From NCBI RefSeq assembly GCF_030409055.1, contig NZ_CP116619.1:3263628-3327627 (forward strand): a stretch of 64,000 nt of DNA, in the 5' to 3' direction. The stretch is from Trichocoleus desertorum NBK24 (GTDB taxonomy: Bacteria; Cyanobacteriota; Cyanobacteriia; FACHB-46). This document shows positions 1-64,000 of the stretch, one piece after another (position 1 is the stretch's first letter; every line of letters begins with the position of its first letter). The position numbers were made by a program, and so were the translations under genes. The notes below the pieces were generated by a model. That model had not been told where the DNA came from. It did not search any database and saw nothing but the letters and a program-made list of their open reading frames with translations.

Positions 1-655
1 AGAGAGCCGCAGGTAAATACTGATCATCTCGGTAAGCACGGGGTAGAACGTAGAAGTCTACAACCGCCACCCCAGCAAATAGCAAAACCCCAAGGCCAGA
101 AATGCCAATTTCGAGCCAAGTCGGAGTGTAAATACCGAAGAAGCTACAAAGAAGCTGACCTACCAGTACCACCAGCAAGGCGATAACACCAAGGCGAACT
201 GTTTGAGCTAGAGCAAAACCATCCTGCTCAGACAAGTTAGAGCCAATTTGCCGAGCTGCAATAAAGGTAACGCCACAACCTAGCGCAGCAATACCCATTC
301 CTGGTATGCCTACGCCCGGTGTCCCTAAAGCCACAGCGACCAGCCCTGTCAAGGTGTATCCAGACAGTAAACTGTAGGTTGCGAGTAGGGGTAAGGCAAC
401 GCCATTTTGCCCCTTCTCCGCAACTCCACGCGCTACGAAAAATAGAATTAGCTCTAGAATCAGAGCGCCCCAAAATGTAGGGAAGAATAGACCTGGGTTG
501 GTACTGAAGACTTGTAAGCCGCCATAAGTACCGAGCGCCGTTAAGAGCAACCCTGCCCCTAAGTAAGGCAGAGCATTGGCAATGACATTAGGGCCAATTA
601 ACGCTTGCGTCTTGGCCTCACGAATGGCATTGCGGAAGTTACTAGTATTGCTCAT
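1..655 (-). CDS. Bax inhibitor-1/YccA-like membrane protein (3' end outside window)
   Basis: The reading frame opens with ATG at 655 and runs off the left edge without a stop, giving about 218 residues. The translation is strongly hydrophobic, with about six or seven predicted membrane segments after a short soluble N-terminus (MSNTSNFRNAIREAKTQ). The segments ALILELILFFVARGVAEKGQNG and the later GLTGLVAV/GVTFIAA stretches resemble the Bax1-I (YccA/TMBIM) family of inner-membrane proteins, which in other organisms act as ion leak channels or modulators of membrane proteases. The family assignment is from pattern recognition; the C-terminal aspartates that are diagnostic lie at or beyond the edge. 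It is divergent from the sigma factor gene to its right. Confidence 0.75.
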   Translation of the reverse strand, partial: MSNTSNFRNAIREAKTQALIGPNVIANALPYLGAGLLLTALGTYGGLQVFSTNPGLFFPTFWGALILELILFFVARGVAEKGQNGVALPLLATYSLLSGYTLTGLVAVALGTPGVGIPGMGIAALGCGVTFIAARQIGSNLSEQDGFALAQTVRLGVIALLVVLVGQLLCSFFGIYTPTWLEIGISGLGVLLFAGVAVVDFYVLPRAYRDDQYLPAAL

Positions 656-955
656 AAGACTTCCTTTTTATCTACCAACAATCCACTAACAATAGAGTCC
701 AACTACGCCCATTGTGACGTAGATCTAGCTTTCTCGCATTCCGCTAACTTTCAAAGTTAAATATTCGCATTACAAAGAAATAAAAAAGGCTGTACCACAG
801 ACCAGAGAAGCAACCTCCTTGAATCTGCTGAGTCGCCCTTACGTATTTCCGCCGATACCTTTAAAGGTTCTGTAGAGGAGTACCGTGAAACAACGATAGC
901 TCAGCTTGGCTGCTGTAGGGAGAATGAGTTCAACTCTGATGCAAGGTTCTGTGTG
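656..955. other. Divergent intergenic region, Bax1-like gene / sigF
   Basis: This 300-base spacer separates two divergently oriented genes and must hold both promoters. It is AT-rich near 740-790. No confident -35/-10 pair, operator palindrome or small reading frame could be picked out by eye. Confidence 0.5.
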
Positions 956-1738
956 ATGACTACTCAATCTTCTCCCCGCTCTCAAGTCATGGAACTCCTG
1001 GTTGCCTACCACCAGACCCCCTCCGTCTCTCGGCGCAACCAACTCGTCCGCCTCAACGCTGGACTCGTGCGGAAGATTGCTCACCAAGTCAGCCATCAGT
1101 GTGCAGAACCTTACGAAGACCTGGAGCAAATCGGTCATCTCGGCCTCATCCGCGCCATCGAGCGTTTCGATCCTTCTCAAGGTTGTGCCTTTAGCTCTTT
1201 TGCCGTTCCCTACATTCGCGGTGAGATGCTCCACTTCCTCCGCGATCGCGGCAACACAGTGAAAATCCCCCGTCGCTGGCAAGATTTGCAGAAGGAAGGG
1301 CAGAAGGTGCGTGAGTCTTTGATGAAAGAGTTGGGACGGCAGCCTCAGGACGCAGAAATCGCCAGTGAGTTGGGTGTCTCAGTCAACGAGTGGCGCAATG
1401 TCAAACTCGCAGGGAAGAATCGCTCCTTGTTGAGCTTGGATGCTACGGTTTCGCAACAAGTAGACTCCACAGTAACCCTCGGCGACATGATCCCCGATGC
1501 TCACTACCAGACCTTGCAGTTGCTCGAAGAAGACCGCCAGCAGTTGCAGAGAGCGCTGAGCCAGCTAGAAGACAAGACCAGAGCCGCGATCGAGCTAGTG
1601 TACTTCAGTGACTTGTCCCGTAAAGAAGTGGCAGAGCGGATTGAGGTCAGCCCCATGACCGTGACCCGACGCATCCAGAGAGGCATTCAGCAGATGGTGG
1701 CTTATCTCCAGCCTCAAGAATTGCAATCTGAGCCTTAA
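956..1738 (+). CDS. sigF: RNA polymerase sigma factor, SigF type (group 3)
   Basis: A 260-residue group 3 sigma-70 factor. Region 2 is seen at residues 40-110 (LVRKIAHQVSHQCAEPYEDLEQIGHLGL, then AIERFDPSQGCAFSSFAVPYIRGEMLHFLRD, the classical core-binding and -10 recognition helices). Region 3 follows (LGRQPQDAEIASELGVS) and region 4 with its helix-turn-helix is at the C-terminus (LSRKEVAERIEVSPMTVTRRIQRG). In cyanobacteria SigF directs genes for type IV pili, motility and the cell surface. ATG at 956 is chosen; an immediately preceding in-frame GTG at 953 is an alternative and no clear Shine-Dalgarno sequence distinguishes them. No anti-sigma factor gene is adjacent. Confidence 0.9.
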   Translation: MTTQSSPRSQVMELLVAYHQTPSVSRRNQLVRLNAGLVRKIAHQVSHQCAEPYEDLEQIGHLGLIRAIERFDPSQGCAFSSFAVPYIRGEMLHFLRDRGNTVKIPRRWQDLQKEGQKVRESLMKELGRQPQDAEIASELGVSVNEWRNVKLAGKNRSLLSLDATVSQQVDSTVTLGDMIPDAHYQTLQLLEEDRQQLQRALSQLEDKTRAAIELVYFSDLSRKEVAERIEVSPMTVTRRIQRGIQQMVAYLQPQELQSEP

Positions 1739-1755
1739 AAGCCAACGCTGGATTA

Positions 1756-2100
1756 TTAATAGAAACTAGTCAAGCTCCAGTATTCATCACAGCTAATTTT
1801 TTCATCTTCTAGCAAGCAGCCAAGGACATCTAGTAAGGCTTGAATTGCGACTTCACGGTCAATAAAGTGACGACCCGCTACTAAGGCGGCTGCAAAGCTA
1901 GTGTAGGCTTCTCCCTCGTTCATACCACCCGGCACACTGGGGTGATACGCATCGAACTTGAACGAATCACCATAGGGGATGACCTCAAGGAGCCAGCCAT
2001 GATAAGGCATACGGTTCGGCTCGCTCTTCAACATCATAATCGTCTCCAGCAATCTCATTACTCGGTGCCAGGTATCTAGCTTCAAATCCTGAGGCCGCAA
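1756..2100 (-). CDS. Conserved hypothetical protein, 114 aa
   Basis: A 114-residue protein with no signal peptide or membrane segment. It has a mixed composition with several aromatic residues (KFDAYHPSVPGG, CDEYWSLTSFY at the C-terminus). The composition and an intact frame between sigF and the DUF3352 gene suggest a real cyanobacterial protein, but I do not recognise a family and assign no function. It converges on sigF, with only 17 bases between the two stop codons. Confidence 0.6.
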   Translation of the reverse strand: MRPQDLKLDTWHRVMRLLETIMMLKSEPNRMPYHGWLLEVIPYGDSFKFDAYHPSVPGGMNEGEAYTSFAAALVAGRHFIDREVAIQALLDVLGCLLEDEKISCDEYWSLTSFY

Positions 2101-2205
2101 ATCCTGACTGATGGTGTCATTATTCCCACCTAAACTCTGAGAAGAACCAGTTGTATTCGAATTGCTAAATCTAGCTGTAATAGACTAGTCTGTGAACAAA
2201 AAAAG

Positions 2206-4317
2206 GTGGAGAAAACTTTGCTACAGCGTGTCGCATTATCCTTTCTTGCACTGCTAGCGATTAGTTCCAGTCGTGCAATTGCACAACCCAGCTCTCCACC
2301 TAATATTGATATTGCCGAGTCTTCTGCCTCTATCACCGCTACGTTACCTGCCAATGTCGCAGGGGTGCTGTTCGTCAACACGAGTACTGAAGCTTGGACA
2401 ACCCTGACTCAGTTTCAGCTGTTTGCAGAAGCGGGGCCTTTTTTGGCAGGATTGCCTTCGCTTTTCCTGGGTCTAGACTTGACTGCTGATGTGCAGCCTT
2501 GGTTAGGGGAGCGAGTGGCGATCGCGCTTATGCCGTACACCCAGTCAGCGAGTCCTTCAGCTAACAGCTTAGAGAGCAATCCAGCTAACAGCTCAGAGCC
2601 TCCTTCAGACTCTATCAATGCCGACCGTACCCTCCTGATCGCTCCCATCAAAGACGCCAGCCGACTCACTACTTTTTTAGACAAGCTCAAAGTGTCCCGT
2701 GGTCAGCTCCCGGTTGAGCGGCAATATAAAGGTATAACGGTCTGGGAATGGCCCGCTGAAAAGCCAGCGCTTTGTGACGATGCAGCCGATCCGTCCTGTA
2801 TTCCAGAGTCAGAAATAGATATTCCAGAGTCGGAAACAGAATCGGCCCCAGAAGACATCCCAGAATCGCCTTCTGAATCGGAGCCAGTTCAACCGAGCGA
2901 ACCGGGTTCTCAAGTTCCATCTAAGACCCATCAGGCATTTTCTAAGCTCAAAGCGGTTGGGCCGACACTGACTCTCCCCTTGCCTCCAGTTCCCGGAGGG
3001 GCGCTACCCATTCCTTCTATTCCTAATGCTCGCCCAGGTCTGGCGATCGCCGTCTTGCCTGGTTACTTGGTGACAGCGACCAGTTCAGCCGCGATCGAAC
3101 AGTTAATTGATGCCCGTACTAGCAACAGCCCAGCCCTCGCAGCAAATCCGCAGTTTCAGCGCACGATGCAGCATCCGCAGTTTCAGCGATCGCTGTTGGT
3201 AGGTTATGGCAACATCGCCGAAATTGCCCGCTTTCCGCAACCCAAGTTTCCTATTCCCACAGCACCTCCTACCCCTACAGAGGAACCTACTTCTCAGCCT
3301 CAAACTTCTCTGCCCGACAAGCTAAAGGCAGTTCCAAAACCATCTAATCCTGCGCCAATGGTAGGTGTACCGATGGAAGGGTTGAACATTGGCTTGGAAC
3401 GTTTGGCCCAAGATTACAGCACGGTTGATGGCTATGTTTGGTTGCAGCCAGAGGGAGTTCGCACCCAAATTAGTTCTTATTACAAAACGCCTCAACCGAC
3501 CAAAGCTGATGTTCTTACTCCTAATGCTGACCAGATTCTGACGCGGATGCCTGGAGCTTCTTTTCTAGTCAGTAGCAGCCGTAATCTCAAACATCAATGG
3601 CAGTCGGTCATAGACGTTACTCAAGCGGAACCGAGCTTAGAGCCAGCTTTAACGGTGATTCGGGATGGTATTCGGAGTCTGAGTGGTTTGGATTTGGAGC
3701 GCGATTGGCTACCTTGGATGGATGGGGAATATTCAGCATTTCTGTTTCCCAACAATCAAGGCCCCTTCAGTCGCCTTTATCCCAATCTGGACTTGGGTGT
3801 GGGTTTAGTGATGCAGACTAGCGATCGCCCTGCCGCTGAAGCCGCCCTGAAAAAGTTTGATCAGTTTGTCAAGACGCAAGCCAGTGGCTTTTTAAGCATT
3901 GCGACTCGTACCATTGAAGGACAACCTGTCACCAGTTGGGAATTTGAAGAAGCAGGCGATCGCCAAAGTTTCTTTGCTCACAGTTGGGTGGATCAAGATA
4001 CGTTGGTCGTTACGACTGGGCTTGGCCCAATGAAGGCGCTCAATCCGAAGCCCTATTTGCCACTCAACCAAAACCGTACATTCAAAACCGCGACTGATTC
4101 TTTTTCTCGTCCCAACCAAGGCTATTTTTATACGAACATGGGAGCTTCTCTATCGTTTATCTACGGCCTATTTCAGCCTTATAGTAATGCCCCAGAAATG
4201 AGGGAAGTCAAGCGCTGGCTCGGCACAGTTTATAGCATTAGTGCTTCCAACTCTGCTACACCAGAAAAACAACAGTTTGACAGTCTTCTCGTTCTGGCCC
4301 CAACCAGAAAGCCATAG
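2206..4317 (+). CDS. DUF3352 domain-containing exported protein
   Basis: A 703-residue protein beginning with a GTG codon and a typical signal peptide (hydrophobic core at residues 8-20, likely cleavage after SSRAIA). Mature sequence opens with a domain resembling DUF3352 (LPANVAGVLFVNTSTEAWTTL... LGLDLTADVQPWLGERVAIAL), common in cyanobacterial exported proteins of unknown function. A Pro/Ser/Glu-rich linker (about residues 195-260) interrupts it, and a second low-complexity proline-rich linker lies at about 350-390. The C-terminal half repeats the DUF3352 theme (LERDWLPWMDGEYSAFLFP). Probably periplasmic or thylakoid-lumenal. Biochemical role is unknown. The long linkers make this copy larger than a minimal family member. 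Confidence 0.8.
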   Translation: MEKTLLQRVALSFLALLAISSSRAIAQPSSPPNIDIAESSASITATLPANVAGVLFVNTSTEAWTTLTQFQLFAEAGPFLAGLPSLFLGLDLTADVQPWLGERVAIALMPYTQSASPSANSLESNPANSSEPPSDSINADRTLLIAPIKDASRLTTFLDKLKVSRGQLPVERQYKGITVWEWPAEKPALCDDAADPSCIPESEIDIPESETESAPEDIPESPSESEPVQPSEPGSQVPSKTHQAFSKLKAVGPTLTLPLPPVPGGALPIPSIPNARPGLAIAVLPGYLVTATSSAAIEQLIDARTSNSPALAANPQFQRTMQHPQFQRSLLVGYGNIAEIARFPQPKFPIPTAPPTPTEEPTSQPQTSLPDKLKAVPKPSNPAPMVGVPMEGLNIGLERLAQDYSTVDGYVWLQPEGVRTQISSYYKTPQPTKADVLTPNADQILTRMPGASFLVSSSRNLKHQWQSVIDVTQAEPSLEPALTVIRDGIRSLSGLDLERDWLPWMDGEYSAFLFPNNQGPFSRLYPNLDLGVGLVMQTSDRPAAEAALKKFDQFVKTQASGFLSIATRTIEGQPVTSWEFEEAGDRQSFFAHSWVDQDTLVVTTGLGPMKALNPKPYLPLNQNRTFKTATDSFSRPNQGYFYTNMGASLSFIYGLFQPYSNAPEMREVKRWLGTVYSISASNSATPEKQQFDSLLVLAPTRKP

Positions 4318-4344
4318 CACCGCCCCTTGTCATGCCCCCTTGTC

Positions 4345-5529
4345 ATGCTTAGTCAGATCAAAGATATTGCGCGTACCCTTGCACCTCGGTTAATCGAAAT
4401 TCGCCGCCATCTGCACAGTCACCCAGAACTGAGCGGCCAAGAATATCAAACTGCTGCTTATGTTGCTGGCGTGCTTTCCTCCTCTGGACTCCATGTACAA
4501 GAGGCAGTTGGTAAAGTCGGGGTCGTGGGTGAACTCTCAGGTCAAGGAGCTGACCCACGCTTGCTAGCGATTCGGACAGATATGGATGCTCTGCCCATTC
4601 AGGAGCGTACCAGTTTAGAGTTTGCTTCGCGGCAGCCCGGTATCATGCACGCCTGCGGTCACGATGTCCATACCACCGTGGGTTTGGGGACGGCAATGGT
4701 GCTGTCTCAGCTTGCCAACGCTCTACCAGGCTCGGTACGGTTTCTGTTTCAGCCAGCAGAAGAAATTGCTCAAGGTGCAGGCTGGATGGTGGCAGACGGC
4801 GTGATGGATCAGGTGACGGCGATTCTGTCCGTTCATGTCTTTCCTTCCATTCCGGCGGGTTCTGTGGGCATTCGCTATGGAGCCTTGACTGCGGCGGCTG
4901 ATGATTTGGAGCTTCTGATTGTGGGCGAGTCGGGACATGGTGCCCGCCCCCATGAAGCGATCGATGCTGTCTGGATTGCGGCTCAAGTCGTGACTAACTT
5001 GCAACAAGCGATTAGTCGCACCCAGAATCCCCTCCGTCCTGTCGTTCTCACTTTCGGCCAGATTAATGGGGGACGGGCTCCTAATGTGATCGCTGATCAA
5101 GTTAGACTCCAAGGAACTGTGCGATCGCTCCATCCCGAAACTCGGGCCAATCTACCTGAATGGATTGAGCAAATTGTGGCTAATGTTTGCCAAACCTACG
5201 GTGCCAAATACGAGCTGCACTATCGTCGGGGAGTGCCTTCTGTCCAGAACGATCCAACCTTAACTCAGTTGCTAGAAGCGTCTGCTCATGAGGCTTGGGG
5301 GAGCGATCGCGTCCAGATTTTACTAGAGCCTTCTCTAGGCTCCGAAGACTTCTCTCTTTATTTAGAACATGCACCTGGCAGTATGTTTCGCCTGGGTGTA
5401 GGCTATCCCAACAAACTCAATTACCCGTTACATCATCCTCAGTTTGAAGTAGATGAATCGGCGATCGTGACGGGAGTGGTGACTTTGGCTTATGCGATTT
5501 ATAAGTACTGGCACAAAGAACATCGCTAA
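4345..5529 (+). CDS. M20-family metallo-amidohydrolase (IAA-amino acid hydrolase/hippurate hydrolase-like)
   Basis: A zinc/manganese peptidase-fold amidohydrolase of 394 residues. The metal-binding signature MHACGHDVHTT is at about residues 95-105, followed by the catalytic/general-base region PAEEIAQGAGWMV and the dimerisation-domain motif SGHGARPHEAIDA. Members of this M20D subfamily remove N-acyl groups from amino acids (hippurate, N-acetyl or IAA conjugates); the precise substrate cannot be read here. No signal peptide, so cytoplasmic. I chose ATG at 4345; a TTG 18 bases upstream is in frame but adds only a few atypical residues. It lies only 27 bases after the DUF3352 gene and may be co-transcribed with it. 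Confidence 0.88.
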   Translation: MLSQIKDIARTLAPRLIEIRRHLHSHPELSGQEYQTAAYVAGVLSSSGLHVQEAVGKVGVVGELSGQGADPRLLAIRTDMDALPIQERTSLEFASRQPGIMHACGHDVHTTVGLGTAMVLSQLANALPGSVRFLFQPAEEIAQGAGWMVADGVMDQVTAILSVHVFPSIPAGSVGIRYGALTAAADDLELLIVGESGHGARPHEAIDAVWIAAQVVTNLQQAISRTQNPLRPVVLTFGQINGGRAPNVIADQVRLQGTVRSLHPETRANLPEWIEQIVANVCQTYGAKYELHYRRGVPSVQNDPTLTQLLEASAHEAWGSDRVQILLEPSLGSEDFSLYLEHAPGSMFRLGVGYPNKLNYPLHHPQFEVDESAIVTGVVTLAYAIYKYWHKEHR

Positions 5530-5637
5530 TTCTAAGTTCTTGCTACACGAACTCTATATTCTGTCCTGCGGGAGATTAGTGAGGGAGAAGGCTCCGGTAA
5601 ATTATCGAGTAAGGCAGAATTCAGAAGAGTTAAATTC

Positions 5638-5892
5638 ATGGCTTCATCCACACCTTTAAAGGGTACAGACCTGATTGACTGTGCTAAAGCAAATGCCAAG
5701 CAAGGAATTGAAACTGCTGCCCATCTTTGTGGATATGGCAATGACTTAAATACATTTGAGCGCGAATTACACCAAGCTTGCCAAGACATTGGTGTCAACA
5801 TTCGCGAACTCAGTGATTTGATTACTGATCAACAGCAAATCATCCAGTTAGCAGGAACTGAGGTTGCCCCAGACAGCCCCTCATCCCTGTAA
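5638..5892 (+). CDS. Conserved hypothetical protein, 84 aa
   Basis: A small soluble protein of 84 residues with ATG start and a mostly helical, charged sequence (FERELHQACQDIGVNIRELSDLITDQQQII). It has two cysteines near the N-terminus half (DCAKANAK, HLCGYG). It resembles small cyanobacterial proteins of unknown function; no catalytic motif is visible. A hairpin terminator candidate follows about 80 bases downstream. Confidence 0.6.
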   Translation: MASSTPLKGTDLIDCAKANAKQGIETAAHLCGYGNDLNTFERELHQACQDIGVNIRELSDLITDQQQIIQLAGTEVAPDSPSSL

Positions 5893-5971
5893 ATCCTCAT
5901 CCCTGTAAATCTTGTAAAAAATATTAACAGGCTGTAACAGCCCGTTTTAGATGAATTGATCGCAATTGTAG

Positions 5972-5999
5972 GGGCACCTCTCGTGGGTGCCTTCTTTGT
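5972..5999 (+). terminator. Candidate rho-independent terminator
   Basis: A six-base-pair stem GGCACC / GGTGCC with a seven-base loop is followed by TTCTTTG. It lies between the small hypothetical gene and the NIL-ferredoxin gene. The tract of T is interrupted, so efficiency is uncertain. Confidence 0.5.
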
Positions 6000-6086
6000 G
6001 TATATCGTTTCAGGATTGGGGCAGAATCAAGGCATTGAGCGGAAAATCTATAATGTCAGCAAAGAGGCAACTATCATCGATAAGCT

Positions 6087-6491
6087 GTGAAGAAACGGGT
6101 AACTCTAACTTTTCCTAAACGTTCTATTCAAATGCCAGTGACGTATCGACTGGCCAAAGATTTTAATGTGGCGGCTAACATTATTCGTGCCCAAGTTGCC
6201 CCAAATCAGATTGGTACGTTGGTTGTGGAGCTTTCTGGCGATATCGATCAGCTAGATGCAGCCGTGGACTGGATGCGATCGCAAGACATTGGTGTTTCCT
6301 TGGCGAGCCGAGAACTGCTGATTGACGAAGAGGTCTGTGTCCATTGCGGCCTCTGTACCGGAGTCTGCCCGACGGAAGCTCTGACCCTAGACCCCCAATC
6401 TTTTCGGCTCACCTTCACGCGATCGCGCTGTATTGTCTGCGAACAGTGCATTCCCACTTGCCCAGTTCAAGCCATCTCAACAAATCTGTAG
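6087..6491 (+). CDS. NIL domain / 4Fe-4S ferredoxin protein
   Basis: A 134-residue two-domain protein. Residues 1-75 form a NIL domain (TLTFPKRSIQMPVTYRLAKDFNVAANIIRAQ... LSGDIDQLDAAVDWM), an ACT-like small-molecule binding module best known from the C-terminus of the methionine importer ATPase MetN. Residues 80-134 form a bacterial-type 2[4Fe-4S] ferredoxin with CVHCGLCTGVCP and CIVCEQCIPTCP. This fusion is widely conserved in cyanobacteria and some anaerobes and is thought to link sulfur metabolism and electron transfer; its partner is not known. Start is GTG at 6087, giving the expected MKKRVTLTFP N-terminus. Confidence 0.88.
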   Translation: MKKRVTLTFPKRSIQMPVTYRLAKDFNVAANIIRAQVAPNQIGTLVVELSGDIDQLDAAVDWMRSQDIGVSLASRELLIDEEVCVHCGLCTGVCPTEALTLDPQSFRLTFTRSRCIVCEQCIPTCPVQAISTNL

Positions 6492-6520
6492 ACTGAATAA
6501 GCGGCAAGTCAATTACAGGA

Positions 6521-6946
6521 ATGTCATTTTTTAGCAAACTTCCTTGGCTATCTCTAGCCTTTCTCGTAGCTGCCTATTGTACCTTCGGCTGGTTTCTCTA
6601 CGCCCCTGACGACTCTGGGTTGAACTTGCTTTTTGCCGCCGTCTTTGCGCTGACTGTAGCAGGACTTCTGACAGCACCCGAACGTAGTCTGCGATCGCGA
6701 TTTTTCACCTGGTCTGTCTCCAGTGTTGGCAGATTTGTCTTAGTTCTTTGCAGCGCTTCTCTGACCGCTATAGTTCTCTACATGGCTCATGTTTTTATTC
6801 ACATTCTGGTCACAATCTCCGCAGGCATGTTGGTTAGACTAGACATGCAGACAGCTGGACTGCAACAATGGCAAGCTTTTTGGGTTTTATCAACGGTTTC
6901 GCTAATTGGTTTGGAAATAGGCTGGATTCTCAACTACTACATCTAG
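6521..6946 (+). CDS. Conserved membrane protein, 141 aa
   Basis: A 141-residue protein with about four hydrophobic segments (residues 8-28, 33-52, 68-100, 116-138) and few charges. It starts 29 bases after the NIL-ferredoxin gene on the same strand, so the two are probably one transcript. No catalytic motif is seen. I recognise it only as a cyanobacterial membrane protein of unknown function. Confidence 0.7.
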   Translation: MSFFSKLPWLSLAFLVAAYCTFGWFLYAPDDSGLNLLFAAVFALTVAGLLTAPERSLRSRFFTWSVSSVGRFVLVLCSASLTAIVLYMAHVFIHILVTISAGMLVRLDMQTAGLQQWQAFWVLSTVSLIGLEIGWILNYYI

Positions 6947-7082
6947 AGGCATCGTAACTAGGAGCTTGTAGAAGATGGAACTCATTGCACCCTTAAGCTA
7001 CAGTCTAATTTCAGTGGAGTCAGGAGAGTGCAGCAGCTCTGCCTCCACGCTCTCGGAGCCTAGACACCTAAAAAACTGCAAG

Positions 7083-7145
7083 AAAAAAGCAGCCTTAGAG
7101 GGCTGCTAGTGTGGTGCGTGAGGATTTGTTATCTCTAGACTAAAG
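7083..7145 (-). ncRNA. Candidate Yfr1-like small RNA
   Basis: Reading the minus strand, a TATAAA -10-like box (7155-7150) is followed by a short stem-loop (CTTTA-GTC-TAGAG, 7145-7133), then an unpaired stretch containing AATCCTCACGCACCACAC, then a strong terminator hairpin AGCAGCC / GGCTGCT (7107-7088) with six T (7088-7083). The size (about 60 nt), the two flanking hairpins and the pyrimidine-rich central motif match the architecture of cyanobacterial Yfr1, whose nearly invariant core is ACUCCUCACAC (9 of 11 positions agree here, recalled from the literature and not searched). Yfr1 regulates outer-membrane protein mRNAs. Another unrelated sRNA with the same shape is possible. Confidence 0.5.
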
Positions 7146-7338
7146 CAGTTTTATAGCCATTACAATTCAGTTACAGTTTTCGATACGATCGCTCAAAGAT
7201 CACGCTAGATAAGGTTTTTATCATTCCTATTCTCAAAACCATCTAGAGCTACCGGATGGACACTGCAAAAAGCGTCACACGGTTGCATAAGATTGTGAGG
7301 GAATTTAAGGACACTATGGAAAGCGCTTAACTGTCCTC

Positions 7339-7381
7339 TTGCCCTACAGCACTACAATGCAGTGGGGCAATTTTGTTTTTT
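7339..7381 (+). terminator. Intrinsic terminator hairpin upstream of peptidoglycan-binding gene
   Basis: The stem TTGCCC / GGGCAA encloses a second short stem CACT / AGTG and is followed by TTTTGTTTTTT. It lies in the spacer before the peptidoglycan-binding protein gene, where no upstream plus-strand gene ends nearby (the last one stops at 6946). It could end a small RNA or act as a leader attenuator. Confidence 0.55.
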
Positions 7382-7496
7382 ATCTTCTTCTCAGGCGATC
7401 TTCAGCGCTACAGCTCAATCAGATTGGACATGAGATAAACTCAGGGGAGTTTGGCCTGCGATCGCAGGTGACTGAGTTGACAGAGGATTGAGGTCT

Positions 7497-8393
7497 ATGG
7501 AAAGTAGCCCAGGTCAAGGTTTAGCAGCTCCCCACATCATTTGCAGCCAAATTCTTCGCTGGAGTACCATCAGCTTGCTAACGGCTAGTTTACTCAGCCT
7601 CCTAATTTCAGCTAGCGAAGCAGAAGAAACCTTTGCCCAAGGGCTAAGCTCAAGCGCCTCAGAAAATACATTAATCAAAACACCAGGTAGCCTGATCAAC
7701 CGAGCAAATTTGCGGCTGGGTAGTCGAGGCCGAGATGTTTCAGAATTGCAAGCCACTTTGAAGCTATTAGGCTTTTATGCTGGAGTGGTAGATGGCTTTT
7801 ATGGCGAAAGTACTGCGATCGCGGTTTCTCGGTTTCAGACGGCAGCGGGGCTATCGGTGGATGGCATTGTAGGAACTGCTACCTGGAACCAACTTTTTCC
7901 ACCCCCTACCTCTAGCATTATTTCGTCTACCACCAGACCCACAGCCCGACCCACCGATCCTGCTGCTACCACCAATAGCCCAGTTACTGCCAATACTCTA
8001 GCCACTGCGGATACTTCTGCCGCTGCCTTCCCAGTTCCCCAAATTGCTTCAGGCAACACGAGTACTAGCCGCCCAACCGCTCTCACTGTGACTAGTGCTA
8101 GTTCAGGTTCCAATAACGACTCTGTGAAGCCCATTGCCTCTTTGAACTCTACTGAGAACTCTGCTGATATTGCTACCTCTAGCGTAGAGTTACCAGTGCT
8201 GAGATTGGGCATGCAGGGTTCTGCCGTTTCCAGATTACAAGAGCGCTTGCAAGCAGCAGGATTTTTCCAGGGTGTGATAGACGGCGCTTTTGGGCCTGAA
8301 ACCCAAACAGCCGTGAAAGCTGCTCAGCGTCAGTATCAATTAGAAGCAGACGGTGTTGTTGGGCCTGCTACGTGGAGCGCCTTGCTGCGTTAA
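7497..8393 (+). CDS. Exported protein with two peptidoglycan-binding (PG_binding_1) domains
   Basis: A 298-residue protein. The N-terminus has an atypically long positively charged-free segment followed by a hydrophobic stretch (about residues 22-40, STISLLTASLLSLLISASEA), consistent with a signal peptide or anchor. Two PG_binding_1 repeats follow: LRLGSRGRDVSELQATLKLLGFYAGVVDG... about residues 70-130, and LRLGMQGSAVSRLQERLQAAGFFQGVIDG... about residues 236-296. They are joined by a 100-residue Ser/Thr/Ala/Pro-rich linker. No catalytic domain is present, so the role is presumably envelope binding. ATG at 7497 is preferred over an in-frame TTG nine bases upstream. Confidence 0.85.
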   Translation: MESSPGQGLAAPHIICSQILRWSTISLLTASLLSLLISASEAEETFAQGLSSSASENTLIKTPGSLINRANLRLGSRGRDVSELQATLKLLGFYAGVVDGFYGESTAIAVSRFQTAAGLSVDGIVGTATWNQLFPPPTSSIISSTTRPTARPTDPAATTNSPVTANTLATADTSAAAFPVPQIASGNTSTSRPTALTVTSASSGSNNDSVKPIASLNSTENSADIATSSVELPVLRLGMQGSAVSRLQERLQAAGFFQGVIDGAFGPETQTAVKAAQRQYQLEADGVVGPATWSALLR

Positions 8394-8432
8394 TTCATAC
8401 TTCCTCAGGACAAAATTTTCGGTTCAAATGAT

Positions 8433-8461
8433 GTGAAGGCAGCTTTTGCCTCCACTTTTTT
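8433..8461 (+). terminator. Rho-independent terminator after the peptidoglycan-binding gene
   Basis: The stem GTGAAGGCA / TGCCTCCAC (one A-C mismatch) with a short loop is followed by six T. It begins 40 bases after the stop codon of the upstream gene. Confidence 0.75.
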
Positions 8462-8781
8462 ATGATCTCAAACCATAAACAAGCAGACATAGAAAATTAA
8501 AATTTTTCTGAGGAATAAGGCAGGAAAAATAGAGTGTCCAGATCCACCCAGGGGTAGAGTAAATAATCTCCTCCTCAGGTAGAACCGCTTATCCATTTAA
8601 ACCAAGTATCTTTTGTATACAGAGCTCACGTAGAGCTGGTAAAAAATTAGACTCAAAAACTTCAGAAGTCACTATTTGAATCTACTGATTTTAGAGTTCA
8701 TCTGTTAGTTTCTAGCGATTCCAAAATCTCTTTTTTCTTTTTCTAAAATCCTTTTGTTTTGAAAGCGTTCTGGCAATAAAA
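8462..8781. other. AT-rich spacer upstream of the Pro/Ala-rich membrane protein
   Basis: About 320 bases with low GC content, including a T-rich run (8725-8765). It presumably holds the promoter and leader of the following gene. No recognisable riboswitch, small reading frame or operator is seen. Confidence 0.4.
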
Positions 8782-9561
8782 ATGTACAACCGAGACGACC
8801 GCGAAACCCGCAATTCAGAAGTGAATCAAGAGACGTATCAAGACGCTCAAGGAAACACTCATACTCGTGTTACTCGCACTGCTGATACCGTTCACACTCA
8901 GAGACCGACAGTAGATGACCCTACTGCTTATCGCGATGGCTATGTGAGTGGTCAAGTTACCGAACGAGAGCTTCGCGAAGAAAATCAAATTGTGCGTGAC
9001 AATGATAATGCAGCCCGTGGACTGTTGATTGGGGTCATCGCGACCTCGATATTGGGTTTAATTCTTGGCACCCTGTTCTTCCTAAACCAGCGAGAAGACC
9101 CCGCCCCTGTAGCACCTATTATTGTTCCTAACCGCTCAACCGCTCCTGCTGCCTCCCCCTCTCCTAGCCCAACTACGAGAACGGAGACTCAAATCATCGA
9201 GCGAGAGAGATTGGTGCCCGTTCCTCAAACTCAAGCTCCAGCGCCTCAATCACCTGCACCCGCACCTACGGTGAATGTAGCACCCGCTCCAGCGCCTACG
9301 GTGAATGTAGCACCTGCACCTGCTCCTGATGTCAACGTTACAGTGCCCAGCAATCCTGCGCCTACGTCTACTCAGCCTCAAACGGGGAATGACGCAACTT
9401 CTACGCAAGACACTTCAGGTACTACTAATACTGCACCTGCAACCAGCAATTTCAACACAGGCAACCAGTCTGGTAATGCACCTGCTACAACGGGTGCCGA
9501 TACCACGGATACAGGCACAACTGGAGCAGGTACAACTGGCACAGGTACAACTAACCCTTAA
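8782..9561 (+). CDS. Single-pass membrane protein with Pro/Ala-rich repeat tail
   Basis: A 259-residue protein with a hydrophilic N-terminal part (about 75 residues, rich in Arg/Asp/Glu/Thr), one membrane segment (residues 76-98, GLLIGVIATSILGLILGTLFF) and a long extracytoplasmic low-complexity tail. The tail carries tandem PAPAPTVNV-type repeats at about residues 160-190 and ends in a TTGTG-type Gly/Thr repeat. The topology (positive residues after the segment) is not decisive. No catalytic domain is present; it is likely an envelope or stress-linked protein, function unknown. The repeats are visible in the DNA as near-identical 24-base units around 9258-9330. Confidence 0.7.
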   Translation: MYNRDDRETRNSEVNQETYQDAQGNTHTRVTRTADTVHTQRPTVDDPTAYRDGYVSGQVTERELREENQIVRDNDNAARGLLIGVIATSILGLILGTLFFLNQREDPAPVAPIIVPNRSTAPAASPSPSPTTRTETQIIERERLVPVPQTQAPAPQSPAPAPTVNVAPAPAPTVNVAPAPAPDVNVTVPSNPAPTSTQPQTGNDATSTQDTSGTTNTAPATSNFNTGNQSGNAPATTGADTTDTGTTGAGTTGTGTTNP

Positions 9562-9608
9562 CTCCAGCGAAGCTGACATGCAACTGCTGATTTAACCCAA
9601 TTTCATTT

Positions 9609-9648
9609 TTGTAGTGTTCTGCACTTAAACACACTACAAATGCAGAAC
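9609..9648 (+). repeat. Two overlapping alternative hairpins
   Basis: TTTGTAGTGT (9609-9618) is perfectly complementary to ACACTACAAA (9631-9640), and GTTCTGCA (9616-9623) is perfectly complementary to TGCAGAAC (9641-9648). The two stems share bases and cannot coexist. The motif GTTCTGCACTTA recurs about 50 bases downstream. The arrangement may be a structured 3' UTR or small RNA, or a degenerate repeat. Confidence 0.5.
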
Positions 9649-9688
9649 CCTTAGAATCATCACAAATGTTCTGCACTTAGAAACCATT

Positions 9689-9735
9689 ACAGTGGTGAGG
9701 TATGCCCAAGAGTATTCCTCACCATTGTGCTTTTT
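9689..9735 (+). terminator. Rho-independent terminator
   Basis: A long stem ACAGTGGTGAGG / CCTCACCATTGT (one G-T pair) closes a loop of 16 bases and is followed by GCTTTTTAG. It lies 130 bases after the Pro/Ala-rich protein gene and probably ends that transcript. Confidence 0.7.
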
Positions 9736-10208
9736 AGTACTGGTTTTTAGGTGTTAGTTGTTGGGTGTTGAAGGTCAATTATCAACAACAATTACGATTG
9801 TTTTTCAACTCATCAACCTGTTTAAACTTTGATAAACGGGAGCGCGCAGTTCGCTAAGTGAGTGCTAATTTAAATGTAGGCACAACCAAAGAAAACGTTC
9901 AACAAAAAACGTTCCCAAACCTTTGAATTAGAGCCTGTGCCTCCTCACTCTAATTCCCCACAACCCTCAAGAACTCAAGCATTTATATCTAGACAGAGCG
10001 CTTCGTTCAGTTTTCGATTCTCTTCTGTTGAGTACTGACGCAAGCTGCTAAGATCATTGCCTGAATAGGCATTATGAATGTGTAGGTTCAAGAGGCAAGT
10101 TGTGTACTCAGTCCACCCTATTTTTAGTGAGTTTGAGTCAACTGAATCACCTTAATTTCTCGTGGGTCTAGTAACTGCAACTAGGCCCACTGATGTTTTA
10201 AAGGGTGG

Positions 10209-11420
10209 TTATTCAGAATGAGACACTACAGCTTCAGCTTGGTAACGGATGTTAGCTTGCTTCAATCGTTGTAAAGCTTCTCCAAGGCGATCGCAGTCGG
10301 CAATCAAGCTAATGCGAACGTAGCCTTCGCCTCCTGGTCCAAAGGCATTACCTGGGGTCACAACGACACCCGTCTGTTGTAGGACTGACAGAGCAAAGTC
10401 AGTGGAGTTTTGCCCCGGTGGACAAGGCACCCAGAGATACATAGTGGCGCGGGTCTTCGGAATGATCCAACCCAGCTCTTCTAATCCTTGAATTAGGAAA
10501 TCTCGGCGGGTGCGGTAGCGAGCTTGAACTTCGTGCAAGTAAACATCGGGCAGTTGCAAGGCAGTTTCAGCCGCAGATTGTAGAGCTGCAAAAATTCCGT
10601 AGTCCAGGTTGGTTTTTAAGGTTCGCAGCCCTTGAATGATGTGACGATTACCCACCACAAAGCCCACACGCCAACCCGCCATGTTATAGGTTTTGGACAT
10701 GGTGTGAAACTCTACCCCAATGTCCTTCGCGCCTGGGATCTCTAGCAAACTGGTGGGTTGGTAGCCATCAAAGGCGAGTTCCGCGTAGCAAAGATCGTGT
10801 ACCAGCAAAATTTCATGCTTGCGGGCAAAAGCCACAATGTCTTCAAAGAATTCGCGTGGAGCTGTAGCTGCTGTTGGATTGCTGGGGTAGTTGAAATAGA
10901 GCATTTTGGCTTGCTTAGCCACATCATCTGGAATGTCTGCTAAGTCAATGAGCCAATCATTTTCTGGCTTCAGGATCAGGTTGTGAATTTTGCCACCCGC
11001 AATGAGCGGTCCCCGGAAGTGAGCGGGATAAGCAGGGCTGGGAACGAGAACCACATCACCGGGATTGACGTAGGCGATCGCTAAGTGAGCCAAGCCTTCT
11101 TTGGACCCCAGCAGTGGCAAAGCTTCTCCGTCAGGATCGAGGCTGACGCCATAACGACGGTGGTACCAACTGGTGATGGCGCGGCGGAAACTGGCAGTGC
11201 CCTCAAAAGGTGGATAACCATGATTGGCGGGGTTTTGCAAAGCTGCGATCGCTGCATCTACAACAGGCTGGGGCGTAGGGCCATCGGGGTTGCCCATTCC
11301 CAGGTCAATCAAGTCTAGACCCTGGGCGCGAGCGTGACCTTTTAACTCATCTAAGCGAGCGAATACATAGGGGGGAAGTGCCCGCAGGCGTTCGGCAGGG
11401 GTAATCCAATCCAGTTCCAT
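10209..11420 (-). CDS. Class I/II PLP aminotransferase (aspartate / LL-diaminopimelate type)
   Basis: A 403-residue fold-type I aminotransferase. It shows the substrate-binding region DLGMGNPDGPTP near the N-terminus, YPAHF and FNYPSNPTAATA in the middle, and the PLP Schiff-base lysine in SKTYNMAGWRVGFVVGN (about residue 242). The C-terminus ends GGEGYVRISLI, the family arginine that binds the substrate carboxylate. It belongs to the AspC/DapL-like group common in cyanobacteria; whether it acts on aspartate, alanine or LL-diaminopimelate cannot be settled from motifs. It starts four bases after the stop of the upstream dehydrogenase gene, so the two form an operon. Confidence 0.87.
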   Translation of the reverse strand: MELDWITPAERLRALPPYVFARLDELKGHARAQGLDLIDLGMGNPDGPTPQPVVDAAIAALQNPANHGYPPFEGTASFRRAITSWYHRRYGVSLDPDGEALPLLGSKEGLAHLAIAYVNPGDVVLVPSPAYPAHFRGPLIAGGKIHNLILKPENDWLIDLADIPDDVAKQAKMLYFNYPSNPTAATAPREFFEDIVAFARKHEILLVHDLCYAELAFDGYQPTSLLEIPGAKDIGVEFHTMSKTYNMAGWRVGFVVGNRHIIQGLRTLKTNLDYGIFAALQSAAETALQLPDVYLHEVQARYRTRRDFLIQGLEELGWIIPKTRATMYLWVPCPPGQNSTDFALSVLQQTGVVVTPGNAFGPGGEGYVRISLIADCDRLGEALQRLKQANIRYQAEAVVSHSE

Positions 11421-11423
11421 TCC

Positions 11424-12608
11424 TTACACCTCGTTGCTGGTTGCCTGAGTCAGAGTGGTACGGCTGACTTCAACCGGAGCTGTGGTCGAAACCATAGCCG
11501 CCATGAGTTGTGAAGGCACAACTGGGAATGGCAAACGGTGAATATCGGAGCCTTTAGCGCAAGCCACTTCACTAGCATGTTGTAAATCTGCCAACGAAAT
11601 CTGGCCTAAACCCAAATCTCCTAAGGTTTGGGGCAAGCCGATTTCCGCATAAAATCTTAAGAGCTGCTGTCGCGCTGTCGCTGCTAGTTGGTTCCCTTGC
11701 AGCATTTCTTCTAGGCGCAGTTGCACCAAAATGCCATAAGCCACCTTCTCTCCGTGTAAGGCATCGTGGCTCGCCAACAAGTGGGTCAGGCCATTGTGTA
11801 CGGCATGGGCAGCCACAGTACGGCATTGGGCTCCGCCCAGACCACCAATCACCCCCGCCAATAACACGGCAGCATCTACCACCTCGCGCCAAGCAGCGCC
11901 TCCTGGCTCTTGCAAAGCAGCAACCGATTTTTGAAAGAGAATATCGCGCAAGACGCGGGCCTGCTGAACTGCGGCAATCAACAAAGTTTGGTCTGAGTGA
12001 CCGCTGCTGATAGACGCTTCGTACCACTTGGCTAGAGCATCCCCAATTCCTGCCACCAAAGTCCGCTGCTCCGCCGTCTGAATCAGGCTGTAGTCGAGCA
12101 CCAACAAATCGGGACAGCGGGGTAAGCCCACGTCGTACAGAAAGGCTCCTTGATCGGAATAGACGTTGGAGAGGGCAGTCCAAGCTGCACAGGTTGCCGC
12201 CGAAGTGGGCACAGTCACAATCGGTAATTGGCACTGATGCGCAATCAATTTAGCCGCATCTAGGGCTTTACCCCCGCCGACACCGATAATTACATCTGCT
12301 TGGTGAGTCGCAGCTGCTTCCCGTAGTGCTGCCAGTCCTGACTCACTGCAATCTAAACCATAGGCAGCCTGAGTGAATGACAATTTTTCTTGCTGCAAGA
12401 CGGGTTCTAACCAAGGTTGCACCACTGCCAAGGTGCGATCGCCCCCTATAATTAAAGGCCGCTGTCCTAAGCGACCAATTGCCTCCCCTACTTGAGCCAA
12501 CGCTTGCTCGCCTCGAATCACTTGAGCGGGCGCAACCATTAGCGAGAGTAGTGCAGGAGTCGTTTTAGTTGGGGTTGACGATGAATCCGGTAAAGAGGAA
12601 TGAGGCAT
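11424..12608 (-). CDS. Iron-containing alcohol dehydrogenase family (glycerol dehydrogenase/GldA-like)
   Basis: A 394-residue protein of the group III metal-dependent dehydrogenase family. The nucleotide-binding signature DVIIGVGGGKALDAAK lies at about residues 105-120, followed by LPIVTVPTSAATCAAWTALSNVY. Metal-ligand positions are suggested by DALAKWYEA, HAVHNGLTH and DALHGEKVAYGI. These enzymes oxidise polyols or alcohols with NAD(P); substrate unknown. I chose ATG at 12608, which gives MPHSSLPD; a frame extending to 12683 exists but its sequence looks unlike a coding N-terminus. An internal ATG at 12539 (MVAPAQVIRG) is a further option. Paired with the aminotransferase downstream. Confidence 0.83.
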   Translation of the reverse strand: MPHSSLPDSSSTPTKTTPALLSLMVAPAQVIRGEQALAQVGEAIGRLGQRPLIIGGDRTLAVVQPWLEPVLQQEKLSFTQAAYGLDCSESGLAALREAAATHQADVIIGVGGGKALDAAKLIAHQCQLPIVTVPTSAATCAAWTALSNVYSDQGAFLYDVGLPRCPDLLVLDYSLIQTAEQRTLVAGIGDALAKWYEASISSGHSDQTLLIAAVQQARVLRDILFQKSVAALQEPGGAAWREVVDAAVLLAGVIGGLGGAQCRTVAAHAVHNGLTHLLASHDALHGEKVAYGILVQLRLEEMLQGNQLAATARQQLLRFYAEIGLPQTLGDLGLGQISLADLQHASEVACAKGSDIHRLPFPVVPSQLMAAMVSTTAPVEVSRTTLTQATSNEV

Positions 12609-12754
12609 AGGGCACGATCGCAAGTCGTTGAGATTTACGTAGGGTAAGGACAACTTTACTACTATTTCTAGGTTAGTTTGCACTGAAAGCGAGGTGCAAA
12701 TATCACTCAGTTGGCAACTCGTTACCTAGGTTTTACTTAGTTCTACTTCGGGAT

Positions 12755-13288
12755 TCAAGACGAGCTAGATGCTGTCTGTACCTGAGGCAAACGAGCAAAA
12801 TTTTGGTCATAGATCGTCACCGCTAAATTGGTGTCATCTCGCGATGCCAGCGATCGCTTGACTTCACCTAAATAGAGAGGCACCGATTGACCCGCTTCTG
12901 GGTGAATAATGGTTCGTGCTCGAATCGTAAGTTTCTCGTCCGCTCCCCCTAAGCGACCAAAGGAGAACAAATCGGAAGCCGCTTGGCGCAGCGTGGCATC
13001 TAACTCAGATTGCTGAATCTTGGGTGAAACCGAAATAACAGCCTGACTGGCTCCAGAGTCATAGATGAGTGAGAAAGGAGCGGCACCCGGAATGATGGTA
13101 TGGGTCAGAGGCACCAAACCCAGAGCAAAGAAGCCAACGGTTAGAACCCCCATAAAGCCTGTGACTCCTACAAATCGGAACCGCACGCCCCACTGGAGCA
13201 CAAACATTAAGACTGTTAAAGCAGCGCAAACTAAGGTCAGAATGCCCGACCACTTAGTAGCAATTAAAAAATCAGCAGTTGTAGGCAT
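12755..13288 (-). CDS. ycf51: Ycf51 family protein
   Basis: A 177-residue protein with two N-terminal membrane segments (about residues 13-32 and 38-62) and a soluble C-terminal domain beginning FSLIYDSGASQAVISV. This layout and the sequence match Ycf51 (DUF2518), found in cyanobacteria and red-lineage plastids; function unknown, probably thylakoid or plasma membrane. The soluble part carries the conserved SDLFSFGRLGGADEKLTIRAR segment. Confidence 0.87.
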   Translation of the reverse strand: MPTTADFLIATKWSGILTLVCAALTVLMFVLQWGVRFRFVGVTGFMGVLTVGFFALGLVPLTHTIIPGAAPFSLIYDSGASQAVISVSPKIQQSELDATLRQAASDLFSFGRLGGADEKLTIRARTIIHPEAGQSVPLYLGEVKRSLASRDDTNLAVTIYDQNFARLPQVQTASSSS

Positions 13289-13343
13289 GACGGTGGCAAA
13301 CTAAGACGAACGACAGATCAATAAAGCTGAGGAAATTCCTCGG

Positions 13344-13814
13344 TTATTCGTTGCTAACAAAGCCCGCAGGCTGAGACGCTTCAGAGAGCTCTAAGGCTGC
13401 CTTTAAGGTATGCCAAGAAAGATTGGCACATTTAATCCGTACAGGAAACTGAGAAACCCCTTGCATTACATTTAACTTCCGCAATTCTTGGGGAAACTCT
13501 GCTTCCCCTTTCATCATGGTTTGGAAGCGTTGTACCATTTCTAGAGCTTCGGCAACGGTCCGACCCCGCAGCGCCTCAGCCATCAGATCTGTAGAGGCGA
13601 TCGCGATCGCGCAGCCTTCCCCTTCAAATTTGACATCCTCAATGCGGTCGCTGTTCTCGTTGAGTTGCAGGGTCAGTTCGATCGTGTCACCACAAGAGGG
13701 ATTATGGCCTTTTTGATAGCGATGGACTGGAGAGGTTGTACCCTTGTTACGAGGTTTTTTATAACGCTCCAGAATCACTTGTTGATATAGATCACGTAAG
13801 TTGCCCAGAGTCAT
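13344..13814 (-). CDS. sufU: SufU-type Fe-S scaffold / sulfur-transfer protein
   Basis: A 156-residue IscU-fold protein. It contains the three conserved cysteine positions of the family: NPSCGD at about residue 40, GEGCAIA at about residue 66 and RIKCANLSWHTL near residue 128. The insertion between the second and third cysteine, and the absence of the HSCA-binding LPPVK motif, point to SufU rather than IscU. In SUF systems SufU receives sulfur from SufS. It is distant from the sufBCDS cluster in this window (35 kb away), which is usual in cyanobacteria. Confidence 0.87.
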   Translation of the reverse strand: MTLGNLRDLYQQVILERYKKPRNKGTTSPVHRYQKGHNPSCGDTIELTLQLNENSDRIEDVKFEGEGCAIAIASTDLMAEALRGRTVAEALEMVQRFQTMMKGEAEFPQELRKLNVMQGVSQFPVRIKCANLSWHTLKAALELSEASQPAGFVSNE

Positions 13815-13974
13815 GATGGGTTGATGATGTGTGTCTCCGTCTATTCTCGATCCTATCAGGGTCTTCCAGCTTGATAGGTAGCGATCGCATTATTACCTAG
13901 AGAATTTCCAGCATATCAACTGCTAGCTCGATCCGCGATCGGTTTGCCGTAGCGCTCAGACCAGAAGTTCTGAA

Positions 13975-16158
13975 TCAATTTCTAGGTAAAACCTTGCCAG
14001 CTTTTGATAATTGGCGTTGATGCTGCGGATGAGGACTGAGTTGGCGAGCGCGGCAATGATATTGCTGAGTTAGCAGGGTGGTGATGACAGCAGCGGACAC
14101 AGGTTTAGAGAATAGGTAACCCTGCCCGTACTCACATCCCATCTGGTTTAGTTGAGTATGTTGAACTGCCGTTTCTACGCCCTCGGCAATGACTTGCATC
14201 CCCAAATTGTGGGCTAGCGTGATGATCGTCTGAACAATTGCTGAATTCTTACTACTTGTGTCTATCGTGGTGATAAAAGAGCGATCGATTTTGAGGACAT
14301 CAATCGGAAAGCGGTGCAGATAGCTCAAAGATGAATATCCAGTGCCAAAATCATCCATGTATAGCTGAATATTCAGAGTTTTCAGGGCTAGTAGCATGGC
14401 GATCGCAGGTTCCGAATTTTCCATCAACACAGTCTCAGTAATTTCTAGTTTGAGGCTCCCAGACGCTAGCTGAGTGGTCTGCAAAATTTGACTGACTTGG
14501 GTCATCAAATCTGTCTGGGAGAACTGCCGCCCCGAAATATTGACACTGATCGTCAGGGGTTGGCAGAAGGGAAACCGTACTTGCCAGTTCGCTACCTGTT
14601 GGCAAGCTTCCTGCAACACCCAATGCCCCAGTGGCACAATCAAGCCTGTTTCTTCAGCAACAGCAATAAATTCCGTCGGAGCAACCAAGCCGCGCTGAGG
14701 ATGGTGCCAACGCACTAAAGCTTCAAACCCCACAATTGCACCTGTGGCTAAAGCCACAATGGGTTGATAGCGAACCTGAAACTCTCGACGATCAATAGCT
14801 CGCCGCAGATCCGTCTCCAGTTGCAATCGCTCCACTGCGTGAGCATGCATACTCAAGTTGAAGACTTCATAACAAGCCTTCCCTACGGCTTTGGCGCGAT
14901 ACAGGGCAATATCAGCATCTCGCAACAAATTCTCTGATTGAACATAGCTGCGGGTATATAGTGCAATTCCAATGCTGGCAGTCGCAAAGACCTCATAGCC
15001 ATTGAGATTGAAAGGTAGGGCGAGCGCCTGGTTAATCCGCTCGGCAATTTGGGTGGCACCGCTTAAATCTGAAATGTCTTCTAGTAAAACAGCAAACTCA
15101 TCACCGCCTAGCCGCGCTACTGTATCGCCTAATTTTAAGCAGGCTTCTAAACGACGAGCGATCGCAACTAGCAGTTGATCCCCGACTAAGTGCCCCAAGC
15201 TGTCATTAATTAGTTTGAAGCGATCTAAATCGATAAATAAAACTGCAAACAAATCCCCTGTGGAACGCTTGGCCCGCTGCATGGCATGTTCCAAGCGATC
15301 CATAAACAAAGCTCGATTGGGCAGATGCGTCAGTGCATCATGGAGAGCACTGTGTAACAACTGCTCTTCTGCCCACTTGCGCTCCGTGACATCCTGAGCC
15401 AGTGAGGCAATGCCAATCAGGTTCCCGTTTTGATCGATCAGAGGCGTGTTATACCATTCACAGAAAATAGTTCTGCCATCTTTCGTCTGGTTGGCATTGG
15501 TGCTCCGCATGCCTCCCCTTTGGGCCAAGAGTTCTACCCAAACCTGCTTGACCTGCTCTTTGGCGGCGTGGGGCACAATTAAGTCTAAAATGCGACGGCC
15601 TACCACCTCGCTTTGAGAATAACCAAAAATTTTTTCTGCGGCTGGGTTCCAGTCCACCACTTCAGAATCTAGGTTCCACTCAATGACAGCTAGGGGAGTT
15701 TGCTGCACATGGAGTGAGAGCTTTTGCTTAGATTGCTTCAGTTCGGCATCCAGGCGATCGCGCTCTGTGAGGTCTCGAATTGCCAAGACAGCACTGGTTC
15801 CCTGGCCCTTAAATTGGATGCAAGTAGCATGAATCTCTAGAACTTGTCTGGTTTCAGCCTGTTGAAATTCATAAATGCCAGTCACATTCAGTCGTTCGTG
15901 CAACACTCGATTGACTGGGTGTTCCCCCGGCGTAAGTGGTTGATTCTGTTGCTCTAGGCACAATAAATCTAGAAGCGGCGTACCCAACACTTCAAAGCGT
16001 TGTCGATTCACTAAACGGTCGAACGTAGTATTAGACCATTGAATTCTGCCATCCTCGTCCGTCCAAACGATGGAATCGACAATGGCCCCTAAAGCCACTT
16101 CCATCTTGCCTAATGTGGAGCGCAGTTGATTGAGCAGGATGGTGGGATCGCCTAGCAT
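13975..16158 (-). CDS. PAS-PAS-GGDEF-EAL bifunctional c-di-GMP signalling protein
   Basis: From ATG at 16158 the product is 727 residues. Two PAS domains come first (VDSIVWTDEDGRIQWSN about residue 28, and TPLAVIEWNLDSEVVDWNPAAEKIFGYS about 154, with the PAC-like VTERKWAEE following). The diguanylate cyclase domain has an intact active site RLGGDEFAVLL (about residue 350). The phosphodiesterase domain has FEALVRW (about 480), DDFGTGYSSL, LKIDRSFI and VIAEGVET, so both activities look intact. It has no membrane segment. An in-frame extension to 16278 would overlap the preceding PAS gene by 95 bases and its sequence is less convincing. Starts 25 bases after that gene, so both are likely translated together. 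Confidence 0.88.
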   Translation of the reverse strand: MLGDPTILLNQLRSTLGKMEVALGAIVDSIVWTDEDGRIQWSNTTFDRLVNRQRFEVLGTPLLDLLCLEQQNQPLTPGEHPVNRVLHERLNVTGIYEFQQAETRQVLEIHATCIQFKGQGTSAVLAIRDLTERDRLDAELKQSKQKLSLHVQQTPLAVIEWNLDSEVVDWNPAAEKIFGYSQSEVVGRRILDLIVPHAAKEQVKQVWVELLAQRGGMRSTNANQTKDGRTIFCEWYNTPLIDQNGNLIGIASLAQDVTERKWAEEQLLHSALHDALTHLPNRALFMDRLEHAMQRAKRSTGDLFAVLFIDLDRFKLINDSLGHLVGDQLLVAIARRLEACLKLGDTVARLGGDEFAVLLEDISDLSGATQIAERINQALALPFNLNGYEVFATASIGIALYTRSYVQSENLLRDADIALYRAKAVGKACYEVFNLSMHAHAVERLQLETDLRRAIDRREFQVRYQPIVALATGAIVGFEALVRWHHPQRGLVAPTEFIAVAEETGLIVPLGHWVLQEACQQVANWQVRFPFCQPLTISVNISGRQFSQTDLMTQVSQILQTTQLASGSLKLEITETVLMENSEPAIAMLLALKTLNIQLYMDDFGTGYSSLSYLHRFPIDVLKIDRSFITTIDTSSKNSAIVQTIITLAHNLGMQVIAEGVETAVQHTQLNQMGCEYGQGYLFSKPVSAAVITTLLTQQYHCRARQLSPHPQHQRQLSKAGKVLPRN

Positions 16159-16183
16159 TAGGGCTTTTGCTCCGTGAGGGGGG

Positions 16184-16537
16184 TTAGGATTCCAAAGGCC
16201 GTAAGATGGCACCAAACATCCATTGACCGAGCTGCTGCTCTGCGGTGATAAAATGCTCGGATAGAATTTCTCTGCCATCCTGAGTGACTGCCATTAATTG
16301 CAGGGGATGGTTCATGATCGTCGGTTGCTCAGTCAGGGCAAAGCGAGCAAATCCGAGGTGATGGGAATCGTGATAGCTAGTAGGGATAACCACTGTGAGC
16401 GGTTGGCCGAGAATCTCCTCACTCTGCCAGCCAAAAGTGGCTTGAAAGGCAGAATTAACAAAGGTAATGAAGCCTTGATGATCTGTGATTAGCACAGGTA
16501 CGTCGGTTTTAGTCGTCAGTTCCTGAAGCGTCATCAT
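16184..16537 (-). CDS. PAS domain protein, upstream partner of the GGDEF/EAL gene
   Basis: From ATG at 16537 the product is 117 residues and consists of one PAS domain: DVPVLITDHQGFITFVNSAFQATFGWQSEEILGQPLTVVIP, then a C-terminal half ending MFGAILRPLES. It has no output domain. A double methionine leaves the exact start at 16537 or 16534; an upstream extension to 16639 is less likely. Placed 25 bases upstream of the PAS-GGDEF-EAL gene on the same strand, it could be a separate sensory module for that enzyme, or a domain split off from a longer ancestral protein. Confidence 0.75.
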   Translation of the reverse strand: MMTLQELTTKTDVPVLITDHQGFITFVNSAFQATFGWQSEEILGQPLTVVIPTSYHDSHHLGFARFALTEQPTIMNHPLQLMAVTQDGREILSEHFITAEQQLGQWMFGAILRPLES

Positions 16538-16737
16538 AATGGTCTGCTTCTCTTGATTTGCTTTTTTTGGTTTGCTTCTGGGATGGGTCGCGAGCGCAGC
16601 AATGATTAAAAAAGTTGGTCTCTGACTCGCAAAAACCAACTCGTCAAAACTTCAGTAGGACCTTAATAAATCTAGTTTGGCAGCAAAAAATGCTGCTGCA
16701 ATCCGCCTGTTTAGCTAAAAAGATCCGCCACTTAGGA

Positions 16738-17724
16738 TCAAACAGGCAAGTCAGCACGGGGATAGAAACTTTCAATTTGACGGAGTTTTTCGTAGAGATT
16801 GCGTTCTTCCGCAGTCAGGTCTCTAGGCACCGCAATTTGAATTTCCACAATCTGGTCTCCCCGTACCCCCTGATCACTAGGATATCCTTTGCCAGCTAAG
16901 CGGAGGCGCTGACCCGGACGTACGGCTGGGGGAATTCGCATTTTTACCAGCCCATCTAGCGTGGGTACCTCAATCTGTCCCCCTAAAACCGCCTCTACTG
17001 GCGTGATCGGGAGCTGGCAGAGAATATCCGTCCCTTCCAACTTGAAGTAAGGGTGCGAGGTGACTTCAATCTTTAGGTACAGGTCGCCCCCGTTGACGCC
17101 TTGCCCCTTGAGCCGAATCCGCTGTCCAGAAAACATGCCACCGGGCATATTCACTTCTAGCGATCGCCCATCTTCTAGCCGCACTCGTTCGCGACCGCCT
17201 GTATAAGCTTTATCGAGGGGCACGCTCAGTTTGGCTTCCGCATCCCGGCGACCTGTCCGCACCGTATAGGTGGTCTTGGTTGTGCCTGGGCGGTAATATT
17301 CTTGGGTGGCAGTGGTAGTGCGGGAATTGGTGCCAGCAGTTGCCGTTTTAGCGGTGGTGCGCCGATTGAGCAACTGATCCACAAAGCTGTTGAAATCTGG
17401 GAAGGAGCCGAAATCTAGGTCATCGTTGGTGCGACCATTGTTGCGATCGCTCCATGCCGCTGCCCCCCGCGCCGCATTTCCGCCTTGAAAGCCTTTCTGC
17501 TTCCAAAAAAGACTGAACTGGTCGTACTGCGCTCTCTTGGTCGTGTCGGAAAGCACTTCATACGCTTCTCCAACATCTTTGAATTTTTCCTCAGCTTCTT
17601 TATTCCCCGGATTGAGGTCGGGGTGATATTGCCTTGCCAGCCGCCGATAAACTTTTTTGATTTCTTCTATAGAAGCATCTCTGGAAACTCCCAGAATTTC
17701 GTAATAGTTCCGAAAGTTTTGCAT
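16738..17724 (-). CDS. dnaJ: DnaJ-type co-chaperone (J domain plus DnaJ C-terminal domain)
   Basis: A 328-residue Hsp40. The J domain occupies residues 5-70 with the HPD signature in [12 protein letters not shown] Gly/Arg-rich and Thr-rich linker follows (about 85-150) and then the substrate-binding beta-domains (about 165-320, [27 protein letters not shown] and [18 protein letters not shown]). The cysteine zinc-finger repeats of full DnaJ are absent, making this a type II (CbpA-like) protein. It is downstream of dnaK on the same strand, 94 bases apart, as seen for the DnaK3-DnaJ3 pair of other cyanobacteria. Confidence 0.9.
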
Positions 17725-17818
17725 AAGGAAGTTAACACTCAGTGATTGATCGTCCGTTGTTGACTGTGAGGAGCTAGTAATCGGCGTTCAAACCTAACCC
17801 CCCGCACCCAAAAACTGT

Positions 17819-19846
17819 CTAGAGCCAGTCATCGTCATCCTCGTCCCAGTTGTCATTCTGGTAATTAGGCCCAGAACGGCCTGCACCCACACCATAGGCA
17901 GAACCAGAACTAGGTCTGCGATAGGGCGTGTCAAAGCTATCATCATAATCGCGGCGGGAATCGCGGGGTGAGTCGCCCGTAATTGTCCGGCGGATCGACC
18001 CAAAGAAGTCGTCTTCTTCCTCTTCGGCCTGGGCGTATTGATACGCTTCTCGCTTGAGATTGTACAGTGCATCTTGCAGATTTGCCTGGGCCAAATCCAC
18101 GCTGCGCTCGTCATTAGATTCCAGCGCTTCCCGCAGTTCTTGGATCAAGACTTCGATCCTTCGGCGCTTGTCGCTGGCAAAGTACATTCCATAGTCGAGC
18201 GCTACTTGGCGCAACTCTCGCTCTGCTTCATAGGTCAGTGCTTCTGAGCGGGTTCGCTTCTCCACGCGATCGCGGCGTTGGCGATCGGCATCGGCGAATT
18301 GCTCCGCTTCCCGAATCATTTTCTGAACTTCGGCTTCGCTGAGATTTGAGGCTTCTTGGATGACGATGGTTTGCTCGCGGCCTGTGGTGCGATCGAGCGC
18401 GGTCACTTGCAAAATCCCGTTGGCATCAATATCAAAAGATACCTGCACTTGGGGAAGTCCTCTAGGAGCTGGGGGAATGCCATTCAACTTGAACCGCCCT
18501 AGAGATTTGTTATCTGAGGCCATCTCACGTTCGCCTTGCAGCACATGGATTTCCACCACGGTCTGATTGTTTTCGGCAGTGGAGAAAATGTCAGATTTGC
18601 GGACAGGGATGGTGGTGTTGCGCGGAATCAGCTTCTTCATCGCTCCAGAAATGGTTTCCAGACCGAGAGAGAGCGGAGTCACATCCAGCAGCAGAATGTC
18701 TTTGACTTCTCCCGCCAAGATGCCTGCTTGAATCGCTGCCCCAACTGCGACTACTTCATCGGGGTTGACGTTCTGGTTGGGTTCGCGATCGATCAAGCCC
18801 CGCACCAGTTGTTGTACCATCGGGATGCGAGTGGAGCCACCAACCAAAATCACTTCGTCAATATCGCCCGGAGACATGGTGGCATCAGAGAGGGCGCGTT
18901 TTACCGGAATCCGCAGACGACTGACCAAATCGCCGCACAACCCCTCAAACAGCGATCGCGTCAGTTTGGTTTCGAGGTGCTTTGGTCCATCAGCGGTGGC
19001 AGTAATGAAAGGCAAGTTGATTTCGGTGACGGTGACACCAGACAGCTCAATCTTGGCTTTTTCGGCTGCTTCGGTGAGGCGTTGCAGGGCTTGGCGATCG
19101 CGCCGCAGATCCACGCCTTCTTCTTCTAGGAATTGCTCAGCTAGCCAATCGACAATCTTTTTGTCAAAGTCATTGCCGCCCAGTTGGGTATCGCCACTGG
19201 TGGATTTAACTTCAAACACACCCTCCCCAACTTCCAGGATGGAGACATCAAACGTGCCGCCACCCAAATCAAACACGAGTACCGTTTGGCTTTGTTGACG
19301 ATCTAAACCGTAGGCGAGGGATGCAGCGGTGGGTTCGTTGAGAATCCGCAGCACTTCCAAACCCGCAATTCGCCCTGCATCACGAGTGGCTTGGCGCTGG
19401 GAGTCGTTGAAGTAAGCCGGAACCGTAATCACCGCCCCTGTCACAGACTCACCCAAGTAGCGTCCTGCATCATCGGCTAATTTTCGCAGGACTTTCGCTG
19501 AGATTTCTTCCGCCGCAAAGTCTTTATCCAGCCGGGGACATTTAATTTTGACGTTGCCGCGATCGTCTTTGCGAATGGTGTAGGGAACTCGCTTCGACTC
19601 TGGGCTTAGCTCGGCATATTGCCGCCCGATGAATCGCTTGACTCCATAAAAGGTGTTTTGCGGGTTCAAGACTGCTTGCCGCCGAGCCATTTGCCCGACT
19701 AACAATTCGCCTTCTTTGCTGAAGCCAACCACTGAGGGGGTAGTCCGCATGCCTTCGGCATTGGCAATGACCACTGGCTTTCCGCCCTCCATGACGGCGA
19801 CCACTGAGTTTGTCGTACCCAGGTCAATGCCGACTACTTTACCCAT
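17819..19846 (-). CDS. dnaK: Hsp70 chaperone DnaK (DnaK3-like)
   Basis: A 675-residue Hsp70. The ATPase domain starts with [19 protein letters not shown] and includes [13 protein letters not shown] and [14 protein letters not shown]. The substrate-binding domain begins near residue 395 ([17 protein letters not shown]). The C-terminus departs from ordinary DnaK: after residue 600 there is a charged and Ser/Tyr/Gly-rich tail ([14 protein letters not shown], then a segment ending in a run of Asp before WL) instead of the EEVD-like or short acidic end. A long tail and linkage to dnaJ are features of DnaK3, which associates with the thylakoid membrane in Synechocystis. The localisation is inferred from that family. 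Confidence 0.9.
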
Positions 19847-20278
19847 GCGTTGAAATTCTCCCCGCGTATCTTAACTATTGTTGAGATCATTTGCTGGATT
19901 CATTCTATCTTGCTAGCGAGGCTGCTCAGTGCTAGGGTACCCATCAATCCGCCGATAGACTAGGTTCGGGTTTCCGCCCTATTTCCTCCCCTCCAGGATC
20001 GGCCATTTGCGATCGCGTTAGCTGCCAATCTAAATACAACAAAACAATCTGAAGTTTCAGGACATTATATAGACGCTTCAGGTTGCAAAGTTGCTCAACC
20101 CGAAGCTGACACGTTCAAGTTCCGCAGGCTAAAGCTTGAGACTACTGAACTAAGTCTGTCTTCGCAGGCTACAACTGCTTTTGTAAGGAGTTGAGAGTAC
20201 GCAGGCCGCGCAGGCGGTCTTTGCTCTTGTAGCCGCGACTTTAGTCGTTAGGCGTTTTTAAAGAGATCCTTGATGAAT
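19847..20278. other. 432-base spacer upstream of dnaK with degenerate palindromic repeats
   Basis: This region must contain the dnaK promoter (minus strand). Its right half (20100-20265) holds several copies of the short motif CGCAGGCT/CGCAGGC and a GCCGCGACTTTAGTCG hairpin-like segment, resembling short dispersed repeats seen in cyanobacterial spacers. No CIRCE-type (TTAGCACTC-N9-GAGTGCTAA) heat-shock operator was found. Confidence 0.45.
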
Positions 20279-20548
20279 TTAGTGGTTTTGAGTGAGAAAA
20301 AGATTACGAACGGTGCGGTTCACCAAACTCAAATAGTCGTCAATTTCTTCGTAGCGATCTAGCTCCTGCTCTTCTTCTTCGCTAAGTGGAAATTGTTGTT
20401 GCTTGATCAATAATTCTTCAATCCGAGTTTGAACGGTGCTAGCAGCTCGAAAAATCGGAATCCCTTCTTCTAACTCAATGCGTACAGCCCCCTCTATATG
20501 CAAGCTTGCAGGTAGGCGATCGAGTTTTGGCAATAAGGGGATAGTCAC
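20279..20548 (-). CDS. Small conserved protein, antitoxin-like
   Basis: An 89-residue acidic protein (IRIELEEGIPIFRAASTVQTRIEELLIKQQ..., then EEEEQELDRYEEIDDYLSLVNRTVRNL). I recognise the pattern from small cyanobacterial proteins that often sit beside HNH-endonuclease genes and may act as antitoxins, but no such partner lies here, so this copy is an orphan or the resemblance is superficial. It has no membrane segment. Function is an inference only. Confidence 0.6.
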   Translation of the reverse strand: MTIPLLPKLDRLPASLHIEGAVRIELEEGIPIFRAASTVQTRIEELLIKQQQFPLSEEEEQELDRYEEIDDYLSLVNRTVRNLFLTQNH

Positions 20549-20732
20549 GGCAAGTATGAGTGGCAGACTGTATAGCGATTATATCGTTAGGCCAAAGTGA
20601 GGCAGGCGATCGCTCCCACCGCACCAGCAAGCAATCCCCCCTACCCGCATAGCGATCAACGACCAGAGGGTAGAAAACAGTGATTTGAGTGATTAACTTT
20701 ACTAAGACTTCAATATGTAACGGATTGCAACG

Positions 20733-20738
20733 TATAAT
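20733..20738 (+). promoter_or_regulatory. Consensus -10 box upstream of crtP
   Basis: A perfect TATAAT lies 45 bases before the crtP start codon. No good -35 hexamer is seen at the usual spacing (TTCAAT at 20709-20714 is the nearest, 18 bases upstream), which is common for cyanobacterial promoters. It is the best promoter candidate for the crtP-crtB unit. Confidence 0.5.
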
Positions 20739-20768
20739 GAGGAGCGGGAAACCGTTAAAAAATTCTGA

Positions 20769-22211
<1,443 letters not shown>

Positions 22212-22242
22212 CCTGCGACGTTAGCGAAGCGCCCCGAAGGAC

Positions 22243-23169
22243 ATGCTGCAACTGCCTGATTCCCCTCGTGTGAGAACTCTGGCCTCTTTAGAGGAGTCCT
22301 ACGAATTTTGCCGCCAAATTACGGCAAAGTATTCCAAAACCTTTTACCTCGGCACGCTCTTGATGCCAGAGGCAAAGCGTCGTGCAATCTGGGCAATTTA
22401 TGTCTGGTGCCGTCGCACTGACGAGTTAGTTGATGGGCCACAGGCAGCACAGACGACGCCAGAAACGCTCGATCGCTGGGAGCAGCAATTAGAGTCGGTT
22501 TTTGCTGGACATCCGCTAGAAGACCCTGATGTCGCCTTAGTGGATACATTAGAGCGCTTTCCCCAGGATATTCAGCCCTTCCGCGACATGATTGCGGGGC
22601 AGCAGATGGATTTGTATCGCAGCCGCTATGAGACGTTTGAAGATCTAAATCTCTATTGCTATCGAGTCGCAGGTACCGTGGGGCTGATGTCTACAGCGGT
22701 GATGGGCGTAGACACCACCTATCGCACCGCTCCCTGGGATCGCAGCACGCCTCAAGGACCGATTGAAGAAGCGATCGCCCTAGGGGTGGCAAACCAGCTC
22801 ACTAATATTTTGCGCGACGTGGGTGAAGATGCCCGCCGTGGCAGAATCTACTTGCCCCTAGAAGACCTAGCTCTGTTCAACTACACCGAGCAAGATCTAT
22901 TTAATGGGGTGGTAGACGAGCGCTGGCGAGAATTAATGCGCTTTCAAATCCAGCGGGCTCGAAAGTTTTATACCCAAGCTGAGCGAGGCATTAGTCGGCT
23001 TAGTTCCGATGCTCGTTGGCCTGTCTGGGCGGCAACAGGACTGTATAGTCAAATTCTTAACGCGATTGAGAGCAACCAGTACGACGTGTTTCGACAGCGA
23101 GCCTATGTCAAAGGCCCTCGTAAATTAATGTGTCTACCTGTGGCTTGGCTGCGCTCTAAGGCACTCTAA
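22243..23169 (+). CDS. crtB: Phytoene synthase
   Basis: A 308-residue trans-isoprenyl diphosphate synthase of the head-to-head class that condenses two geranylgeranyl diphosphates to 15-cis-phytoene, the first committed carotenoid step. Both aspartate-rich motifs are present: RRTDELVDGPQAA (about residue 60) and ANQLTNILRDVGEDARRGRIYLP (about residue 190). The N-terminal FYLGTLLMPEAKRRAIWAIYVWCRRTDE segment is characteristic. It follows crtP by 31 bases, the typical cyanobacterial crtP-crtB order. The product is consumed by CrtP. Confidence 0.96.
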   Translation: MLQLPDSPRVRTLASLEESYEFCRQITAKYSKTFYLGTLLMPEAKRRAIWAIYVWCRRTDELVDGPQAAQTTPETLDRWEQQLESVFAGHPLEDPDVALVDTLERFPQDIQPFRDMIAGQQMDLYRSRYETFEDLNLYCYRVAGTVGLMSTAVMGVDTTYRTAPWDRSTPQGPIEEAIALGVANQLTNILRDVGEDARRGRIYLPLEDLALFNYTEQDLFNGVVDERWRELMRFQIQRARKFYTQAERGISRLSSDARWPVWAATGLYSQILNAIESNQYDVFRQRAYVKGPRKLMCLPVAWLRSKAL

Positions 23170-23472
23170 GTTATTCTTTTTTTGTGTTTTAGATCACAGA
23201 ATAGTTGTGATCTAATTTCGGTTTCACGGTTTACAGACTCGTGATTCTGGGTATGATGAGGGTGCCTCTGCTAGAGGTAGACCTAGCAATAACAGGCTAG
23301 AGCGTTCTCGAAGTAGAGTTATGGGTGATTTCTGCTATTTTCTTGGAAAATCACTTTTATTGTTTGGTAATTGTGTTTTCTAACACTCTTCAGAACCAAT
23401 CGATTCGCTTACGTTAAAGGACGATTGTTGCCTCCTCTAAGGATAGTGCGTAAAGCAAGGGAAGTCTGAGTA
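23170..23472. other. 303-base spacer after crtB
   Basis: It contains the perfect 10-bp inverted repeat at 23189-23215 (listed) and is otherwise AT-rich without a reading frame I would defend. It must include the promoter of the EAL gene. Confidence 0.4.
23189..23215 (+). repeat. Perfect 10-bp inverted repeat downstream of crtB
   Basis: TTAGATCACA and TGTGATCTAA form a perfect stem with a seven-base loop, 20 bases after the crtB stop codon. It has only weak T-richness after the stem (ATTTCGGTTT) but a T-rich run before it, so it may be a 3'-end hairpin or a weak terminator. Confidence 0.5.
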
Positions 23473-24624
23473 GTGCGTGATACCAGCCTACTAACTGAAG
23501 TGCTCCACCTGGTGGTTCAGCCCAGCGATATAGAAGCGCATGCTTTCTTTTGCAAGCTAGGGCTACACCCGATTCCTGATGTTCCAGAACTGCTCTGTTT
23601 GGTGCTTGATGAAAGCCACCTGCCAGAGGTGTTTTGCCAAATTAGCCAGCAACTCTCGGAAACGGGACAGATGGATTCGCGCTTTATCCTAACGCGATCG
23701 CCGCTGCACTCCAAAGCCTTGCTGATTGAGTTTCTACAGGCTCAACCCCTTAGCCAGGTTACAGTTCCCATCAAGCATCAGTGGTTTTTCCAGGCCTTGG
23801 CCGATCGTGCTTTTGTCTTCAAGTATCAACCTATCTATAATCTGGCTTCCGGTGACGTGATGGGTTACGAGTGCCTGGCTCGGACAGCTCAGGGCCAAGA
23901 TCAATATTTCAATGGTAAACAGATTTTAGACGCAGCGCTCTTAACTCATTCCACCCACGAATTTGATGAGCTAGCCCGCGAAACCTGCATCAATGCGATC
24001 GCCCAAGTGAGCAATGGCCAAACCTTCTTTATCAACGTTCTGCCGAATGCACTTCTGCAAGGGCCACAATCTTTAAAGCGCAACTTGGAGCAAGTCCTCA
24101 ACCTGGGTCTACAGCCACAGCAAATTGTTTTTGAGCTAACCGAAGTTGAAGCTCTAATGCAACATCCAGAACTCGTGCAGTTAATCCAGCAAATACGGGA
24201 GTACGGGTTTGGTGTGGCGATCGATGATTTGGGCGGTCAAGTGGCGATCGATCACTATTTCATGGCTCTGCGCCCTGATGTTATTAAGCTAGATCGACAA
24301 CTGATTCAAGGTTGTAGCCGTCATCCCCTGCAACAAATTCTGCTCAAAAGCCTGCTTTACTCTGCTCACGAAATGGATGTTTTAGTTGTGGCAGAAGGCT
24401 TAGAAACTCTAGAAGACATCGCTTTTTGCCGAGACTTGGGGGTTGATTTAGGACAAGGCTTTGGGCTAGCCAAACCAGAAGTAACGCTGCAACAGCACAG
24501 CTTAGATATTCTCAATTTCCGCACCCCTCCGACCAATCGCCGACCTGCGATCGCGCCTTTGTTTCCTGCCAAGTCAGCCAGCTTTAACAGCCGCAAGCCT
24601 CGCCTGACCCATGCCATTAGCTAG
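23473..24624 (+). CDS. EAL domain c-di-GMP phosphodiesterase-like protein
   Basis: A 383-residue protein starting with GTG. Residues 1-100 form an N-terminal region of unknown type (no PAS motif seen). Residues 110-350 are an EAL domain: MGYECLARTAQG (the EAL signature reads ECL, with the first Glu kept), FINVLPNALLQ (metal-ligand Asn), ELTEVEAL, VAIDDLGGQVA, VIKLDRQLI and VVAEGLETLED. The conserved Asn/Asp/Glu/Lys metal and catalytic positions look intact, so phosphodiesterase activity is plausible. There is no GGDEF domain. The Cys in place of Ala is a minor deviation. Confidence 0.85.
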   Translation: MRDTSLLTEVLHLVVQPSDIEAHAFFCKLGLHPIPDVPELLCLVLDESHLPEVFCQISQQLSETGQMDSRFILTRSPLHSKALLIEFLQAQPLSQVTVPIKHQWFFQALADRAFVFKYQPIYNLASGDVMGYECLARTAQGQDQYFNGKQILDAALLTHSTHEFDELARETCINAIAQVSNGQTFFINVLPNALLQGPQSLKRNLEQVLNLGLQPQQIVFELTEVEALMQHPELVQLIQQIREYGFGVAIDDLGGQVAIDHYFMALRPDVIKLDRQLIQGCSRHPLQQILLKSLLYSAHEMDVLVVAEGLETLEDIAFCRDLGVDLGQGFGLAKPEVTLQQHSLDILNFRTPPTNRRPAIAPLFPAKSASFNSRKPRLTHAIS

Positions 24625-24715
24625 CTTGTCGCTGACCTATTTAGCTAGCGTTGTTGGCTTGCATTAGGACGCCTCAGCTTGCATAGTAGATGGAGTCCAA
24701 GCCCTGCGACGATCC

Positions 24716-25105
24716 ATGCAACTCGAATTTGTGCCTGTTGAAGATTTTTATTTCGCTCTGACCTTAGCGGTTCGCACCCTCGAAGATATTCCCGATGCAG
24801 AGCTAATAGAGCAAATGCGATCGCGTCTCAAGGAAAAGTTTGGTCAGCCTTCCACAGTGGCCGCAGCCAAGCAAAATACGTTCAACTACGTGTTTCGAGT
24901 GCATGACTATGACAACAGCCCCGCAAATCAGTTGGTTGTGTCAGTGGCAGATTGGCAAGACAAATTGCGGCTCAGTAGCGACTACGGCTGGATCTTAGAT
25001 ACCGATCGCAAACCTGTCCGCACCGAACGCTTTGAGCGCCGTCCAGAATTTTGCCAAGAACTGCGATCGCACCTACAGGCGTGGTTAGAAGTGCCCATCG
25101 GCTAA
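24716..25105 (+). CDS. Conserved hypothetical protein, 129 aa
   Basis: A 129-residue acidic soluble protein: N-terminal half with the LEDIPDAELIEQMRSRLKEKF helix, then a beta-rich part with RVHDYDNSPANQLVVSVADWQDKLRL. No known motif is recognised. Codon use and an intact frame between the EAL gene and a shared terminator support it. Function unknown. Confidence 0.6.
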   Translation: MQLEFVPVEDFYFALTLAVRTLEDIPDAELIEQMRSRLKEKFGQPSTVAAAKQNTFNYVFRVHDYDNSPANQLVVSVADWQDKLRLSSDYGWILDTDRKPVRTERFERRPEFCQELRSHLQAWLEVPIG

Positions 25106-25130
25106 AAACCGCCCCCTATCTACGCCATAA

Positions 25131-25171
25131 AAAATGCCCCTCACCAGAAGTAGAACTGGGAGGGGCATTTT
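25131..25171. terminator. Bidirectional terminator between convergent genes
   Basis: A perfect 12-bp stem AAAATGCCCCTC / GAGGGGCATTTT with a 17-base loop. A-run upstream and T-run downstream make it functional on either strand. It separates the 129-aa protein gene from the converging Asp-rich SLH gene. Confidence 0.85.
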
Positions 25172-25212
25172 GGTTAAGCAGGGAGAGCGACGCTATCCCT
25201 AACTAGGACTCT

Positions 25213-27054
25213 TTAGCGGGCAGGAGGTTGACCAGGAGTGCGGCCACCTTCGTCATTGCTGCCACCACGGGGGCTAGAGTTGCCTGGATCGCAACCTTCA
25301 GCGCCGTTTCCGATGCCTTGGTTACAGTTTTGACGGCGTTCGGTGCTTTGGTCGTCATCATCGCCATCGTCATCGCCATCATCGTTGTCGTCATCAGCTT
25401 CTACAGTCCCAGTCTGCTGAATCACATAGGGAGAAGAGAAGCTCTGCGCTCTACCTGTGCTCACCAAAGCTTGGTACAAGAAAGAGCAGACTTCTGCACG
25501 GGTGGCAACGCGGCTGAGTTCCAAACGATTGGTGTTGGGATAGTTCACCACGATTCCCCGTTGTGCCAGAGCTGCAATTAGCGTCCGGACATCAGCAGGA
25601 ATGGTTGCCGCATCACTGTAGCCTTGCAGAATCGTATCGACTGAGGTGGTGCTGGTGACCGAGGTGTAGTTTAAGCCTCTGGCTAAAGCGACTAACACAT
25701 CCAAACGAGTCAAGCGAGCCGTGGGGTTGAAGAGGCGATCGCTATCAGCGCCAAAGAAACCCATTGTGTAAGCTTCGCGAATTGCGCTGTAAGCCCAGTA
25801 GCCACTGGAGACATCGCGGAAATCGATCGCTTCTCGAACGGTGGTCTGGTTAAAGGCTTTGCGGAGCACTGCGGCAAATTGAGCCTTGGTCACTGCTTCG
25901 CTAGGACGGAACGTATTGTCGGGGAAACCCTCAACAATATTTTGTTGCGCTAAGCGAGAGATGAACTCATAAGCCCAGTAGCTACGGGAAACATCCGTAA
26001 AGTTAACTTGGGTGCTGCTGGTCGTGGTTTGCTGACCTGTCGAGGTAGTGCTTTGACTAGTGGTAGATTGGCTAGTCATGCGGGCCATCAAGGTTTGGGT
26101 AGCAGTTTCATCAAACGCTACTACTGAGCCAGTCGCATTGGTACGATAAACCCAAACTTCATCGGTGCTAGCAACAACTACTCGGAAACCTGGGATATCA
26201 CCAGCGGTACAGGTAGATGCAGTACCAGGGACACCTAAGCAGCTATCAGACCAAGTTTCTTGTTGAACAGAAACTACACGCAGTTGAGAAGCTTGGACTT
26301 GGCTGCGAGTTGTGATTGCTTGGTATACAGAAGTGGCGATCGCTTGAGTAAATCTAACTTGGCTACTGCTAGATTGGCTGGTTGTGGTGGTTTGGCGAGT
26401 TTCGGTTTCCGTAGTCCGACGCACTGTGCTGCCTGAAGTGGAGCCTGTGGTCTGGCTAGAACCGCTAGTTGCAGTTGAGCTAGTTGTCCGACGGACGATT
26501 TGCTGGGTAGCTGCCTCGTCATAAACGACTTGAGAGCCAGTGGCATTGGTACGGAACACCCAGGTCTTGTTATCACCCTCTACAAAAACTCGGTAACCTG
26601 GAACGATCGCCTGTGTACAAGCCACACCAGGGCCACCCAGACCCAAACAACCATTGGACCACTCTACTCGTTCTGCTCTAACAATTCGCAGGCTGGAAAG
26701 CGATAAATTTTGACTCTGGGAAACTTGTTGCAGAACGGTTCTGGAGATGCCTGAAGACAGTTCTACTTCTTCACCATCATCGTCGTCGCTGTCGTCGTCC
26801 CCACCATCATCGTCGTCGCTATCATCATCGCTATCGCTATCATCATCGCCATCATCGTCGCTGTCGTCATCTGACTGACTGATGATCAGCTCGCCAGATT
26901 GCTCTGTAGAAAGTTGCTGGCTAGAAACAGGTGAATTTGTTGCATCAGCTACTGAAGTAGAACTCAGAGCATTTGCTGGAGCAAAGGCAGTCATCGACAA
27001 AATCGTGGCAGCCAAAAACAGCTTACCCAACGAAGCCAAAACGCCTTGATTCAT
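25213..27054 (-). CDS. Exported SLH-domain protein with Asp-rich tract and duplicated Cys/Trp domain
   Basis: A 613-residue protein. Signal peptide at residues 1-29 (cleavage after ANA). Residues 61-95 are almost pure Asp/Ser (likely Ca2+ or other cation binding). Two related 80-residue domains follow, residues 101-183 and 237-317, each with a Trp, two cysteines (CLGLGGPGVAC / CLGVPGTASTC), PGYRV or PGFRV and WVFRTNATGS / WVYRTNATGS. They flank a Thr/Ser-rich linker. Three SLH modules occupy about 349-400 (FTDVSRSYWAYEFISRLAQ), 410-465 and 480-535. The C-terminus is again Asp-rich then basic Arg/Gly-rich. SLH modules anchor proteins to the peptidoglycan-linked polymer. The gene diverges from the downstream alpha/beta-hydrolase gene. 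Confidence 0.85.
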   Translation of the reverse strand: MNQGVLASLGKLFLAATILSMTAFAPANALSSTSVADATNSPVSSQQLSTEQSGELIISQSDDDSDDDGDDDSDSDDDSDDDDGGDDDSDDDDGEEVELSSGISRTVLQQVSQSQNLSLSSLRIVRAERVEWSNGCLGLGGPGVACTQAIVPGYRVFVEGDNKTWVFRTNATGSQVVYDEAATQQIVRRTTSSTATSGSSQTTGSTSGSTVRRTTETETRQTTTTSQSSSSQVRFTQAIATSVYQAITTRSQVQASQLRVVSVQQETWSDSCLGVPGTASTCTAGDIPGFRVVVASTDEVWVYRTNATGSVVAFDETATQTLMARMTSQSTTSQSTTSTGQQTTTSSTQVNFTDVSRSYWAYEFISRLAQQNIVEGFPDNTFRPSEAVTKAQFAAVLRKAFNQTTVREAIDFRDVSSGYWAYSAIREAYTMGFFGADSDRLFNPTARLTRLDVLVALARGLNYTSVTSTTSVDTILQGYSDAATIPADVRTLIAALAQRGIVVNYPNTNRLELSRVATRAEVCSFLYQALVSTGRAQSFSSPYVIQQTGTVEADDDNDDGDDDGDDDDQSTERRQNCNQGIGNGAEGCDPGNSSPRGGSNDEGGRTPGQPPAR

Positions 27055-27203
27055 AGATCCTCACACTCACGTAAACGGTTAAAGTGACAGTTTTTAACTG
27101 GTATATGTTCCCTGATTGATGCCTTAGAGGTCTTTTCGCTGAGCGTAGGTCAAAAAATATATGATGAAAAAGACTAGTTACAAATCTTAAGAAGATAGCG
27201 GGA

Positions 27204-28109
27204 ATGACCCAGCAGTTAGCAAAGACCAGTACTTTTGAGAAACTGACTTGGACTTGGCGCGGCTACCCTATCCAGTACACCGTGATGGGCAATGGACAAC
27301 CCCTAGTGCTTATCCACGGTTTTGGAGCTTCCATTGGCCACTGGCGCAACAATATTCCAGTTTTGGCAGCGGGTGGCTACCGAGTGTTTGCCTTGGATCT
27401 ACTGGGGTTTGGTGGCTCAGCCAAGCCAGATATTGAGTACAACTTAGAGCTTTGGCAAGCGCTGCTCAAAGACTTTTGGCAAGAGCAGATTCAGCAACCT
27501 GCCGTATTTGTCGGTAACTCCATTGGGGGTTTGCTGAGTTTAATGGTGCTCGCCAACTATCCAGAAATTGCTGCTGGAAGTGTGTTGCTCAACTGTGCGG
27601 GGGGACTAAACCATCGCCCAGATGAGTTGGTGCTACCTCTACGACTCGTGATGGCAACTTTCACCAAACTCGTCAGTTCGCCACGGTTTGGCCCTTTGTT
27701 GTTTAATCGCATTCGCCAAAAGCATCGAATTCGGAACACGCTGCGCCAGGTTTACCGTAATGCTGAAGCGGTCACAGATGAACTCGTAGACTTGCTCTAT
27801 GCGCCATCCTGCGATGAAGGTGCTCAGCAAGTCTTTGCGTCTATCCTCACGGCCCCTCCTGGCCCGACACCAGTGGAATTGCTGCCCCAAGTTCAGTGTC
27901 CTTTGCTGGTCCTCTGGGGAGAGCGTGACCCTTGGACTCCGATCAGAGGAGCAGAAGTTTACCGGAAGCTGAGCGATCGGGAACCTGGGGCAGATGTGCC
28001 TCCGGTACGTTTTGTTGCCATTCCGGACACGGGCCACTGTCCTCATGATGAGCGACCAGAGGTGGTGAATGCCCTAATTCTGGATTGGCTTGCTGAAACG
28101 GCTTTGTAA
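27204..28109 (+). CDS. Alpha/beta hydrolase
   Basis: A 301-residue alpha/beta-hydrolase fold enzyme. The oxyanion HGFGASIGHW motif is at about residue 39; the nucleophile elbow GNSIGGLL lies near residue 105 with Ser as nucleophile; the acid is probably Asp in LWGERDPWTP and the base His in IPDTGHCPHDE. It resembles cyanobacterial relatives of pheophytinase/chlorophyll dephytylase, but the substrate is not fixed by motifs. No signal peptide. It is divergent from the Asp-rich SLH gene. Confidence 0.82.
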   Translation: MTQQLAKTSTFEKLTWTWRGYPIQYTVMGNGQPLVLIHGFGASIGHWRNNIPVLAAGGYRVFALDLLGFGGSAKPDIEYNLELWQALLKDFWQEQIQQPAVFVGNSIGGLLSLMVLANYPEIAAGSVLLNCAGGLNHRPDELVLPLRLVMATFTKLVSSPRFGPLLFNRIRQKHRIRNTLRQVYRNAEAVTDELVDLLYAPSCDEGAQQVFASILTAPPGPTPVELLPQVQCPLLVLWGERDPWTPIRGAEVYRKLSDREPGADVPPVRFVAIPDTGHCPHDERPEVVNALILDWLAETAL

Positions 28110-28129
28110 ACTCATGCTCTGGAAAGCTC

Positions 28130-28642
28130 ATGACGGTCTTTGAAACGCCACGCCTGCTTTTGCGGCAGTTCACCCTGGATGATGTGGATGACTTGGCAGA
28201 GATGTATGCCGACCCTACCGTCATGACTTTTTTGGGTGGGCCACGCTCTTATGAGACCACACAGCAGCATATTGAGCGCATCGTCCAAAACTATCAGGAT
28301 TATGGTTTTGGGCTTTGGGCTGTGATCCATAAGGGCGATCGCCGATTGATGGGTCGTTGTGGGCTGATTCCTCAAACCATTGAGGGCCAAGGTGAAGTTG
28401 AGATTGGCTATTTACTTGCTCACGCTTATTGGGGCCAGGGATTGGCGACGGAAGCGGCAACGGCGATTCGGGATTATGGGTTTAGCAAGGTGGGGTGCGA
28501 TCGCTTGATTTCTCTGATCGATCCTCACAATTTGGCTTCGCAGCAGGTGGCGTTGCGGGTGGGTCTAACGTATGAAAAAGATGTGATTTTATCGGACAAG
28601 CCGATTCGAGTTTATGCCATTTATCGGCCTGCTGACTCTTAG
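28130..28642 (+). CDS. GNAT family N-acetyltransferase (RimJ/RimL-like)
   Basis: A 170-residue acetyltransferase. It opens with the RimJ/L-like segment TPRLLLRQFTLDDVDDLAEMYADP, then the acetyl-CoA-binding core VEIGYLLAHAYWGQGLATEAATAIRDYGF and the NLASQQVALRVGLTYEKD motif. Such enzymes acetylate amino groups of protein N-termini or small molecules; the acceptor is unknown. It starts 20 bases after the hydrolase gene and may share its transcript. Confidence 0.85.
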   Translation: MTVFETPRLLLRQFTLDDVDDLAEMYADPTVMTFLGGPRSYETTQQHIERIVQNYQDYGFGLWAVIHKGDRRLMGRCGLIPQTIEGQGEVEIGYLLAHAYWGQGLATEAATAIRDYGFSKVGCDRLISLIDPHNLASQQVALRVGLTYEKDVILSDKPIRVYAIYRPADS

Positions 28643-28670
28643 CATTGTCTAAGCTAGTTGGAACCGAACT

Positions 28671-28731
28671 CTTGGGGGCGCTTGCCCCCAAACCCCCGCT
28701 GAGGGACGGTTGCGTCCCCCAGACCCCCTCC
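28671..28731 (+). repeat. Dispersed two-hairpin repeat, copy 1
   Basis: It contains CTTGGGGGCGCTTGCCCCCAA (a GGGGGC / GCCCCC hairpin) then CCCCCGCTGAGGGACGGTTG and GCGTCCCCCAGACCCCCTCC (a second GGGAC / GTCCC hairpin). Two further copies are at 55382-55452 (reverse orientation) and 63586-63655. Located between the GNAT and SDR genes. Confidence 0.75.
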
Positions 28732-28862
28732 AAAAGTGGGATTAGGTTTGTTGCAGTTCTCTCTGGTTTTGTTGCGATCCTCGTCTGTGGTGTGAGTTTG
28801 TCGATCGCTTTTTGATTGTGTAATGAGGGGTGAGTGGTGACGGGTTGCAACAGGAGGGAAAG

Positions 28863-29573
28863 ATGGCTAGCGATCGCAAAATTGCCGTGGTGACGGGTGC
28901 AAACCGAGGATTGGGTTTAGAAACGTCGCGGCAATTAGCTAAGCAAGGCGTTTATATCATTCTCACGAGTCGTGATCAGGCGAAGGGGCAGGCTGTCGTT
29001 CAGCAGTTGCAGTCTGAGGGGTTGGAGGTTGGATATCATCCCTTAGATGTTACTGATGCGGCCAGTGTGCAACAACTCGCTCAGTTTGTTCGTGACCAAT
29101 TTGGCCATCTAGAAATTCTGGTCAATAATGCTGGCATCGGCCTTGATTTTGACAATGACAGTCTCTTTAATCTTCAAATCGAGATACTGACACAAACCTT
29201 ACAGACTAATCTTTATGGCCCGATTCTGCTCTCCCAGGCACTCATTCCGCTGATGCAAGTACGGGGATATGGCCGAGTGGTAAATGTCTCTTCTGGAGCG
29301 GGGCAATTGAGCGATATGAACAGCGGCTATTCCAGCTATCGGATGTCGAAAACGGCTCTCAATGCTTTAACTCGCATTCTGGCAAATGAGTTGCAAGGGA
29401 GCAATATCTTAGTGAACTCGGTGTGTCCCGGCTGGGTAAGAACAGATATGGGTGGCCCTGATGCCCCTCGTACGCCAGAGCAGGGAGCCGACACGATCGC
29501 CTTGTTAGCTACTCTACCGGATGGTGGCCCCACCGGAGGTTTCTTTCGCGATCGCCAACCCATTCCCTGGTAA
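28863..29573 (+). CDS. SDR family NAD(P)-dependent oxidoreductase
   Basis: A 236-residue classical short-chain dehydrogenase/reductase of the carbonyl-reductase-like type. Cofactor motif VVTGANRGLGLETSRQL (TGxxxGxG) is near the start, NNAGIG at about 86, and the catalytic tetrad is seen as SSGAG plus YSSYRMSK (Tyr and Lys). The C-terminus (VCPGWVRTDMGG) is typical. ATG at 28863 is chosen because it has the strong Shine-Dalgarno AGGAGGG seven bases upstream; an earlier in-frame GTG at 28830 is not supported. Substrate not determined. Confidence 0.88.
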   Translation: MASDRKIAVVTGANRGLGLETSRQLAKQGVYIILTSRDQAKGQAVVQQLQSEGLEVGYHPLDVTDAASVQQLAQFVRDQFGHLEILVNNAGIGLDFDNDSLFNLQIEILTQTLQTNLYGPILLSQALIPLMQVRGYGRVVNVSSGAGQLSDMNSGYSSYRMSKTALNALTRILANELQGSNILVNSVCPGWVRTDMGGPDAPRTPEQGADTIALLATLPDGGPTGGFFRDRQPIPW

Positions 29574-29693
29574 AGCACCTTATAGATGAGATTTAGCCAT
29601 TTCTGTGCTCACCCATGATTGCTGGGGCAAACTTAGGACATGGCTGGTTAATGACACTAAGGCGATCGCGGGTTTGGGAGACAGCAATTTAGC

Positions 29694-30530
29694 ATGTTTA
29701 ATGCCACAGAGCTTTTAATCGAAAACTTTTTAGAACAACTCAGAAGTGCCTACCAACGTACCTATGGCGGCTGGAAATCTGAATATCAGGAGATTATTGC
29801 CTGGGTAGGGAGCATGGCGCTAGAGAATATTGCCAACAGTGATGCGCTCTACCACAACGTGGAGCACACGATTCTCGTCACGTTGGTAGGGCAAGAAATC
29901 TTACGGGGTAAGCATATCCGGGATGGAGGGGTCTCCTGCGATGATTGGCTCCACTGCATGATTTCCCTGCTCTGCCACGATATCGGCTATATCAAAGGGG
30001 TTTGCCGTCGCGATCGCCCAGGTTTATACGCCACGGGTATGGGTGACACCATGATTTCTCTACCACCCGGAGCGACCGATGCCAGTCTCACACCTTACCA
30101 CATCGATCGTGGCAAGCTATTTATTGAGGAGCGGTTTGGCGGACACCCACTAATTGACGCCGAGGAAATTAAGCGCAATATCGAACTTACCCGTTTCCCG
30201 GTGCCAAACGATAGCGACCATCAAGACACAATTAACTACCCCGGTTTGCTCAGAGCCGCAGACTTAATTGGTCAACTGAGTGATGTGCGCTATCTCCAGA
30301 AAATTAACGCGCTGTTTTACGAATTTGAAGAAAACGGCACCAATAAACACTTGGGTTATCACCATCCTGGTGACTTACGGCAAGGCTACCCAAAGTTCTT
30401 CTGGAATGTGGTTTACCGCTACGTAGAAAACGCCCTCACTTATCTGCAATTAACGCAACAAGGCCAACAAATTATCGCCAATCTTTACGCCAATGTTTTT
30501 GTGGTAGAACATGGCCCAGCGGTAATTTAA
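29694..30530 (+). CDS. HD-domain metalloprotein (Npun_R2479 type)
   Basis: A 278-residue protein with an HD-superfamily fold: YHNVEHTILVTLVGQEI (first His), MISLLCHDIGYIKG (HD pair), then YHIDRGKLFIEERFGG, HPLIDAEEI and LLRAADLIGQLSD (further metal ligands). It is of the cyanobacterial Npun_R2479-like HD family, presumed phosphohydrolase, substrate unknown. No membrane segment. It ends 66 bases before the convergent HepT gene of the defence island. Confidence 0.8.
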   Translation: MFNATELLIENFLEQLRSAYQRTYGGWKSEYQEIIAWVGSMALENIANSDALYHNVEHTILVTLVGQEILRGKHIRDGGVSCDDWLHCMISLLCHDIGYIKGVCRRDRPGLYATGMGDTMISLPPGATDASLTPYHIDRGKLFIEERFGGHPLIDAEEIKRNIELTRFPVPNDSDHQDTINYPGLLRAADLIGQLSDVRYLQKINALFYEFEENGTNKHLGYHHPGDLRQGYPKFFWNVVYRYVENALTYLQLTQQGQQIIANLYANVFVVEHGPAVI

Positions 30531-30595
30531 GGAAGGAGTTTAGAAGGAGAGCGATCGCTACTATCAATATTAAGGAATACAGCAGAGACAGCAGC

Positions 30596-30937
30596 TTAAT
30601 TTTCTGGAGAGGGCAGTAAAGGCTCGATCAGAACCAAGAGTTCTGGCAGCTTGTTTTGAATTACATCCCAGATAACATCAAGGTCTACTTGATCGTACTC
30701 ATGCACAAGAATGTCCCGCATTCCAGCGATATCTCGCCAAGGAATTTCGGGATGGTGTTGCCGAATTTCTTGTGACAAACGCTTGGTAGCTTCGCCAATA
30801 ATTGTAATTTGGTAAAGAACAGCAGATACCTTCTCATCATTGGTTTCTAATTCTGTACGATTAACACCGTTGATGTATCGTAATATTCGTCTTGCTGCTC
30901 TTTCAATATCAATTAAGGATTCATTATCTCGCAGCAT
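30596..30937 (-). CDS. hepT: HepT-family RNase toxin (DUF86)
   Basis: A 113-residue HEPN-type protein with the RX4HXY active-site motif at RDILVHEY (about residue 74). HepT/HEPN toxins cleave RNA and are inactivated by their MNT partner, which AMPylates a tyrosine near the active site. The start overlaps the end of the antitoxin gene by 14 bases, so both are translated together. It lies at the 3' end of the defence cluster. The motif looks intact. Confidence 0.87.
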   Translation of the reverse strand: MLRDNESLIDIERAARRILRYINGVNRTELETNDEKVSAVLYQITIIGEATKRLSQEIRQHHPEIPWRDIAGMRDILVHEYDQVDLDVIWDVIQNKLPELLVLIEPLLPSPEN

Positions 30938-31241
30938 AGATAATTTGGGCTGACTCTAAAATATTTTTGCGTCTCAACCAGTTTTCACTGCGTTCAATTG
31001 CGGCTTTAACAATGAAATCGACTTTGCGATCAAAGATGGATTGAAGTTCATCTTTCATTTGCAAAGTTTCGCTCAAACCCCGCTTTGCATTTGGAGCGAA
31101 AGTCACTAATACATCAACATCACTTTCGGGGCGAAAGTCATCACGCAAGATTGAACCAAATAAGGCAAATTCAGTAATATGCCAGCGATCGCAGAACTCT
31201 TGGATTTGCTCTGCTGGTAACTCAATATTTTTGAACCTCAT
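30924..31241 (-). CDS. mntA: MntA-family nucleotidyltransferase antitoxin
   Basis: A 105-residue minimal nucleotidyltransferase with the GSX10DXD motif read as GS-ILRDDFRPES-DVD at about residues 29-43. In the HepT/MntA system the nucleotidyltransferase AMPylates the toxin and neutralises it. It is the upstream gene of the pair, and the toxin gene overlaps its 3' end by 14 bases. Catalytic residues appear intact, so the pair is probably functional. Confidence 0.87.
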   Translation of the reverse strand: MRFKNIELPAEQIQEFCDRWHITEFALFGSILRDDFRPESDVDVLVTFAPNAKRGLSETLQMKDELQSIFDRKVDFIVKAAIERSENWLRRKNILESAQIIYAAR

Positions 31242-31801
31242 TCTAGATTTACTCTCAGCTTTAGGGACAATCAGCTATCTCTTATTGCTCTACTGTAAAA
31301 TCAACTTTTTCATAAGTATCATCAAGCATAATTTGAGAAATTGCCTGAATCGATAGCAGTTCTTTAGCCTTATTGTATTCAGCGAATGTCCAACGCTTGC
31401 GATCGATTTTAAATAAATAAATGCTCGATATGCATCGAATATTGACCAATCAAAAGGTAGATCTGCAAGGTTAGAGCCGTTCTGCAGGCAAGAAATTTCT
31501 CATCAATCTTATTATGATTTGGCGTACCACCTGTCACACAAATAACTCACCATCAACATATGCCACTCGCTTAAATTAACTTTAAGCTTTAAATATTCTT
31601 CTAGTGTGTAATATATTCTTTTTTCAGCTTGTACCATCATGGAATTTCTCTCTCCAGGCTTCTTATGCGATCGCCTATCACTACTTGCTGTTTTAACAAA
31701 ACAAACAAATCACTCTAATTTCTACACAGATATTTTGTCTTGGAACACGGCTCGTTAACAGCTCAAAAGAAACACGATGATTACCCAGTATGCAAGCAAA
31801 C
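31242..31801. other. 560-base spacer between TA pair and IetAS-like pair
   Basis: Contains no intact gene. Its main content is the decayed Uma2-like reading frame at 31282-31640. From 31641 to 31801 nothing recognisable apart from an AT-rich stretch was found. Confidence 0.6.
31282..31640 (-). pseudogene. Uma2-family (DUF820) endonuclease remnant
   Basis: Read on the minus strand from ATG at 31640 the frame gives MMVQAEKRIYYTLEEYLKLK, the typical Uma2 N-terminus. It then needs frameshifts to continue as VDGELFV, TGGTPNHNKIDEKFLACRTA, YLLIGQYSMHIEH and finally DRKRWTFAEY and DDTYEKVDFTVEQ, the family C-terminus. The central part that carries the PD-(D/E)XK catalytic core is missing, so the remnant is about 360 bases long against roughly 570 for a whole gene. 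The gene is inactivated by an internal deletion and several frameshifts. Uma2 proteins are abundant in cyanobacteria, role unknown. Confidence 0.75.
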
Positions 31802-34288
31802 TTAAACACGAACACGAGCTGCTTTCACACGAACTCGGTCTTGTATTCGTAACTCCTGGTATAGCTCTATCTGTTCTGATTCATGCCAAAAAAGAACGAC
31901 CAAGCCATACCCTTGTTTGTAGTCAAAGCCTGTAGGAAATCTTTGCTGACAGCCCACAACGAAGTGAACTACTGGCTCTGTTTCACCTGTAGGCATTTTC
32001 AATTTAGTCTGTTTTTTCAGCCTTCTGACCTGTAAGGTTGACCATTGAGCATCTGTCTTTGTAGGACGCAATTCCAGTTGATATTTAGATGGAAGCGTAT
32101 CAACATCAGAGGAAGCGTTTTTTGCTCGATAAACTTCAACTTCCTCAGTGGTTAATCCGTGTAGTGCTTCAACCCACATTGTGTTTGCAAGATACTCTTT
32201 TCTACTGGCGCGAATTGGGGGATCATAAGCGAGCGCAACTGTAATACCTCTTTTTCCTTTTGCTTCAAGAAAAACTTTTGGAATTGCGACTCGATAAATA
32301 TGAAGCTTATCCAATTCAACTTCATCCATTGCTATCAAACGAACCCGATTCTTCTTAGATGCTGTTAAATCAGCAGCAGAGCACATTCCATAGCCAGTGA
32401 GACGAAGTGCTTCTTCCTCATTACCTAACCAATCTGGAGGGCATGGAGGTAAGTAAGTTGCACTACCTACTAAAGCGCGAATTAGATTGGCAGACGGTCT
32501 TTGTCCAAGGGTTGTTTCTAGGCTAGATGCAGCAATGGCAGCAGCATGAGCAACATGAGGGCAAGCGAAAGAAGTACCATCTCTAGCAGTAAGGAACCGA
32601 CCCCCAGTATCTTTTTGGATGGTTGGTTCTCCTAAAAAGATGAAAGGTTTCCACTTGGGGCTTCCGCCTGCAATAGTTTGAATTGCCCAGTTTCCTCCAT
32701 ACGCAACAATATCAGGCTTAACTGCTGTGTTATTACCACCATAAGAAAGACCCCATCCTACCCTTGTAAAGGGTGCAGGAGCATGAGCTGGAGCACCTGG
32801 AACAGCATCTTTCAATCGAACACCTGAAGGTTTTGCATGATCTCCAAGTGCATCGGATCTAGCCAAAGCACCAACCGTGAGAGCAAGGGCTGCTGTACCA
32901 GGATTGCAAATCCTGAGACTCTCATCCGTCAATAAGCTGTCTCGCACAGCCTTTTGAAAATCTTCCCTTGTTGCAACATTATTTGGTATCGGGGGTTCGC
33001 AGTTCCCAGCGATCTGAACAATTACAACATCAAGTTCTCTAGCTAACTCATCAATTTTTTCTGCCCAAGGAAATTGTCGCCCGCCTCGGTAAGTTTCTCC
33101 CTGACTTTCGATTGATAGATTAAACACTTGGCATCGTCGTTCTTGAGCATAGTAACGAATAGCTTGCTCGATTAACCATTCGGCACGATGCTGTTTTGGA
33201 ATAACAGGCCCCCAGGTAGGATCATGGCAAAGTACTTTGGCACTACAGATCCTAACTTTAGGTTGCCACTGATTGCTTTCTAAACAATTTGCAATATCAC
33301 CATAAACAACCAAACCAGCAACAGAAGTTCCATGTCCGTTTAAATCAGTTGGAGTGTTTTCTCCTGTATTAAAGTCTCGTTCCTCAACGACCCAATTTGC
33401 TAGAAACGGATGTCCTGAGACGACACCGCTGTCAATAACACATACAAGAGGGTCATCATCCAAAGGGATTGGTAGCGGATCAGGCGGTTGCACATCTCCA
33501 AACATCTCAGAATAAGCACGTGACAATTTGGGGGGAAGATCAACACGTGCAACCCAATCCAATTCCAACAAAGCCTCTGCTAACGGTCGAGAGCCGTAGA
33601 CTTTGATTAACAACAAACTAGAGGTGCGTACCTCTTCGGTTAGTTGCCCGTCATAAGTGGCACACATTGAGCGAACATCGCCCAGTACCTTACGAACAGA
33701 ATCTTTATCTCCAGGATGCCAAAGATCTACATCAAGATAAAAAGACGTTGCGTCAGAAAAGCCTTCCTCTCGTAGACGTACTCCGATCCTTTCCTCTCGC
33801 GAGACCGAGCGTACTGACTCTAAAGCAGAAAAGAAGTTCTGTCTCATCACAGGAGCCAAAACTGTATTTTCGGCTGATGCTACATCATAGAGACAATTCT
33901 CATCTAGTAAGAGCTGACGCGAAGTTTCAGTTGGAAATTGAACAAGCAATCGGTAATGGTCTTGATCCGCTATTTTGTCCTTAAATTCACTAACGATCCA
34001 GGCACCAAAACGCTCGAAAGCTTCTCGAAGGTTAATATTGGTGCTGTTGAATTCTAAAACAAAAAGCTGTTCAGGATCTATTCCATAACCTTTTCGAGCT
34101 TGTGATACTTGTTGTGTTGCTTGAGCAATATTTTGTAAAATCTCTTGGGCATGTTGATGGTGATCCTCCCGGATAGGCGGTTTAGCTCCATAGCCTAGTC
34201 GAGTTTTCCTCGCATCAAATTGCTTTTTTGGCTCACGAGTAAAAGTGATGTGTATATATTGACCAGGTTCAGACGGAGATGGAGGCAT
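31802..34288 (-). CDS. ietS: Subtilisin-like S8 serine protease, IetS-like partner
   Basis: An 828-residue cytoplasmic (no signal peptide) subtilase. The catalytic triad is Asp286 (VCVIDSGVV), His319 (DLNGHGTSVAG) and Ser573 (DGTSFACPHVA), with oxyanion Asn429 in QIAGN. The protease domain (about 275-620) is flanked by an unusual 270-residue N-terminal region and a 200-residue C-terminal region. It begins five bases after the stop of the AAA-ATPase gene, so they are translationally coupled. The ATPase plus subtilase pair matches IetA/IetS, described as an anti-phage and toxin-antitoxin type system. Assignment is from gene order, size and domain content. Confidence 0.78.
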   Translation of the reverse strand: MPPSPSEPGQYIHITFTREPKKQFDARKTRLGYGAKPPIREDHHQHAQEILQNIAQATQQVSQARKGYGIDPEQLFVLEFNSTNINLREAFERFGAWIVSEFKDKIADQDHYRLLVQFPTETSRQLLLDENCLYDVASAENTVLAPVMRQNFFSALESVRSVSREERIGVRLREEGFSDATSFYLDVDLWHPGDKDSVRKVLGDVRSMCATYDGQLTEEVRTSSLLLIKVYGSRPLAEALLELDWVARVDLPPKLSRAYSEMFGDVQPPDPLPIPLDDDPLVCVIDSGVVSGHPFLANWVVEERDFNTGENTPTDLNGHGTSVAGLVVYGDIANCLESNQWQPKVRICSAKVLCHDPTWGPVIPKQHRAEWLIEQAIRYYAQERRCQVFNLSIESQGETYRGGRQFPWAEKIDELARELDVVIVQIAGNCEPPIPNNVATREDFQKAVRDSLLTDESLRICNPGTAALALTVGALARSDALGDHAKPSGVRLKDAVPGAPAHAPAPFTRVGWGLSYGGNNTAVKPDIVAYGGNWAIQTIAGGSPKWKPFIFLGEPTIQKDTGGRFLTARDGTSFACPHVAHAAAIAASSLETTLGQRPSANLIRALVGSATYLPPCPPDWLGNEEEALRLTGYGMCSAADLTASKKNRVRLIAMDEVELDKLHIYRVAIPKVFLEAKGKRGITVALAYDPPIRASRKEYLANTMWVEALHGLTTEEVEVYRAKNASSDVDTLPSKYQLELRPTKTDAQWSTLQVRRLKKQTKLKMPTGETEPVVHFVVGCQQRFPTGFDYKQGYGLVVLFWHESEQIELYQELRIQDRVRVKAARVRV

Positions 34289-34293
34289 ATTGA

Positions 34294-35328
34294 CTAATCT
34301 TGATCAATCGTTGGCATGGGGTTGCCAGAAGCTTTTTCCAAGATAGCCTGACGATAAGCATGTCGTGAAAGGGCTTCCGCAATGTCTTCTTCTTTTGCTT
34401 GCCGAGTACCCTGTATGACACATGACTTACGAATATCGAGGCATACTCGTTCTGCATCTGCATAGGTAGATCCAGATAACTCTTTAACCATCTCAGCAAC
34501 TTGGGAAGCACTGAATCTCAAGGGAACTAGCCGCTTACTAACGAGCTTTTGGAGATGCTCATCTGTCGGCTTCTCGAAACGGATGACATCATCAAATCTT
34601 CTCCAAGCTGCTGGATCAAGTGCTTGTTCAAAGTTTGTTGCTGCAATAACTAGCGATCTGCCACTAAAGTTATCAACTATTTGTAAATATGAATTAACAA
34701 CTCGTTTGATCTCACTATGCTCTGTAGGATCATCCCGAGACCGACCAATTGCATCAAACTCATCAAAGAACATCACCCACTGTCCACGTTGAGCATAATC
34801 AAAAACTCTTCGAAGATTTGCAGCAGTTTCACCCAGCAATGAAGAAACGACCGCATCAAAACGAACATACAGTAGAGGTAGTCCTAGTTCTGCTGCTATA
34901 GCCTCCGCTGCTGCTGTCTTACCACACCCAGATGGACCACAAAACAAAACACGGCGTGTCGGCAACAACCCATTAGCCTCTAAAACCTCCCATTCTCGAA
35001 ATTCACGCATTAGTCTTTCAAGTGCGTTCCGAATTTCTTGGCTTAAGATCAAGTCTTCTAGAAAACGATTAGTCCACTTGGTTTCAAGCAGGGCAGCTCC
35101 CTTTTCAATATCTTTTGGAATGCTTCCAAGCTGTGTGAGGCTTTGTATTGGTTTGTGTTCTAAATGGCCATTCCCGTTTTTTAACATTTGCTCTAGCTCG
35201 TTAGCTAAAACAATGTGATGCTTTTTACGTTCTTCTGCAATAATTGCCTCAGCAGCTTCATGAAAAGCTCCATCATCGCGCTTCTGGTAGCTTCGTATAA
35301 GCTTCTTTAAAAGGTCTGCCCTTGCCAT
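34294..35328 (-). CDS. ietA: AAA-family ATPase, IetA-like
   Basis: A 344-residue single-domain AAA+ ATPase. Walker A GPSGCGKT is at 131-138, Walker B VMFFDEFDA at about 185-193, sensor-1 Asn in AATN at about 232, and arginine-finger region WRRFDD at 242-247. An N-terminal helical part of about 90 residues precedes the ATPase core. It is the first gene of a two-gene unit with the subtilase downstream. In the IetAS family the ATPase is believed to restrain or direct the protease partner until phage infection. Upstream, 35329-35600 is AT-rich and carries its promoter. Confidence 0.8.
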   Translation of the reverse strand: MARADLLKKLIRSYQKRDDGAFHEAAEAIIAEERKKHHIVLANELEQMLKNGNGHLEHKPIQSLTQLGSIPKDIEKGAALLETKWTNRFLEDLILSQEIRNALERLMREFREWEVLEANGLLPTRRVLFCGPSGCGKTAAAEAIAAELGLPLLYVRFDAVVSSLLGETAANLRRVFDYAQRGQWVMFFDEFDAIGRSRDDPTEHSEIKRVVNSYLQIVDNFSGRSLVIAATNFEQALDPAAWRRFDDVIRFEKPTDEHLQKLVSKRLVPLRFSASQVAEMVKELSGSTYADAERVCLDIRKSCVIQGTRQAKEEDIAEALSRHAYRQAILEKASGNPMPTIDQD

Positions 35329-35680
35329 TACTTTCTTTCCTACCCAGAAGGCGCAGTCAGCATACTACCTAAGCTTTGATGACCTAACTAACGTAACACT
35401 TTCTGTACCATTTGATTTTTATTGACAGGCAATCAATTCTTCGTTTAGCGTAGCCTCTATATTTTCCAAAATCAGTACATATATACTGGTAATTTTAACT
35501 CGTTTCGATGTTCATGTTGGCTCCTTGAGTAATCAGCAAAACTTTATACTTGAGGAAAATTCCCACGTAACTAATATGGCATTACGAGAGGCTTATCATA
35601 ATGGGGGGTTGACGATGCTGTTTTTTTTCTGTTAGCGTCAGTGCATCAAGACTTAAAAACTCGCAAAAGATTTTTCGAAG

Positions 35681-35740
35681 ATGCTATCGCTTCGCAGCAG
35701 CTACTTTTATTTTTGGTTTATGGAGGTTCACTTGGAGTGA
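35681..35740 (+). CDS. Candidate leader peptide 1, aromatic-rich (19 aa)
   Basis: An ATG frame of 19 codons containing six consecutive aromatic codons, Tyr-Phe-Tyr-Phe-Trp-Phe (35702-35719), ending in TGA at 35738-35740. A terminator hairpin follows 28 bases later. The downstream gene aroF makes the first intermediate of Phe, Tyr and Trp synthesis, so a leader peptide whose translation senses these aminoacyl-tRNAs is logical. The ribosome binding site is weak (only GAAG abutting the ATG), which lowers confidence. Confidence 0.5.
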   Translation: MLSLRSSYFYFWFMEVHLE

Positions 35741-35767
35741 ATCCAGCTTTTGCTGAATCTCCAGGTG

Positions 35768-35806
35768 GACCGCAGAAAACAGGCTCTGCGGTCTTTTGCT
35801 TTTTTA
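35768..35806 (+). terminator. Intrinsic terminator 1 in aroF leader
   Basis: The 9-bp perfect stem GACCGCAGA / TCTGCGGTC with an eight-base loop is followed by TTTTGCTTTTTT. It lies 28 bases after leader peptide 1 and 303 bases before the aroF ATG, so transcription starting upstream must pass it. Additional alternative pairing (GGTTCACT with AGTGAATCC, GCTG with CAGC) is possible just before it. Confidence 0.8.
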
Positions 35807-35850
35807 AGGCCAGATTTCACTTACACAGAACTCAGGCAGGACACAGACTC

Positions 35851-36015
35851 GTGACGACTCCCCGCACCAAAGCAATTTCTCAAGTGGCCGCAGCTAGTCT
35901 GTGTGCCATCAGCTTTGGTGATTCCCTCAAGACGCAGTGTATTTCCTACCTGCGTCTTTCTTTTTGGGGAAGCTGGTTTTATAGCTTTTACTTTTGGAGC
36001 AGGAGTTCCGGGTAA
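35851..36015 (+). CDS. Candidate leader peptide 2, aromatic-rich (about 54 aa)
   Basis: A frame ending in TAA at 36013-36015 whose last part reads FWGSWFYSFYFW, nine aromatic residues of twelve (codons at 35962-35997: three Trp, four Phe, two Tyr). The nearest start is GTG at 35851, with AGGA at 35838-35841 nine bases upstream; a second in-frame GTG is at 35884. The TAA stop lies inside the 5' arm of the antiterminator stem (36003-36013), the geometry expected if ribosome position decides between stems. Translation is not demonstrated. Confidence 0.5.
   Translation: MTTPRTKAISQVAAASLCAISFGDSLKTQCISYLRLSFWGSWFYSFYFWSRSSG
35929..35965 (+). terminator. Hairpin 2 in aroF leader, terminator-like
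   Basis: The stem AAGACGCAG / CTGCGTCTT is perfect (9 bp) with a 12-base loop and is followed by TCTTTTT. It lies at the beginning of the aromatic codon run of leader peptide 2, so a ribosome translating those codons would mask it. It may be a second terminator or the first stem of an attenuator. Confidence 0.65.
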
Positions 36016-36071
36016 AGTCGCCATGCTGCTCACTGCACGACCCGGGACTCTCACAAGGTTCCGGGTTTTTT
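36003..36071 (+). promoter_or_regulatory. Antiterminator/terminator switch before aroF
   Basis: Strand A GAGTTCCGGGT (36003-36013) pairs with strand B ACCCGGGACTC (36040-36050) with a single G-T pair. Strand B can instead pair with strand C GTTCCGGGT (36058-36066) forming a 9-bp stem directly before TTTTTT. The two structures are mutually exclusive, the hallmark of transcription attenuation. Strand A overlaps the stop codon of leader peptide 2, so completed translation would favour the terminator and stalling on aromatic codons would favour readthrough. This logic is inferred. Confidence 0.65.
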
Positions 36072-36108
36072 GTTATCTCTCACTTCCTTACCCTCTCGGA
36101 GACCCACT

Positions 36109-36987
36109 ATGTTAAACGCCAAACTCGCTAGCAAAGCCCACGCCAACCACAAAAGCGTGATTCAACTGTCTGATCACGTGACCGTTGGGGGTAAAGATCT
36201 GCTGATTGTCGGTGGCCCTTGCACTGTAGAAAACTTAGCCCAAATGGAAGCTGTGGCTAGCCGCTTACTCACAGCCCCGATCCAAGCTCTGCGAGGTGGG
36301 GTTTACAAGCCTCGTACCTCTCCTTACGCTTTTCAAGGCATGGGTTTGGAAGGCTTGGAGATTTTAGCTACGGTGCGGCAGCGCTACCACTTGCCCGTGG
36401 TGACGGAAGTGATGGCGATTTCTCAGATTGAAGAAATTGCGGCGCATGCAGATATGTTGCAGATTGGTAGCCGCAACATGCAGAACTATGACTTGCTCAA
36501 AGCCCTAGGTCAGGCAGGAAAACCGATTTTGCTGAAGCGGGGTCTCTCCGCCACGATTGAGGAATTTGTTTTGGCAGCGGAATACATCTTGGCTCACGGC
36601 AATCCGGATGTGGTGTTGTGTGAGCGGGGAATTCGCAGCTTCGATACTTACACTCGCAACGTCCTCGACTTGGGTGCGGTTGCTGCCCTCAGGCAAATTA
36701 CCCATTTGCCGATTATTGTTGATCCGAGCCATGCTGCTGGGAAGCGCGAACTAGTGGCAGATTTAGCGAGAGCCGCGATCGCCTGTGGTGCTGATGGTCT
36801 GATCATTGAGTGTCATCCAGAACCAGAGCAATCTGTCTCAGATGCTCGCCAAGCTCTCTCTTTAGAAGAGATGGCGGAACTAGTCGCTAGCTTGAAGCCG
36901 ATCGCGACTGCGGTGGGGCGAGGCATTGCAGAAATGAATACCCGTCCTCTAGTTCCAGTTTTGGCGGGAATGGTGGGCGTCAAGTAA
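36109..36987 (+). CDS. aroF: 3-deoxy-7-phosphoheptulonate (DAHP) synthase, type I beta
   Basis: A 292-residue enzyme condensing phosphoenolpyruvate and erythrose-4-phosphate into DAHP, the entry to the shikimate pathway. Motifs: LLIVGGPCTVEN (phosphoenolpyruvate site), ALRGGVYKPRTSPYAFQG, LLKRGLSATIEEF, CERGIRSF and IVDPSHAAGKRE (metal-binding His). Size and motifs match the short AroF-like I-beta class without an N-terminal ACT domain, so the enzyme itself may not be feedback inhibited. Start is ATG 36109 with GGAG seven bases upstream; a longer frame from 36070 includes the terminator and is rejected. Preceded by the attenuator-like leader. Confidence 0.95.
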   Translation: MLNAKLASKAHANHKSVIQLSDHVTVGGKDLLIVGGPCTVENLAQMEAVASRLLTAPIQALRGGVYKPRTSPYAFQGMGLEGLEILATVRQRYHLPVVTEVMAISQIEEIAAHADMLQIGSRNMQNYDLLKALGQAGKPILLKRGLSATIEEFVLAAEYILAHGNPDVVLCERGIRSFDTYTRNVLDLGAVAALRQITHLPIIVDPSHAAGKRELVADLARAAIACGADGLIIECHPEPEQSVSDARQALSLEEMAELVASLKPIATAVGRGIAEMNTRPLVPVLAGMVGVK

Positions 36988-37092
36988 CAAACAAGTAACG
37001 AAACAGATTCCAAACACTTACTTCAAAGGCTTGCCTCATGATCAGCATATAGAGGAATATGCCTTTATTCCCTGAAATGAGACTTCAGCTTT

Positions 37093-38631
37093 ATGCCTGC
37101 CCTCAGTCAAGCAGCTAGTCTGCCGCTGCTTCCAGAACTGATTGATGGATTGCCCAATATTTCTGGCTGGGAGGCAGAAGTGCGATCGGTGGTGCAGCAC
37201 GATCGCCCCATTTTTCTACCTACTACCAATATTCACCTTCGGGATGTCTCCGCTGCTTTTGCGATCGCCCTCCACATGCACCAGCCCATGATTCCGGCAG
37301 GCCCAAGCGGAGAACTGATCAGCAATTTGCAGTATATGTTTGAGCATCCCTACGAAGGGGATAACCACAATGCTGGCCCTTTTGCCTACTGCTACAGCCG
37401 CATTGCCGATTTCATGATTGATCTGGTGCGTCAAGGGTGCAATCCTCGCATCATGCTGGACTACTCTGGCACCCTGTTGTGGGGGTTGCGCCAGATGGGG
37501 CGAGGAGACATTTTAGAAAACCTCAAGCGCATCACTTGCGATCGCACCTACCACCCCTATGTAGAGTGGCTCGGCACTTTCTGGGGACATGCGCTAGCCT
37601 CGACCACCCCAATTCCTGATTTGAAGCTGCATATTCAAGCTTGGCAACATCACTTTGCGGCTATTTTTGGCTGGGATGCTTTAGCGCGAGTGAAGGGATT
37701 TTCTTTGCCAGAAATGCACCTCCCCAATCATCCTGACACGCTATTTGAACTGGTAAAAGCCTTAAAGGAAGCGGGTTATCGCTGGCTGCTCTTACAAGCA
37801 GATACGGTAGAAACCACCACAGGCCAACCGCTATCGCAGCCCCATCTTCCTCATCAATTGGTAGCCCGCAACGCTGAGGGCGAAACGGTCAGCATGACTG
37901 CCCTGATTAAGACTCAAGGTGCTAACAATCAACTAGTCGGTCAGATGCAGCCCTACCAAAAAGCTACAAATCTCAACCCGCAACTCGTGGGCCAAGTCAT
38001 GATCCCGCCATTGGTTGCTCAAATGGGTGATGGCGAAAATAGCGGCATTATGATGAATGAGTTTCCTAGCACGTTCAGAAACGCCTGGTATGACATGAGC
38101 GCCCAAGCTCAAGGCCACTTTGGTGTCGTCGGCCTCACAGGCACCGAATATTTAGAACTCATAGAAGCGGCAGGTTGCACCCCAGAGAATTACCCCATTT
38201 GCCAAGCCAAGGGTCAGTACCAAATTTGGCAACGAGTCCCCGAAACTTCGACTCCCAATGCGATCGCGCGAGCCATTACCGAACTCAAGCGAGAAAATCC
38301 TAGTTTTCAGGTAAAGGGGGTTTCCTCTGCTCAGGCCCTGCACTGGGGCCAAGGCAACCAGCCTGTTGTGGCTTCCATGCAAAAGCTCAGTGCATTGTTT
38401 CATCAAACCCTTGATCCTCTCCTGCGAGCTGAATCAAACACTGGCGAAGCGAACCCTGACCCTAATGCGTTAAGTTCTGCCTTAACTCAGCAACCTCGTT
38501 ACCGCCAAGCTCTCCTTTACAACCTGTTAATCCAAACTAGTTGTTTTCATTATTGGGGTCAGGGAATGTGGACTGACTATTCCCGTACGCTCTACAGCCG
38601 AGGTAAAGAAAGTATCTCTAGTAATTTCTAG
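37093..38631 (+). CDS. Glycoside hydrolase family 57-like protein
   Basis: A 512-residue protein resembling GH57 (alpha-amylase/alpha-glucanotransferase type). The conserved N-terminal ALHMHQPMIP motif (metal/substrate histidines) is at about residue 59, and the region VKGFSLPEMHLPNHPD carries the likely catalytic Glu (GFSLPEMH). The barrel continues with YRWLLLQADTVE and the C-terminal helical part. It is a cyanobacterial conserved gene of uncertain substrate, presumably glycogen or an alpha-glucan. Follows aroF by 105 bases on the same strand. Confidence 0.8.
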   Translation: MPALSQAASLPLLPELIDGLPNISGWEAEVRSVVQHDRPIFLPTTNIHLRDVSAAFAIALHMHQPMIPAGPSGELISNLQYMFEHPYEGDNHNAGPFAYCYSRIADFMIDLVRQGCNPRIMLDYSGTLLWGLRQMGRGDILENLKRITCDRTYHPYVEWLGTFWGHALASTTPIPDLKLHIQAWQHHFAAIFGWDALARVKGFSLPEMHLPNHPDTLFELVKALKEAGYRWLLLQADTVETTTGQPLSQPHLPHQLVARNAEGETVSMTALIKTQGANNQLVGQMQPYQKATNLNPQLVGQVMIPPLVAQMGDGENSGIMMNEFPSTFRNAWYDMSAQAQGHFGVVGLTGTEYLELIEAAGCTPENYPICQAKGQYQIWQRVPETSTPNAIARAITELKRENPSFQVKGVSSAQALHWGQGNQPVVASMQKLSALFHQTLDPLLRAESNTGEANPDPNALSSALTQQPRYRQALLYNLLIQTSCFHYWGQGMWTDYSRTLYSRGKESISSNF

Positions 38632-39066
38632 AGAGTGGCTTGATGGCGGCGAATACCATAATGCGATCGTGGCGATCGCCCTACCTTTCCCCGATCCAAC
38701 TCCTTGCTTTAATAGATAAAGACTATAGGGCTAGCCGTTTAGCACTTTATTAAGCTAATTTTTTTAGAAGAAATTTAATTGGAATGAGTGAGTAGGTTAG
38801 AAAAACTATCTCTTCAATCTTGCCTTGAGAATTAGTTTTCTGAGCGATCAAAATCTCAGTAACAATGCAGTTTTTGGTATTAATTGCAACAAGATTATTG
38901 AATCTATGCAGAGACATTTGGGCAGCTCAAAGTCCTGTTAAATCGAACAGTGGTATGGTAAGCTGGACTCGAAGAGTTTTATTCGGTTGTAGGGTTTGTT
39001 TTCTCATTTCGACAGGCATCTCTCCGAATTTAAATCTCTGCAATTTCTTTGATTCTGGAGAGTTTC
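38632..39066. other. 435-base spacer and probable long 5' UTR of the RNA-binding protein gene
   Basis: AT-rich with no reliable gene. Cold-inducible rbp genes of cyanobacteria commonly have long untranslated leaders, which would fit. Contains a short chance frame (38865-39086) that overlaps the true start in another phase. No palindromic operator or terminator identified. Confidence 0.4.
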
Positions 39067-39432
39067 ATGTCCATTTACGTCGGTAATCTGTCTTACGATG
39101 TCACGCAAGACGATTTAAATGCCGTTTTTGCAGAGTACGGCACTGTTAAGCGAGTTCAACTTCCCTTAGACCGGGAAACGGGACGTCCCCGTGGTTTTGG
39201 CTTTGTCGAAATGTCCACAGAAGCAGAAGAAACAGCAGCAATCGAAGCTCTTGATGGCGCTGAGTGGATGGGTCGGGATCTAAGAGTCAACAAAGCTAAG
39301 CCCCGTGAAGAGCGTAGCGGCAGCGGTGGCGGTGGTGGTAGAGGTCGTGATGACCGCAACCGCTTCAGCAATAGCTGGGGTAACAGTGGTGGCAGCAGTG
39401 GTGGTGGCGGCGGTGGCTACTCCCGGTATTGA
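39067..39432 (+). CDS. RRM RNA-binding protein with Gly-rich tail (Rbp type)
   Basis: A 121-residue protein with one RRM: RNP2 IYVGNLSY at the N-terminus and RNP1 RGFGFVEM at about residue 46, followed by a Gly/Arg/Ser-rich C-terminal tail ([21 protein letters not shown]). It is the type of cold-inducible RNA-binding protein found in cyanobacteria. ATG 39067 is preceded by GGAG six bases upstream; a longer frame starting at 39049 lacks support. It is followed 104 bases downstream by rpsU, the usual linkage. Confidence 0.92.
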
Positions 39433-39536
39433 TCATTTCCTAGAAGCTAAAGCATTGGCTTAAGTGGATTGAATTTGCGGTAATCCTGGTAAACAATACT
39501 CATCACAATTCAGAGGCAAGCTGAGGGATATACAGA

Positions 39537-39716
39537 ATGACCCAAATTGTTCTGGGCGAAAACGAAGGAATTGAGTCAGCGCTGCGTCGCTTCAAACGTC
39601 AAGTTTCTAAAGCTGGAATTCTCGCTGACGTGAAGCGTCAACGCTTCTTTGAAACTCCTCAGGACAAGGAGAAGCGTAAAGCGTTAGCCAGACGTCGCAA
39701 ACATCGCTTTCACTAA
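39537..39716 (+). CDS. rpsU: 30S ribosomal protein S21
   Basis: A short gene of 59 codons encoding [18 protein letters not shown] at the N-terminus and [12 protein letters not shown] at the basic C-terminus, the diagnostic S21 sequence. S21 sits on the 30S platform near the anti-Shine-Dalgarno sequence. The rbp-rpsU order is commonly seen in cyanobacteria and suggests joint expression, notably in the cold. A terminator follows 16 bases after the stop. Confidence 0.95.
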
Positions 39717-39732
39717 ACTAGGGCTAGATTAG

Positions 39733-39770
39733 GCGAAGAGTTGTCGGTTGGCACTCTTCGCTTTTAGTTT
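39733..39770 (+). terminator. Terminator after rpsU
   Basis: The perfect stem GCGAAGAGT / ACTCTTCGC with an 11-base loop is followed by TTTTAGTTT. It ends the rbp-rpsU unit and overlaps the last bases of the convergent C26 gene (stop at 39764). Confidence 0.85.
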
Positions 39771-40531
39771 GAGGCGGGCTGAGGTAGAGCTACGGCCTGT
39801 GGCTGGCTGGCTGCTTGGACAAATGCCTTAAAAATCCTTTGTTGTCCGGAGTCTTCTGGTGCGAGTTCTGGATGCCACTGCACTGCGATCGCCCAAGGAT
39901 GATGCTGATGTTCTAGCGCTTCAATCACACCATCTGGGGCTTGAGCGGCAATCCGCCAACCGGGGGCTGCACTTCGGGCTGCTTGGTGGTGCCAAGACAC
40001 TACATTAATTTCTGTTTCCCGATGGAGCAAGGTCGCCAGTCGCGTTCTAGGCAGAAGTTGTATGGGGTGCTCGGCACAGTGAGACTGATCGGCTCGATGA
40101 ATAACTGTGTCACCAAACTCATCGGGAATGTGAGGAATCAACTGTCCACCACTCACAACCATAAAAATCTCCAACCCTCGGCAAATTCCTAGCATTGGAA
40201 TGGACGTTTTTAAGGCTAGGTTAGCGAGTCCGAGTTCAAAGGCATCTCGCTCGGCATTGACACGGTAGATGCTGGGATGGGCCGAACCGTCGTATTCGGC
40301 TGGGTCAATATCGCCACCCCCCGAAAAGAGCAGGCCATCGACAAAATCGAGGATTCGAGCCTGATGCATTTCACCAGGAGTGAGTAATATAGGCACTCCT
40401 CCAGCCCGTCTGACTGCATCTATGTAGTTGCTGAATAGAGAATAGTGCCCCGTTTCGTTTTTGCAAGAAGTTGTGATGCCAATAATGGGCGGCTTCGTGA
40501 TGGAGTTGGGGGATGGAAGAGGAAACAACAT
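39764..40531 (-). CDS. Peptidase C26 / gamma-glutamyl-GABA hydrolase-like class I glutamine amidotransferase
   Basis: A 255-residue class I amidotransferase-fold hydrolase of the PuuD type. The nucleophile Cys is in MLGICRGLEIF (about residue 106), with the FSGGGDIDP and HHQAAR segments and the C-terminal AVQWHPE carrying the catalytic His-Glu. This family cleaves gamma-glutamyl bonds in putrescine or related metabolism. ATG at 40531 is preferred over a short upstream TTG extension. Converges on rpsU. Confidence 0.85.
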   Translation of the reverse strand: MLFPLPSPNSITKPPIIGITTSCKNETGHYSLFSNYIDAVRRAGGVPILLTPGEMHQARILDFVDGLLFSGGGDIDPAEYDGSAHPSIYRVNAERDAFELGLANLALKTSIPMLGICRGLEIFMVVSGGQLIPHIPDEFGDTVIHRADQSHCAEHPIQLLPRTRLATLLHRETEINVVSWHHQAARSAAPGWRIAAQAPDGVIEALEHQHHPWAIAVQWHPELAPEDSGQQRIFKAFVQAASQPQAVALPQPASN

Positions 40532-40767
40532 GCTGCACAATCATCCTAAGCAAGACAACCAGGAGAGCGCAGTCTTAAGCCAGAGTGCGATCGCCCGCTG
40601 ATGATCAACCACAATGGGATCATTCACTATTACTAAATTTCCCTAATTCGTTCTAAGAGTTGGCACGATCCCAAACTTAATCTAGGGTCGAAATTTAGGA
40701 TACTTTAGTTGCTTTAGTTCTAACTGTGTTCAAACTGTCAGACTTGGCTCCAAACTCGCTCTGGATT

Positions 40768-41211
40768 TCAAGACTCTCGGTTGGGTGAGGTGGTTGTAGC
40801 GGTATAGCGATCGCAAGTGTCACCGCAAACAGGATAGGCAGAATGGTAAACAGCGGTACGCTGACCAAAGAGGGTATAGCGGTTGTCGCGCACTTGTTCG
40901 TAAATGCGATCGCCACTCCATTTCAGGCCAGGGAGGGCACGGTAGGAGGCGACAAATACATTGCCCAGGGGAAACAGTTGACCAATTTCTTCAGCGGCAT
41001 CACTCCCCTGCCACCGTCGTTCTGGTTTTTCTGTGTCAATTAAGATCATGCCTAGTTCGCAGTCTTGAGGGGTAACATTCCAGCGTTGCAAACTTTCTGG
41101 GTCTTGCATGGGGATGTACTGGAAGCGATTGCCTTTGTCCAGGCTTTCGAGAAGTTGTACGAGGGTGACGCAGAGGTTGCATTTGCCGTCGTAGATTACG
41201 GTGTAGGGCAT
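40768..41211 (-). CDS. DCC (DUF393) thiol-disulfide-like protein
   Basis: A 147-residue protein of the DCC family, named for the motif seen here as YDGKCNLC (DxxCxxC). It has a thioredoxin-like arrangement but its reaction is not known. The remainder contains VFVASYRALPGLKWSGDRIYEQVRDNRYTLFG, typical of the family. ATG at 41211 gives the usual start MPYTVIYDGKC; an upstream extension to 41247 is rejected. Divergent from the SLH gene 50 bases away. Confidence 0.85.
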   Translation of the reverse strand: MPYTVIYDGKCNLCVTLVQLLESLDKGNRFQYIPMQDPESLQRWNVTPQDCELGMILIDTEKPERRWQGSDAAEEIGQLFPLGNVFVASYRALPGLKWSGDRIYEQVRDNRYTLFGQRTAVYHSAYPVCGDTCDRYTATTTSPNRES

Positions 41212-41260
41212 AGGATGTTTTAGGTTGCTTTTTCTATTCTGAATCAATTATTTGGTGAGA

Positions 41261-42667
41261 ATGAGAGGTGTGGGTGTGGGTATTGCATGTTGGCAATCGG
41301 TCGGGTTAGGGGTAGGTGCGATCGCGCTGTTGGGTGGAATGCCTGGTGCGATCGCCCAAACGCCTCAATTTAGTGATGTGCCGCAAAACTATTGGGCTGG
41401 CTCTTGTATTGGCGAACTGGCGCAACGGCAGATCATTAAGGGGTATCCGGATGGTCGGTTTCGTCCGGCTGATCCAGTGACGCGGGCGGAGTATGCAGCG
41501 CTGTTACGGCAGGCATTTTCTAGCCAAGCTCCAGTACGCGAAGCAACGACTTTTACGGATGTGCCGAGCAACTATTGGGCGGCGATCGCAATTCAGGAAG
41601 CTTATCGTCGGGGGTTTCTTTCCGGGTATCCCGATCGCAAGTTTATGCCAAATCAGTCAATTCCTCGTGTGCAGGCGGTGGTGGCGCTAGCCAGTGGTTT
41701 GAGCTACAGCCCGACCCAGCCAACTACACAGGTTTTGAATGGGGCTTATGCAGATGCGGGAGCGATACCAGACTATGGGCGCAATGCGGTGGCTGCGGCG
41801 ACGGAGAAAAGTTTGGTGGTGAACTACCCCAAGATTCAGCAGTTAGAGCCTGCCCGCGTGGCGAGTCGAGCAGAGATTGCAACGTTTTTGTGTCAAGCAC
41901 TTCAGCCTGGATTGGTGCCAACCCAATATATAGCCAATACTCAGCAATTCTCAACGGAGACGCAAACGGCTGAAGCAGGAAATGTGCAAGCTCAGCTCAC
42001 TTACCGACCGCGTGAAAGTTTGGCTGATAATTTCCGGATTCAGATTAGTCGTGCGGGTCAGGCAGTTTTAGAGGCGGCAGTACCTGCGGAAGAAGGATTG
42101 CAGCGCTTTTCAAATCTAGAAGTACGAGATCTCGATGGAGATCAGGAACCGGAAGTGATTCTGGACTTGTTCAGTGGTGGGGCTTACTGCTGCACGTCTT
42201 CTCACATCTATGGCTACAACGCCGCCCAACGTACCTACCAACCCATTAAGCAGTTTTGGGGCAGCCCTAGCTACAGATTGGAAGATTTAGACCAGGATAA
42301 TTTACCTGAATTTGTCAGTGGTGATTACCGCTTTGATGCTCAATTTACGGCACATGCAGCTTCTGGATTGCCCATTCAAATTTGGCAATATCGGCGATCG
42401 CAAATGCAGAATGTGACGCGCAACTACCCTCAATTGATCTATGAAAATGCCGTTCAACAGTGGCAAAACTATACCTACAGTAAAGACTCCGGAGCCAGTG
42501 CTGTTCGTGGGTTTTTAGCTGCTTATTTAGCGGACAAGTACTTGATTGGTCAGGGACAAGAGGGTTGGCAGTTGGTGCAACAGGCTTATCAGTACAGCGA
42601 TCGCCGTCAGTATTTCATTGACCTGAATGATTTTCTGCGGAAAACTGGCTATATTACTGGGCCATAA
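41261..42667 (+). CDS. Exported SLH protein with a beta-propeller-like C-terminal region
   Basis: A 468-residue protein with a signal peptide (cleavage after AIA). Three SLH modules follow: FSDVPQNYWAGSCIGELAQ at about residue 37, FTDVPSNYWAAIAIQEAY at about 101, and a third degenerate SLH at about 165-210. The C-terminal half (about 230-468) contains VRDLDGDQEPEVILDLFSGGAYCC and LEDLDQDNLPEFVSGD, which resemble the calcium-binding DxDxDG loops of FG-GAP/VCBS repeats. No enzymatic motif. Probably an envelope-anchored protein. An upstream GTG at 41255 is an alternative start. Confidence 0.82.
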   Translation: MRGVGVGIACWQSVGLGVGAIALLGGMPGAIAQTPQFSDVPQNYWAGSCIGELAQRQIIKGYPDGRFRPADPVTRAEYAALLRQAFSSQAPVREATTFTDVPSNYWAAIAIQEAYRRGFLSGYPDRKFMPNQSIPRVQAVVALASGLSYSPTQPTTQVLNGAYADAGAIPDYGRNAVAAATEKSLVVNYPKIQQLEPARVASRAEIATFLCQALQPGLVPTQYIANTQQFSTETQTAEAGNVQAQLTYRPRESLADNFRIQISRAGQAVLEAAVPAEEGLQRFSNLEVRDLDGDQEPEVILDLFSGGAYCCTSSHIYGYNAAQRTYQPIKQFWGSPSYRLEDLDQDNLPEFVSGDYRFDAQFTAHAASGLPIQIWQYRRSQMQNVTRNYPQLIYENAVQQWQNYTYSKDSGASAVRGFLAAYLADKYLIGQGQEGWQLVQQAYQYSDRRQYFIDLNDFLRKTGYITGP

Positions 42668-42681
42668 CTACGACATAACGC

Positions 42682-43554
42682 TTAGACTGTGTCCATCCAA
42701 GCTAAGCATTGCTGCATCTGCTGCTGCATGGTGGCGCGATCGCTATGGTAGCGGCGACCATGCCCAGGTAGCACCCATTCAAAGTCATATTTGGCTAACT
42801 TGTGCATCGACTTGACTAGTTCTGACCAGGAGTACCAACAAGCCTCTCTAAAAGCCACTAAATGATGCTGTGACTCCGACCAAGCTAGATGATCACCCGT
42901 AAACAAGAACTGATGCTTGTAGAGCAAAACGGTGTGACCTTTCGTATGTCCGGGTACCGGGATAATCAGTAAGTCGGGAGCTAATTGCACTGGCTCCGCA
43001 CCTTGTAGCTGAATTTCTACATCTTGTGTTCCGTGATTAATTTCATCTTGGTGCAAAATGCGATCGCAGCCAAAGTGGTCATGAAACTTGCGATGATCAG
43101 CGACATCATCTCGATGAGTTAGGTAGAGATAACGCACACCACCCAGTTCTTCCAATCGCTTCACCAAGGGCGGTGCAAATCGGGGAGAATCCACCAGCAC
43201 ATTGCCTTCACGTCGCTGAATTAGATAACTGGCTGCCCCGTAGGAGCTTTCAGCGTGGTAGCCACAGTGGTAAACATTATCTGTCAGCAGAATCGGCAGG
43301 CTACTTTGAGCTGTTTTAATATCGGTAGGCTTTTCGACCGTGCCAATCGATGCAGTGGGACAAGACAATAGTGCCTGCATGGCCCGGAGCCGCTCAGTTT
43401 CATCAACAGGCTGGTGATAAACCACTGACTGATCAGCTTCGCGATGAAACACTTCTGGGGTCATCCAACGACAGGTATCGCAGTCAATACAAGTGGTATC
43501 TACATAAAAATCACCATTGATGTTTTGCGGGTGGCGCTGCTGCAAATGAGCCAT
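42682..43554 (-). CDS. MBL-fold hydrolase with N-terminal ferredoxin-like domain
   Basis: A 290-residue protein. The first 75 residues look like a short ferredoxin domain (CIDCDTCRWMTPEVF and ALLSCPTASIG, with Cys-x2-Cys-x2-Cys and Cys-Pro). The remainder is a metallo-beta-lactamase fold: YLTHRDDVADH (metal ligands Asp-His; the family first His-x-His is modified), PVPGHTKGHTVLLY, FTGDHLAW and VLPGHGRRY. This ferredoxin-MBL fusion occurs in cyanobacteria and plants; substrate unknown. Convergent with the SLH gene. Confidence 0.85.
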   Translation of the reverse strand: MAHLQQRHPQNINGDFYVDTTCIDCDTCRWMTPEVFHREADQSVVYHQPVDETERLRAMQALLSCPTASIGTVEKPTDIKTAQSSLPILLTDNVYHCGYHAESSYGAASYLIQRREGNVLVDSPRFAPPLVKRLEELGGVRYLYLTHRDDVADHRKFHDHFGCDRILHQDEINHGTQDVEIQLQGAEPVQLAPDLLIIPVPGHTKGHTVLLYKHQFLFTGDHLAWSESQHHLVAFREACWYSWSELVKSMHKLAKYDFEWVLPGHGRRYHSDRATMQQQMQQCLAWMDTV

Positions 43555-43724
43555 AAGGGCACCTCACCAGATCGAGTTACTTCTAGGCTAGACGGTGAGG
43601 CAGAGGTTTGTGTGAGTGAGGAGAAAGGGGTGAGGGGTTGCTTACGGATCAATTGACCCCAACGTTAGTGTATTGGCGTACTGAAGAAACTAGTCCTTAA
43701 GGGCAGCTTCAAACTCTCGCTGAG

Positions 43725-43774
43725 AAGTGTGCGCTCACCCCTCACCCCTCACTCCTCTCTCCTCACCCCTCATC
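43725..43774. repeat. C/T-rich low-complexity repeat (CTCACCCCTC)
   Basis: CACCCCTCA-type units repeat with small changes upstream of the 146-aa membrane protein stop codon. Similar GA-rich stretches occur at 58330-58380 on the other side of the window. It resembles simple-sequence spacers seen in cyanobacteria. Confidence 0.6.
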
Positions 43775-44203
43775 CTTTTCTCGCATCACTTCTCGTCCTA
43801 GCATAAACAGCCCCGCCACTCCCAGGCCCACAAAGCAAAGGTAGGGTTGCCAATAGTAGGTCATCTGCTCAGCAGGACCAAACTCTGGACAGACCCACTT
43901 GATGTATAGCCACAGCAGAGTTAGGGATATTGCGCCGGAACCGACAAAAAATAGTCCTACCCGGAGACGAGCAAGTTGCAGTTCCGTTGTAGTTGGCAAG
44001 CGCCACGATTGATTGGCTGATTCACTAGCGATCGCGGCTGGCGGTTCTACCGCAACTGCTAAAGAAGCGGGCAAATCAGTCGCGGATTCTAGGGGTGGCA
44101 ACAGATCGATCGTTTGCGGAAGGGGAGGCTCAGCAAACTCGAAGGGTTCAGCATCCCAAGGTTTTGGTGTTGGAGCGGAGGCAGGTTGAGATTCCAAGCT
44201 CAT
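43763..44203 (-). CDS. Small membrane protein with Pro-rich N-terminus
   Basis: A 146-residue protein with a Pro/Glu/Ala-rich soluble N-terminus (about 65 residues), then two membrane segments at about 79-103 and 120-138 (LLWLYIKWVCPEF and YLCFVGLGVAGLFML). No family I recognise; it is likely a cyanobacterial conserved membrane protein. It lies 70 bases after the peroxiredoxin gene on the same strand. Confidence 0.6.
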   Translation of the reverse strand: MSLESQPASAPTPKPWDAEPFEFAEPPLPQTIDLLPPLESATDLPASLAVAVEPPAAIASESANQSWRLPTTTELQLARLRVGLFFVGSGAISLTLLWLYIKWVCPEFGPAEQMTYYWQPYLCFVGLGVAGLFMLGREVMREKDEG

Positions 44204-44273
44204 TGAGCAGCTTCCTGCATGAAATCAAGATTGCTTCTATCCTAGGACACTCAACCTACTTTCCTGCCTTAAC

Positions 44274-44852
44274 TTATGCGGCTGATGAAATTGATGCAGC
44301 CGTTGTGGTTTGCAGTTCATTTAGTCGAGCTAACACTTCTGAGCTATGAACCGCAGGATTTACCCCTGTAAAGCGCTCCCGCAAAATGCCCTCAGAATCA
44401 ACGATGAAGGTATGCCGTGCCGACAAGAACCCTAACCAAGAACCATAAGCTTTGCTCACAGTGCCATCAGGGTCGGCTAAGAGTGGAAACTTTAGGCCTT
44501 CTGAGTCGCAAAACTCAGCATGAGAATCGACAGAGTCGGCACTCACTCCTAAGATTTCGGTGTTTTTCTCTAAATATTTTGGTAGATCTTGCTGGAAGCG
44601 ACGAGCTTCTAAGGTGCAACCGGAGGTGAAATCCTTGGGATAGAAGTAGACAACTACCCATTTACCTCGATAGTCGGCGAGTGAAATTGCTCCATCCCCC
44701 GTGTTTGTAGGTAGAGTAAATTCTGGTGCGGGTCGGTTGAGTTCTGGCAACTTGCCGCCGAGTGCATGGGCTGCTGGCACTAGGTTAAATACCGCCAATA
44801 AGGCGAGAACGTAAGCAAATAAGGCACCGAGCAACGTGCGACGAGAGATCAT
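44274..44852 (-). CDS. PrxQ/BCP-type peroxiredoxin, exported
   Basis: A 192-residue thiol peroxidase with an N-terminal signal (SRRTLLGALFAYVLALLAVF, twin-arginine-like, likely cleaved after AHA), placing it in the lumen or periplasm. The peroxidatic cysteine is in FTSGCTLEARRF. In usual PrxQ enzymes a resolving Cys sits five residues later (CTxEACxF); here that position is Arg, so the protein is atypical. Another Cys is in EFCDSEG. VVYFYPKDF and VSADSVDSHAEF are family motifs. ATG at 44852 is preferred over an earlier TTG. Confidence 0.85.
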   Translation of the reverse strand: MISRRTLLGALFAYVLALLAVFNLVPAAHALGGKLPELNRPAPEFTLPTNTGDGAISLADYRGKWVVVYFYPKDFTSGCTLEARRFQQDLPKYLEKNTEILGVSADSVDSHAEFCDSEGLKFPLLADPDGTVSKAYGSWLGFLSARHTFIVDSEGILRERFTGVNPAVHSSEVLARLNELQTTTAASISSAA

Positions 44853-45058
44853 GGTCAAGGTATAGGGCTGTACTTAACATAAGTTTACATTCTTCTCAGA
44901 TATCTTAGTCGCTGTTGAGCTGTAGCCACAGAATCTTCACAAAAAGTTCGCGATCGCTCATTCCCTGGCGACCCCTGCCCGACGCTGAACAGAACTGGCT
45001 AGGATGAAATAGGCGTTTATTCTCTTTTAAGTAGCGCTGATTTCCCTGGAGGTTCGCT

Positions 45059-46591
45059 TTGGATAGTTCTCGGTCTCAATTTGATCCTGATGTCAATTCA
45101 ATTGCCGCTGACCAAACGAGTGGGGATTGGCAGCAGACCAACTTGGACGTGGAACTGGAAAACGCCATTTTTAGTTTTGAAGACATTCAGGCAGAACTGA
45201 ATTACAAGCAGGCTCAAGATGCCCTGCGCGAGTTAGTAGGTCATCTGGATTTAACGCCACAGGAACGTGCTGGGCTGGAGCCAGAAATTCAAGGTCTAGA
45301 ACGGATGCTGGACAAGCTAGACCGTTCTGTGGTGCATATTGCTGTGTTTGGCATGGTGGGACGGGGCAAGTCTTCTTTGCTGAATGCGCTGCTTGGGCAG
45401 GACCTGTTTGAAGTTGGGCCGATCCACGGGGTGACGCAGGTGATTCAGAGCGCAGACTGGAGCTTGCGACGGGAGGCTGTAGCAGGTAGCGATCGCGACA
45501 TTATTCGAGTGGCGTTGCCTGGAGTGGGCGATTCTCGGATTGAGCTGATCGATACGCCTGGAATTGATGAAGTAGATGGTGAGAAGCGCGAAGCTTTGGC
45601 GCGGCAGGTGGCGAAACAGGCGGATTTAATTCTGTTTTTGGTCGCAGGCGACATGACCAAGGTTGAGTACGAGGCGCTGTCCGAATTGCGAGAAGCCAGC
45701 AAGCCGATTCTGTTGGTATTTAACAAGATTGACCAATATCCTGACGCCGATCGCACTGCAATCTATCAGAAAATTCGGGACGAGCGCGTGAAGGAATTGC
45801 TCTCGCCCGAAGAGATTGTTATGGCAGCGGCCTCTCCCCTAATTGCCAAGGCTGTACGTCATCCGGATGGCAAAATGACGGCCCAGTTGAGCCGAGGAAT
45901 CCCAGAAGTGGGAGAGTTGAAGCTCAAAATTTTGGAGATTTTGCACCGGGAAGGCAAATCTCTGGTGGCGCTGAACACGATGCTTTATGCCGATGATGTC
46001 AACGAGCAGTTGGTGCAGCGGAAGATGGAAATTCGCGATCGCAGTGCCAACCAAATCATCTGGAATGGGGTGATGACAAAAGCCGTGGCGATCGCGCTCA
46101 ATCCTATTACGGTGATTGATGTTTTAGGAAGCGCCGCCATTGATGTAGCGCTGATTCTGACGCTGTCGAAGCTTTACGGCATTTCCATGACTCAAAAAAA
46201 TGCCATTAATCTGCTGCAAAAAATTGCGCTGACGATGGGTGGCATTAGTGCCAGCGAGCTTCTAGTCACGTTTGGCTTGAGTTCTCTGAAGGGATTGCTG
46301 GGAGTTTCAGCCACCGCGACCGGAGGACTGGCGATCGCCCCCTATTTATCTGTTGCCATCACTCAGGCGGGGGTTGCAGGCGTTTCTACGTACGGGATTG
46401 GTCACATTACCAAAGCCTACCTCGCCAACGGAGCCACCTGGGGACCGGAAGGCCCGAAAGCAGTCGTGACTAAAATTTTGGCTTCCCTGGATGAAGAATC
46501 AATTCTGAACCGCATTAAAGATGAGCTGCGGGCCAAGCTGGATTTGTCTACCAAACGCGCCCAATCCAAGGCCAAGCCTGTAGAAGATTAG
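45059..46591 (+). CDS. Membrane-associated GTPase (Era/dynamin-like, DUF697)
   Basis: A 510-residue protein with a TRAFAC GTPase domain: G1 GMVGRGKSSLLNALL at about residue 100, G3 IDTPGID at about 163, G4 FNKIDQ at about 222. The C-terminal half includes hydrophobic stretches (IALNPITVIDVLGSAAIDVALILTLSKLYG and LSSLKGLLGVSATATGGLAIA) typical of DUF697, which may insert in or contact membranes. It starts with TTG at 45059, supported by GGAGG six bases upstream. Function is unknown, likely cell-division or membrane-remodelling. Its stop overlaps that of the histidine phosphatase. Confidence 0.82.
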   Translation: MDSSRSQFDPDVNSIAADQTSGDWQQTNLDVELENAIFSFEDIQAELNYKQAQDALRELVGHLDLTPQERAGLEPEIQGLERMLDKLDRSVVHIAVFGMVGRGKSSLLNALLGQDLFEVGPIHGVTQVIQSADWSLRREAVAGSDRDIIRVALPGVGDSRIELIDTPGIDEVDGEKREALARQVAKQADLILFLVAGDMTKVEYEALSELREASKPILLVFNKIDQYPDADRTAIYQKIRDERVKELLSPEEIVMAAASPLIAKAVRHPDGKMTAQLSRGIPEVGELKLKILEILHREGKSLVALNTMLYADDVNEQLVQRKMEIRDRSANQIIWNGVMTKAVAIALNPITVIDVLGSAAIDVALILTLSKLYGISMTQKNAINLLQKIALTMGGISASELLVTFGLSSLKGLLGVSATATGGLAIAPYLSVAITQAGVAGVSTYGIGHITKAYLANGATWGPEGPKAVVTKILASLDEESILNRIKDELRAKLDLSTKRAQSKAKPVED

Positions 46592-47277
46592 GTGCCTGGT
46601 AGCGATCGCAATTCTTCGCTTAAGTGGGTGCGATCGGCTAAGGCTGTGAGTAGGGGGCCGTGGGCACCAAATTCGACGATGCTTACAGAACCCACTGGGC
46701 AACCCAAGCGGTAGCGGAAGCGGCCTACATCAATCCCTAGGAGGGCACAAAGGGTAATCCGAATAGTGGCCTTGTGCGCTACGACCAACACATTGCCGTC
46801 GCTGAAGCGTTCTTTGATTTCTTCGATCACTTGTAACGACCGAGTCGCGATCGCCACTGCAGGCTCCCCTCCGGTGGGCGGATACCAGGCAGGATCAGCA
46901 GACCAGCGCAGATAGTCGTCGTGAAATTCCTGGCTGACGGTGGCAACCGTATTGCCTTCCCACTTGCCATAGTTAATTTCTTTCAGGCCATCTCGCAGTT
47001 CTGGTTGCAAACCTGTCAGGTCACAAAGCGGTTGCACTGTGGCGATCGTCCGCTTCATGGGACTGGAAAAAATTGCCGTCCAAGGTACAGCTTTATAGGC
47101 GGCAGCAAATGCCTGAGCCATTGCCATACCATCAGACGTAAGTTCAGGATCGATCGCACCACAAAAGAGATTTCCGCGACTACAAGTCGTTTGGCCGTGG
47201 CGGAGGAAGTAAAGCGTGAGGCTCAAGGTTTTCAGCTCCAGTACAGGGGTGCAAATCACCACTGCCAGTGTAAACAA
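46588..47277 (-). CDS. Histidine phosphatase family protein
   Basis: A 229-residue phosphoglycerate mutase-fold phosphatase. The active-site motif LRHGQT is at about residue 25, with a second histidine in VAHKATIRI near residue 170 and LFCGAIDPELTSDG and DGLKEINYGKWEG between. It acts on a phosphoester substrate that is not specified by sequence. The N-terminal 18 residues may be a wrong extension; a TTG start about 50 bases later is possible. It ends four bases inside the convergent GTPase gene. Confidence 0.85.
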   Translation of the reverse strand: MFTLAVVICTPVLELKTLSLTLYFLRHGQTTCSRGNLFCGAIDPELTSDGMAMAQAFAAAYKAVPWTAIFSSPMKRTIATVQPLCDLTGLQPELRDGLKEINYGKWEGNTVATVSQEFHDDYLRWSADPAWYPPTGGEPAVAIATRSLQVIEEIKERFSDGNVLVVAHKATIRITLCALLGIDVGRFRYRLGCPVGSVSIVEFGAHGPLLTALADRTHLSEELRSLPGT

Positions 47278-47492
47278 TCCTGACTTGCTAGCCCTAGTTT
47301 TGGGCCATTAGCCGTAAATTTACCGAGTCAAGTCCAATTTTGTGACTAGGATCACAGGTGAATTCGGCACTCGTCACATATCGCGCCAGAAAAATCCTTA
47401 ACGATAGGAACATCTGGGTAATGACACCGTCCGTTGGATCAAGGATTTATTTCAACCCTAACTTTTTGCCCGCAAATTTACTGGGTGCCCTT

Positions 47493-47687
47493 ATGCTGCT
47501 GATTCGTGAAATTGTTCAACAAGCGCTCGCATCCGGTTGTTTGACAGTTGAAGCGGAGGAGCAGCTGAGGCAGCTACTGGCTAAAAAGTACGATATCCAG
47601 GACTTGCAGGCTTTCATGAAGTTGCAACAGGCAACCATGTCGGGTTTGGTTAAGCAAGAATCTCGCGAGTTGCTATATTCGAGCTAA
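47493..47687 (+). CDS. Small conserved hypothetical protein, 64 aa
   Basis: A 64-residue soluble, helical protein from ATG 47493 (MLLIREIVQQALASGCLTVEAE...QDLQAFMKLQQATMSG). A longer frame to 47358 has an unlikely N-terminus. No family is recognised, but the sequence pattern is of a short cyanobacterial protein. A terminator with HIP1 arms follows. Confidence 0.65.
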   Translation: MLLIREIVQQALASGCLTVEAEEQLRQLLAKKYDIQDLQAFMKLQQATMSGLVKQESRELLYSS

Positions 47688-47725
47688 TCTACTGATTTCT
47701 ATCGATTTCCTCTGTTCTCCCCATT

Positions 47726-47766
47726 GCGATCGCCTCCTGCAAAGAATAAGGAGCGATCGCTTTTTT
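47726..47766 (+). terminator. Terminator built from HIP1-like palindrome
   Basis: The stem GCGATCGCCTCCT / AGGAGCGATCGC (one bulged base) is followed by six T. HIP1 octamers form both arms of the hairpin. Confidence 0.75.
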
Positions 47767-47791
47767 CTAACTTATTTTTCGGCCCAATCTT

Positions 47792-48049
47792 CTACCACTG
47801 GAGGAACGCGGCTTCTGGCCCCTGTTCGCGGCGCACTTTACCATCTTCTTCAAACCAAGTAATCACTTGCTCTGGTGTGAGTTCTTCGATCGCTACGCCT
47901 GTATCTTGGGCAATCTGCTTCAGCAACTTCAAAGATGAAATCGTCAGGCGAGTCAAGAACTTTTCGTGAGACGACAACAACGCCGCATCAACAGCAGCAG
48001 ACTCTTCTAAGCTGAGGAACTGGGTGGAAGGTTGTTGGGCTTGAGTCAT
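47792..48049 (-). CDS. Small conserved hypothetical protein, 85 aa
   Basis: An 85-residue soluble protein, mostly helical and acidic: FLSLEESAAVDAALLSSHEKFLTRLTISSLKLLKQIAQ then EELTPEQVITWFEEDGKVRREQG. No catalytic motif. It lies downstream of sufR (139 bases) on the same strand and might be read through from it, but no functional link is established. Confidence 0.65.
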   Translation of the reverse strand: MTQAQQPSTQFLSLEESAAVDAALLSSHEKFLTRLTISSLKLLKQIAQDTGVAIEELTPEQVITWFEEDGKVRREQGPEAAFLQW

Positions 48050-48187
48050 AGGTAGCGATTAGCGGTTGGCAATGAGTGGATGGTGAGGCTAGGAGGAGCT
48101 AGGAGGCGTATCGATTCCAGCTTATTGGCGATTATTTGAAACTAAACCTTTCCAAAGAATTATTCTGTCTCATTTTCCAACCCAGCG

Positions 48188-48883
48188 CTAACGACCAACC
48201 GCCTCTTTAGCCTGAATCAAATATCCACAGCGATGTTCGCCATTCACAATCCAGTGAGTCCGCTCCACAGTACAACCGGGTAGTGCCGCTGCAAACATTT
48301 CTAGCTCATGGCCGCAGACACTGGGAAAAGACTCTGCAATGTGAGAGATGGCGCAGTTGTACTCCGTCACCACATAACGTTCCACTGGCTCATTGGGAGT
48401 TGCAGCAGTCGCGAGAGACTGGTCTTTTGTGCTGTCAAAGGGATACCACTCAGCCATATACCCTTCAGCCCGACGCAGCTCGACTAAATTAGCCACCCGC
48501 TCTTGCAACGACCCGGAACCCACGCGATCGCGATATTCAGTAGCTTTGCGCTGCCATTGCTTTTGCAGCAGCACTCCTACTTGCTCACGGCCTACCGTCT
48601 CAGCCAGGGTATCTAAGAGAGAGATGGCAAATTCTTCGTAGCGGTCGGGAAAGCGATCGCGACCTTGGCGACTGAGTTTATAAACGTGGTTGGGACGGCC
48701 CATGCTGGCATGTACCACTTCATGCAAGATCAACGCCTCAGCCTCTAAATCTTTTAGATGGCGACGAACCGCTTGGGGAGTCACTTTTAAATGTTCAGCC
48801 AGTTCTTGGGCAGTCGCTTGCCCCTGCTTCAGTAAATGATGCAGGATGTCCTGTTTCGTAGAAGGTTGCTGTGTCGTTGCCAT
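48188..48883 (-). CDS. sufR: Fe-S cluster biosynthesis repressor SufR
   Basis: A 231-residue DeoR/MarR-like winged-helix regulator. The N-terminal DNA-binding domain reads KQDILHHLLKQGQATAQELAEHLKVTPQAVRRHLKDL. The C-terminal part holds four cysteines (NCAIS, SVCGHE, PGCTVE, HRCGYL), the ones that coordinate a [4Fe-4S] cluster in SufR. SufR represses the suf genes when clusters are sufficient. ATG at 48883 gives MATTQQPSTKQDI; a longer frame is unlikely. It is divergent from ftrC-sufBCDS across a 163-base region with CAAC-N6-GTTG sites. Confidence 0.93.
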   Translation of the reverse strand: MATTQQPSTKQDILHHLLKQGQATAQELAEHLKVTPQAVRRHLKDLEAEALILHEVVHASMGRPNHVYKLSRQGRDRFPDRYEEFAISLLDTLAETVGREQVGVLLQKQWQRKATEYRDRVGSGSLQERVANLVELRRAEGYMAEWYPFDSTKDQSLATAATPNEPVERYVVTEYNCAISHIAESFPSVCGHELEMFAAALPGCTVERTHWIVNGEHRCGYLIQAKEAVGR

Positions 48884-48938
48884 CCTTGTCTCAAAACCAG
48901 TTAAAGCGAACGGCAAAAGTTGCACTAGTAGACTTTGA

Positions 48939-48952
48939 CAACTAAATTGTTT
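48939..48952 (+). promoter_or_regulatory. Half-degenerate SufR operator
   Basis: CAAC-TAAATT-GTTT differs by one base from the SufR site CAAC-N6-GTTG. It lies 56 bases upstream of sufR and 41 bases from the perfect site. Probably the second of two operators. Confidence 0.5.
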
Positions 48953-48979
48953 CTAAAGTACCCTAAAATAGAAATTAAG

Positions 48980-48993
48980 CAACGAAAGTGTTG
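48980..48993 (+). promoter_or_regulatory. SufR operator (perfect CAAC-N6-GTTG)
   Basis: CAAC-GAAAGT-GTTG matches the published SufR recognition palindrome exactly. It lies 54 bases before the ftrC start and 97 bases from the sufR start, so SufR bound here could control both divergent units. Confidence 0.75.
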
Positions 48994-49046
48994 TTTTAAT
49001 TATTTAATTATAGATTGTAGTTCAGTTTGTCCTGCCATCCTGCCTC

Positions 49047-49412
49047 ATGAATTCAACGACCCCTGAAAGCCAGCAAGCAACAGAAAAAAGCCTTGAAGCC
49101 ATGAGGCACTTTTCAGAAACCTATGCCAAACGGACAGGAACCTACTTCTGTGTAGATCCCGGTGTCACCGCTGTGGTGATTGAAGGGCTAGCAAAACACA
49201 AGGACGAACTCGGTGCCCCCCTCTGCCCTTGCCGTCACTACGAAGACAAAGAAGCAGAAGTAGCCGCTGCCTTCTGGAACTGTCCTTGCGTCCCCATGCG
49301 GGAGCGTAAAGAGTGTCACTGCATGCTCTTCCTCACCGAGGACAACGAATTCAGAGGAGACAAGCAGGAGATCAGCTTTGAAGAAATCAGAACAGTTACC
49401 AACCAATCTTAA
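49047..49412 (+). CDS. ftrC: Ferredoxin-thioredoxin reductase catalytic subunit
   Basis: A 121-residue FTR beta subunit with the cysteine array of the active site: PLCPCRHYED (CPC) at about residue 56, FWNCPCVPM and KECHCML. These bind the special [4Fe-4S] cluster and carry the redox-active disulfide that passes electrons from ferredoxin to thioredoxin in the light. The catalytic chain is an Fe-S protein, which gives a reason to sit next to suf. It shares the SufR-operator region and lies 158 bases upstream of sufB on the same strand. Confidence 0.95.
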   Translation: MNSTTPESQQATEKSLEAMRHFSETYAKRTGTYFCVDPGVTAVVIEGLAKHKDELGAPLCPCRHYEDKEAEVAAAFWNCPCVPMRERKECHCMLFLTEDNEFRGDKQEISFEEIRTVTNQS

Positions 49413-49570
49413 TTGCTAACCTTTTTTTGCTCGCGGCTGACTCGATTCCGTTTTTTACTTCAGAACACTCAAGAACACTCACTGCTCGTTTGCTGACCTA
49501 GCGTCTAATTTCGCTCCAGGTTTGCTGTTCAGCCGCCTCCGATCCCTAGAGTCCTAAGAGAACACTAACG

Positions 49571-51007
49571 ATGACTGCAAGCGTTAAGACACTCGTCAAT
49601 CAGCCCTATAAGTACGGGTTTGTGACGGACATCGAGTCAGAAACCGTACCCCGTGGTTTAAGCGAAGACACCGTTCGCCTAATTTCGGCCAAGAAAGAAG
49701 AGCCAGAATTCATGCTGGAGTTTCGCCTCAAGGCGTATCGCCAGTGGCTCAAGATGACCGAACCGACGTGGCCCCATGTCACCTATCCCCCGATCAATTA
49801 CCAAGACATCATTTACTACTCTGCCCCCAAGCAGAAGCAGAAGAAACAGAGCTTGGACGAAGTAGACCCCATTCTGCTAGAAACCTTCGAAAAACTTGGC
49901 ATTCCGCTGACTGAGCAGAAGCGACTCGCCAATGTTGCCGTTGATGCCATTTTCGATAGCGTTTCTGTCGCCACCACCTTCCGCGAGAAGCTAGCTGAGA
50001 AGGGCGTGATTTTCTGCTCGATCTCCGAAGCCCTACGCGAGTATCCTGATTTGGTGCAGAAGTACCTCGGTAGCGTCGTGCCTGTCGCCGATAACTATTT
50101 TGCGGCCCTCAACGCGGCGGTGTTTAGCGACGGTTCCTTCGTCTACATTCCCAAAAACACCAAGTGTCCGATGGAGTTGTCTACCTACTTCCGGATCAAC
50201 AGTGGTGATACAGGGCAGTTCGAGCGGACGCTGATTGTGGCCGAGGAAGGCAGCTCGGTCAGCTATCTCGAAGGTTGCACCGCCCCCATGTACGACACCA
50301 ACCAACTCCATGCGGCAGTCGTGGAATTGGTAGCGATGGACAATGCCGAGATTAAGTACTCCACTGTCCAGAACTGGTACGCAGGCGACGAGAAAGGCAA
50401 GGGCGGCATCTACAACTTCGTCACCAAGCGCGGTCTCTGCCAAGGCGTGAACTCCAAGATTTCCTGGACTCAAGTTGAAACAGGTTCGGCCATCACCTGG
50501 AAGTACCCCAGTTGCGTGTTGGTCGGTGACAACTCAGTGGGCGAGTTCTACTCCGTGGCACTAACCAACCACATGCAGCAAGCCGACACGGGCACCAAAA
50601 TGGTCCACATCGGCAAGAACACCCGCAGCACCATCATCTCCAAGGGGATTTCGGCGGGTAACTCCAAGAACAGCTATCGCGGTTTGGTGAAGATTGGCCC
50701 CAAGGCAGAAGGCGCACGCAACTACTCGCAGTGTGACTCGATGCTGATTGGCGACAATGCCCAAGCCAACACCTTCCCTTACATCCAGGTGCAGAACAAC
50801 ACAGGCAAGGTGGAGCACGAAGCTTCGACCTCCAAGATTGGGGAAGACCAGCTTTTCTTCTTCACCCAACGTGGCATCTCGATGGAAGACGCGATCTCGA
50901 TGATGATCAGCGGTTTCTGTAAGGATGTGTTCAGTCAGTTGCCGATGGAGTTTGCGGTGGAAGCCGATCGCCTGTTGGCCTTGAAGCTAGAAGGCAGCGT
51001 GGGTTAA
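49571..51007 (+). CDS. sufB: Fe-S cluster assembly protein SufB
   Basis: A 478-residue scaffold of the SUF system. It forms SufBC2D, on which [4Fe-4S] clusters are built with ATPase SufC. The sequence contains the N-terminal helical part ([15 protein letters not shown]) and the beta-helix core with [26 protein letters not shown] and the C-terminal [15 protein letters not shown]. Length and order sufB-sufC-sufD-sufS match cyanobacterial operons. It follows ftrC by 158 bases. Confidence 0.97.
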
Positions 51008-51021
51008 GACCTCTCCCCCAG

Positions 51022-51044
51022 CCCCTCTCCTCGCAGGAGAGGGG
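51022..51044. repeat. Perfect 10-bp palindrome between sufB and sufC
   Basis: CCCCTCTCCT / AGGAGAGGGG with a three-base loop, 15 bases after the sufB stop. It has no T-run and looks like a dispersed repeat. It could act as an RNA stability or processing element between sufB and sufC. Confidence 0.6.
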
Positions 51045-51127
51045 AGAAATAACAGTTGCGATCGCCTTCCTCTCCAACTTGCTCGAATCCCTAACCCTCA
51101 AGCATTCCAGAGTTTTAATCAGTTGCA

Positions 51128-51919
51128 ATGATCATTGAAAACAGCGAAGTTATTTTATCCGTCCGGGATCTAACCGCGAATGTGGACGGCACCCAAATCC
51201 TTAAAGGCTTGAAACTGGAAGTCAAGGCTGGAGAAATTCACGCCATCATGGGGCCAAATGGTTCTGGTAAGAGCACCTTCTCTAAGATCTTGGCAGGGCA
51301 CCCCGCTTACGAAGTCACGGGTGGCGAAGTCATCTTCCTGGGTGAGAACTTGCTGGATAAGGAACCCGAAGAACGGGCGCGATCGGGTGTGTTTTTGGCG
51401 TTCCAGTATCCGCTAGAAATTCCAGGGGTCAGCAACATCGATTTCTTGCGCGTGGCTTACAACTCGCGCCGCAAACACCAAGGTCTAGAAGAACTCGACG
51501 CTTTTGACTTTGATGATTTGGTGCGGCAGAAGCTAGATGTGGTCAAGATGGACCCTGCGTTTCTGAATCGCAGTGTGAATGAAGGCTTCTCTGGTGGTGA
51601 GAAAAAGCGCAACGAGATTCTGCAAATGGCGCTGCTCGAACCCAAGCTAGCCATTCTGGATGAAACCGATTCTGGCTTAGATATTGACGCGCTCAAGATT
51701 GTGTCTGGCGGGGTCAACCAGATTGCTAACCCTCAGAATGCCACGATTCTGATCACTCACTACCAGCGCTTGCTCAACTACATCACGCCTGATTTTGTGC
51801 ATGTGATGGAAGGTGGTCGCATCCTGACGACAGGTGGCAAGGAGCTGGCTCTGGAGCTGGAAGAGCGCGGTTATGAGTGGGTCCGGGAAGAAGACGCGGC
51901 TGAGGTGGCAGCACGATGA
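51128..51919 (+). CDS. sufC: Fe-S cluster assembly ATPase SufC
   Basis: A 263-residue ABC-type ATPase of the SufBC2D complex. Walker [10 protein letters not shown] is at about residue 42, signature FSGGEKKR at about 157, Walker [17 protein letters not shown] at about 180, and the H-loop [11 protein letters not shown]. It provides energy for Fe-S assembly. ATG at 51128 is chosen. Its last codons overlap the sufD start by four bases. Confidence 0.97.
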
Positions 51920-53259
51920 CGATTCAGGTTTCCCCCGAACAAACTGCGAGTTCCCAGGCAGCAACCAACCGGGAAGCTTACTTAGCCAAGTTGCTGAAGC
52001 TGGCTCAAAGCGTTGAGGTAACAGGCAGCGATCGCCTGCCAGAACTCAGATCCCAAGCCGTGGCTTTGCTGCAAGAGCAGACCTTCCCCACGACTCGCAA
52101 TGAGGAGTGGCGCTACACCGATTTGTCGCCCTTGTTGCAGGTGGAACTGGCAGTTGGCGATCGCTCATTAGCGGTTAACCCTGAAGCTGTTCAAGCCTTC
52201 GCGTTGCCAGAAGCGGCTACAAGTCGGTTGGTGTTTGTGAATGGTGTTTATGCACCGGAACTTTCGGCGATCGCTAATCTCCCAGCCAATATTTTTGTCG
52301 GCAATTTGGCTGCTTTACCAGAAGAGTTGAAAGCGCGATCGCAGAACTACCTAGCGAAGCAGCCTGGTGCGGAAGAAGTGTTTACGGCACTGAACACCGC
52401 AGGCTTGAGTGATGCGGCTGTGGTTTGGATTGCGAAGAATCAGGAAGTCGAAACACCGATTCATCTGTTGTTTGTCTCGATTGCGAGCGATCGCCCTATC
52501 CTCTCGCAGCCTCGCTGCTTGGTAGTGGCGGAAACAGGCAGCAGCGTGACGTTGGTGGAAGACTATGTCACGGTGGGCGAGGGTGTATATTTCACCAATC
52601 CGGTGACGGAAATCTGGGTCGAACAAAATGCTCAGGTGAGTCACACTAGAATTCAGCGGGACAGCCAAAACGCTTTCCACATTGGCAAAACTGCGGTCAG
52701 CCAAGCGCGAGATAGTCGCTACACCTGCAATGCCGTCAGCTTTGGCGCTAAGCTTTCGCGGCACAACTTAGAAATTTTCCAAACCGGAGAGCAGACGGAG
52801 ATCAACCTCAACGGCCTTACCCTGATTGGTGGGGAGCAGTTGAGCGATACCCACAGCACGATCGCCTACACCCAGCCTCACGGCAGCAGTCGCCAACTCC
52901 ACAAAACCATTGTGGATGGTCAGGCGCGAGCGGTGTTCAACGGCAAAGTGTTTGTGCCCAAGCTGGCGCAACTCACCGATGCAGGGCAGCTCAACCGCAA
53001 CTTGCTTCTCTCCTCCAAAGCCCGTGTCGATACGAAGCCGCAGCTAGAAATCACGGCGGATAACGTCAAGTGCAGCCACGGGGCAACGGTGGGGCAGATT
53101 GACCCCGATGAAATCTTCTATCTGCAAAGTCGCGGTCTGGATCAAGCCAGTGCCCGTCAGCTTTTGGTTTATGCCTTCGCAATCGAGATTATTGACCAAA
53201 TTCCCGTAGCCTCCGTGCGCGATCGCCTGTCTCAGCTAGTGAAACAACGAGCTTTTTAG
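51916..53259 (+). CDS. sufD: Fe-S cluster assembly protein SufD
   Basis: A 447-residue SufB paralogue, third component of SufBC2D. The conserved beta-helix core includes [14 protein letters not shown]-like [16 protein letters not shown] and the C-terminal [31 protein letters not shown] with the functional His/Cys region. Starts inside the sufC stop (ATGA overlap), so translation is coupled. It is essential for iron acquisition by the complex. Length is normal. Confidence 0.96.
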
Positions 53260-53263
53260 AACC

Positions 53264-54526
53264 ATGACTATTGCTCAGGAAAGAACTCTCGCCGCTCAGG
53301 TCCGCGCTGACTTCCCGATTTTGGATCAGGAAATCAACGGCAAACCGCTGGTTTATCTGGACAACGCGGCTACCTCGCAAAAACCCCAAGCGGTGTTGCA
53401 AGCGTTGCGGCACTACTACGAGCACGACAATGCCAACGTCCACCGGGGGGTGCATACCCTCAGCTCGCGGGCGACGGATGCTTACGAAGGCGCACGAGAT
53501 AAAGTCGCGAAGTTTATCAATGCGGCCTCTCGGCAAGAAATCATCTACACCCGCAACGCCAGTGAAGCGATCAACTTGGTGTCGAACGCTTGGGGTCTCA
53601 GCACGCTGAAGCAGGGCGACGAGATCATCCTGAGCGTGATGGAGCACCACAGCAACCTAATCCCCTGGCAGTTGGTGGCACAGAAAACGGGTGCGGTGCT
53701 CAAATTTGTGGAGCTAACCGAAACCGAAGAATTTAATGTAGAGCAGTTCAAGTCGCTGATTTCCGACAAGACCAAGCTCGTCTCGGTGGTGCATGTCTCC
53801 AATACCTTGGGCTGCATCAACCCCGTCAAGGAAATCTGCGCGATCGCTCACGAACATGGCGCGAGAGTGTTGATCGATGCCTGCCAAAGCCTGCCCCACA
53901 TGCCAGTGGATGTGCAGGATATTGATTGCGATTGGCTGGTTGGCTCTGGTCACAAAATGTGTGCGGCAACAGGAATCGGCTTCCTCTACGGCAAGCTGGC
54001 TCTGCTGCGATCGATGCCCCCGTTCTTAGGTGGCGGTGAGATGATCGCGGATGTGTTTCTCGATCACTCCACCTACGCCGACTTGCCCCACAAGTTTGAA
54101 GCGGGCACACCTGCCATTGCCGAAGCGATCGCCCTTGGTGCCGCAGTGGATTACCTGATGGGCTTGGGCATGGACAGAATCCACGCCTACGAAGAAGAAC
54201 TGACGGCTTACCTGTACCAGCGCTTAGCTGAGTTGCCCGAAGTCCGCACCTATGGCCCCAAACCCACCGAAGATGGCAAAGGCCGCGCTGCTCTCGCTGC
54301 TTTCACGGTGGGCGCAGTTCACCCCCACGACCTCTCGACCATTTTGGATCAAGCAGGAATCGCGATCCGGGCGGGACACCACTGCACGCAACCTCTGCAC
54401 CGCCATTTAGGGGCACAATCGACGGCACGGGCGAGCTTGTATTTCTACAACACCCGCGAAGAAATTGATGTCTTCATCGAAACCCTCAAAGAAGCGATCG
54501 AATTCTTCGGCAGCATCTTTGGCTAA
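53264..54526 (+). CDS. sufS: Cysteine desulfurase SufS
   Basis: A 420-residue PLP enzyme that releases sulfur from cysteine as a persulfide. The Schiff-base Lys lies in [18 protein letters not shown] (about residue 231), and the active Cys in [16 protein letters not shown] (about residue 370). The NAATSQKP motif begins the fold. In this system the acceptor is probably SufU (13.3-13.8 kb) or SufE. It follows sufD after four bases and ends the operon. Confidence 0.97.
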
Positions 54527-54550
54527 TTGTTAATTAAAACCTTTTCTCGT

Positions 54551-54584
54551 AAGTAGGGTGGGCAACAGCTCACCTTATTCTTTT
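54551..54584 (+). terminator. Candidate terminator of the suf operon
   Basis: GGTGGGC / GCTCACC (one G-T pair) with a four-base loop is followed by TTATTCTTTT. It begins 25 bases after the sufS stop. Confidence 0.6.
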
Positions 54585-54703
54585 ATGTTTTGAATTTCAC
54601 CAGCAACCCAAAAATTGTAGGGGTTTAACATTTGGCTTATGATGCAATTCAAAAATAGTTAATGCCTGAGCCAAGTGCTGACGATCGCAGAGTACCCTGC
54701 ACT

Positions 54704-54767
54704 GGGCAAAGCATTCAGGTAAGAACTCGCAGTCCTGTTTTGAACTCAAGGACTGCATGCTTTGCCC
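54704..54767. repeat. Long inverted repeat (GGGCAAAGCAT element)
   Basis: GGGCAAAGCAT and ATGCTTTGCCC form the outer arms, and CAGTCCT / AGGACTG form an inner stem. The element is part of the dispersed GTAGGGGCAAAGCAT family frequent in cyanobacterial spacers. Probably a non-autonomous mobile element fossil. Confidence 0.65.
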
Positions 54768-54826
54768 CTACAATAATCTATGGATTAACAGCGATCGCAC
54801 TCTATAACTCCTAAACCAGCTCATCA

Positions 54827-55186
54827 ATGCTTTTTGGGTTTCATCAACGAAGGAAATTAAAGACGCTTTTACAACGCCCTGATATAAGCGATGATGAATT
54901 TTTAGCTAACATTAACCTCTCAGATGAAAGAGCTAGAGTAGCTATCCACTCCTTCCGTTTGAAATTAGGAGAAATCTATCGCATCCCTCCAGAGAAGTTG
55001 TACCCAGACGACAGCTTTAGAGAATTGCTTCGCCTCCCAAATCGTGGCTGGGACATGCTGGAGATTATCTTTTTGCTAGAAGAGGTTTTAGGAGTTGGGA
55101 TTGATGTTGAGCAAGTTCCTGATTGGACAAATCGAGAAGTAACCCTAGGGACATGGATTTCAGAATTGCTCTTAAATCTGGTTTAA
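54827..55186 (+). CDS. ACP-like small protein, function unknown
   Basis: A 119-residue soluble helical protein. Its central part, KLGEIYRIPPEKLYPDDSFRELL... WDMLEIIFLLEEVLGVGID, has the pattern of an acyl-carrier-protein fold, but the DSL phosphopantetheine serine is not present (the position reads WDML). It may be an ACP-like regulator that cannot carry a prosthetic group, or just a similar helical fold. Its neighbours give no functional hint. Confidence 0.6.
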   Translation: MLFGFHQRRKLKTLLQRPDISDDEFLANINLSDERARVAIHSFRLKLGEIYRIPPEKLYPDDSFRELLRLPNRGWDMLEIIFLLEEVLGVGIDVEQVPDWTNREVTLGTWISELLLNLV

Positions 55187-55832
55187 GAGTTCGGTGCGTG
55201 TGCTGGGCTCACACACCCTACGAGTTGCAATGGGCGATCGCTAAAACATAAGGCGATCGGATTGTAGAAGGACGGCTATTGCTGGGTTACATCCCGAAAT
55301 AATTGCAATCATGATGCTGAGAGCGATCGCGAGGATTCTCTTGCAGAGACACTTAAATAAGCACCGAAAGACCCATAGTTAGACTCGTCTGGAGGGGGCC
55401 TGGGGGACGCAGCCGTCCCTCAGCGGGAGTTTGAGGGCAGGTGCCCTCAAGGCTCGGATTTGCCATGCCTAACCAACAACCCAATCTTCACCAGAAATTT
55501 AAACTAAGCAGTTTACATTTTTTAACAAAAAACAATATTATGTATTTAGGTATATATCCTCAACTGAGTATATATTCTTATTTGTCCTAGTTCGTGTTGA
55601 CTCAGTCTGTCAAGGAAACGTTTTACAGGAGCGGCGGGAGAAGCAAATTCCCTCTAGCCTGGGCTACTGGTTAAGCTGCCATCCCCATTGTTCAATCATC
55701 GATTTCGAGAGCGCCTAGCACCATCCGGTCTGACCTCCCTTCAATCGGTAGACCTCCTATCAAATCGAGACGGATTGATTCAGCACCCTGAATGCCCTTC
55801 GTAACGAAACGACCGATTTAGTAGGTCTTGAC
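55187..55832. other. 646-base spacer upstream of ndhD
   Basis: Contains the reversed dispersed repeat (55382-55452) and, at about 55550-55580, two copies of GTATATAT 18 bases apart in an AT-rich tract that may belong to a promoter. A 240-base leader to the ndhD start remains without any frame I would defend. No ndhF is found upstream, although ndhF-ndhD pairing is common. Confidence 0.45.
55382..55452 (-). repeat. Dispersed two-hairpin repeat, copy 2 (reverse orientation)
   Basis: Read on the minus strand it gives CCTTGAGGGCACCTGCCCTCA, then GCTGAGGGACGGCTGCGTCC and CCCCTCCAGACGAGTC, aligning with the copies at 28671 and 63586. Compensatory changes retain the first hairpin (TGAGGGC / GCCCTCA here, TTGGGGGC / GCCCCCAA there). 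The GACGAGTC end is shared with copy 3. Confidence 0.75.
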
Positions 55833-57440
55833 ATGAGTACTCATTTTCCTTGGCTCACCACCATCATCCTGCTGCCCCTCGTAGCATCCCTGCCCATCCC
55901 CTTCTTGCCCGGTAAAGACAACAAAGTTGTCCGCTGGTATGCCCTAGGGGTCGGTCTAGTGGATCTCGTCCTGACTCTCTTCACCTTCTGGCAGCATTAC
56001 GATTTACACAATCCGGAGCTACAGCTGGTTGAAAGCTATACCTGGATTTCCCAGCTAGGTCTTAACTGGTCAGTCGGCGTTGATGGTTTATCCATGCCTC
56101 TGGTCCTGCTGACGGCTTTGGTTACAACCCTCGGCATCATGGCAGCTTGGCCCATCACCCATAAGCCTCGCCTGTTCTACTTCCTGATGCTGGCGATGTA
56201 CAGCGCCCAGATTGGAGTATTCGCAGCTCAAGACCTGCTGATGTTCTTCCTGATGTGGGAACTGGAACTCGTCCCCATCTATTTGCTCATTTCAGTTTGG
56301 GGCGGTCAAAATCGCCTCTACGCAGCAACCAAATTCATTCTCTACACGGCAGTTGGTTCGCTGTTTATTTTGGTCGCGGCTTTTGCGATGGCCTTCTATG
56401 GCGACAATGTCACCTTCGATATGCGGGAATTAGCCCTGAAGGACTACTCATTGCCCTTCGAGCTGATTGTCTACGCGGCTTTCCTAATTGCCTACGGCGT
56501 GAAGCTTCCCATGTTTCCCCTACACACCTGGCTACCGGATGCTCACAGTGAAGCGCCTGCTCCTGTGTCCATGCTGTTGGCAGGTGTGATGTTGAAGATG
56601 GGTGGCTACGCGCTGATCCGCATGAACGTGGAAATGCTACCCAACGCTCACGTTTACTTTGCGCCTGTGCTGGCTCTGCTTGGTGTAGTCAATATCATCT
56701 ACGCAGGTTTAACTGCCTTCGCGCAGACCAATTTGAAGCGCCGCATGGCCTACTCTTCCATCTCCCACATGGGCTTTGTTCTGATTGGCATTGCCTCCTT
56801 TACAGAAGTTGGCCTCAGCGGAGCGATGCTGCAAATGATCTCTCACGGTCTGATTGCTGCAGCTCTCTTCTTCCTGTCTGGTGTGGCTTACGAGCGCACT
56901 CACACCTTAATGATGGACAAGATGGGTGGGATGGCGAAGCAAATGCCCATTGTGTTTGCCTTGTTTACCGCTGGTTCAATGGCTTCCTTGGCGCTCCCTG
57001 GCATGAGTGGTTTCATCAGCGAACTGAGTGTATTCCTCGGCTTTACCAGCAGTGAAGCTTACAGCGACCCCTTCAAAGTCGTCGTGGTGTTACTGTCGGC
57101 GGTAGGCTTGATTGTCACTCCCATCTACCTGCTCTCCATGCTGCGGGAAGTGTTCTACGGTACAGCTAGCCCTGAAATGGCGCAGATCAAATTCTGGGAT
57201 GCGAAGCCAAGAGAAGTATTTATCACGGCTTGCCTGATTGTGCCCATCATCGCGATTGGTTTGTATCCCAAGCTGGCGACCCAAACCTACGATGTCAAGA
57301 CGGTGGCGATCGCGACTCAAGCCAAAAACTCTCTCCCTCTAATCGCGGAGCAATCTCCTTCTCGCTTGTTCTCCCGGATCTTAACGGCACCCCAATTGCC
57401 GACTCCTCAAACGGGTGAACTGCTAGGTGTGCTGAAGTAA
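55833..57440 (+). CDS. ndhD: NAD(P)H-quinone oxidoreductase subunit 4 (NdhD, NDH-1)
   Basis: A 535-residue polytopic antiporter-like subunit of the photosynthetic NDH-1 complex, with about 14 membrane segments. Conserved motifs include [17 protein letters not shown] (Glu), [35 protein letters not shown] with the key Lys/His, and [12 protein letters not shown]. The sequence looks closer to the NdhD1 type used in respiration and cyclic electron flow than to the CO2-uptake NdhD3/4 types, but subtype is not settled. No ndhF is adjacent. Confidence 0.93.
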
Positions 57441-57484
57441 GTTCCTAAATTCCTACGTTAAGGGCAGCATTTAAGGTGCCCAGT

Positions 57485-57519
57485 CCCCTGAAGTCAGCAG
57501 TATGATTTCAGGGGTTTTT
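57485..57519 (+). terminator. Terminator after ndhD
   Basis: CCCCTGAA / TTCAGGGG with a 14-base loop followed by five T. It begins 44 bases after the ndhD stop. Confidence 0.8.
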
Positions 57520-57541
57520 GTTGATTCTAAGGATTTAGACT

Positions 57542-58333
57542 ATGAAAGTTTGGACTTCTGCGCTTTTGGCTCCTGTTGTGGCTTTGGTATGGTCAGCCAC
57601 TGCTGAGGCGGCTCTCCGCACCAAAGTTGTGGAGTACAAGCAAGGAAACACCGTCTTAGAAGGGTACTTGGCCTACGATGATGCGGTGACTGGTAAGCGC
57701 CCTGGGGTGTTGGTCGTGCATGAATGGACAGGCATCGGGCCTTATGTGAAGCGGCGCACCAATCAACTGGCGAAAATGGGCTATGTGGCCTTTGCACCCG
57801 ATATCTATGGCAAGGGCATTCGGCCTAAAAACCCGAAAGAAGCAGGGGCTGAAGCGACTAAGTATCGCTCCAATCGGGCGTTGTTACGCGATCGCGCTAA
57901 TGCGGGCCTCAATGTGTTGCGCCGACAATCCCTGGTTGACCCCAAGCGAATTGCAGCGATCGGGTATTGCTTTGGCGGTGGCACCGTTTTGGAACTAGCT
58001 CGTAGCGGCGCTGATATTGCGGGAGTCGTCAGTTTTCACGGCAACTTAGACACTCCCAATCCAGCCGATGCCAAAAACATCAAAGCTAAAGTTTTGGTAT
58101 TGCATGGCGGTGATGATCCTCTAGTCCCAGATGAGCAGGTGCAGTCCTTTAAGCAAGAGATGCGTCAGGGCAAAGTCAACTGGGAACTGGTGAGCTATGG
58201 CGGGGCTGTCCACAGCTTCACTAGTTTAGAAGCAGGCAACGATGCCTCTACAGGAGTGGCTTACAACCGCACCGCCGATCGCCGCTCTTGGGAGGACATG
58301 AAGCAATTTTTCGCGGAAATCTTTAGAGAGTGA
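57542..58333 (+). CDS. Exported dienelactone hydrolase family protein
   Basis: A 263-residue alpha/beta hydrolase of the DLH family. Signal peptide at residues 1-23 (MKVWTSALLAPVVALVWSATAEA), so it is periplasmic. The nucleophile is Cys in IGYCFGGG (about residue 143), with Asp in LHGGDDPLVP and His in GGAVHSFTS forming the triad. These enzymes hydrolyse cyclic esters; the natural substrate in cyanobacteria is unknown. Begins 22 bases after the ndhD terminator. Confidence 0.87.
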   Translation: MKVWTSALLAPVVALVWSATAEAALRTKVVEYKQGNTVLEGYLAYDDAVTGKRPGVLVVHEWTGIGPYVKRRTNQLAKMGYVAFAPDIYGKGIRPKNPKEAGAEATKYRSNRALLRDRANAGLNVLRRQSLVDPKRIAAIGYCFGGGTVLELARSGADIAGVVSFHGNLDTPNPADAKNIKAKVLVLHGGDDPLVPDEQVQSFKQEMRQGKVNWELVSYGGAVHSFTSLEAGNDASTGVAYNRTADRRSWEDMKQFFAEIFRE

Positions 58334-58376
58334 GGAGAGAGGAGTGAGGAGTGAGGGAGAGAGGAGTCAGAAGACA
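58328..58376. repeat. G/A-rich low-complexity repeat (GAGGAGTGAG)
   Basis: GTGAGGAG, GAGGAGTGAG and GAGAGAGGAGT units repeat just after the hydrolase stop codon. It is the mirror type of the C/T-rich stretch near 43.7 kb. A spacer repeat of no known function. Confidence 0.6.
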
Positions 58377-58488
58377 GAATGTTTTAGTGCTTCGGCGATC
58401 GCTTCTTACAGGGGAAATATCCCTAGTACTTCTGAATTCTGACTCCTCTTTCATCCCACCCTACGGGAACGCCAAAGGCGTACATCCC

Positions 58489-60339
58489 TCATCCTTCCGT
58501 TCTCACCGCTTGCTCCTGCACCAAATTGGGACGAGTTACATTCGAGGTGAAGAGGTTTTGGAAGGCAGTTTTGCGGCGGGCGACGTTGTTGGTGTCAAAG
58601 TTCCACATAGTTTCGTAGTAGAAGAACGACACACCTTTAAAGTCGCGATCGCGTACTGCTTGCACTTGGGCTTGAATTTGTGGAGTTGGCATCAAACGGT
58701 CTTTCAAGCCTGCCAAAATGCCAATTGCAACAGGAATATGTTGCTTGGCTGCTTGAACTTCAGGCTGTTCGAGTTCTGAAATGAAGGTGTTTAAGTCTGT
58801 GCGATAAATCTGGAGCAACAGTTCCTCAACTAAGCCGCGCCGTTCCCAAGTGACCCAATCGGCCAAAAATTCCTCATAGGAAAACTTTTGGGGATTAGGA
58901 GATAGCGAGACGATCGCCTTGGGTTTACGAGCTTTAATCTCCTTAAACGTGCGAGCGAACACCTCGGTGATTTTGTCGGCACGCCAACGAGTCCATTCGG
59001 CATCCTTGGGATCGCGGGGTGGGCTTTGGCCTTGATGTTCTTGTTGGTAAAGCTTGACTGTAATGGGATCGTAACCAAACTGAGCGGGTAGCCCAAAGTG
59101 GTCGTCAAACTGAATGCCGTCAATATCGTATTTGGCGACAATTTCTGTGACCAAATCGATCATGAACTGCTGCACTTCTGGCTGAAAAGGATTGAGCCAA
59201 ACACGACTATGCTTGCCCTCTGCCCAAATCGTGGAACCATCTTGTCGAGTGGTAAGCCAGTCTGGATGACGTGCTACTAGATCTGACTCGGCAGGAGCCA
59301 TGAAGCCAAATTCAAACCAAGGAATGACAGCGAGGTTGTTCCGATGGCCTTCCGCTACGGCTTCCGCCAGCATATCTCGTCCTTGCAATCCTGGCGTTGG
59401 GTCTACCTCTGTGCCAATCACTTTTTTGGCTACTTGGCTAGGGTAGAGTGTATGGCCCCAGTTCCAAACCGTTGGGTAAACAGTGTTGAACTTGAGGTTT
59501 GCTAGGTCTTGTAAGTCATTCTTGAGGCGATCGCGGCTAAACAAAATCTCACTATCGACGTTGGTGAGCCAGACACCCCGAATTTCGCTCGTTTTATTAG
59601 TACTTTGAGGCTGGGATTGAGGTTTGTTACCAGCGATGTATTGAGTAGGAACTAGGGCGAGTTGCTCGGAGCCTGCTCGACTGCGACAAATGGCTGCTGC
59701 TACATCGGCGCGAGTCGCCATTTGATTGGGATTGAGGGCCTTGACGTTGGGATAGTTGACGACAATTTGTTTTTCAGTCGCTGCCGCGATCGCATTCCGG
59801 GCATAGTCAGGAATCACCTGAGCATCATTAAAGCTAGCGCTCAGCGTTGTTGCCACGGGCTGAGCAGCTTTGTAGCCCAAGCCACCTGCTAATGCCACTA
59901 AAACTTGAGCCCGAGGGATATTCTGTGTTGGTCTAAAAATTCGACCTGGATAACCGGACATAAACCCCGCACCAGATGCTTTATCAATCGATTGAGCCGC
60001 CCAATAGTTAGTCGCCACATCACTAAATCGGATGGGTGCGGTCGGTAGGGTAGCATTCACGGCTCCCGGAAACGCTTTCACCACCATTGCAGCGAATTCG
60101 GCGCGAGTCACTGGGGCACCAGGGCGGAAGTTACCGTCGGGGTAGCCGCTGATGATGTTGCGTTCTGCTAGATGCTGAATACAGTTTTGGGCCCAATGGC
60201 CTTGAATATCTTTAAATTTAGTTTGACTCGTTTGGGCAGTGGTGGGGGTCATCAAACCCGCTGCAATCACTATCGCGATCGCAGTCAAAAAGGTGGTGAG
60301 GAAGGTCAGCGGTGAGCGGGGTCGGTAGATTTTACGCAT
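58489..60339 (-). CDS. Family 10-like glycosyl hydrolase (GHL10/DUF187) with three SLH modules
   Basis: A 616-residue exported protein. A positively charged, hydrophobic signal sequence (RSPLTFLTTFLTAIAIVIAAGLMT) leads into three SLH modules, about residues 41-90 (FKDIQGHWAQNCIQHLAERNIISGYPDG), 104-155 and 165-215. The C-terminal catalytic-type domain (about 255-600) begins IRGVWLTNVDSEILFS and includes LAVIPWFEFGFMAP, KYDIDGIQFDDHFG and FSYEEFLADWVTWERRGLVEELL. This TIM-barrel family acts on glycans, probably at the cell wall. Convergent with the dienelactone hydrolase. Confidence 0.88.
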   Translation of the reverse strand: MRKIYRPRSPLTFLTTFLTAIAIVIAAGLMTPTTAQTSQTKFKDIQGHWAQNCIQHLAERNIISGYPDGNFRPGAPVTRAEFAAMVVKAFPGAVNATLPTAPIRFSDVATNYWAAQSIDKASGAGFMSGYPGRIFRPTQNIPRAQVLVALAGGLGYKAAQPVATTLSASFNDAQVIPDYARNAIAAATEKQIVVNYPNVKALNPNQMATRADVAAAICRSRAGSEQLALVPTQYIAGNKPQSQPQSTNKTSEIRGVWLTNVDSEILFSRDRLKNDLQDLANLKFNTVYPTVWNWGHTLYPSQVAKKVIGTEVDPTPGLQGRDMLAEAVAEGHRNNLAVIPWFEFGFMAPAESDLVARHPDWLTTRQDGSTIWAEGKHSRVWLNPFQPEVQQFMIDLVTEIVAKYDIDGIQFDDHFGLPAQFGYDPITVKLYQQEHQGQSPPRDPKDAEWTRWRADKITEVFARTFKEIKARKPKAIVSLSPNPQKFSYEEFLADWVTWERRGLVEELLLQIYRTDLNTFISELEQPEVQAAKQHIPVAIGILAGLKDRLMPTPQIQAQVQAVRDRDFKGVSFFYYETMWNFDTNNVARRKTAFQNLFTSNVTRPNLVQEQAVRTEG

Positions 60340-60430
60340 GGAGAAGTTCTATAAGGCCAAGGTGACAGGCAAAGACGAATGGATGGCGGCTTATCTCTCT
60401 TAATCCAATTAAGTTGCCCCAAATTCCGTC

Positions 60431-60458
60431 AAAAAAAGTGGGCTAGATAAGGCCCACT
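60431..60458 (-). terminator. Terminator for the Sui1 gene
   Basis: On the minus strand, GTGGGC / GCCCAC with an eight-base loop is followed by seven T. It lies 73 bases after the Sui1 stop codon. Confidence 0.75.
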
Positions 60459-60531
60459 TCATCCATGACTATGAAAGTGATGTCACGGTGCCGATCGCGT
60501 CGGTAATGTTACAAAGCGATCGCGTCTCATC

Positions 60532-60894
60532 TCAACCCGACTTGCCACTCGCCTTGGCTTTGTAGCCTAGCTTGGTCAAAATTTCTACGAGCTTCTGTGT
60601 GTGGTCACCCTGAATTTCAATCGCGTTCTCTTTCACAGTGCCACCCGCTCCGCACTGGGCTTTCAGTTTTTTCAGTAGATCGGCTAAGGTTTCTGCCTTG
60701 GCTTGAAATCCCGTAATTTCAGTTACCGTTTTGCCACCCTTGCCTTTGCGGGTCGCCTGCACCTTCAGGTTCTGTTGATTTGGCGGTAGATCGGGCACCG
60801 CACGCGCCAACGCATCAGGATTGGCAGAATTACCAAACTCGGAGTAGACAACGCGATCGCTCTTATCAGTCGGCTTGCGCTTAGAAGAAGCCAT
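60532..60894 (-). CDS. Translation initiation factor Sui1/YciH family
   Basis: A 120-residue SUI1-domain protein. The N-terminal part is basic with VVYSEFGNSAN, and the fold region carries QATRKGKGGKTVTEITGF, TLADLLKKLKAQCGAGGTVKENAIEIQGDH and LTKLGYKAK, matching eIF1/YciH. In bacteria it may influence start codon selection under stress. Lies 14 bases after the small SLH protein gene, so probably in one unit with it. Confidence 0.9.
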   Translation of the reverse strand: MASSKRKPTDKSDRVVYSEFGNSANPDALARAVPDLPPNQQNLKVQATRKGKGGKTVTEITGFQAKAETLADLLKKLKAQCGAGGTVKENAIEIQGDHTQKLVEILTKLGYKAKASGKSG

Positions 60895-60908
60895 AAGTCA
60901 GAACTTGC

Positions 60909-61262
60909 TTATTGCTGAGTGGAATTTGTAGGAGTTGTAGGTTCTCCTTTCAGTCCCCCAATGTAAAACAACCGAGTCACCGCTTCATAGGCCCAGTGAT
61001 CTCTGGGTACATCGGAGAAGGGTGGCTCAAATTGCTCAATTGGGGTTTCGTAGACCTGAGGAATCGGTAGTGGAGCATCTTGACGGCGAATCGGATACCC
61101 CTGGTTTAGAGCGGGATCAGTTGGTATCAGTTGAGCCGTAGAGTCAGTAGGTGAGAGATCAGGGGTTTGAGCTTGAGCAGGCTGAATGGCGATCGCGCTT
61201 CCACTTAAGGTTCCTAAAACCATGAGCCATCCTAGAGGACGAACCAGAATTTTTTGCAGCAT
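60909..61262 (-). CDS. Exported protein with a single truncated SLH motif
   Basis: A 117-residue protein: signal peptide with the hydrophobic PLGWLMVLGTLSGSAIAIQ, a Pro/Thr-rich middle and one C-terminal SLH half (FSDVPRDHWAYEAVTRLFYIGGLKG). ATG at 61262 is preceded by TCCTCC on the coding strand, not a Shine-Dalgarno; the longer upstream frame begins in sequence that does not look coding. One SLH half is unlikely to bind strongly on its own, so it may be a shortened relative. It lies upstream of Sui1 and 82 bases downstream of the flavoprotein. Confidence 0.7.
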   Translation of the reverse strand: MLQKILVRPLGWLMVLGTLSGSAIAIQPAQAQTPDLSPTDSTAQLIPTDPALNQGYPIRRQDAPLPIPQVYETPIEQFEPPFSDVPRDHWAYEAVTRLFYIGGLKGEPTTPTNSTQQ

Positions 61263-61344
61263 AGGAGGATTGAACGTGCAAACTTTATCTCCACGGTAGC
61301 GCGATGGCTTTGGCTGTTGCCCAATTCCGTAGCTCAGGCAACCC

Positions 61345-63465
61345 CTAGGCAATTCCCAGCTTCACTCGCATCACCTCATACAAAACCCGCGATAGTTCCC
61401 GCCGTTGCACAACTTGCTTGTCGATCGGAGTTCTCGCAAAAGCGCGATCGTAGGCAGCAGGCAGAGCTTTTTTGACCAAGAAAGATAGGTGCTCACGGGT
61501 GATGGGGCGTTCTGGAGCAAAACGGCGATCGCCAATGCCCGCCACGATTTGCTTAGCAACTAATGTTTCAATCATCGGATAAGCCCAGCGGAAGTTTGGC
61601 AGCACATCCACGAAAGTTGGCGTGGTGGGTGAAATTAACTCAAAGCCCAGCAGTTTTACCAGTGCGGTCGCGACCACAGCTCGGTTGACACTGGCCTGGG
61701 GCCGAAAGTGTAGATCGGTGTAGTTTTCACTGCGAATAATTCCGGCGGCAGCTAACACTTGAATCGCTTCAAAGTCTGGATCATCGTGAGCAATATCATC
61801 AAACCAGAAGATCGGGATGCCGTTGCGAGCCAGGGTACCTTGCAATCTGCGTTTGAGACTTTCGTTCGTGGCTATATCGCGAACTTCTACCCCTGCATTC
61901 GCAGCTAGGGCGGCTAGATAACCTCCCGCTTCTCCGATCGCCCATTCTACGGGGTGCATCCGATAAGCCGCATTGGTGATGTGGGTGGTGCCAATGCTTT
62001 TAGCCGAGAGTACTAATCCATCAGTGTTGATGGGAATCAACGCGCCGAGCGGCAAGGTGAAGGGCAACGCAATCACGTTTTCCCCTGGCAAACTGGCATG
62101 TCCTGGCTCGTCGTTACCATGCAGATCAAGATAGTGATACTGACCAACACCGACACTATCGTCAAAGCTTTTGGCCCGCGCTTGCCCAGGAAAAAAAGGT
62201 TTGGCAACATCTTCATGGCGAATGGTGGTGGCAGCAATACCCCGTCTCGCTTCGCGGATGTAAGGTTCTAGGGCAATGCCATCGCGAGTCCAAGTGAGGT
62301 CACCACGCGGCTTTAGGTCTGGGACTCCGTTGGTTTGCAAAAAGTGGACATAGGCACGGGCGCGATCGCGGGCTTGTTGAGTGTGACGCTGCCGATCTTC
62401 TCGGCTCACACCCACCAAAACCCCGACTCGATAGTCATTGCCACAGCACCAAGGGCCGTTTTCTCCATGTTGGTGCTGACCCCAGTTGATGACGGTGACA
62501 TCACCAAGGCTAATCGTTTTCTCCTCTTCGGCCACCCGCAGAATTCGTCGATAACGAAAAATACCAAAGGGATTAAAAAACTCACGGGGTTGGGGTTCCC
62601 ACTGCCCTCGGCTTTTGTGCCAGAAAGAAGTGCGAAATTCCTTACTGTTTAACCAGGAAGTGCTGTTGTATCCGGGTGGAGCACCAATGGCAACACCACG
62701 ACCCGGAGCCGTTCGCTCGATCACCGCACCAAAGGTAAAAGATTGCTGACATTGGGGTAATGCTCTTTCGGGTAAAGCTTGCTCTCCGGTTTCACTGCGG
62801 GCTTCTTGGCCCACCCGCGATTCGATGTTGCCTACCTCTAGTAAGTCACCCAAATCGGTCGCTTCCAGAATGACTCTGCTGTTAATCGTGAAGGTGTGAT
62901 TGTTCTGGCGGTTTTGGAAGACTACCCCTGTAATGCGCCGCCGCTGACCTGGATTTTCGGTGGCGACGACGCTAATGGGTTCGGAAAAAGGAATCAGAAT
63001 CAGCTTGCCTTGAGCAATGTAGGGCGCGATCGCTTCGTTCATTGCTGTGGCGGCGACAATAGGGGTGGTGGCTAGGGGGCTGACCCAACCTCCGCCTGGA
63101 TTCGCAACTTTTCTGCCGTTGAGCTTTTGTAATTCCCGTTGGCGATCGCGGAAGGTGCGTTGGGTTTTAGAAATGGCAAACCGCTCACCTTCAACTTGGA
63201 AGGGAGTGGCTGGTTGCCGCAAAAGATCACCATCATCAGAGGCGGGGAGGGCTTGAGCGGTAAATTGCCCACCCACTATCGCTTGGGGTTGGACTAAGCA
63301 AACAGTAACGCCACTCCTTAAGGCCGCTAAGGCGGCAGCATAGGCAGCGGTGGAGCCTCCCACAATCAGGATGGGGTAATCCAGCGATCGCCCATTCTCA
63401 GGTCGAACGAAGGCGTTGTCATCAAACACTCCTCCTTGCTGGCGGATCGGCTGTGGTGTCTGCAT
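61345..63465 (-). CDS. FAD-dependent oxidoreductase fused to C-terminal SLH modules
   Basis: A 706-residue protein. Residues 20-500 form a FAD_oxidored (PF12831-like) flavoprotein: YPILIVGGSTAAYAAALAALRSGV (Rossmann start), GQFTAQALPASDDGD, RRGIAATTIRHEDVAKP and LYTDG-like DGLVLSAKSIGTTHITNAAYRMHPVEWAIGEAGG. Residues about 590-690 add two SLH modules (FRPQASVNRAVVATALVKLLGF and FVDVLPNFRWAYPMIETLVAKQIVAG). No signal peptide is obvious at the chosen start, ATG 63465. An upstream extension to 63606 runs into the dispersed repeat and is rejected. The combination of redox enzyme and wall-anchor modules is unusual. Confidence 0.82.
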   Translation of the reverse strand: MQTPQPIRQQGGVFDDNAFVRPENGRSLDYPILIVGGSTAAYAAALAALRSGVTVCLVQPQAIVGGQFTAQALPASDDGDLLRQPATPFQVEGERFAISKTQRTFRDRQRELQKLNGRKVANPGGGWVSPLATTPIVAATAMNEAIAPYIAQGKLILIPFSEPISVVATENPGQRRRITGVVFQNRQNNHTFTINSRVILEATDLGDLLEVGNIESRVGQEARSETGEQALPERALPQCQQSFTFGAVIERTAPGRGVAIGAPPGYNSTSWLNSKEFRTSFWHKSRGQWEPQPREFFNPFGIFRYRRILRVAEEEKTISLGDVTVINWGQHQHGENGPWCCGNDYRVGVLVGVSREDRQRHTQQARDRARAYVHFLQTNGVPDLKPRGDLTWTRDGIALEPYIREARRGIAATTIRHEDVAKPFFPGQARAKSFDDSVGVGQYHYLDLHGNDEPGHASLPGENVIALPFTLPLGALIPINTDGLVLSAKSIGTTHITNAAYRMHPVEWAIGEAGGYLAALAANAGVEVRDIATNESLKRRLQGTLARNGIPIFWFDDIAHDDPDFEAIQVLAAAGIIRSENYTDLHFRPQASVNRAVVATALVKLLGFELISPTTPTFVDVLPNFRWAYPMIETLVAKQIVAGIGDRRFAPERPITREHLSFLVKKALPAAYDRAFARTPIDKQVVQRRELSRVLYEVMRVKLGIA

Positions 63466-63786
63466 GGCTTGAGTTGGTGGTTGAGGATGGTTGGATGCGG
63501 AAAAGCCTGATTTATGAATTTTAAGCAGAGTCAGAGGTTGTGCAAGATTCGTACAGCTTGATTTAAACTCTGGGCAAATCCAAGCCTTGGGGGCACTCGC
63601 CCCCAAACCCCCGCTGAAGGACGGCTGCGTCCTCCAGACCTCCTCCAGACGAGTCTAAAGGTGGTGTTTCGAGATTTTGTGTTTGGACTTTTATTAAGCC
63701 TTTTTAGTGATCCACCTTCGCAAGCTTCGATTCCTGGCTCCTGTGGTTGAATCTGGTGTAGTTAAACCTGGTGTAGTTAAACCTGG
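63466..63786. other. 321-base spacer between tyrA and the flavoprotein
   Basis: Both neighbours are on the minus strand. The spacer holds copy 3 of the two-hairpin repeat (63586-63655) and a 15-base tandem repeat next to the tyrA stop (63754-63790). The flavoprotein promoter must lie between them and the start codon. Confidence 0.5.
63586..63655 (+). repeat. Dispersed two-hairpin repeat, copy 3
   Basis: CTTGGGGGCACTCGCCCCCAA, then CCGCTGAAGGACGGCTGCGTCC and TCCAGACGAGTC. It aligns over its whole length with copies 1 and 2. It produces a false N-terminal extension of the flavoprotein reading frame. Confidence 0.75.
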
Positions 63787-63790
63787 TTAG
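63754..63790 (+). repeat. Short tandem repeat (TGGTGTAGTTAAACC)
   Basis: A 15-base unit occurs twice in tandem and is followed by a partial third unit (TGGTTAG) that includes the tyrA stop codon on the minus strand. Probably replication slippage. Confidence 0.75.
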
Positions 63791-64000
63791 TTCACAAACT
63801 GCGATCGCGCTTGCTGCGTCTGGTGCAATTGGTCTGCTACGCCTTCCCAGTTTTCTTGCTCAATATTGGCAATGATTTGATCGAGTTGGTTGCGGTAGGC
63901 ACTGAGCGATCGCAAAAGAGCGGAGCGGTTGTATCGGGCCATCATCAACCCCAATTCTGGATTTCCTCCGCCTACGCGACTCGTATCCTTAAATCCAGAG
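63787..64000 (-). CDS. tyrA: Prephenate/arogenate dehydrogenase, C-terminal end (5' part outside window)
   Basis: The minus-strand frame enters from the right edge and ends in TAA at 63787-63789, giving 70 residues. SGFKDTSRVGGGNPELGLMMARYNRSALL is the characteristic C-terminal dimerisation region of cyanobacterial TyrA, which oxidises arogenate (or prephenate) towards tyrosine. The start and the NADP-binding domain lie beyond the window. Together with aroF, it is the second aromatic amino acid gene in this window. Confidence 0.85.
   Translation of the reverse strand, partial: SGFKDTSRVGGGNPELGLMMARYNRSALLRSLSAYRNQLDQIIANIEQENWEGVADQLHQTQQARSQFVN

Follow-up and report, generated by a model that had tools for sequence, protein, structure and literature searches.

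Tandem aromatic-codon leader ORFs with alternative RNA helices precede a cyanobacterial aroF gene and very probably form two serial transcription attenuators

The window, i.e., the whole stretch of 64,000 nucleotides that was analysed, lies in a single-contig cyanobacterial genome of 5.46 Mb and contains an aroF gene for DAHP synthase (3-deoxy-7-phosphoheptulonate synthase). The match of its product to the PRK08673/TIGR01361 type (E 1.5e-118) exceeds the curated cut-off, in agreement with the enzyme named for this gene in a first-pass annotation of the window. Read 5' to 3', the region holds a promoter, a first leader ORF, an antiterminator/terminator pair, a second leader ORF, a second antiterminator/terminator pair, and aroF (Table 1). 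The gene upstream of the leader region is divergently oriented. Any plus-strand terminator between 35640 and 36109 can therefore only serve the aroF leader or an RNA started there. That neighbour encodes an IetA-like AAA ATPase and adjoins a gene for an IetS-like subtilase, and the pair (31802-35328) makes up the two components of an IetAS anti-phage system; the NCBIfam cut-off for IteA was not reached at this locus.

Table 1. Features of the aroF leader region and its surroundings (positions in the window)
Feature	Position	Strand	Evidence and remarks
IetS-like subtilase gene	31802-34288	-	PADLOC, E 1.6e-97
IetA-like AAA ATPase gene	34294-35328	-	PADLOC, E 2.4e-89
Sigma-70-like promoter, TTGACG (35609-35614) and TAGCGT (35633-35638), N18 spacer	35609-35638	+	consensus match; pattern kept in homologous loci
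Leader ORF 1, MLSLRSSYFYFWFMEVHLE then stop; ATG 35681, UGA 35738-35740	35681-35740	+	aromatic core YFYFWF at 35702-35719
Antiterminator 1, 5' arm, within leader 1 codons	35725-35737	+	covariation, 7 pairs with double-sided changes
Antiterminator 1, 3' arm, overlapping the terminator 1 5' arm	35759-35771	+	covariation
Intrinsic terminator 1, GGACCGCAGA...TCTGCGGTC with T-rich tail; stem 35767-35793	35767-35805	+	covariation, 5 pairs with double-sided changes; -19.3 kcal/mol
Leader ORF 2, VTTPRTKAISQVAAASLCAISFGDSLKTQCISYLRLSFWGSWFYSFYFWSRSSG then stop, ending in SWFYSFYFWSRSSG then stop; probable start GTG 35851, from sister species	35851-36015	+	54 codons
Terminator-like hairpin AAGACGCAG/CTGCGTCTT (35929-35958) with TTTCTTTTT, inside leader 2	35929-35965	+	present in three same-genus species
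Leader 2 aromatic core, WGSWFYSFYFW	35965-35997	+	sequence; comparison with homologous leader 2
Antiterminator 2, 5' arm, extending to the first base of the leader 2 stop codon; covariation-supported part 36004-36013	36003-36013	+	covariation
Antiterminator 2, 3' arm, which is the terminator 2 5' arm; covariation-supported part 36040-36049	36040-36050	+	covariation
Intrinsic terminator 2, ACCCGGGACT...GGTTCCGGGT with T6 (36066-36071)	36040-36071	+	covariation, 8 pairs with double-sided changes; -17.2 kcal/mol
aroF, DAHP synthase	36109-36987	+	PRK08673/TIGR01361 type, above curated cut-off

The first-pass annotation had described the two aromatic cores, antiterminator 2, terminator 2, and its T6, and all of these coordinates were correct. 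The promoter, the probable GTG start of leader 2, and the hairpin inside leader 2 were absent from that description, as was the antiterminator of unit 1, which has 13 bp, is longer than antiterminator 2, and is mutually exclusive with the terminator 1 stem. For comparison, 80 aroF loci from named genomes and 30 from relatives were gathered, and codons, frames, and helices were counted in 46 redundancy-thinned sequences aligned with MAFFT (alignments A1 and A2). Both ORFs were found, in the same order, in almost every aroF locus of the clade with enough upstream sequence.

Among relatives, leader 1 has the consensus M...SYFYFWFxxVHRE followed by the stop. Its frame relative to the antiterminator is identical in 46/46 sequences, and its six core codons are aromatic in 260 of 276 cells (94%), with Phe, Tyr, and Trp interchanging. 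The N-terminal residues are free to vary, and in the tail the codon preceding Val ends in G nearly always, tracking the pairing strands. The UGA stop is invariant (46/46), including in two loci with an earlier TAG (L005 and L092), and antiterminator 1 is predicted to be more stable than terminator 1 in all 46 sequences. A hairpin around this stop, GGUUCAC/GUGAAUC, a candidate protector or pause (1:2) hairpin, is paired in 93.8% of cells, with covariation not beyond that of shuffles. The GUGA at the stop (35737-35743; A1 columns 24-30) is nearly invariant, even in L005 and L092, and is able to pair, without covariation, with the GGUUCAC of the antiterminator 5' arm.

Leader 2 has the consensus M...SWFYGFYFWPRxSSG followed by the stop, and outside the host genus it spans about 20 codons from an ATG start. 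In the host genus the start is probably the GTG at 35851, judging from two sister species that carry ATG (L086) and GTG-ATG, respectively; their leader peptides match those of the window apart from minor substitutions such as WF to WY. Changes in the genus-specific N-terminal extension of leader 2 are spread 4/3/4 over the three codon positions, which gives no signature of purifying selection. All three stop codons are used across loci, and in the window the TAA (36013-36015), which the first-pass annotation had placed inside the antiterminator arm, shares its first base with that arm. Terminator 2 pairs 36040-36048 with 36058-36066, and the start codon of aroF follows this terminator at a distance of more than 30 nt, outside the helices. 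Shine-Dalgarno sites are weak in the window, a weak point that had been recognized from the outset. A GUCAUGC-like motif is conserved between the arms of antiterminator 2 (36016-36039; the A2 loop). Additionally, the hairpin with a T-rich tail inside leader 2 is confined to the extended leader of the host genus, where it could act as one more checkpoint, the third, if leader 2 is being translated or not.

In principle, chance combined with the T-rich tails of terminators might yield Phe-like codons and functionless hairpins, a bias that the first-pass annotation had itself raised. TTT is indeed by far the commonest leader codon, and leader 2 of the window adjoins a T-rich tail. The TTT:TTC counts are 128:3 in leader 1 and 158:30 in leader 2, versus 83:148 in the aroF coding sequences of the same loci, as if the slower wobble codon had been selected in the leaders. 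However, leader 1 lies upstream of any terminator or T-tail, the core codons swap among TTT, TAY, and TGG in a way that preserves aromaticity, and the frame is constant. When the window region was dinucleotide-shuffled 2000 times, two aromatic-dense ORFs arose in only 0.4% of cases, and at least two were present in 75 of 92 homologous upstream regions versus 0.6% of shuffles. With class-wide conservation, shuffles, codon interchange, and the covariation described below all standing against it, an origin by chance and T-tails was ruled out as extremely improbable.

All four helices are well paired across the alignments: 90.3% of cells for antiterminator 1 (46 cells with double-sided change), 96.4% for terminator 1 (16), 90.7% for antiterminator 2 (28), and 94.3% for terminator 2 (34). 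For each helix, 0/500 shuffles attained the covariation score, and slid versions scored far lower. The slide control is lenient given that the structures were proposed from the same sequences, and relatedness by itself can lift sequences above shuffles. In these alignments, the double-sided changes across several pairs and pair types are the stronger argument. The hairpins associated with each frame in the first-pass annotation both covary, and aromatic codons, reading frame, and pairing strands are retained together in relatives. In the diverged genome G056, whose aroF is 67% identical, reading by eye showed unrelated unit 1 stem sequences with the order of ORF, antiterminator, and terminator kept twice.

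The terminators could also be real and obey some other signal, e.g., a ligand-binding RNA, a tRNA, or a protein, with the ORFs passive or encoding a small trans-acting peptide. The conserved GGUUCAC/GUGAAUC hairpin at the leader 1 stop and the conserved GUCAUGC-like motif in the antiterminator 2 loop would suit such a signal. In contrast, conservation in the leader tails tracks the pairing strands and not a peptide, N-terminal residues differ freely among loci, and searches of Rfam gave no riboswitch or T-box match at the gathering score or at E up to 1. We consider control by another signal very unlikely. T-box or riboswitch identity was rejected on the basis of these same covariance model searches, and the amino-acid leaders of Rfam (Trp_leader, Phe_leader, and others) likewise gave no match at the gathering score or at E up to 1.

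For an attenuator, transcription would have to begin upstream of the leader. In 45/46 loci, but in 2.1% of shuffles, the pattern TTGACN-N15-19-TANNNT is found no more than 200 nt 5' of the leader 1 core; between leader 1 and aroF it occurs in 0/46 loci. As the pattern lies exclusively 5' of leader 1, aroF transcripts are predicted to cross both terminators, and the aroF transcript start downstream of 36071 that the first-pass annotation had named as fatal to its proposal is not predicted. By consensus match, then, a promoter stands upstream of the leader and none between leader and gene.

To follow the element beyond these alignments, covariance models of unit 1 (R1) and unit 2 (R2) were used. 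R1 was detected in 89/91 aroF loci and R2 in 88/91. Counted by hand, 142 of the 390 sampled genomes in the class have a strong R1 match (E 3e-9 or better), at one site each; a gap follows, with the next score at about 1e-4, and a tally of 167 includes weak matches. When 20 further R1 sites were fetched, 18 had a full aroF behind them and 17 of those 18 had both leaders, L133 having leader 1 only. R2 matched 17 of these 20 sites, a set outside its training barring species overlap with the named records. Run alone on 116 relatives, R2 matched one place per genome, and all such genomes except G056 also had R1. Presence of R1 coincides with presence of a complete aroF ortholog (at least 65% identity to the gene of the window) in 13/13 genomes. 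Natural single-unit variants exist, with leader 1 only in L133 and L097 and leader 2 only in L063 and L050.

The tandem order recurs before aroF orthologs in cyanobacteria, filamentous ones and others, as well as in four MAGs that are labelled Melainabacteria and carry both leaders. In the aroF tree, the photosynthetic sequences form a group with 95/96 support that excludes these four MAG sequences. As a phylum-wide search matched nothing beyond the class, four MAG contigs are the basis for the Melainabacteria cases. Deep inheritance of the tandem leader is plausible, and the Melainabacteria leaders may instead reflect transfer or mis-binning.

Attenuation does not appear to be a general feature of aromatic genes here. 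No conserved leader was found before pheA/PDT (30 genomes) or trpE (29 loci), no aromatic-dense ORF precedes either of the other two DAHP synthase genes of the host, and no comparable leader was found before DAHP synthase paralogs in other genomes. Other aromatic runs in the host genome showed no further obvious leader on brief inspection.

Leader-peptide attenuators are recognized by a short ORF rich in codons for the products of the pathway, an intrinsic terminator between this ORF and the gene, and an antiterminator that shares the 5' arm of the terminator and overlaps the end of the ORF. Each of these is found here, the first in the conserved aromatic cores and the second by sequence together with covariation. 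What sequence and comparison establish are the ORFs, their frame, the conservation of aromatic codons, the four alternative helices, and the position of the promoter pattern. From these we infer that the region very probably comprises two ribosome-mediated transcription attenuators in series that sense Phe, Tyr, and Trp; translation, stalling, termination in vivo, and the amino-acid response are the inferred parts. The ribosome-mediated attenuation first proposed for this region passed every comparative test run on the sequences.

The steps of the proposed mechanism are drawn from established attenuation mechanisms. Transcription would start about 40 nt 5' of leader 1. With charged Phe-, Tyr-, and Trp-tRNAs available, a ribosome would reach the leader 1 UGA, where its usual footprint would cover the antiterminator 5' arm (35725-35737), allowing terminator 1 to form and RNA polymerase to stop. 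If any of the three were scarce, the ribosome would stall in YFYFWF and leave most or all of this arm free, antiterminator 1 would form, and transcription would continue. Leader 2 (WFYSFYFW) would repeat the test with the same geometry via antiterminator 2 and terminator 2. Ribosomes stalled for lack of aromatic amino acids would thus very probably let aroF be transcribed. A point against this geometry is that a ribosome stalled at the final Trp codon of leader 2 would hide part of the antiterminator arm. Since a transcript would have to clear both units, the logic would be OR over amino acids and AND over units, and with the units in series, read-through would be the product of two probabilities, a steeper response than that of one unit. 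No conserved protector (1:2) hairpin with support from covariation was found, so an untranslated leader would be predicted to read through. We put forward as a tentative proposal, with somewhat less than even chances, the fuller picture of a two-stage serial attenuator in which each stage reads three aromatics, the switch is multiplicative and steep, the untranslated default is read-through, and the whole was present in the common ancestor of photosynthetic cyanobacteria and the Melainabacteria lineage.

The main action might lie not in the intrinsic terminators but in Rho-dependent polarity or in control of aroF translation, and the tandem leader ORFs of Salmonella mgtCBR, which have no intrinsic terminators and may work through Rho (PMC3641672), offer a precedent. 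Nevertheless, both terminators here have GC-rich stems, T tails, and covariation, and the aroF start codon is well clear of the helices, making this a highly improbable account of the region.

The E. coli leaders trpL and pheL combine regulatory codons with mutually exclusive antiterminator and terminator helices, and trpL ends in UGA. The cyanobacterial leader resembles them in these respects, with the UGA of leader 1 as in trpL. In contrast, trpL and pheL are single units, each devoted to one amino acid and equipped with a protector 1:2 hairpin, whereas no such hairpin is supported here, and the predicted read-through of the untranslated leader is unlike E. coli trp. A close gene-level parallel is aroR, the aroF leader of Corynebacterium glutamicum, which was first reported in PMC4046766 and which, with a Phe-Tyr-Phe motif, acts by ribosome-mediated attenuation induced by Phe limitation (Neshat et al. 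2014, per PMC11802643). Both are aromatic leader peptides preceding a DAHP synthase gene. As published, aroR belongs to another phylum and is one unit, whose described motif holds three aromatic codons and lacks Trp, unlike the two units here, each with Phe, Tyr, and Trp codons. Similarly, the Acholeplasma aroF uORFC-13-1 motif is a candidate comprising a predicted uORF with Phe codon(s) and a terminator (24 unique sequences; PMC8632094), described as one unit with no tandem arrangement. Two leader ORFs placed serially in one leader RNA are shared with mgtM/mgtP of Salmonella mgtCBR, which its authors call a "singular example" (PMC3641672). There, two different signals (ATP and proline) act additively without intrinsic terminators, whereas the cyanobacterial units would read the same signal through intrinsic terminators.

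According to a 2016 survey (PMC4833913), reliable data on cyanobacterial attenuation do not exist. In searches of open papers, we found no description of a cyanobacterial tandem aroF element, and Rfam has no family for such a leader RNA. The first-pass suggestion of an undescribed attenuator thus holds, as far as the open literature shows, for the cyanobacterial occurrence and the tandem form; it does not hold for the principle, since single-unit aroF attenuators are known elsewhere. The element is widespread (142/390 sampled genomes of the class), lies at the point of entry into the shikimate pathway, and is relevant to the metabolic engineering of aromatic products. It offers a ready test of how two same-signal attenuators in series shape a response, with the natural single-unit variants as built-in comparisons. 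Attenuation at aroF would also imply working transcription-translation coupling at this cyanobacterial locus.
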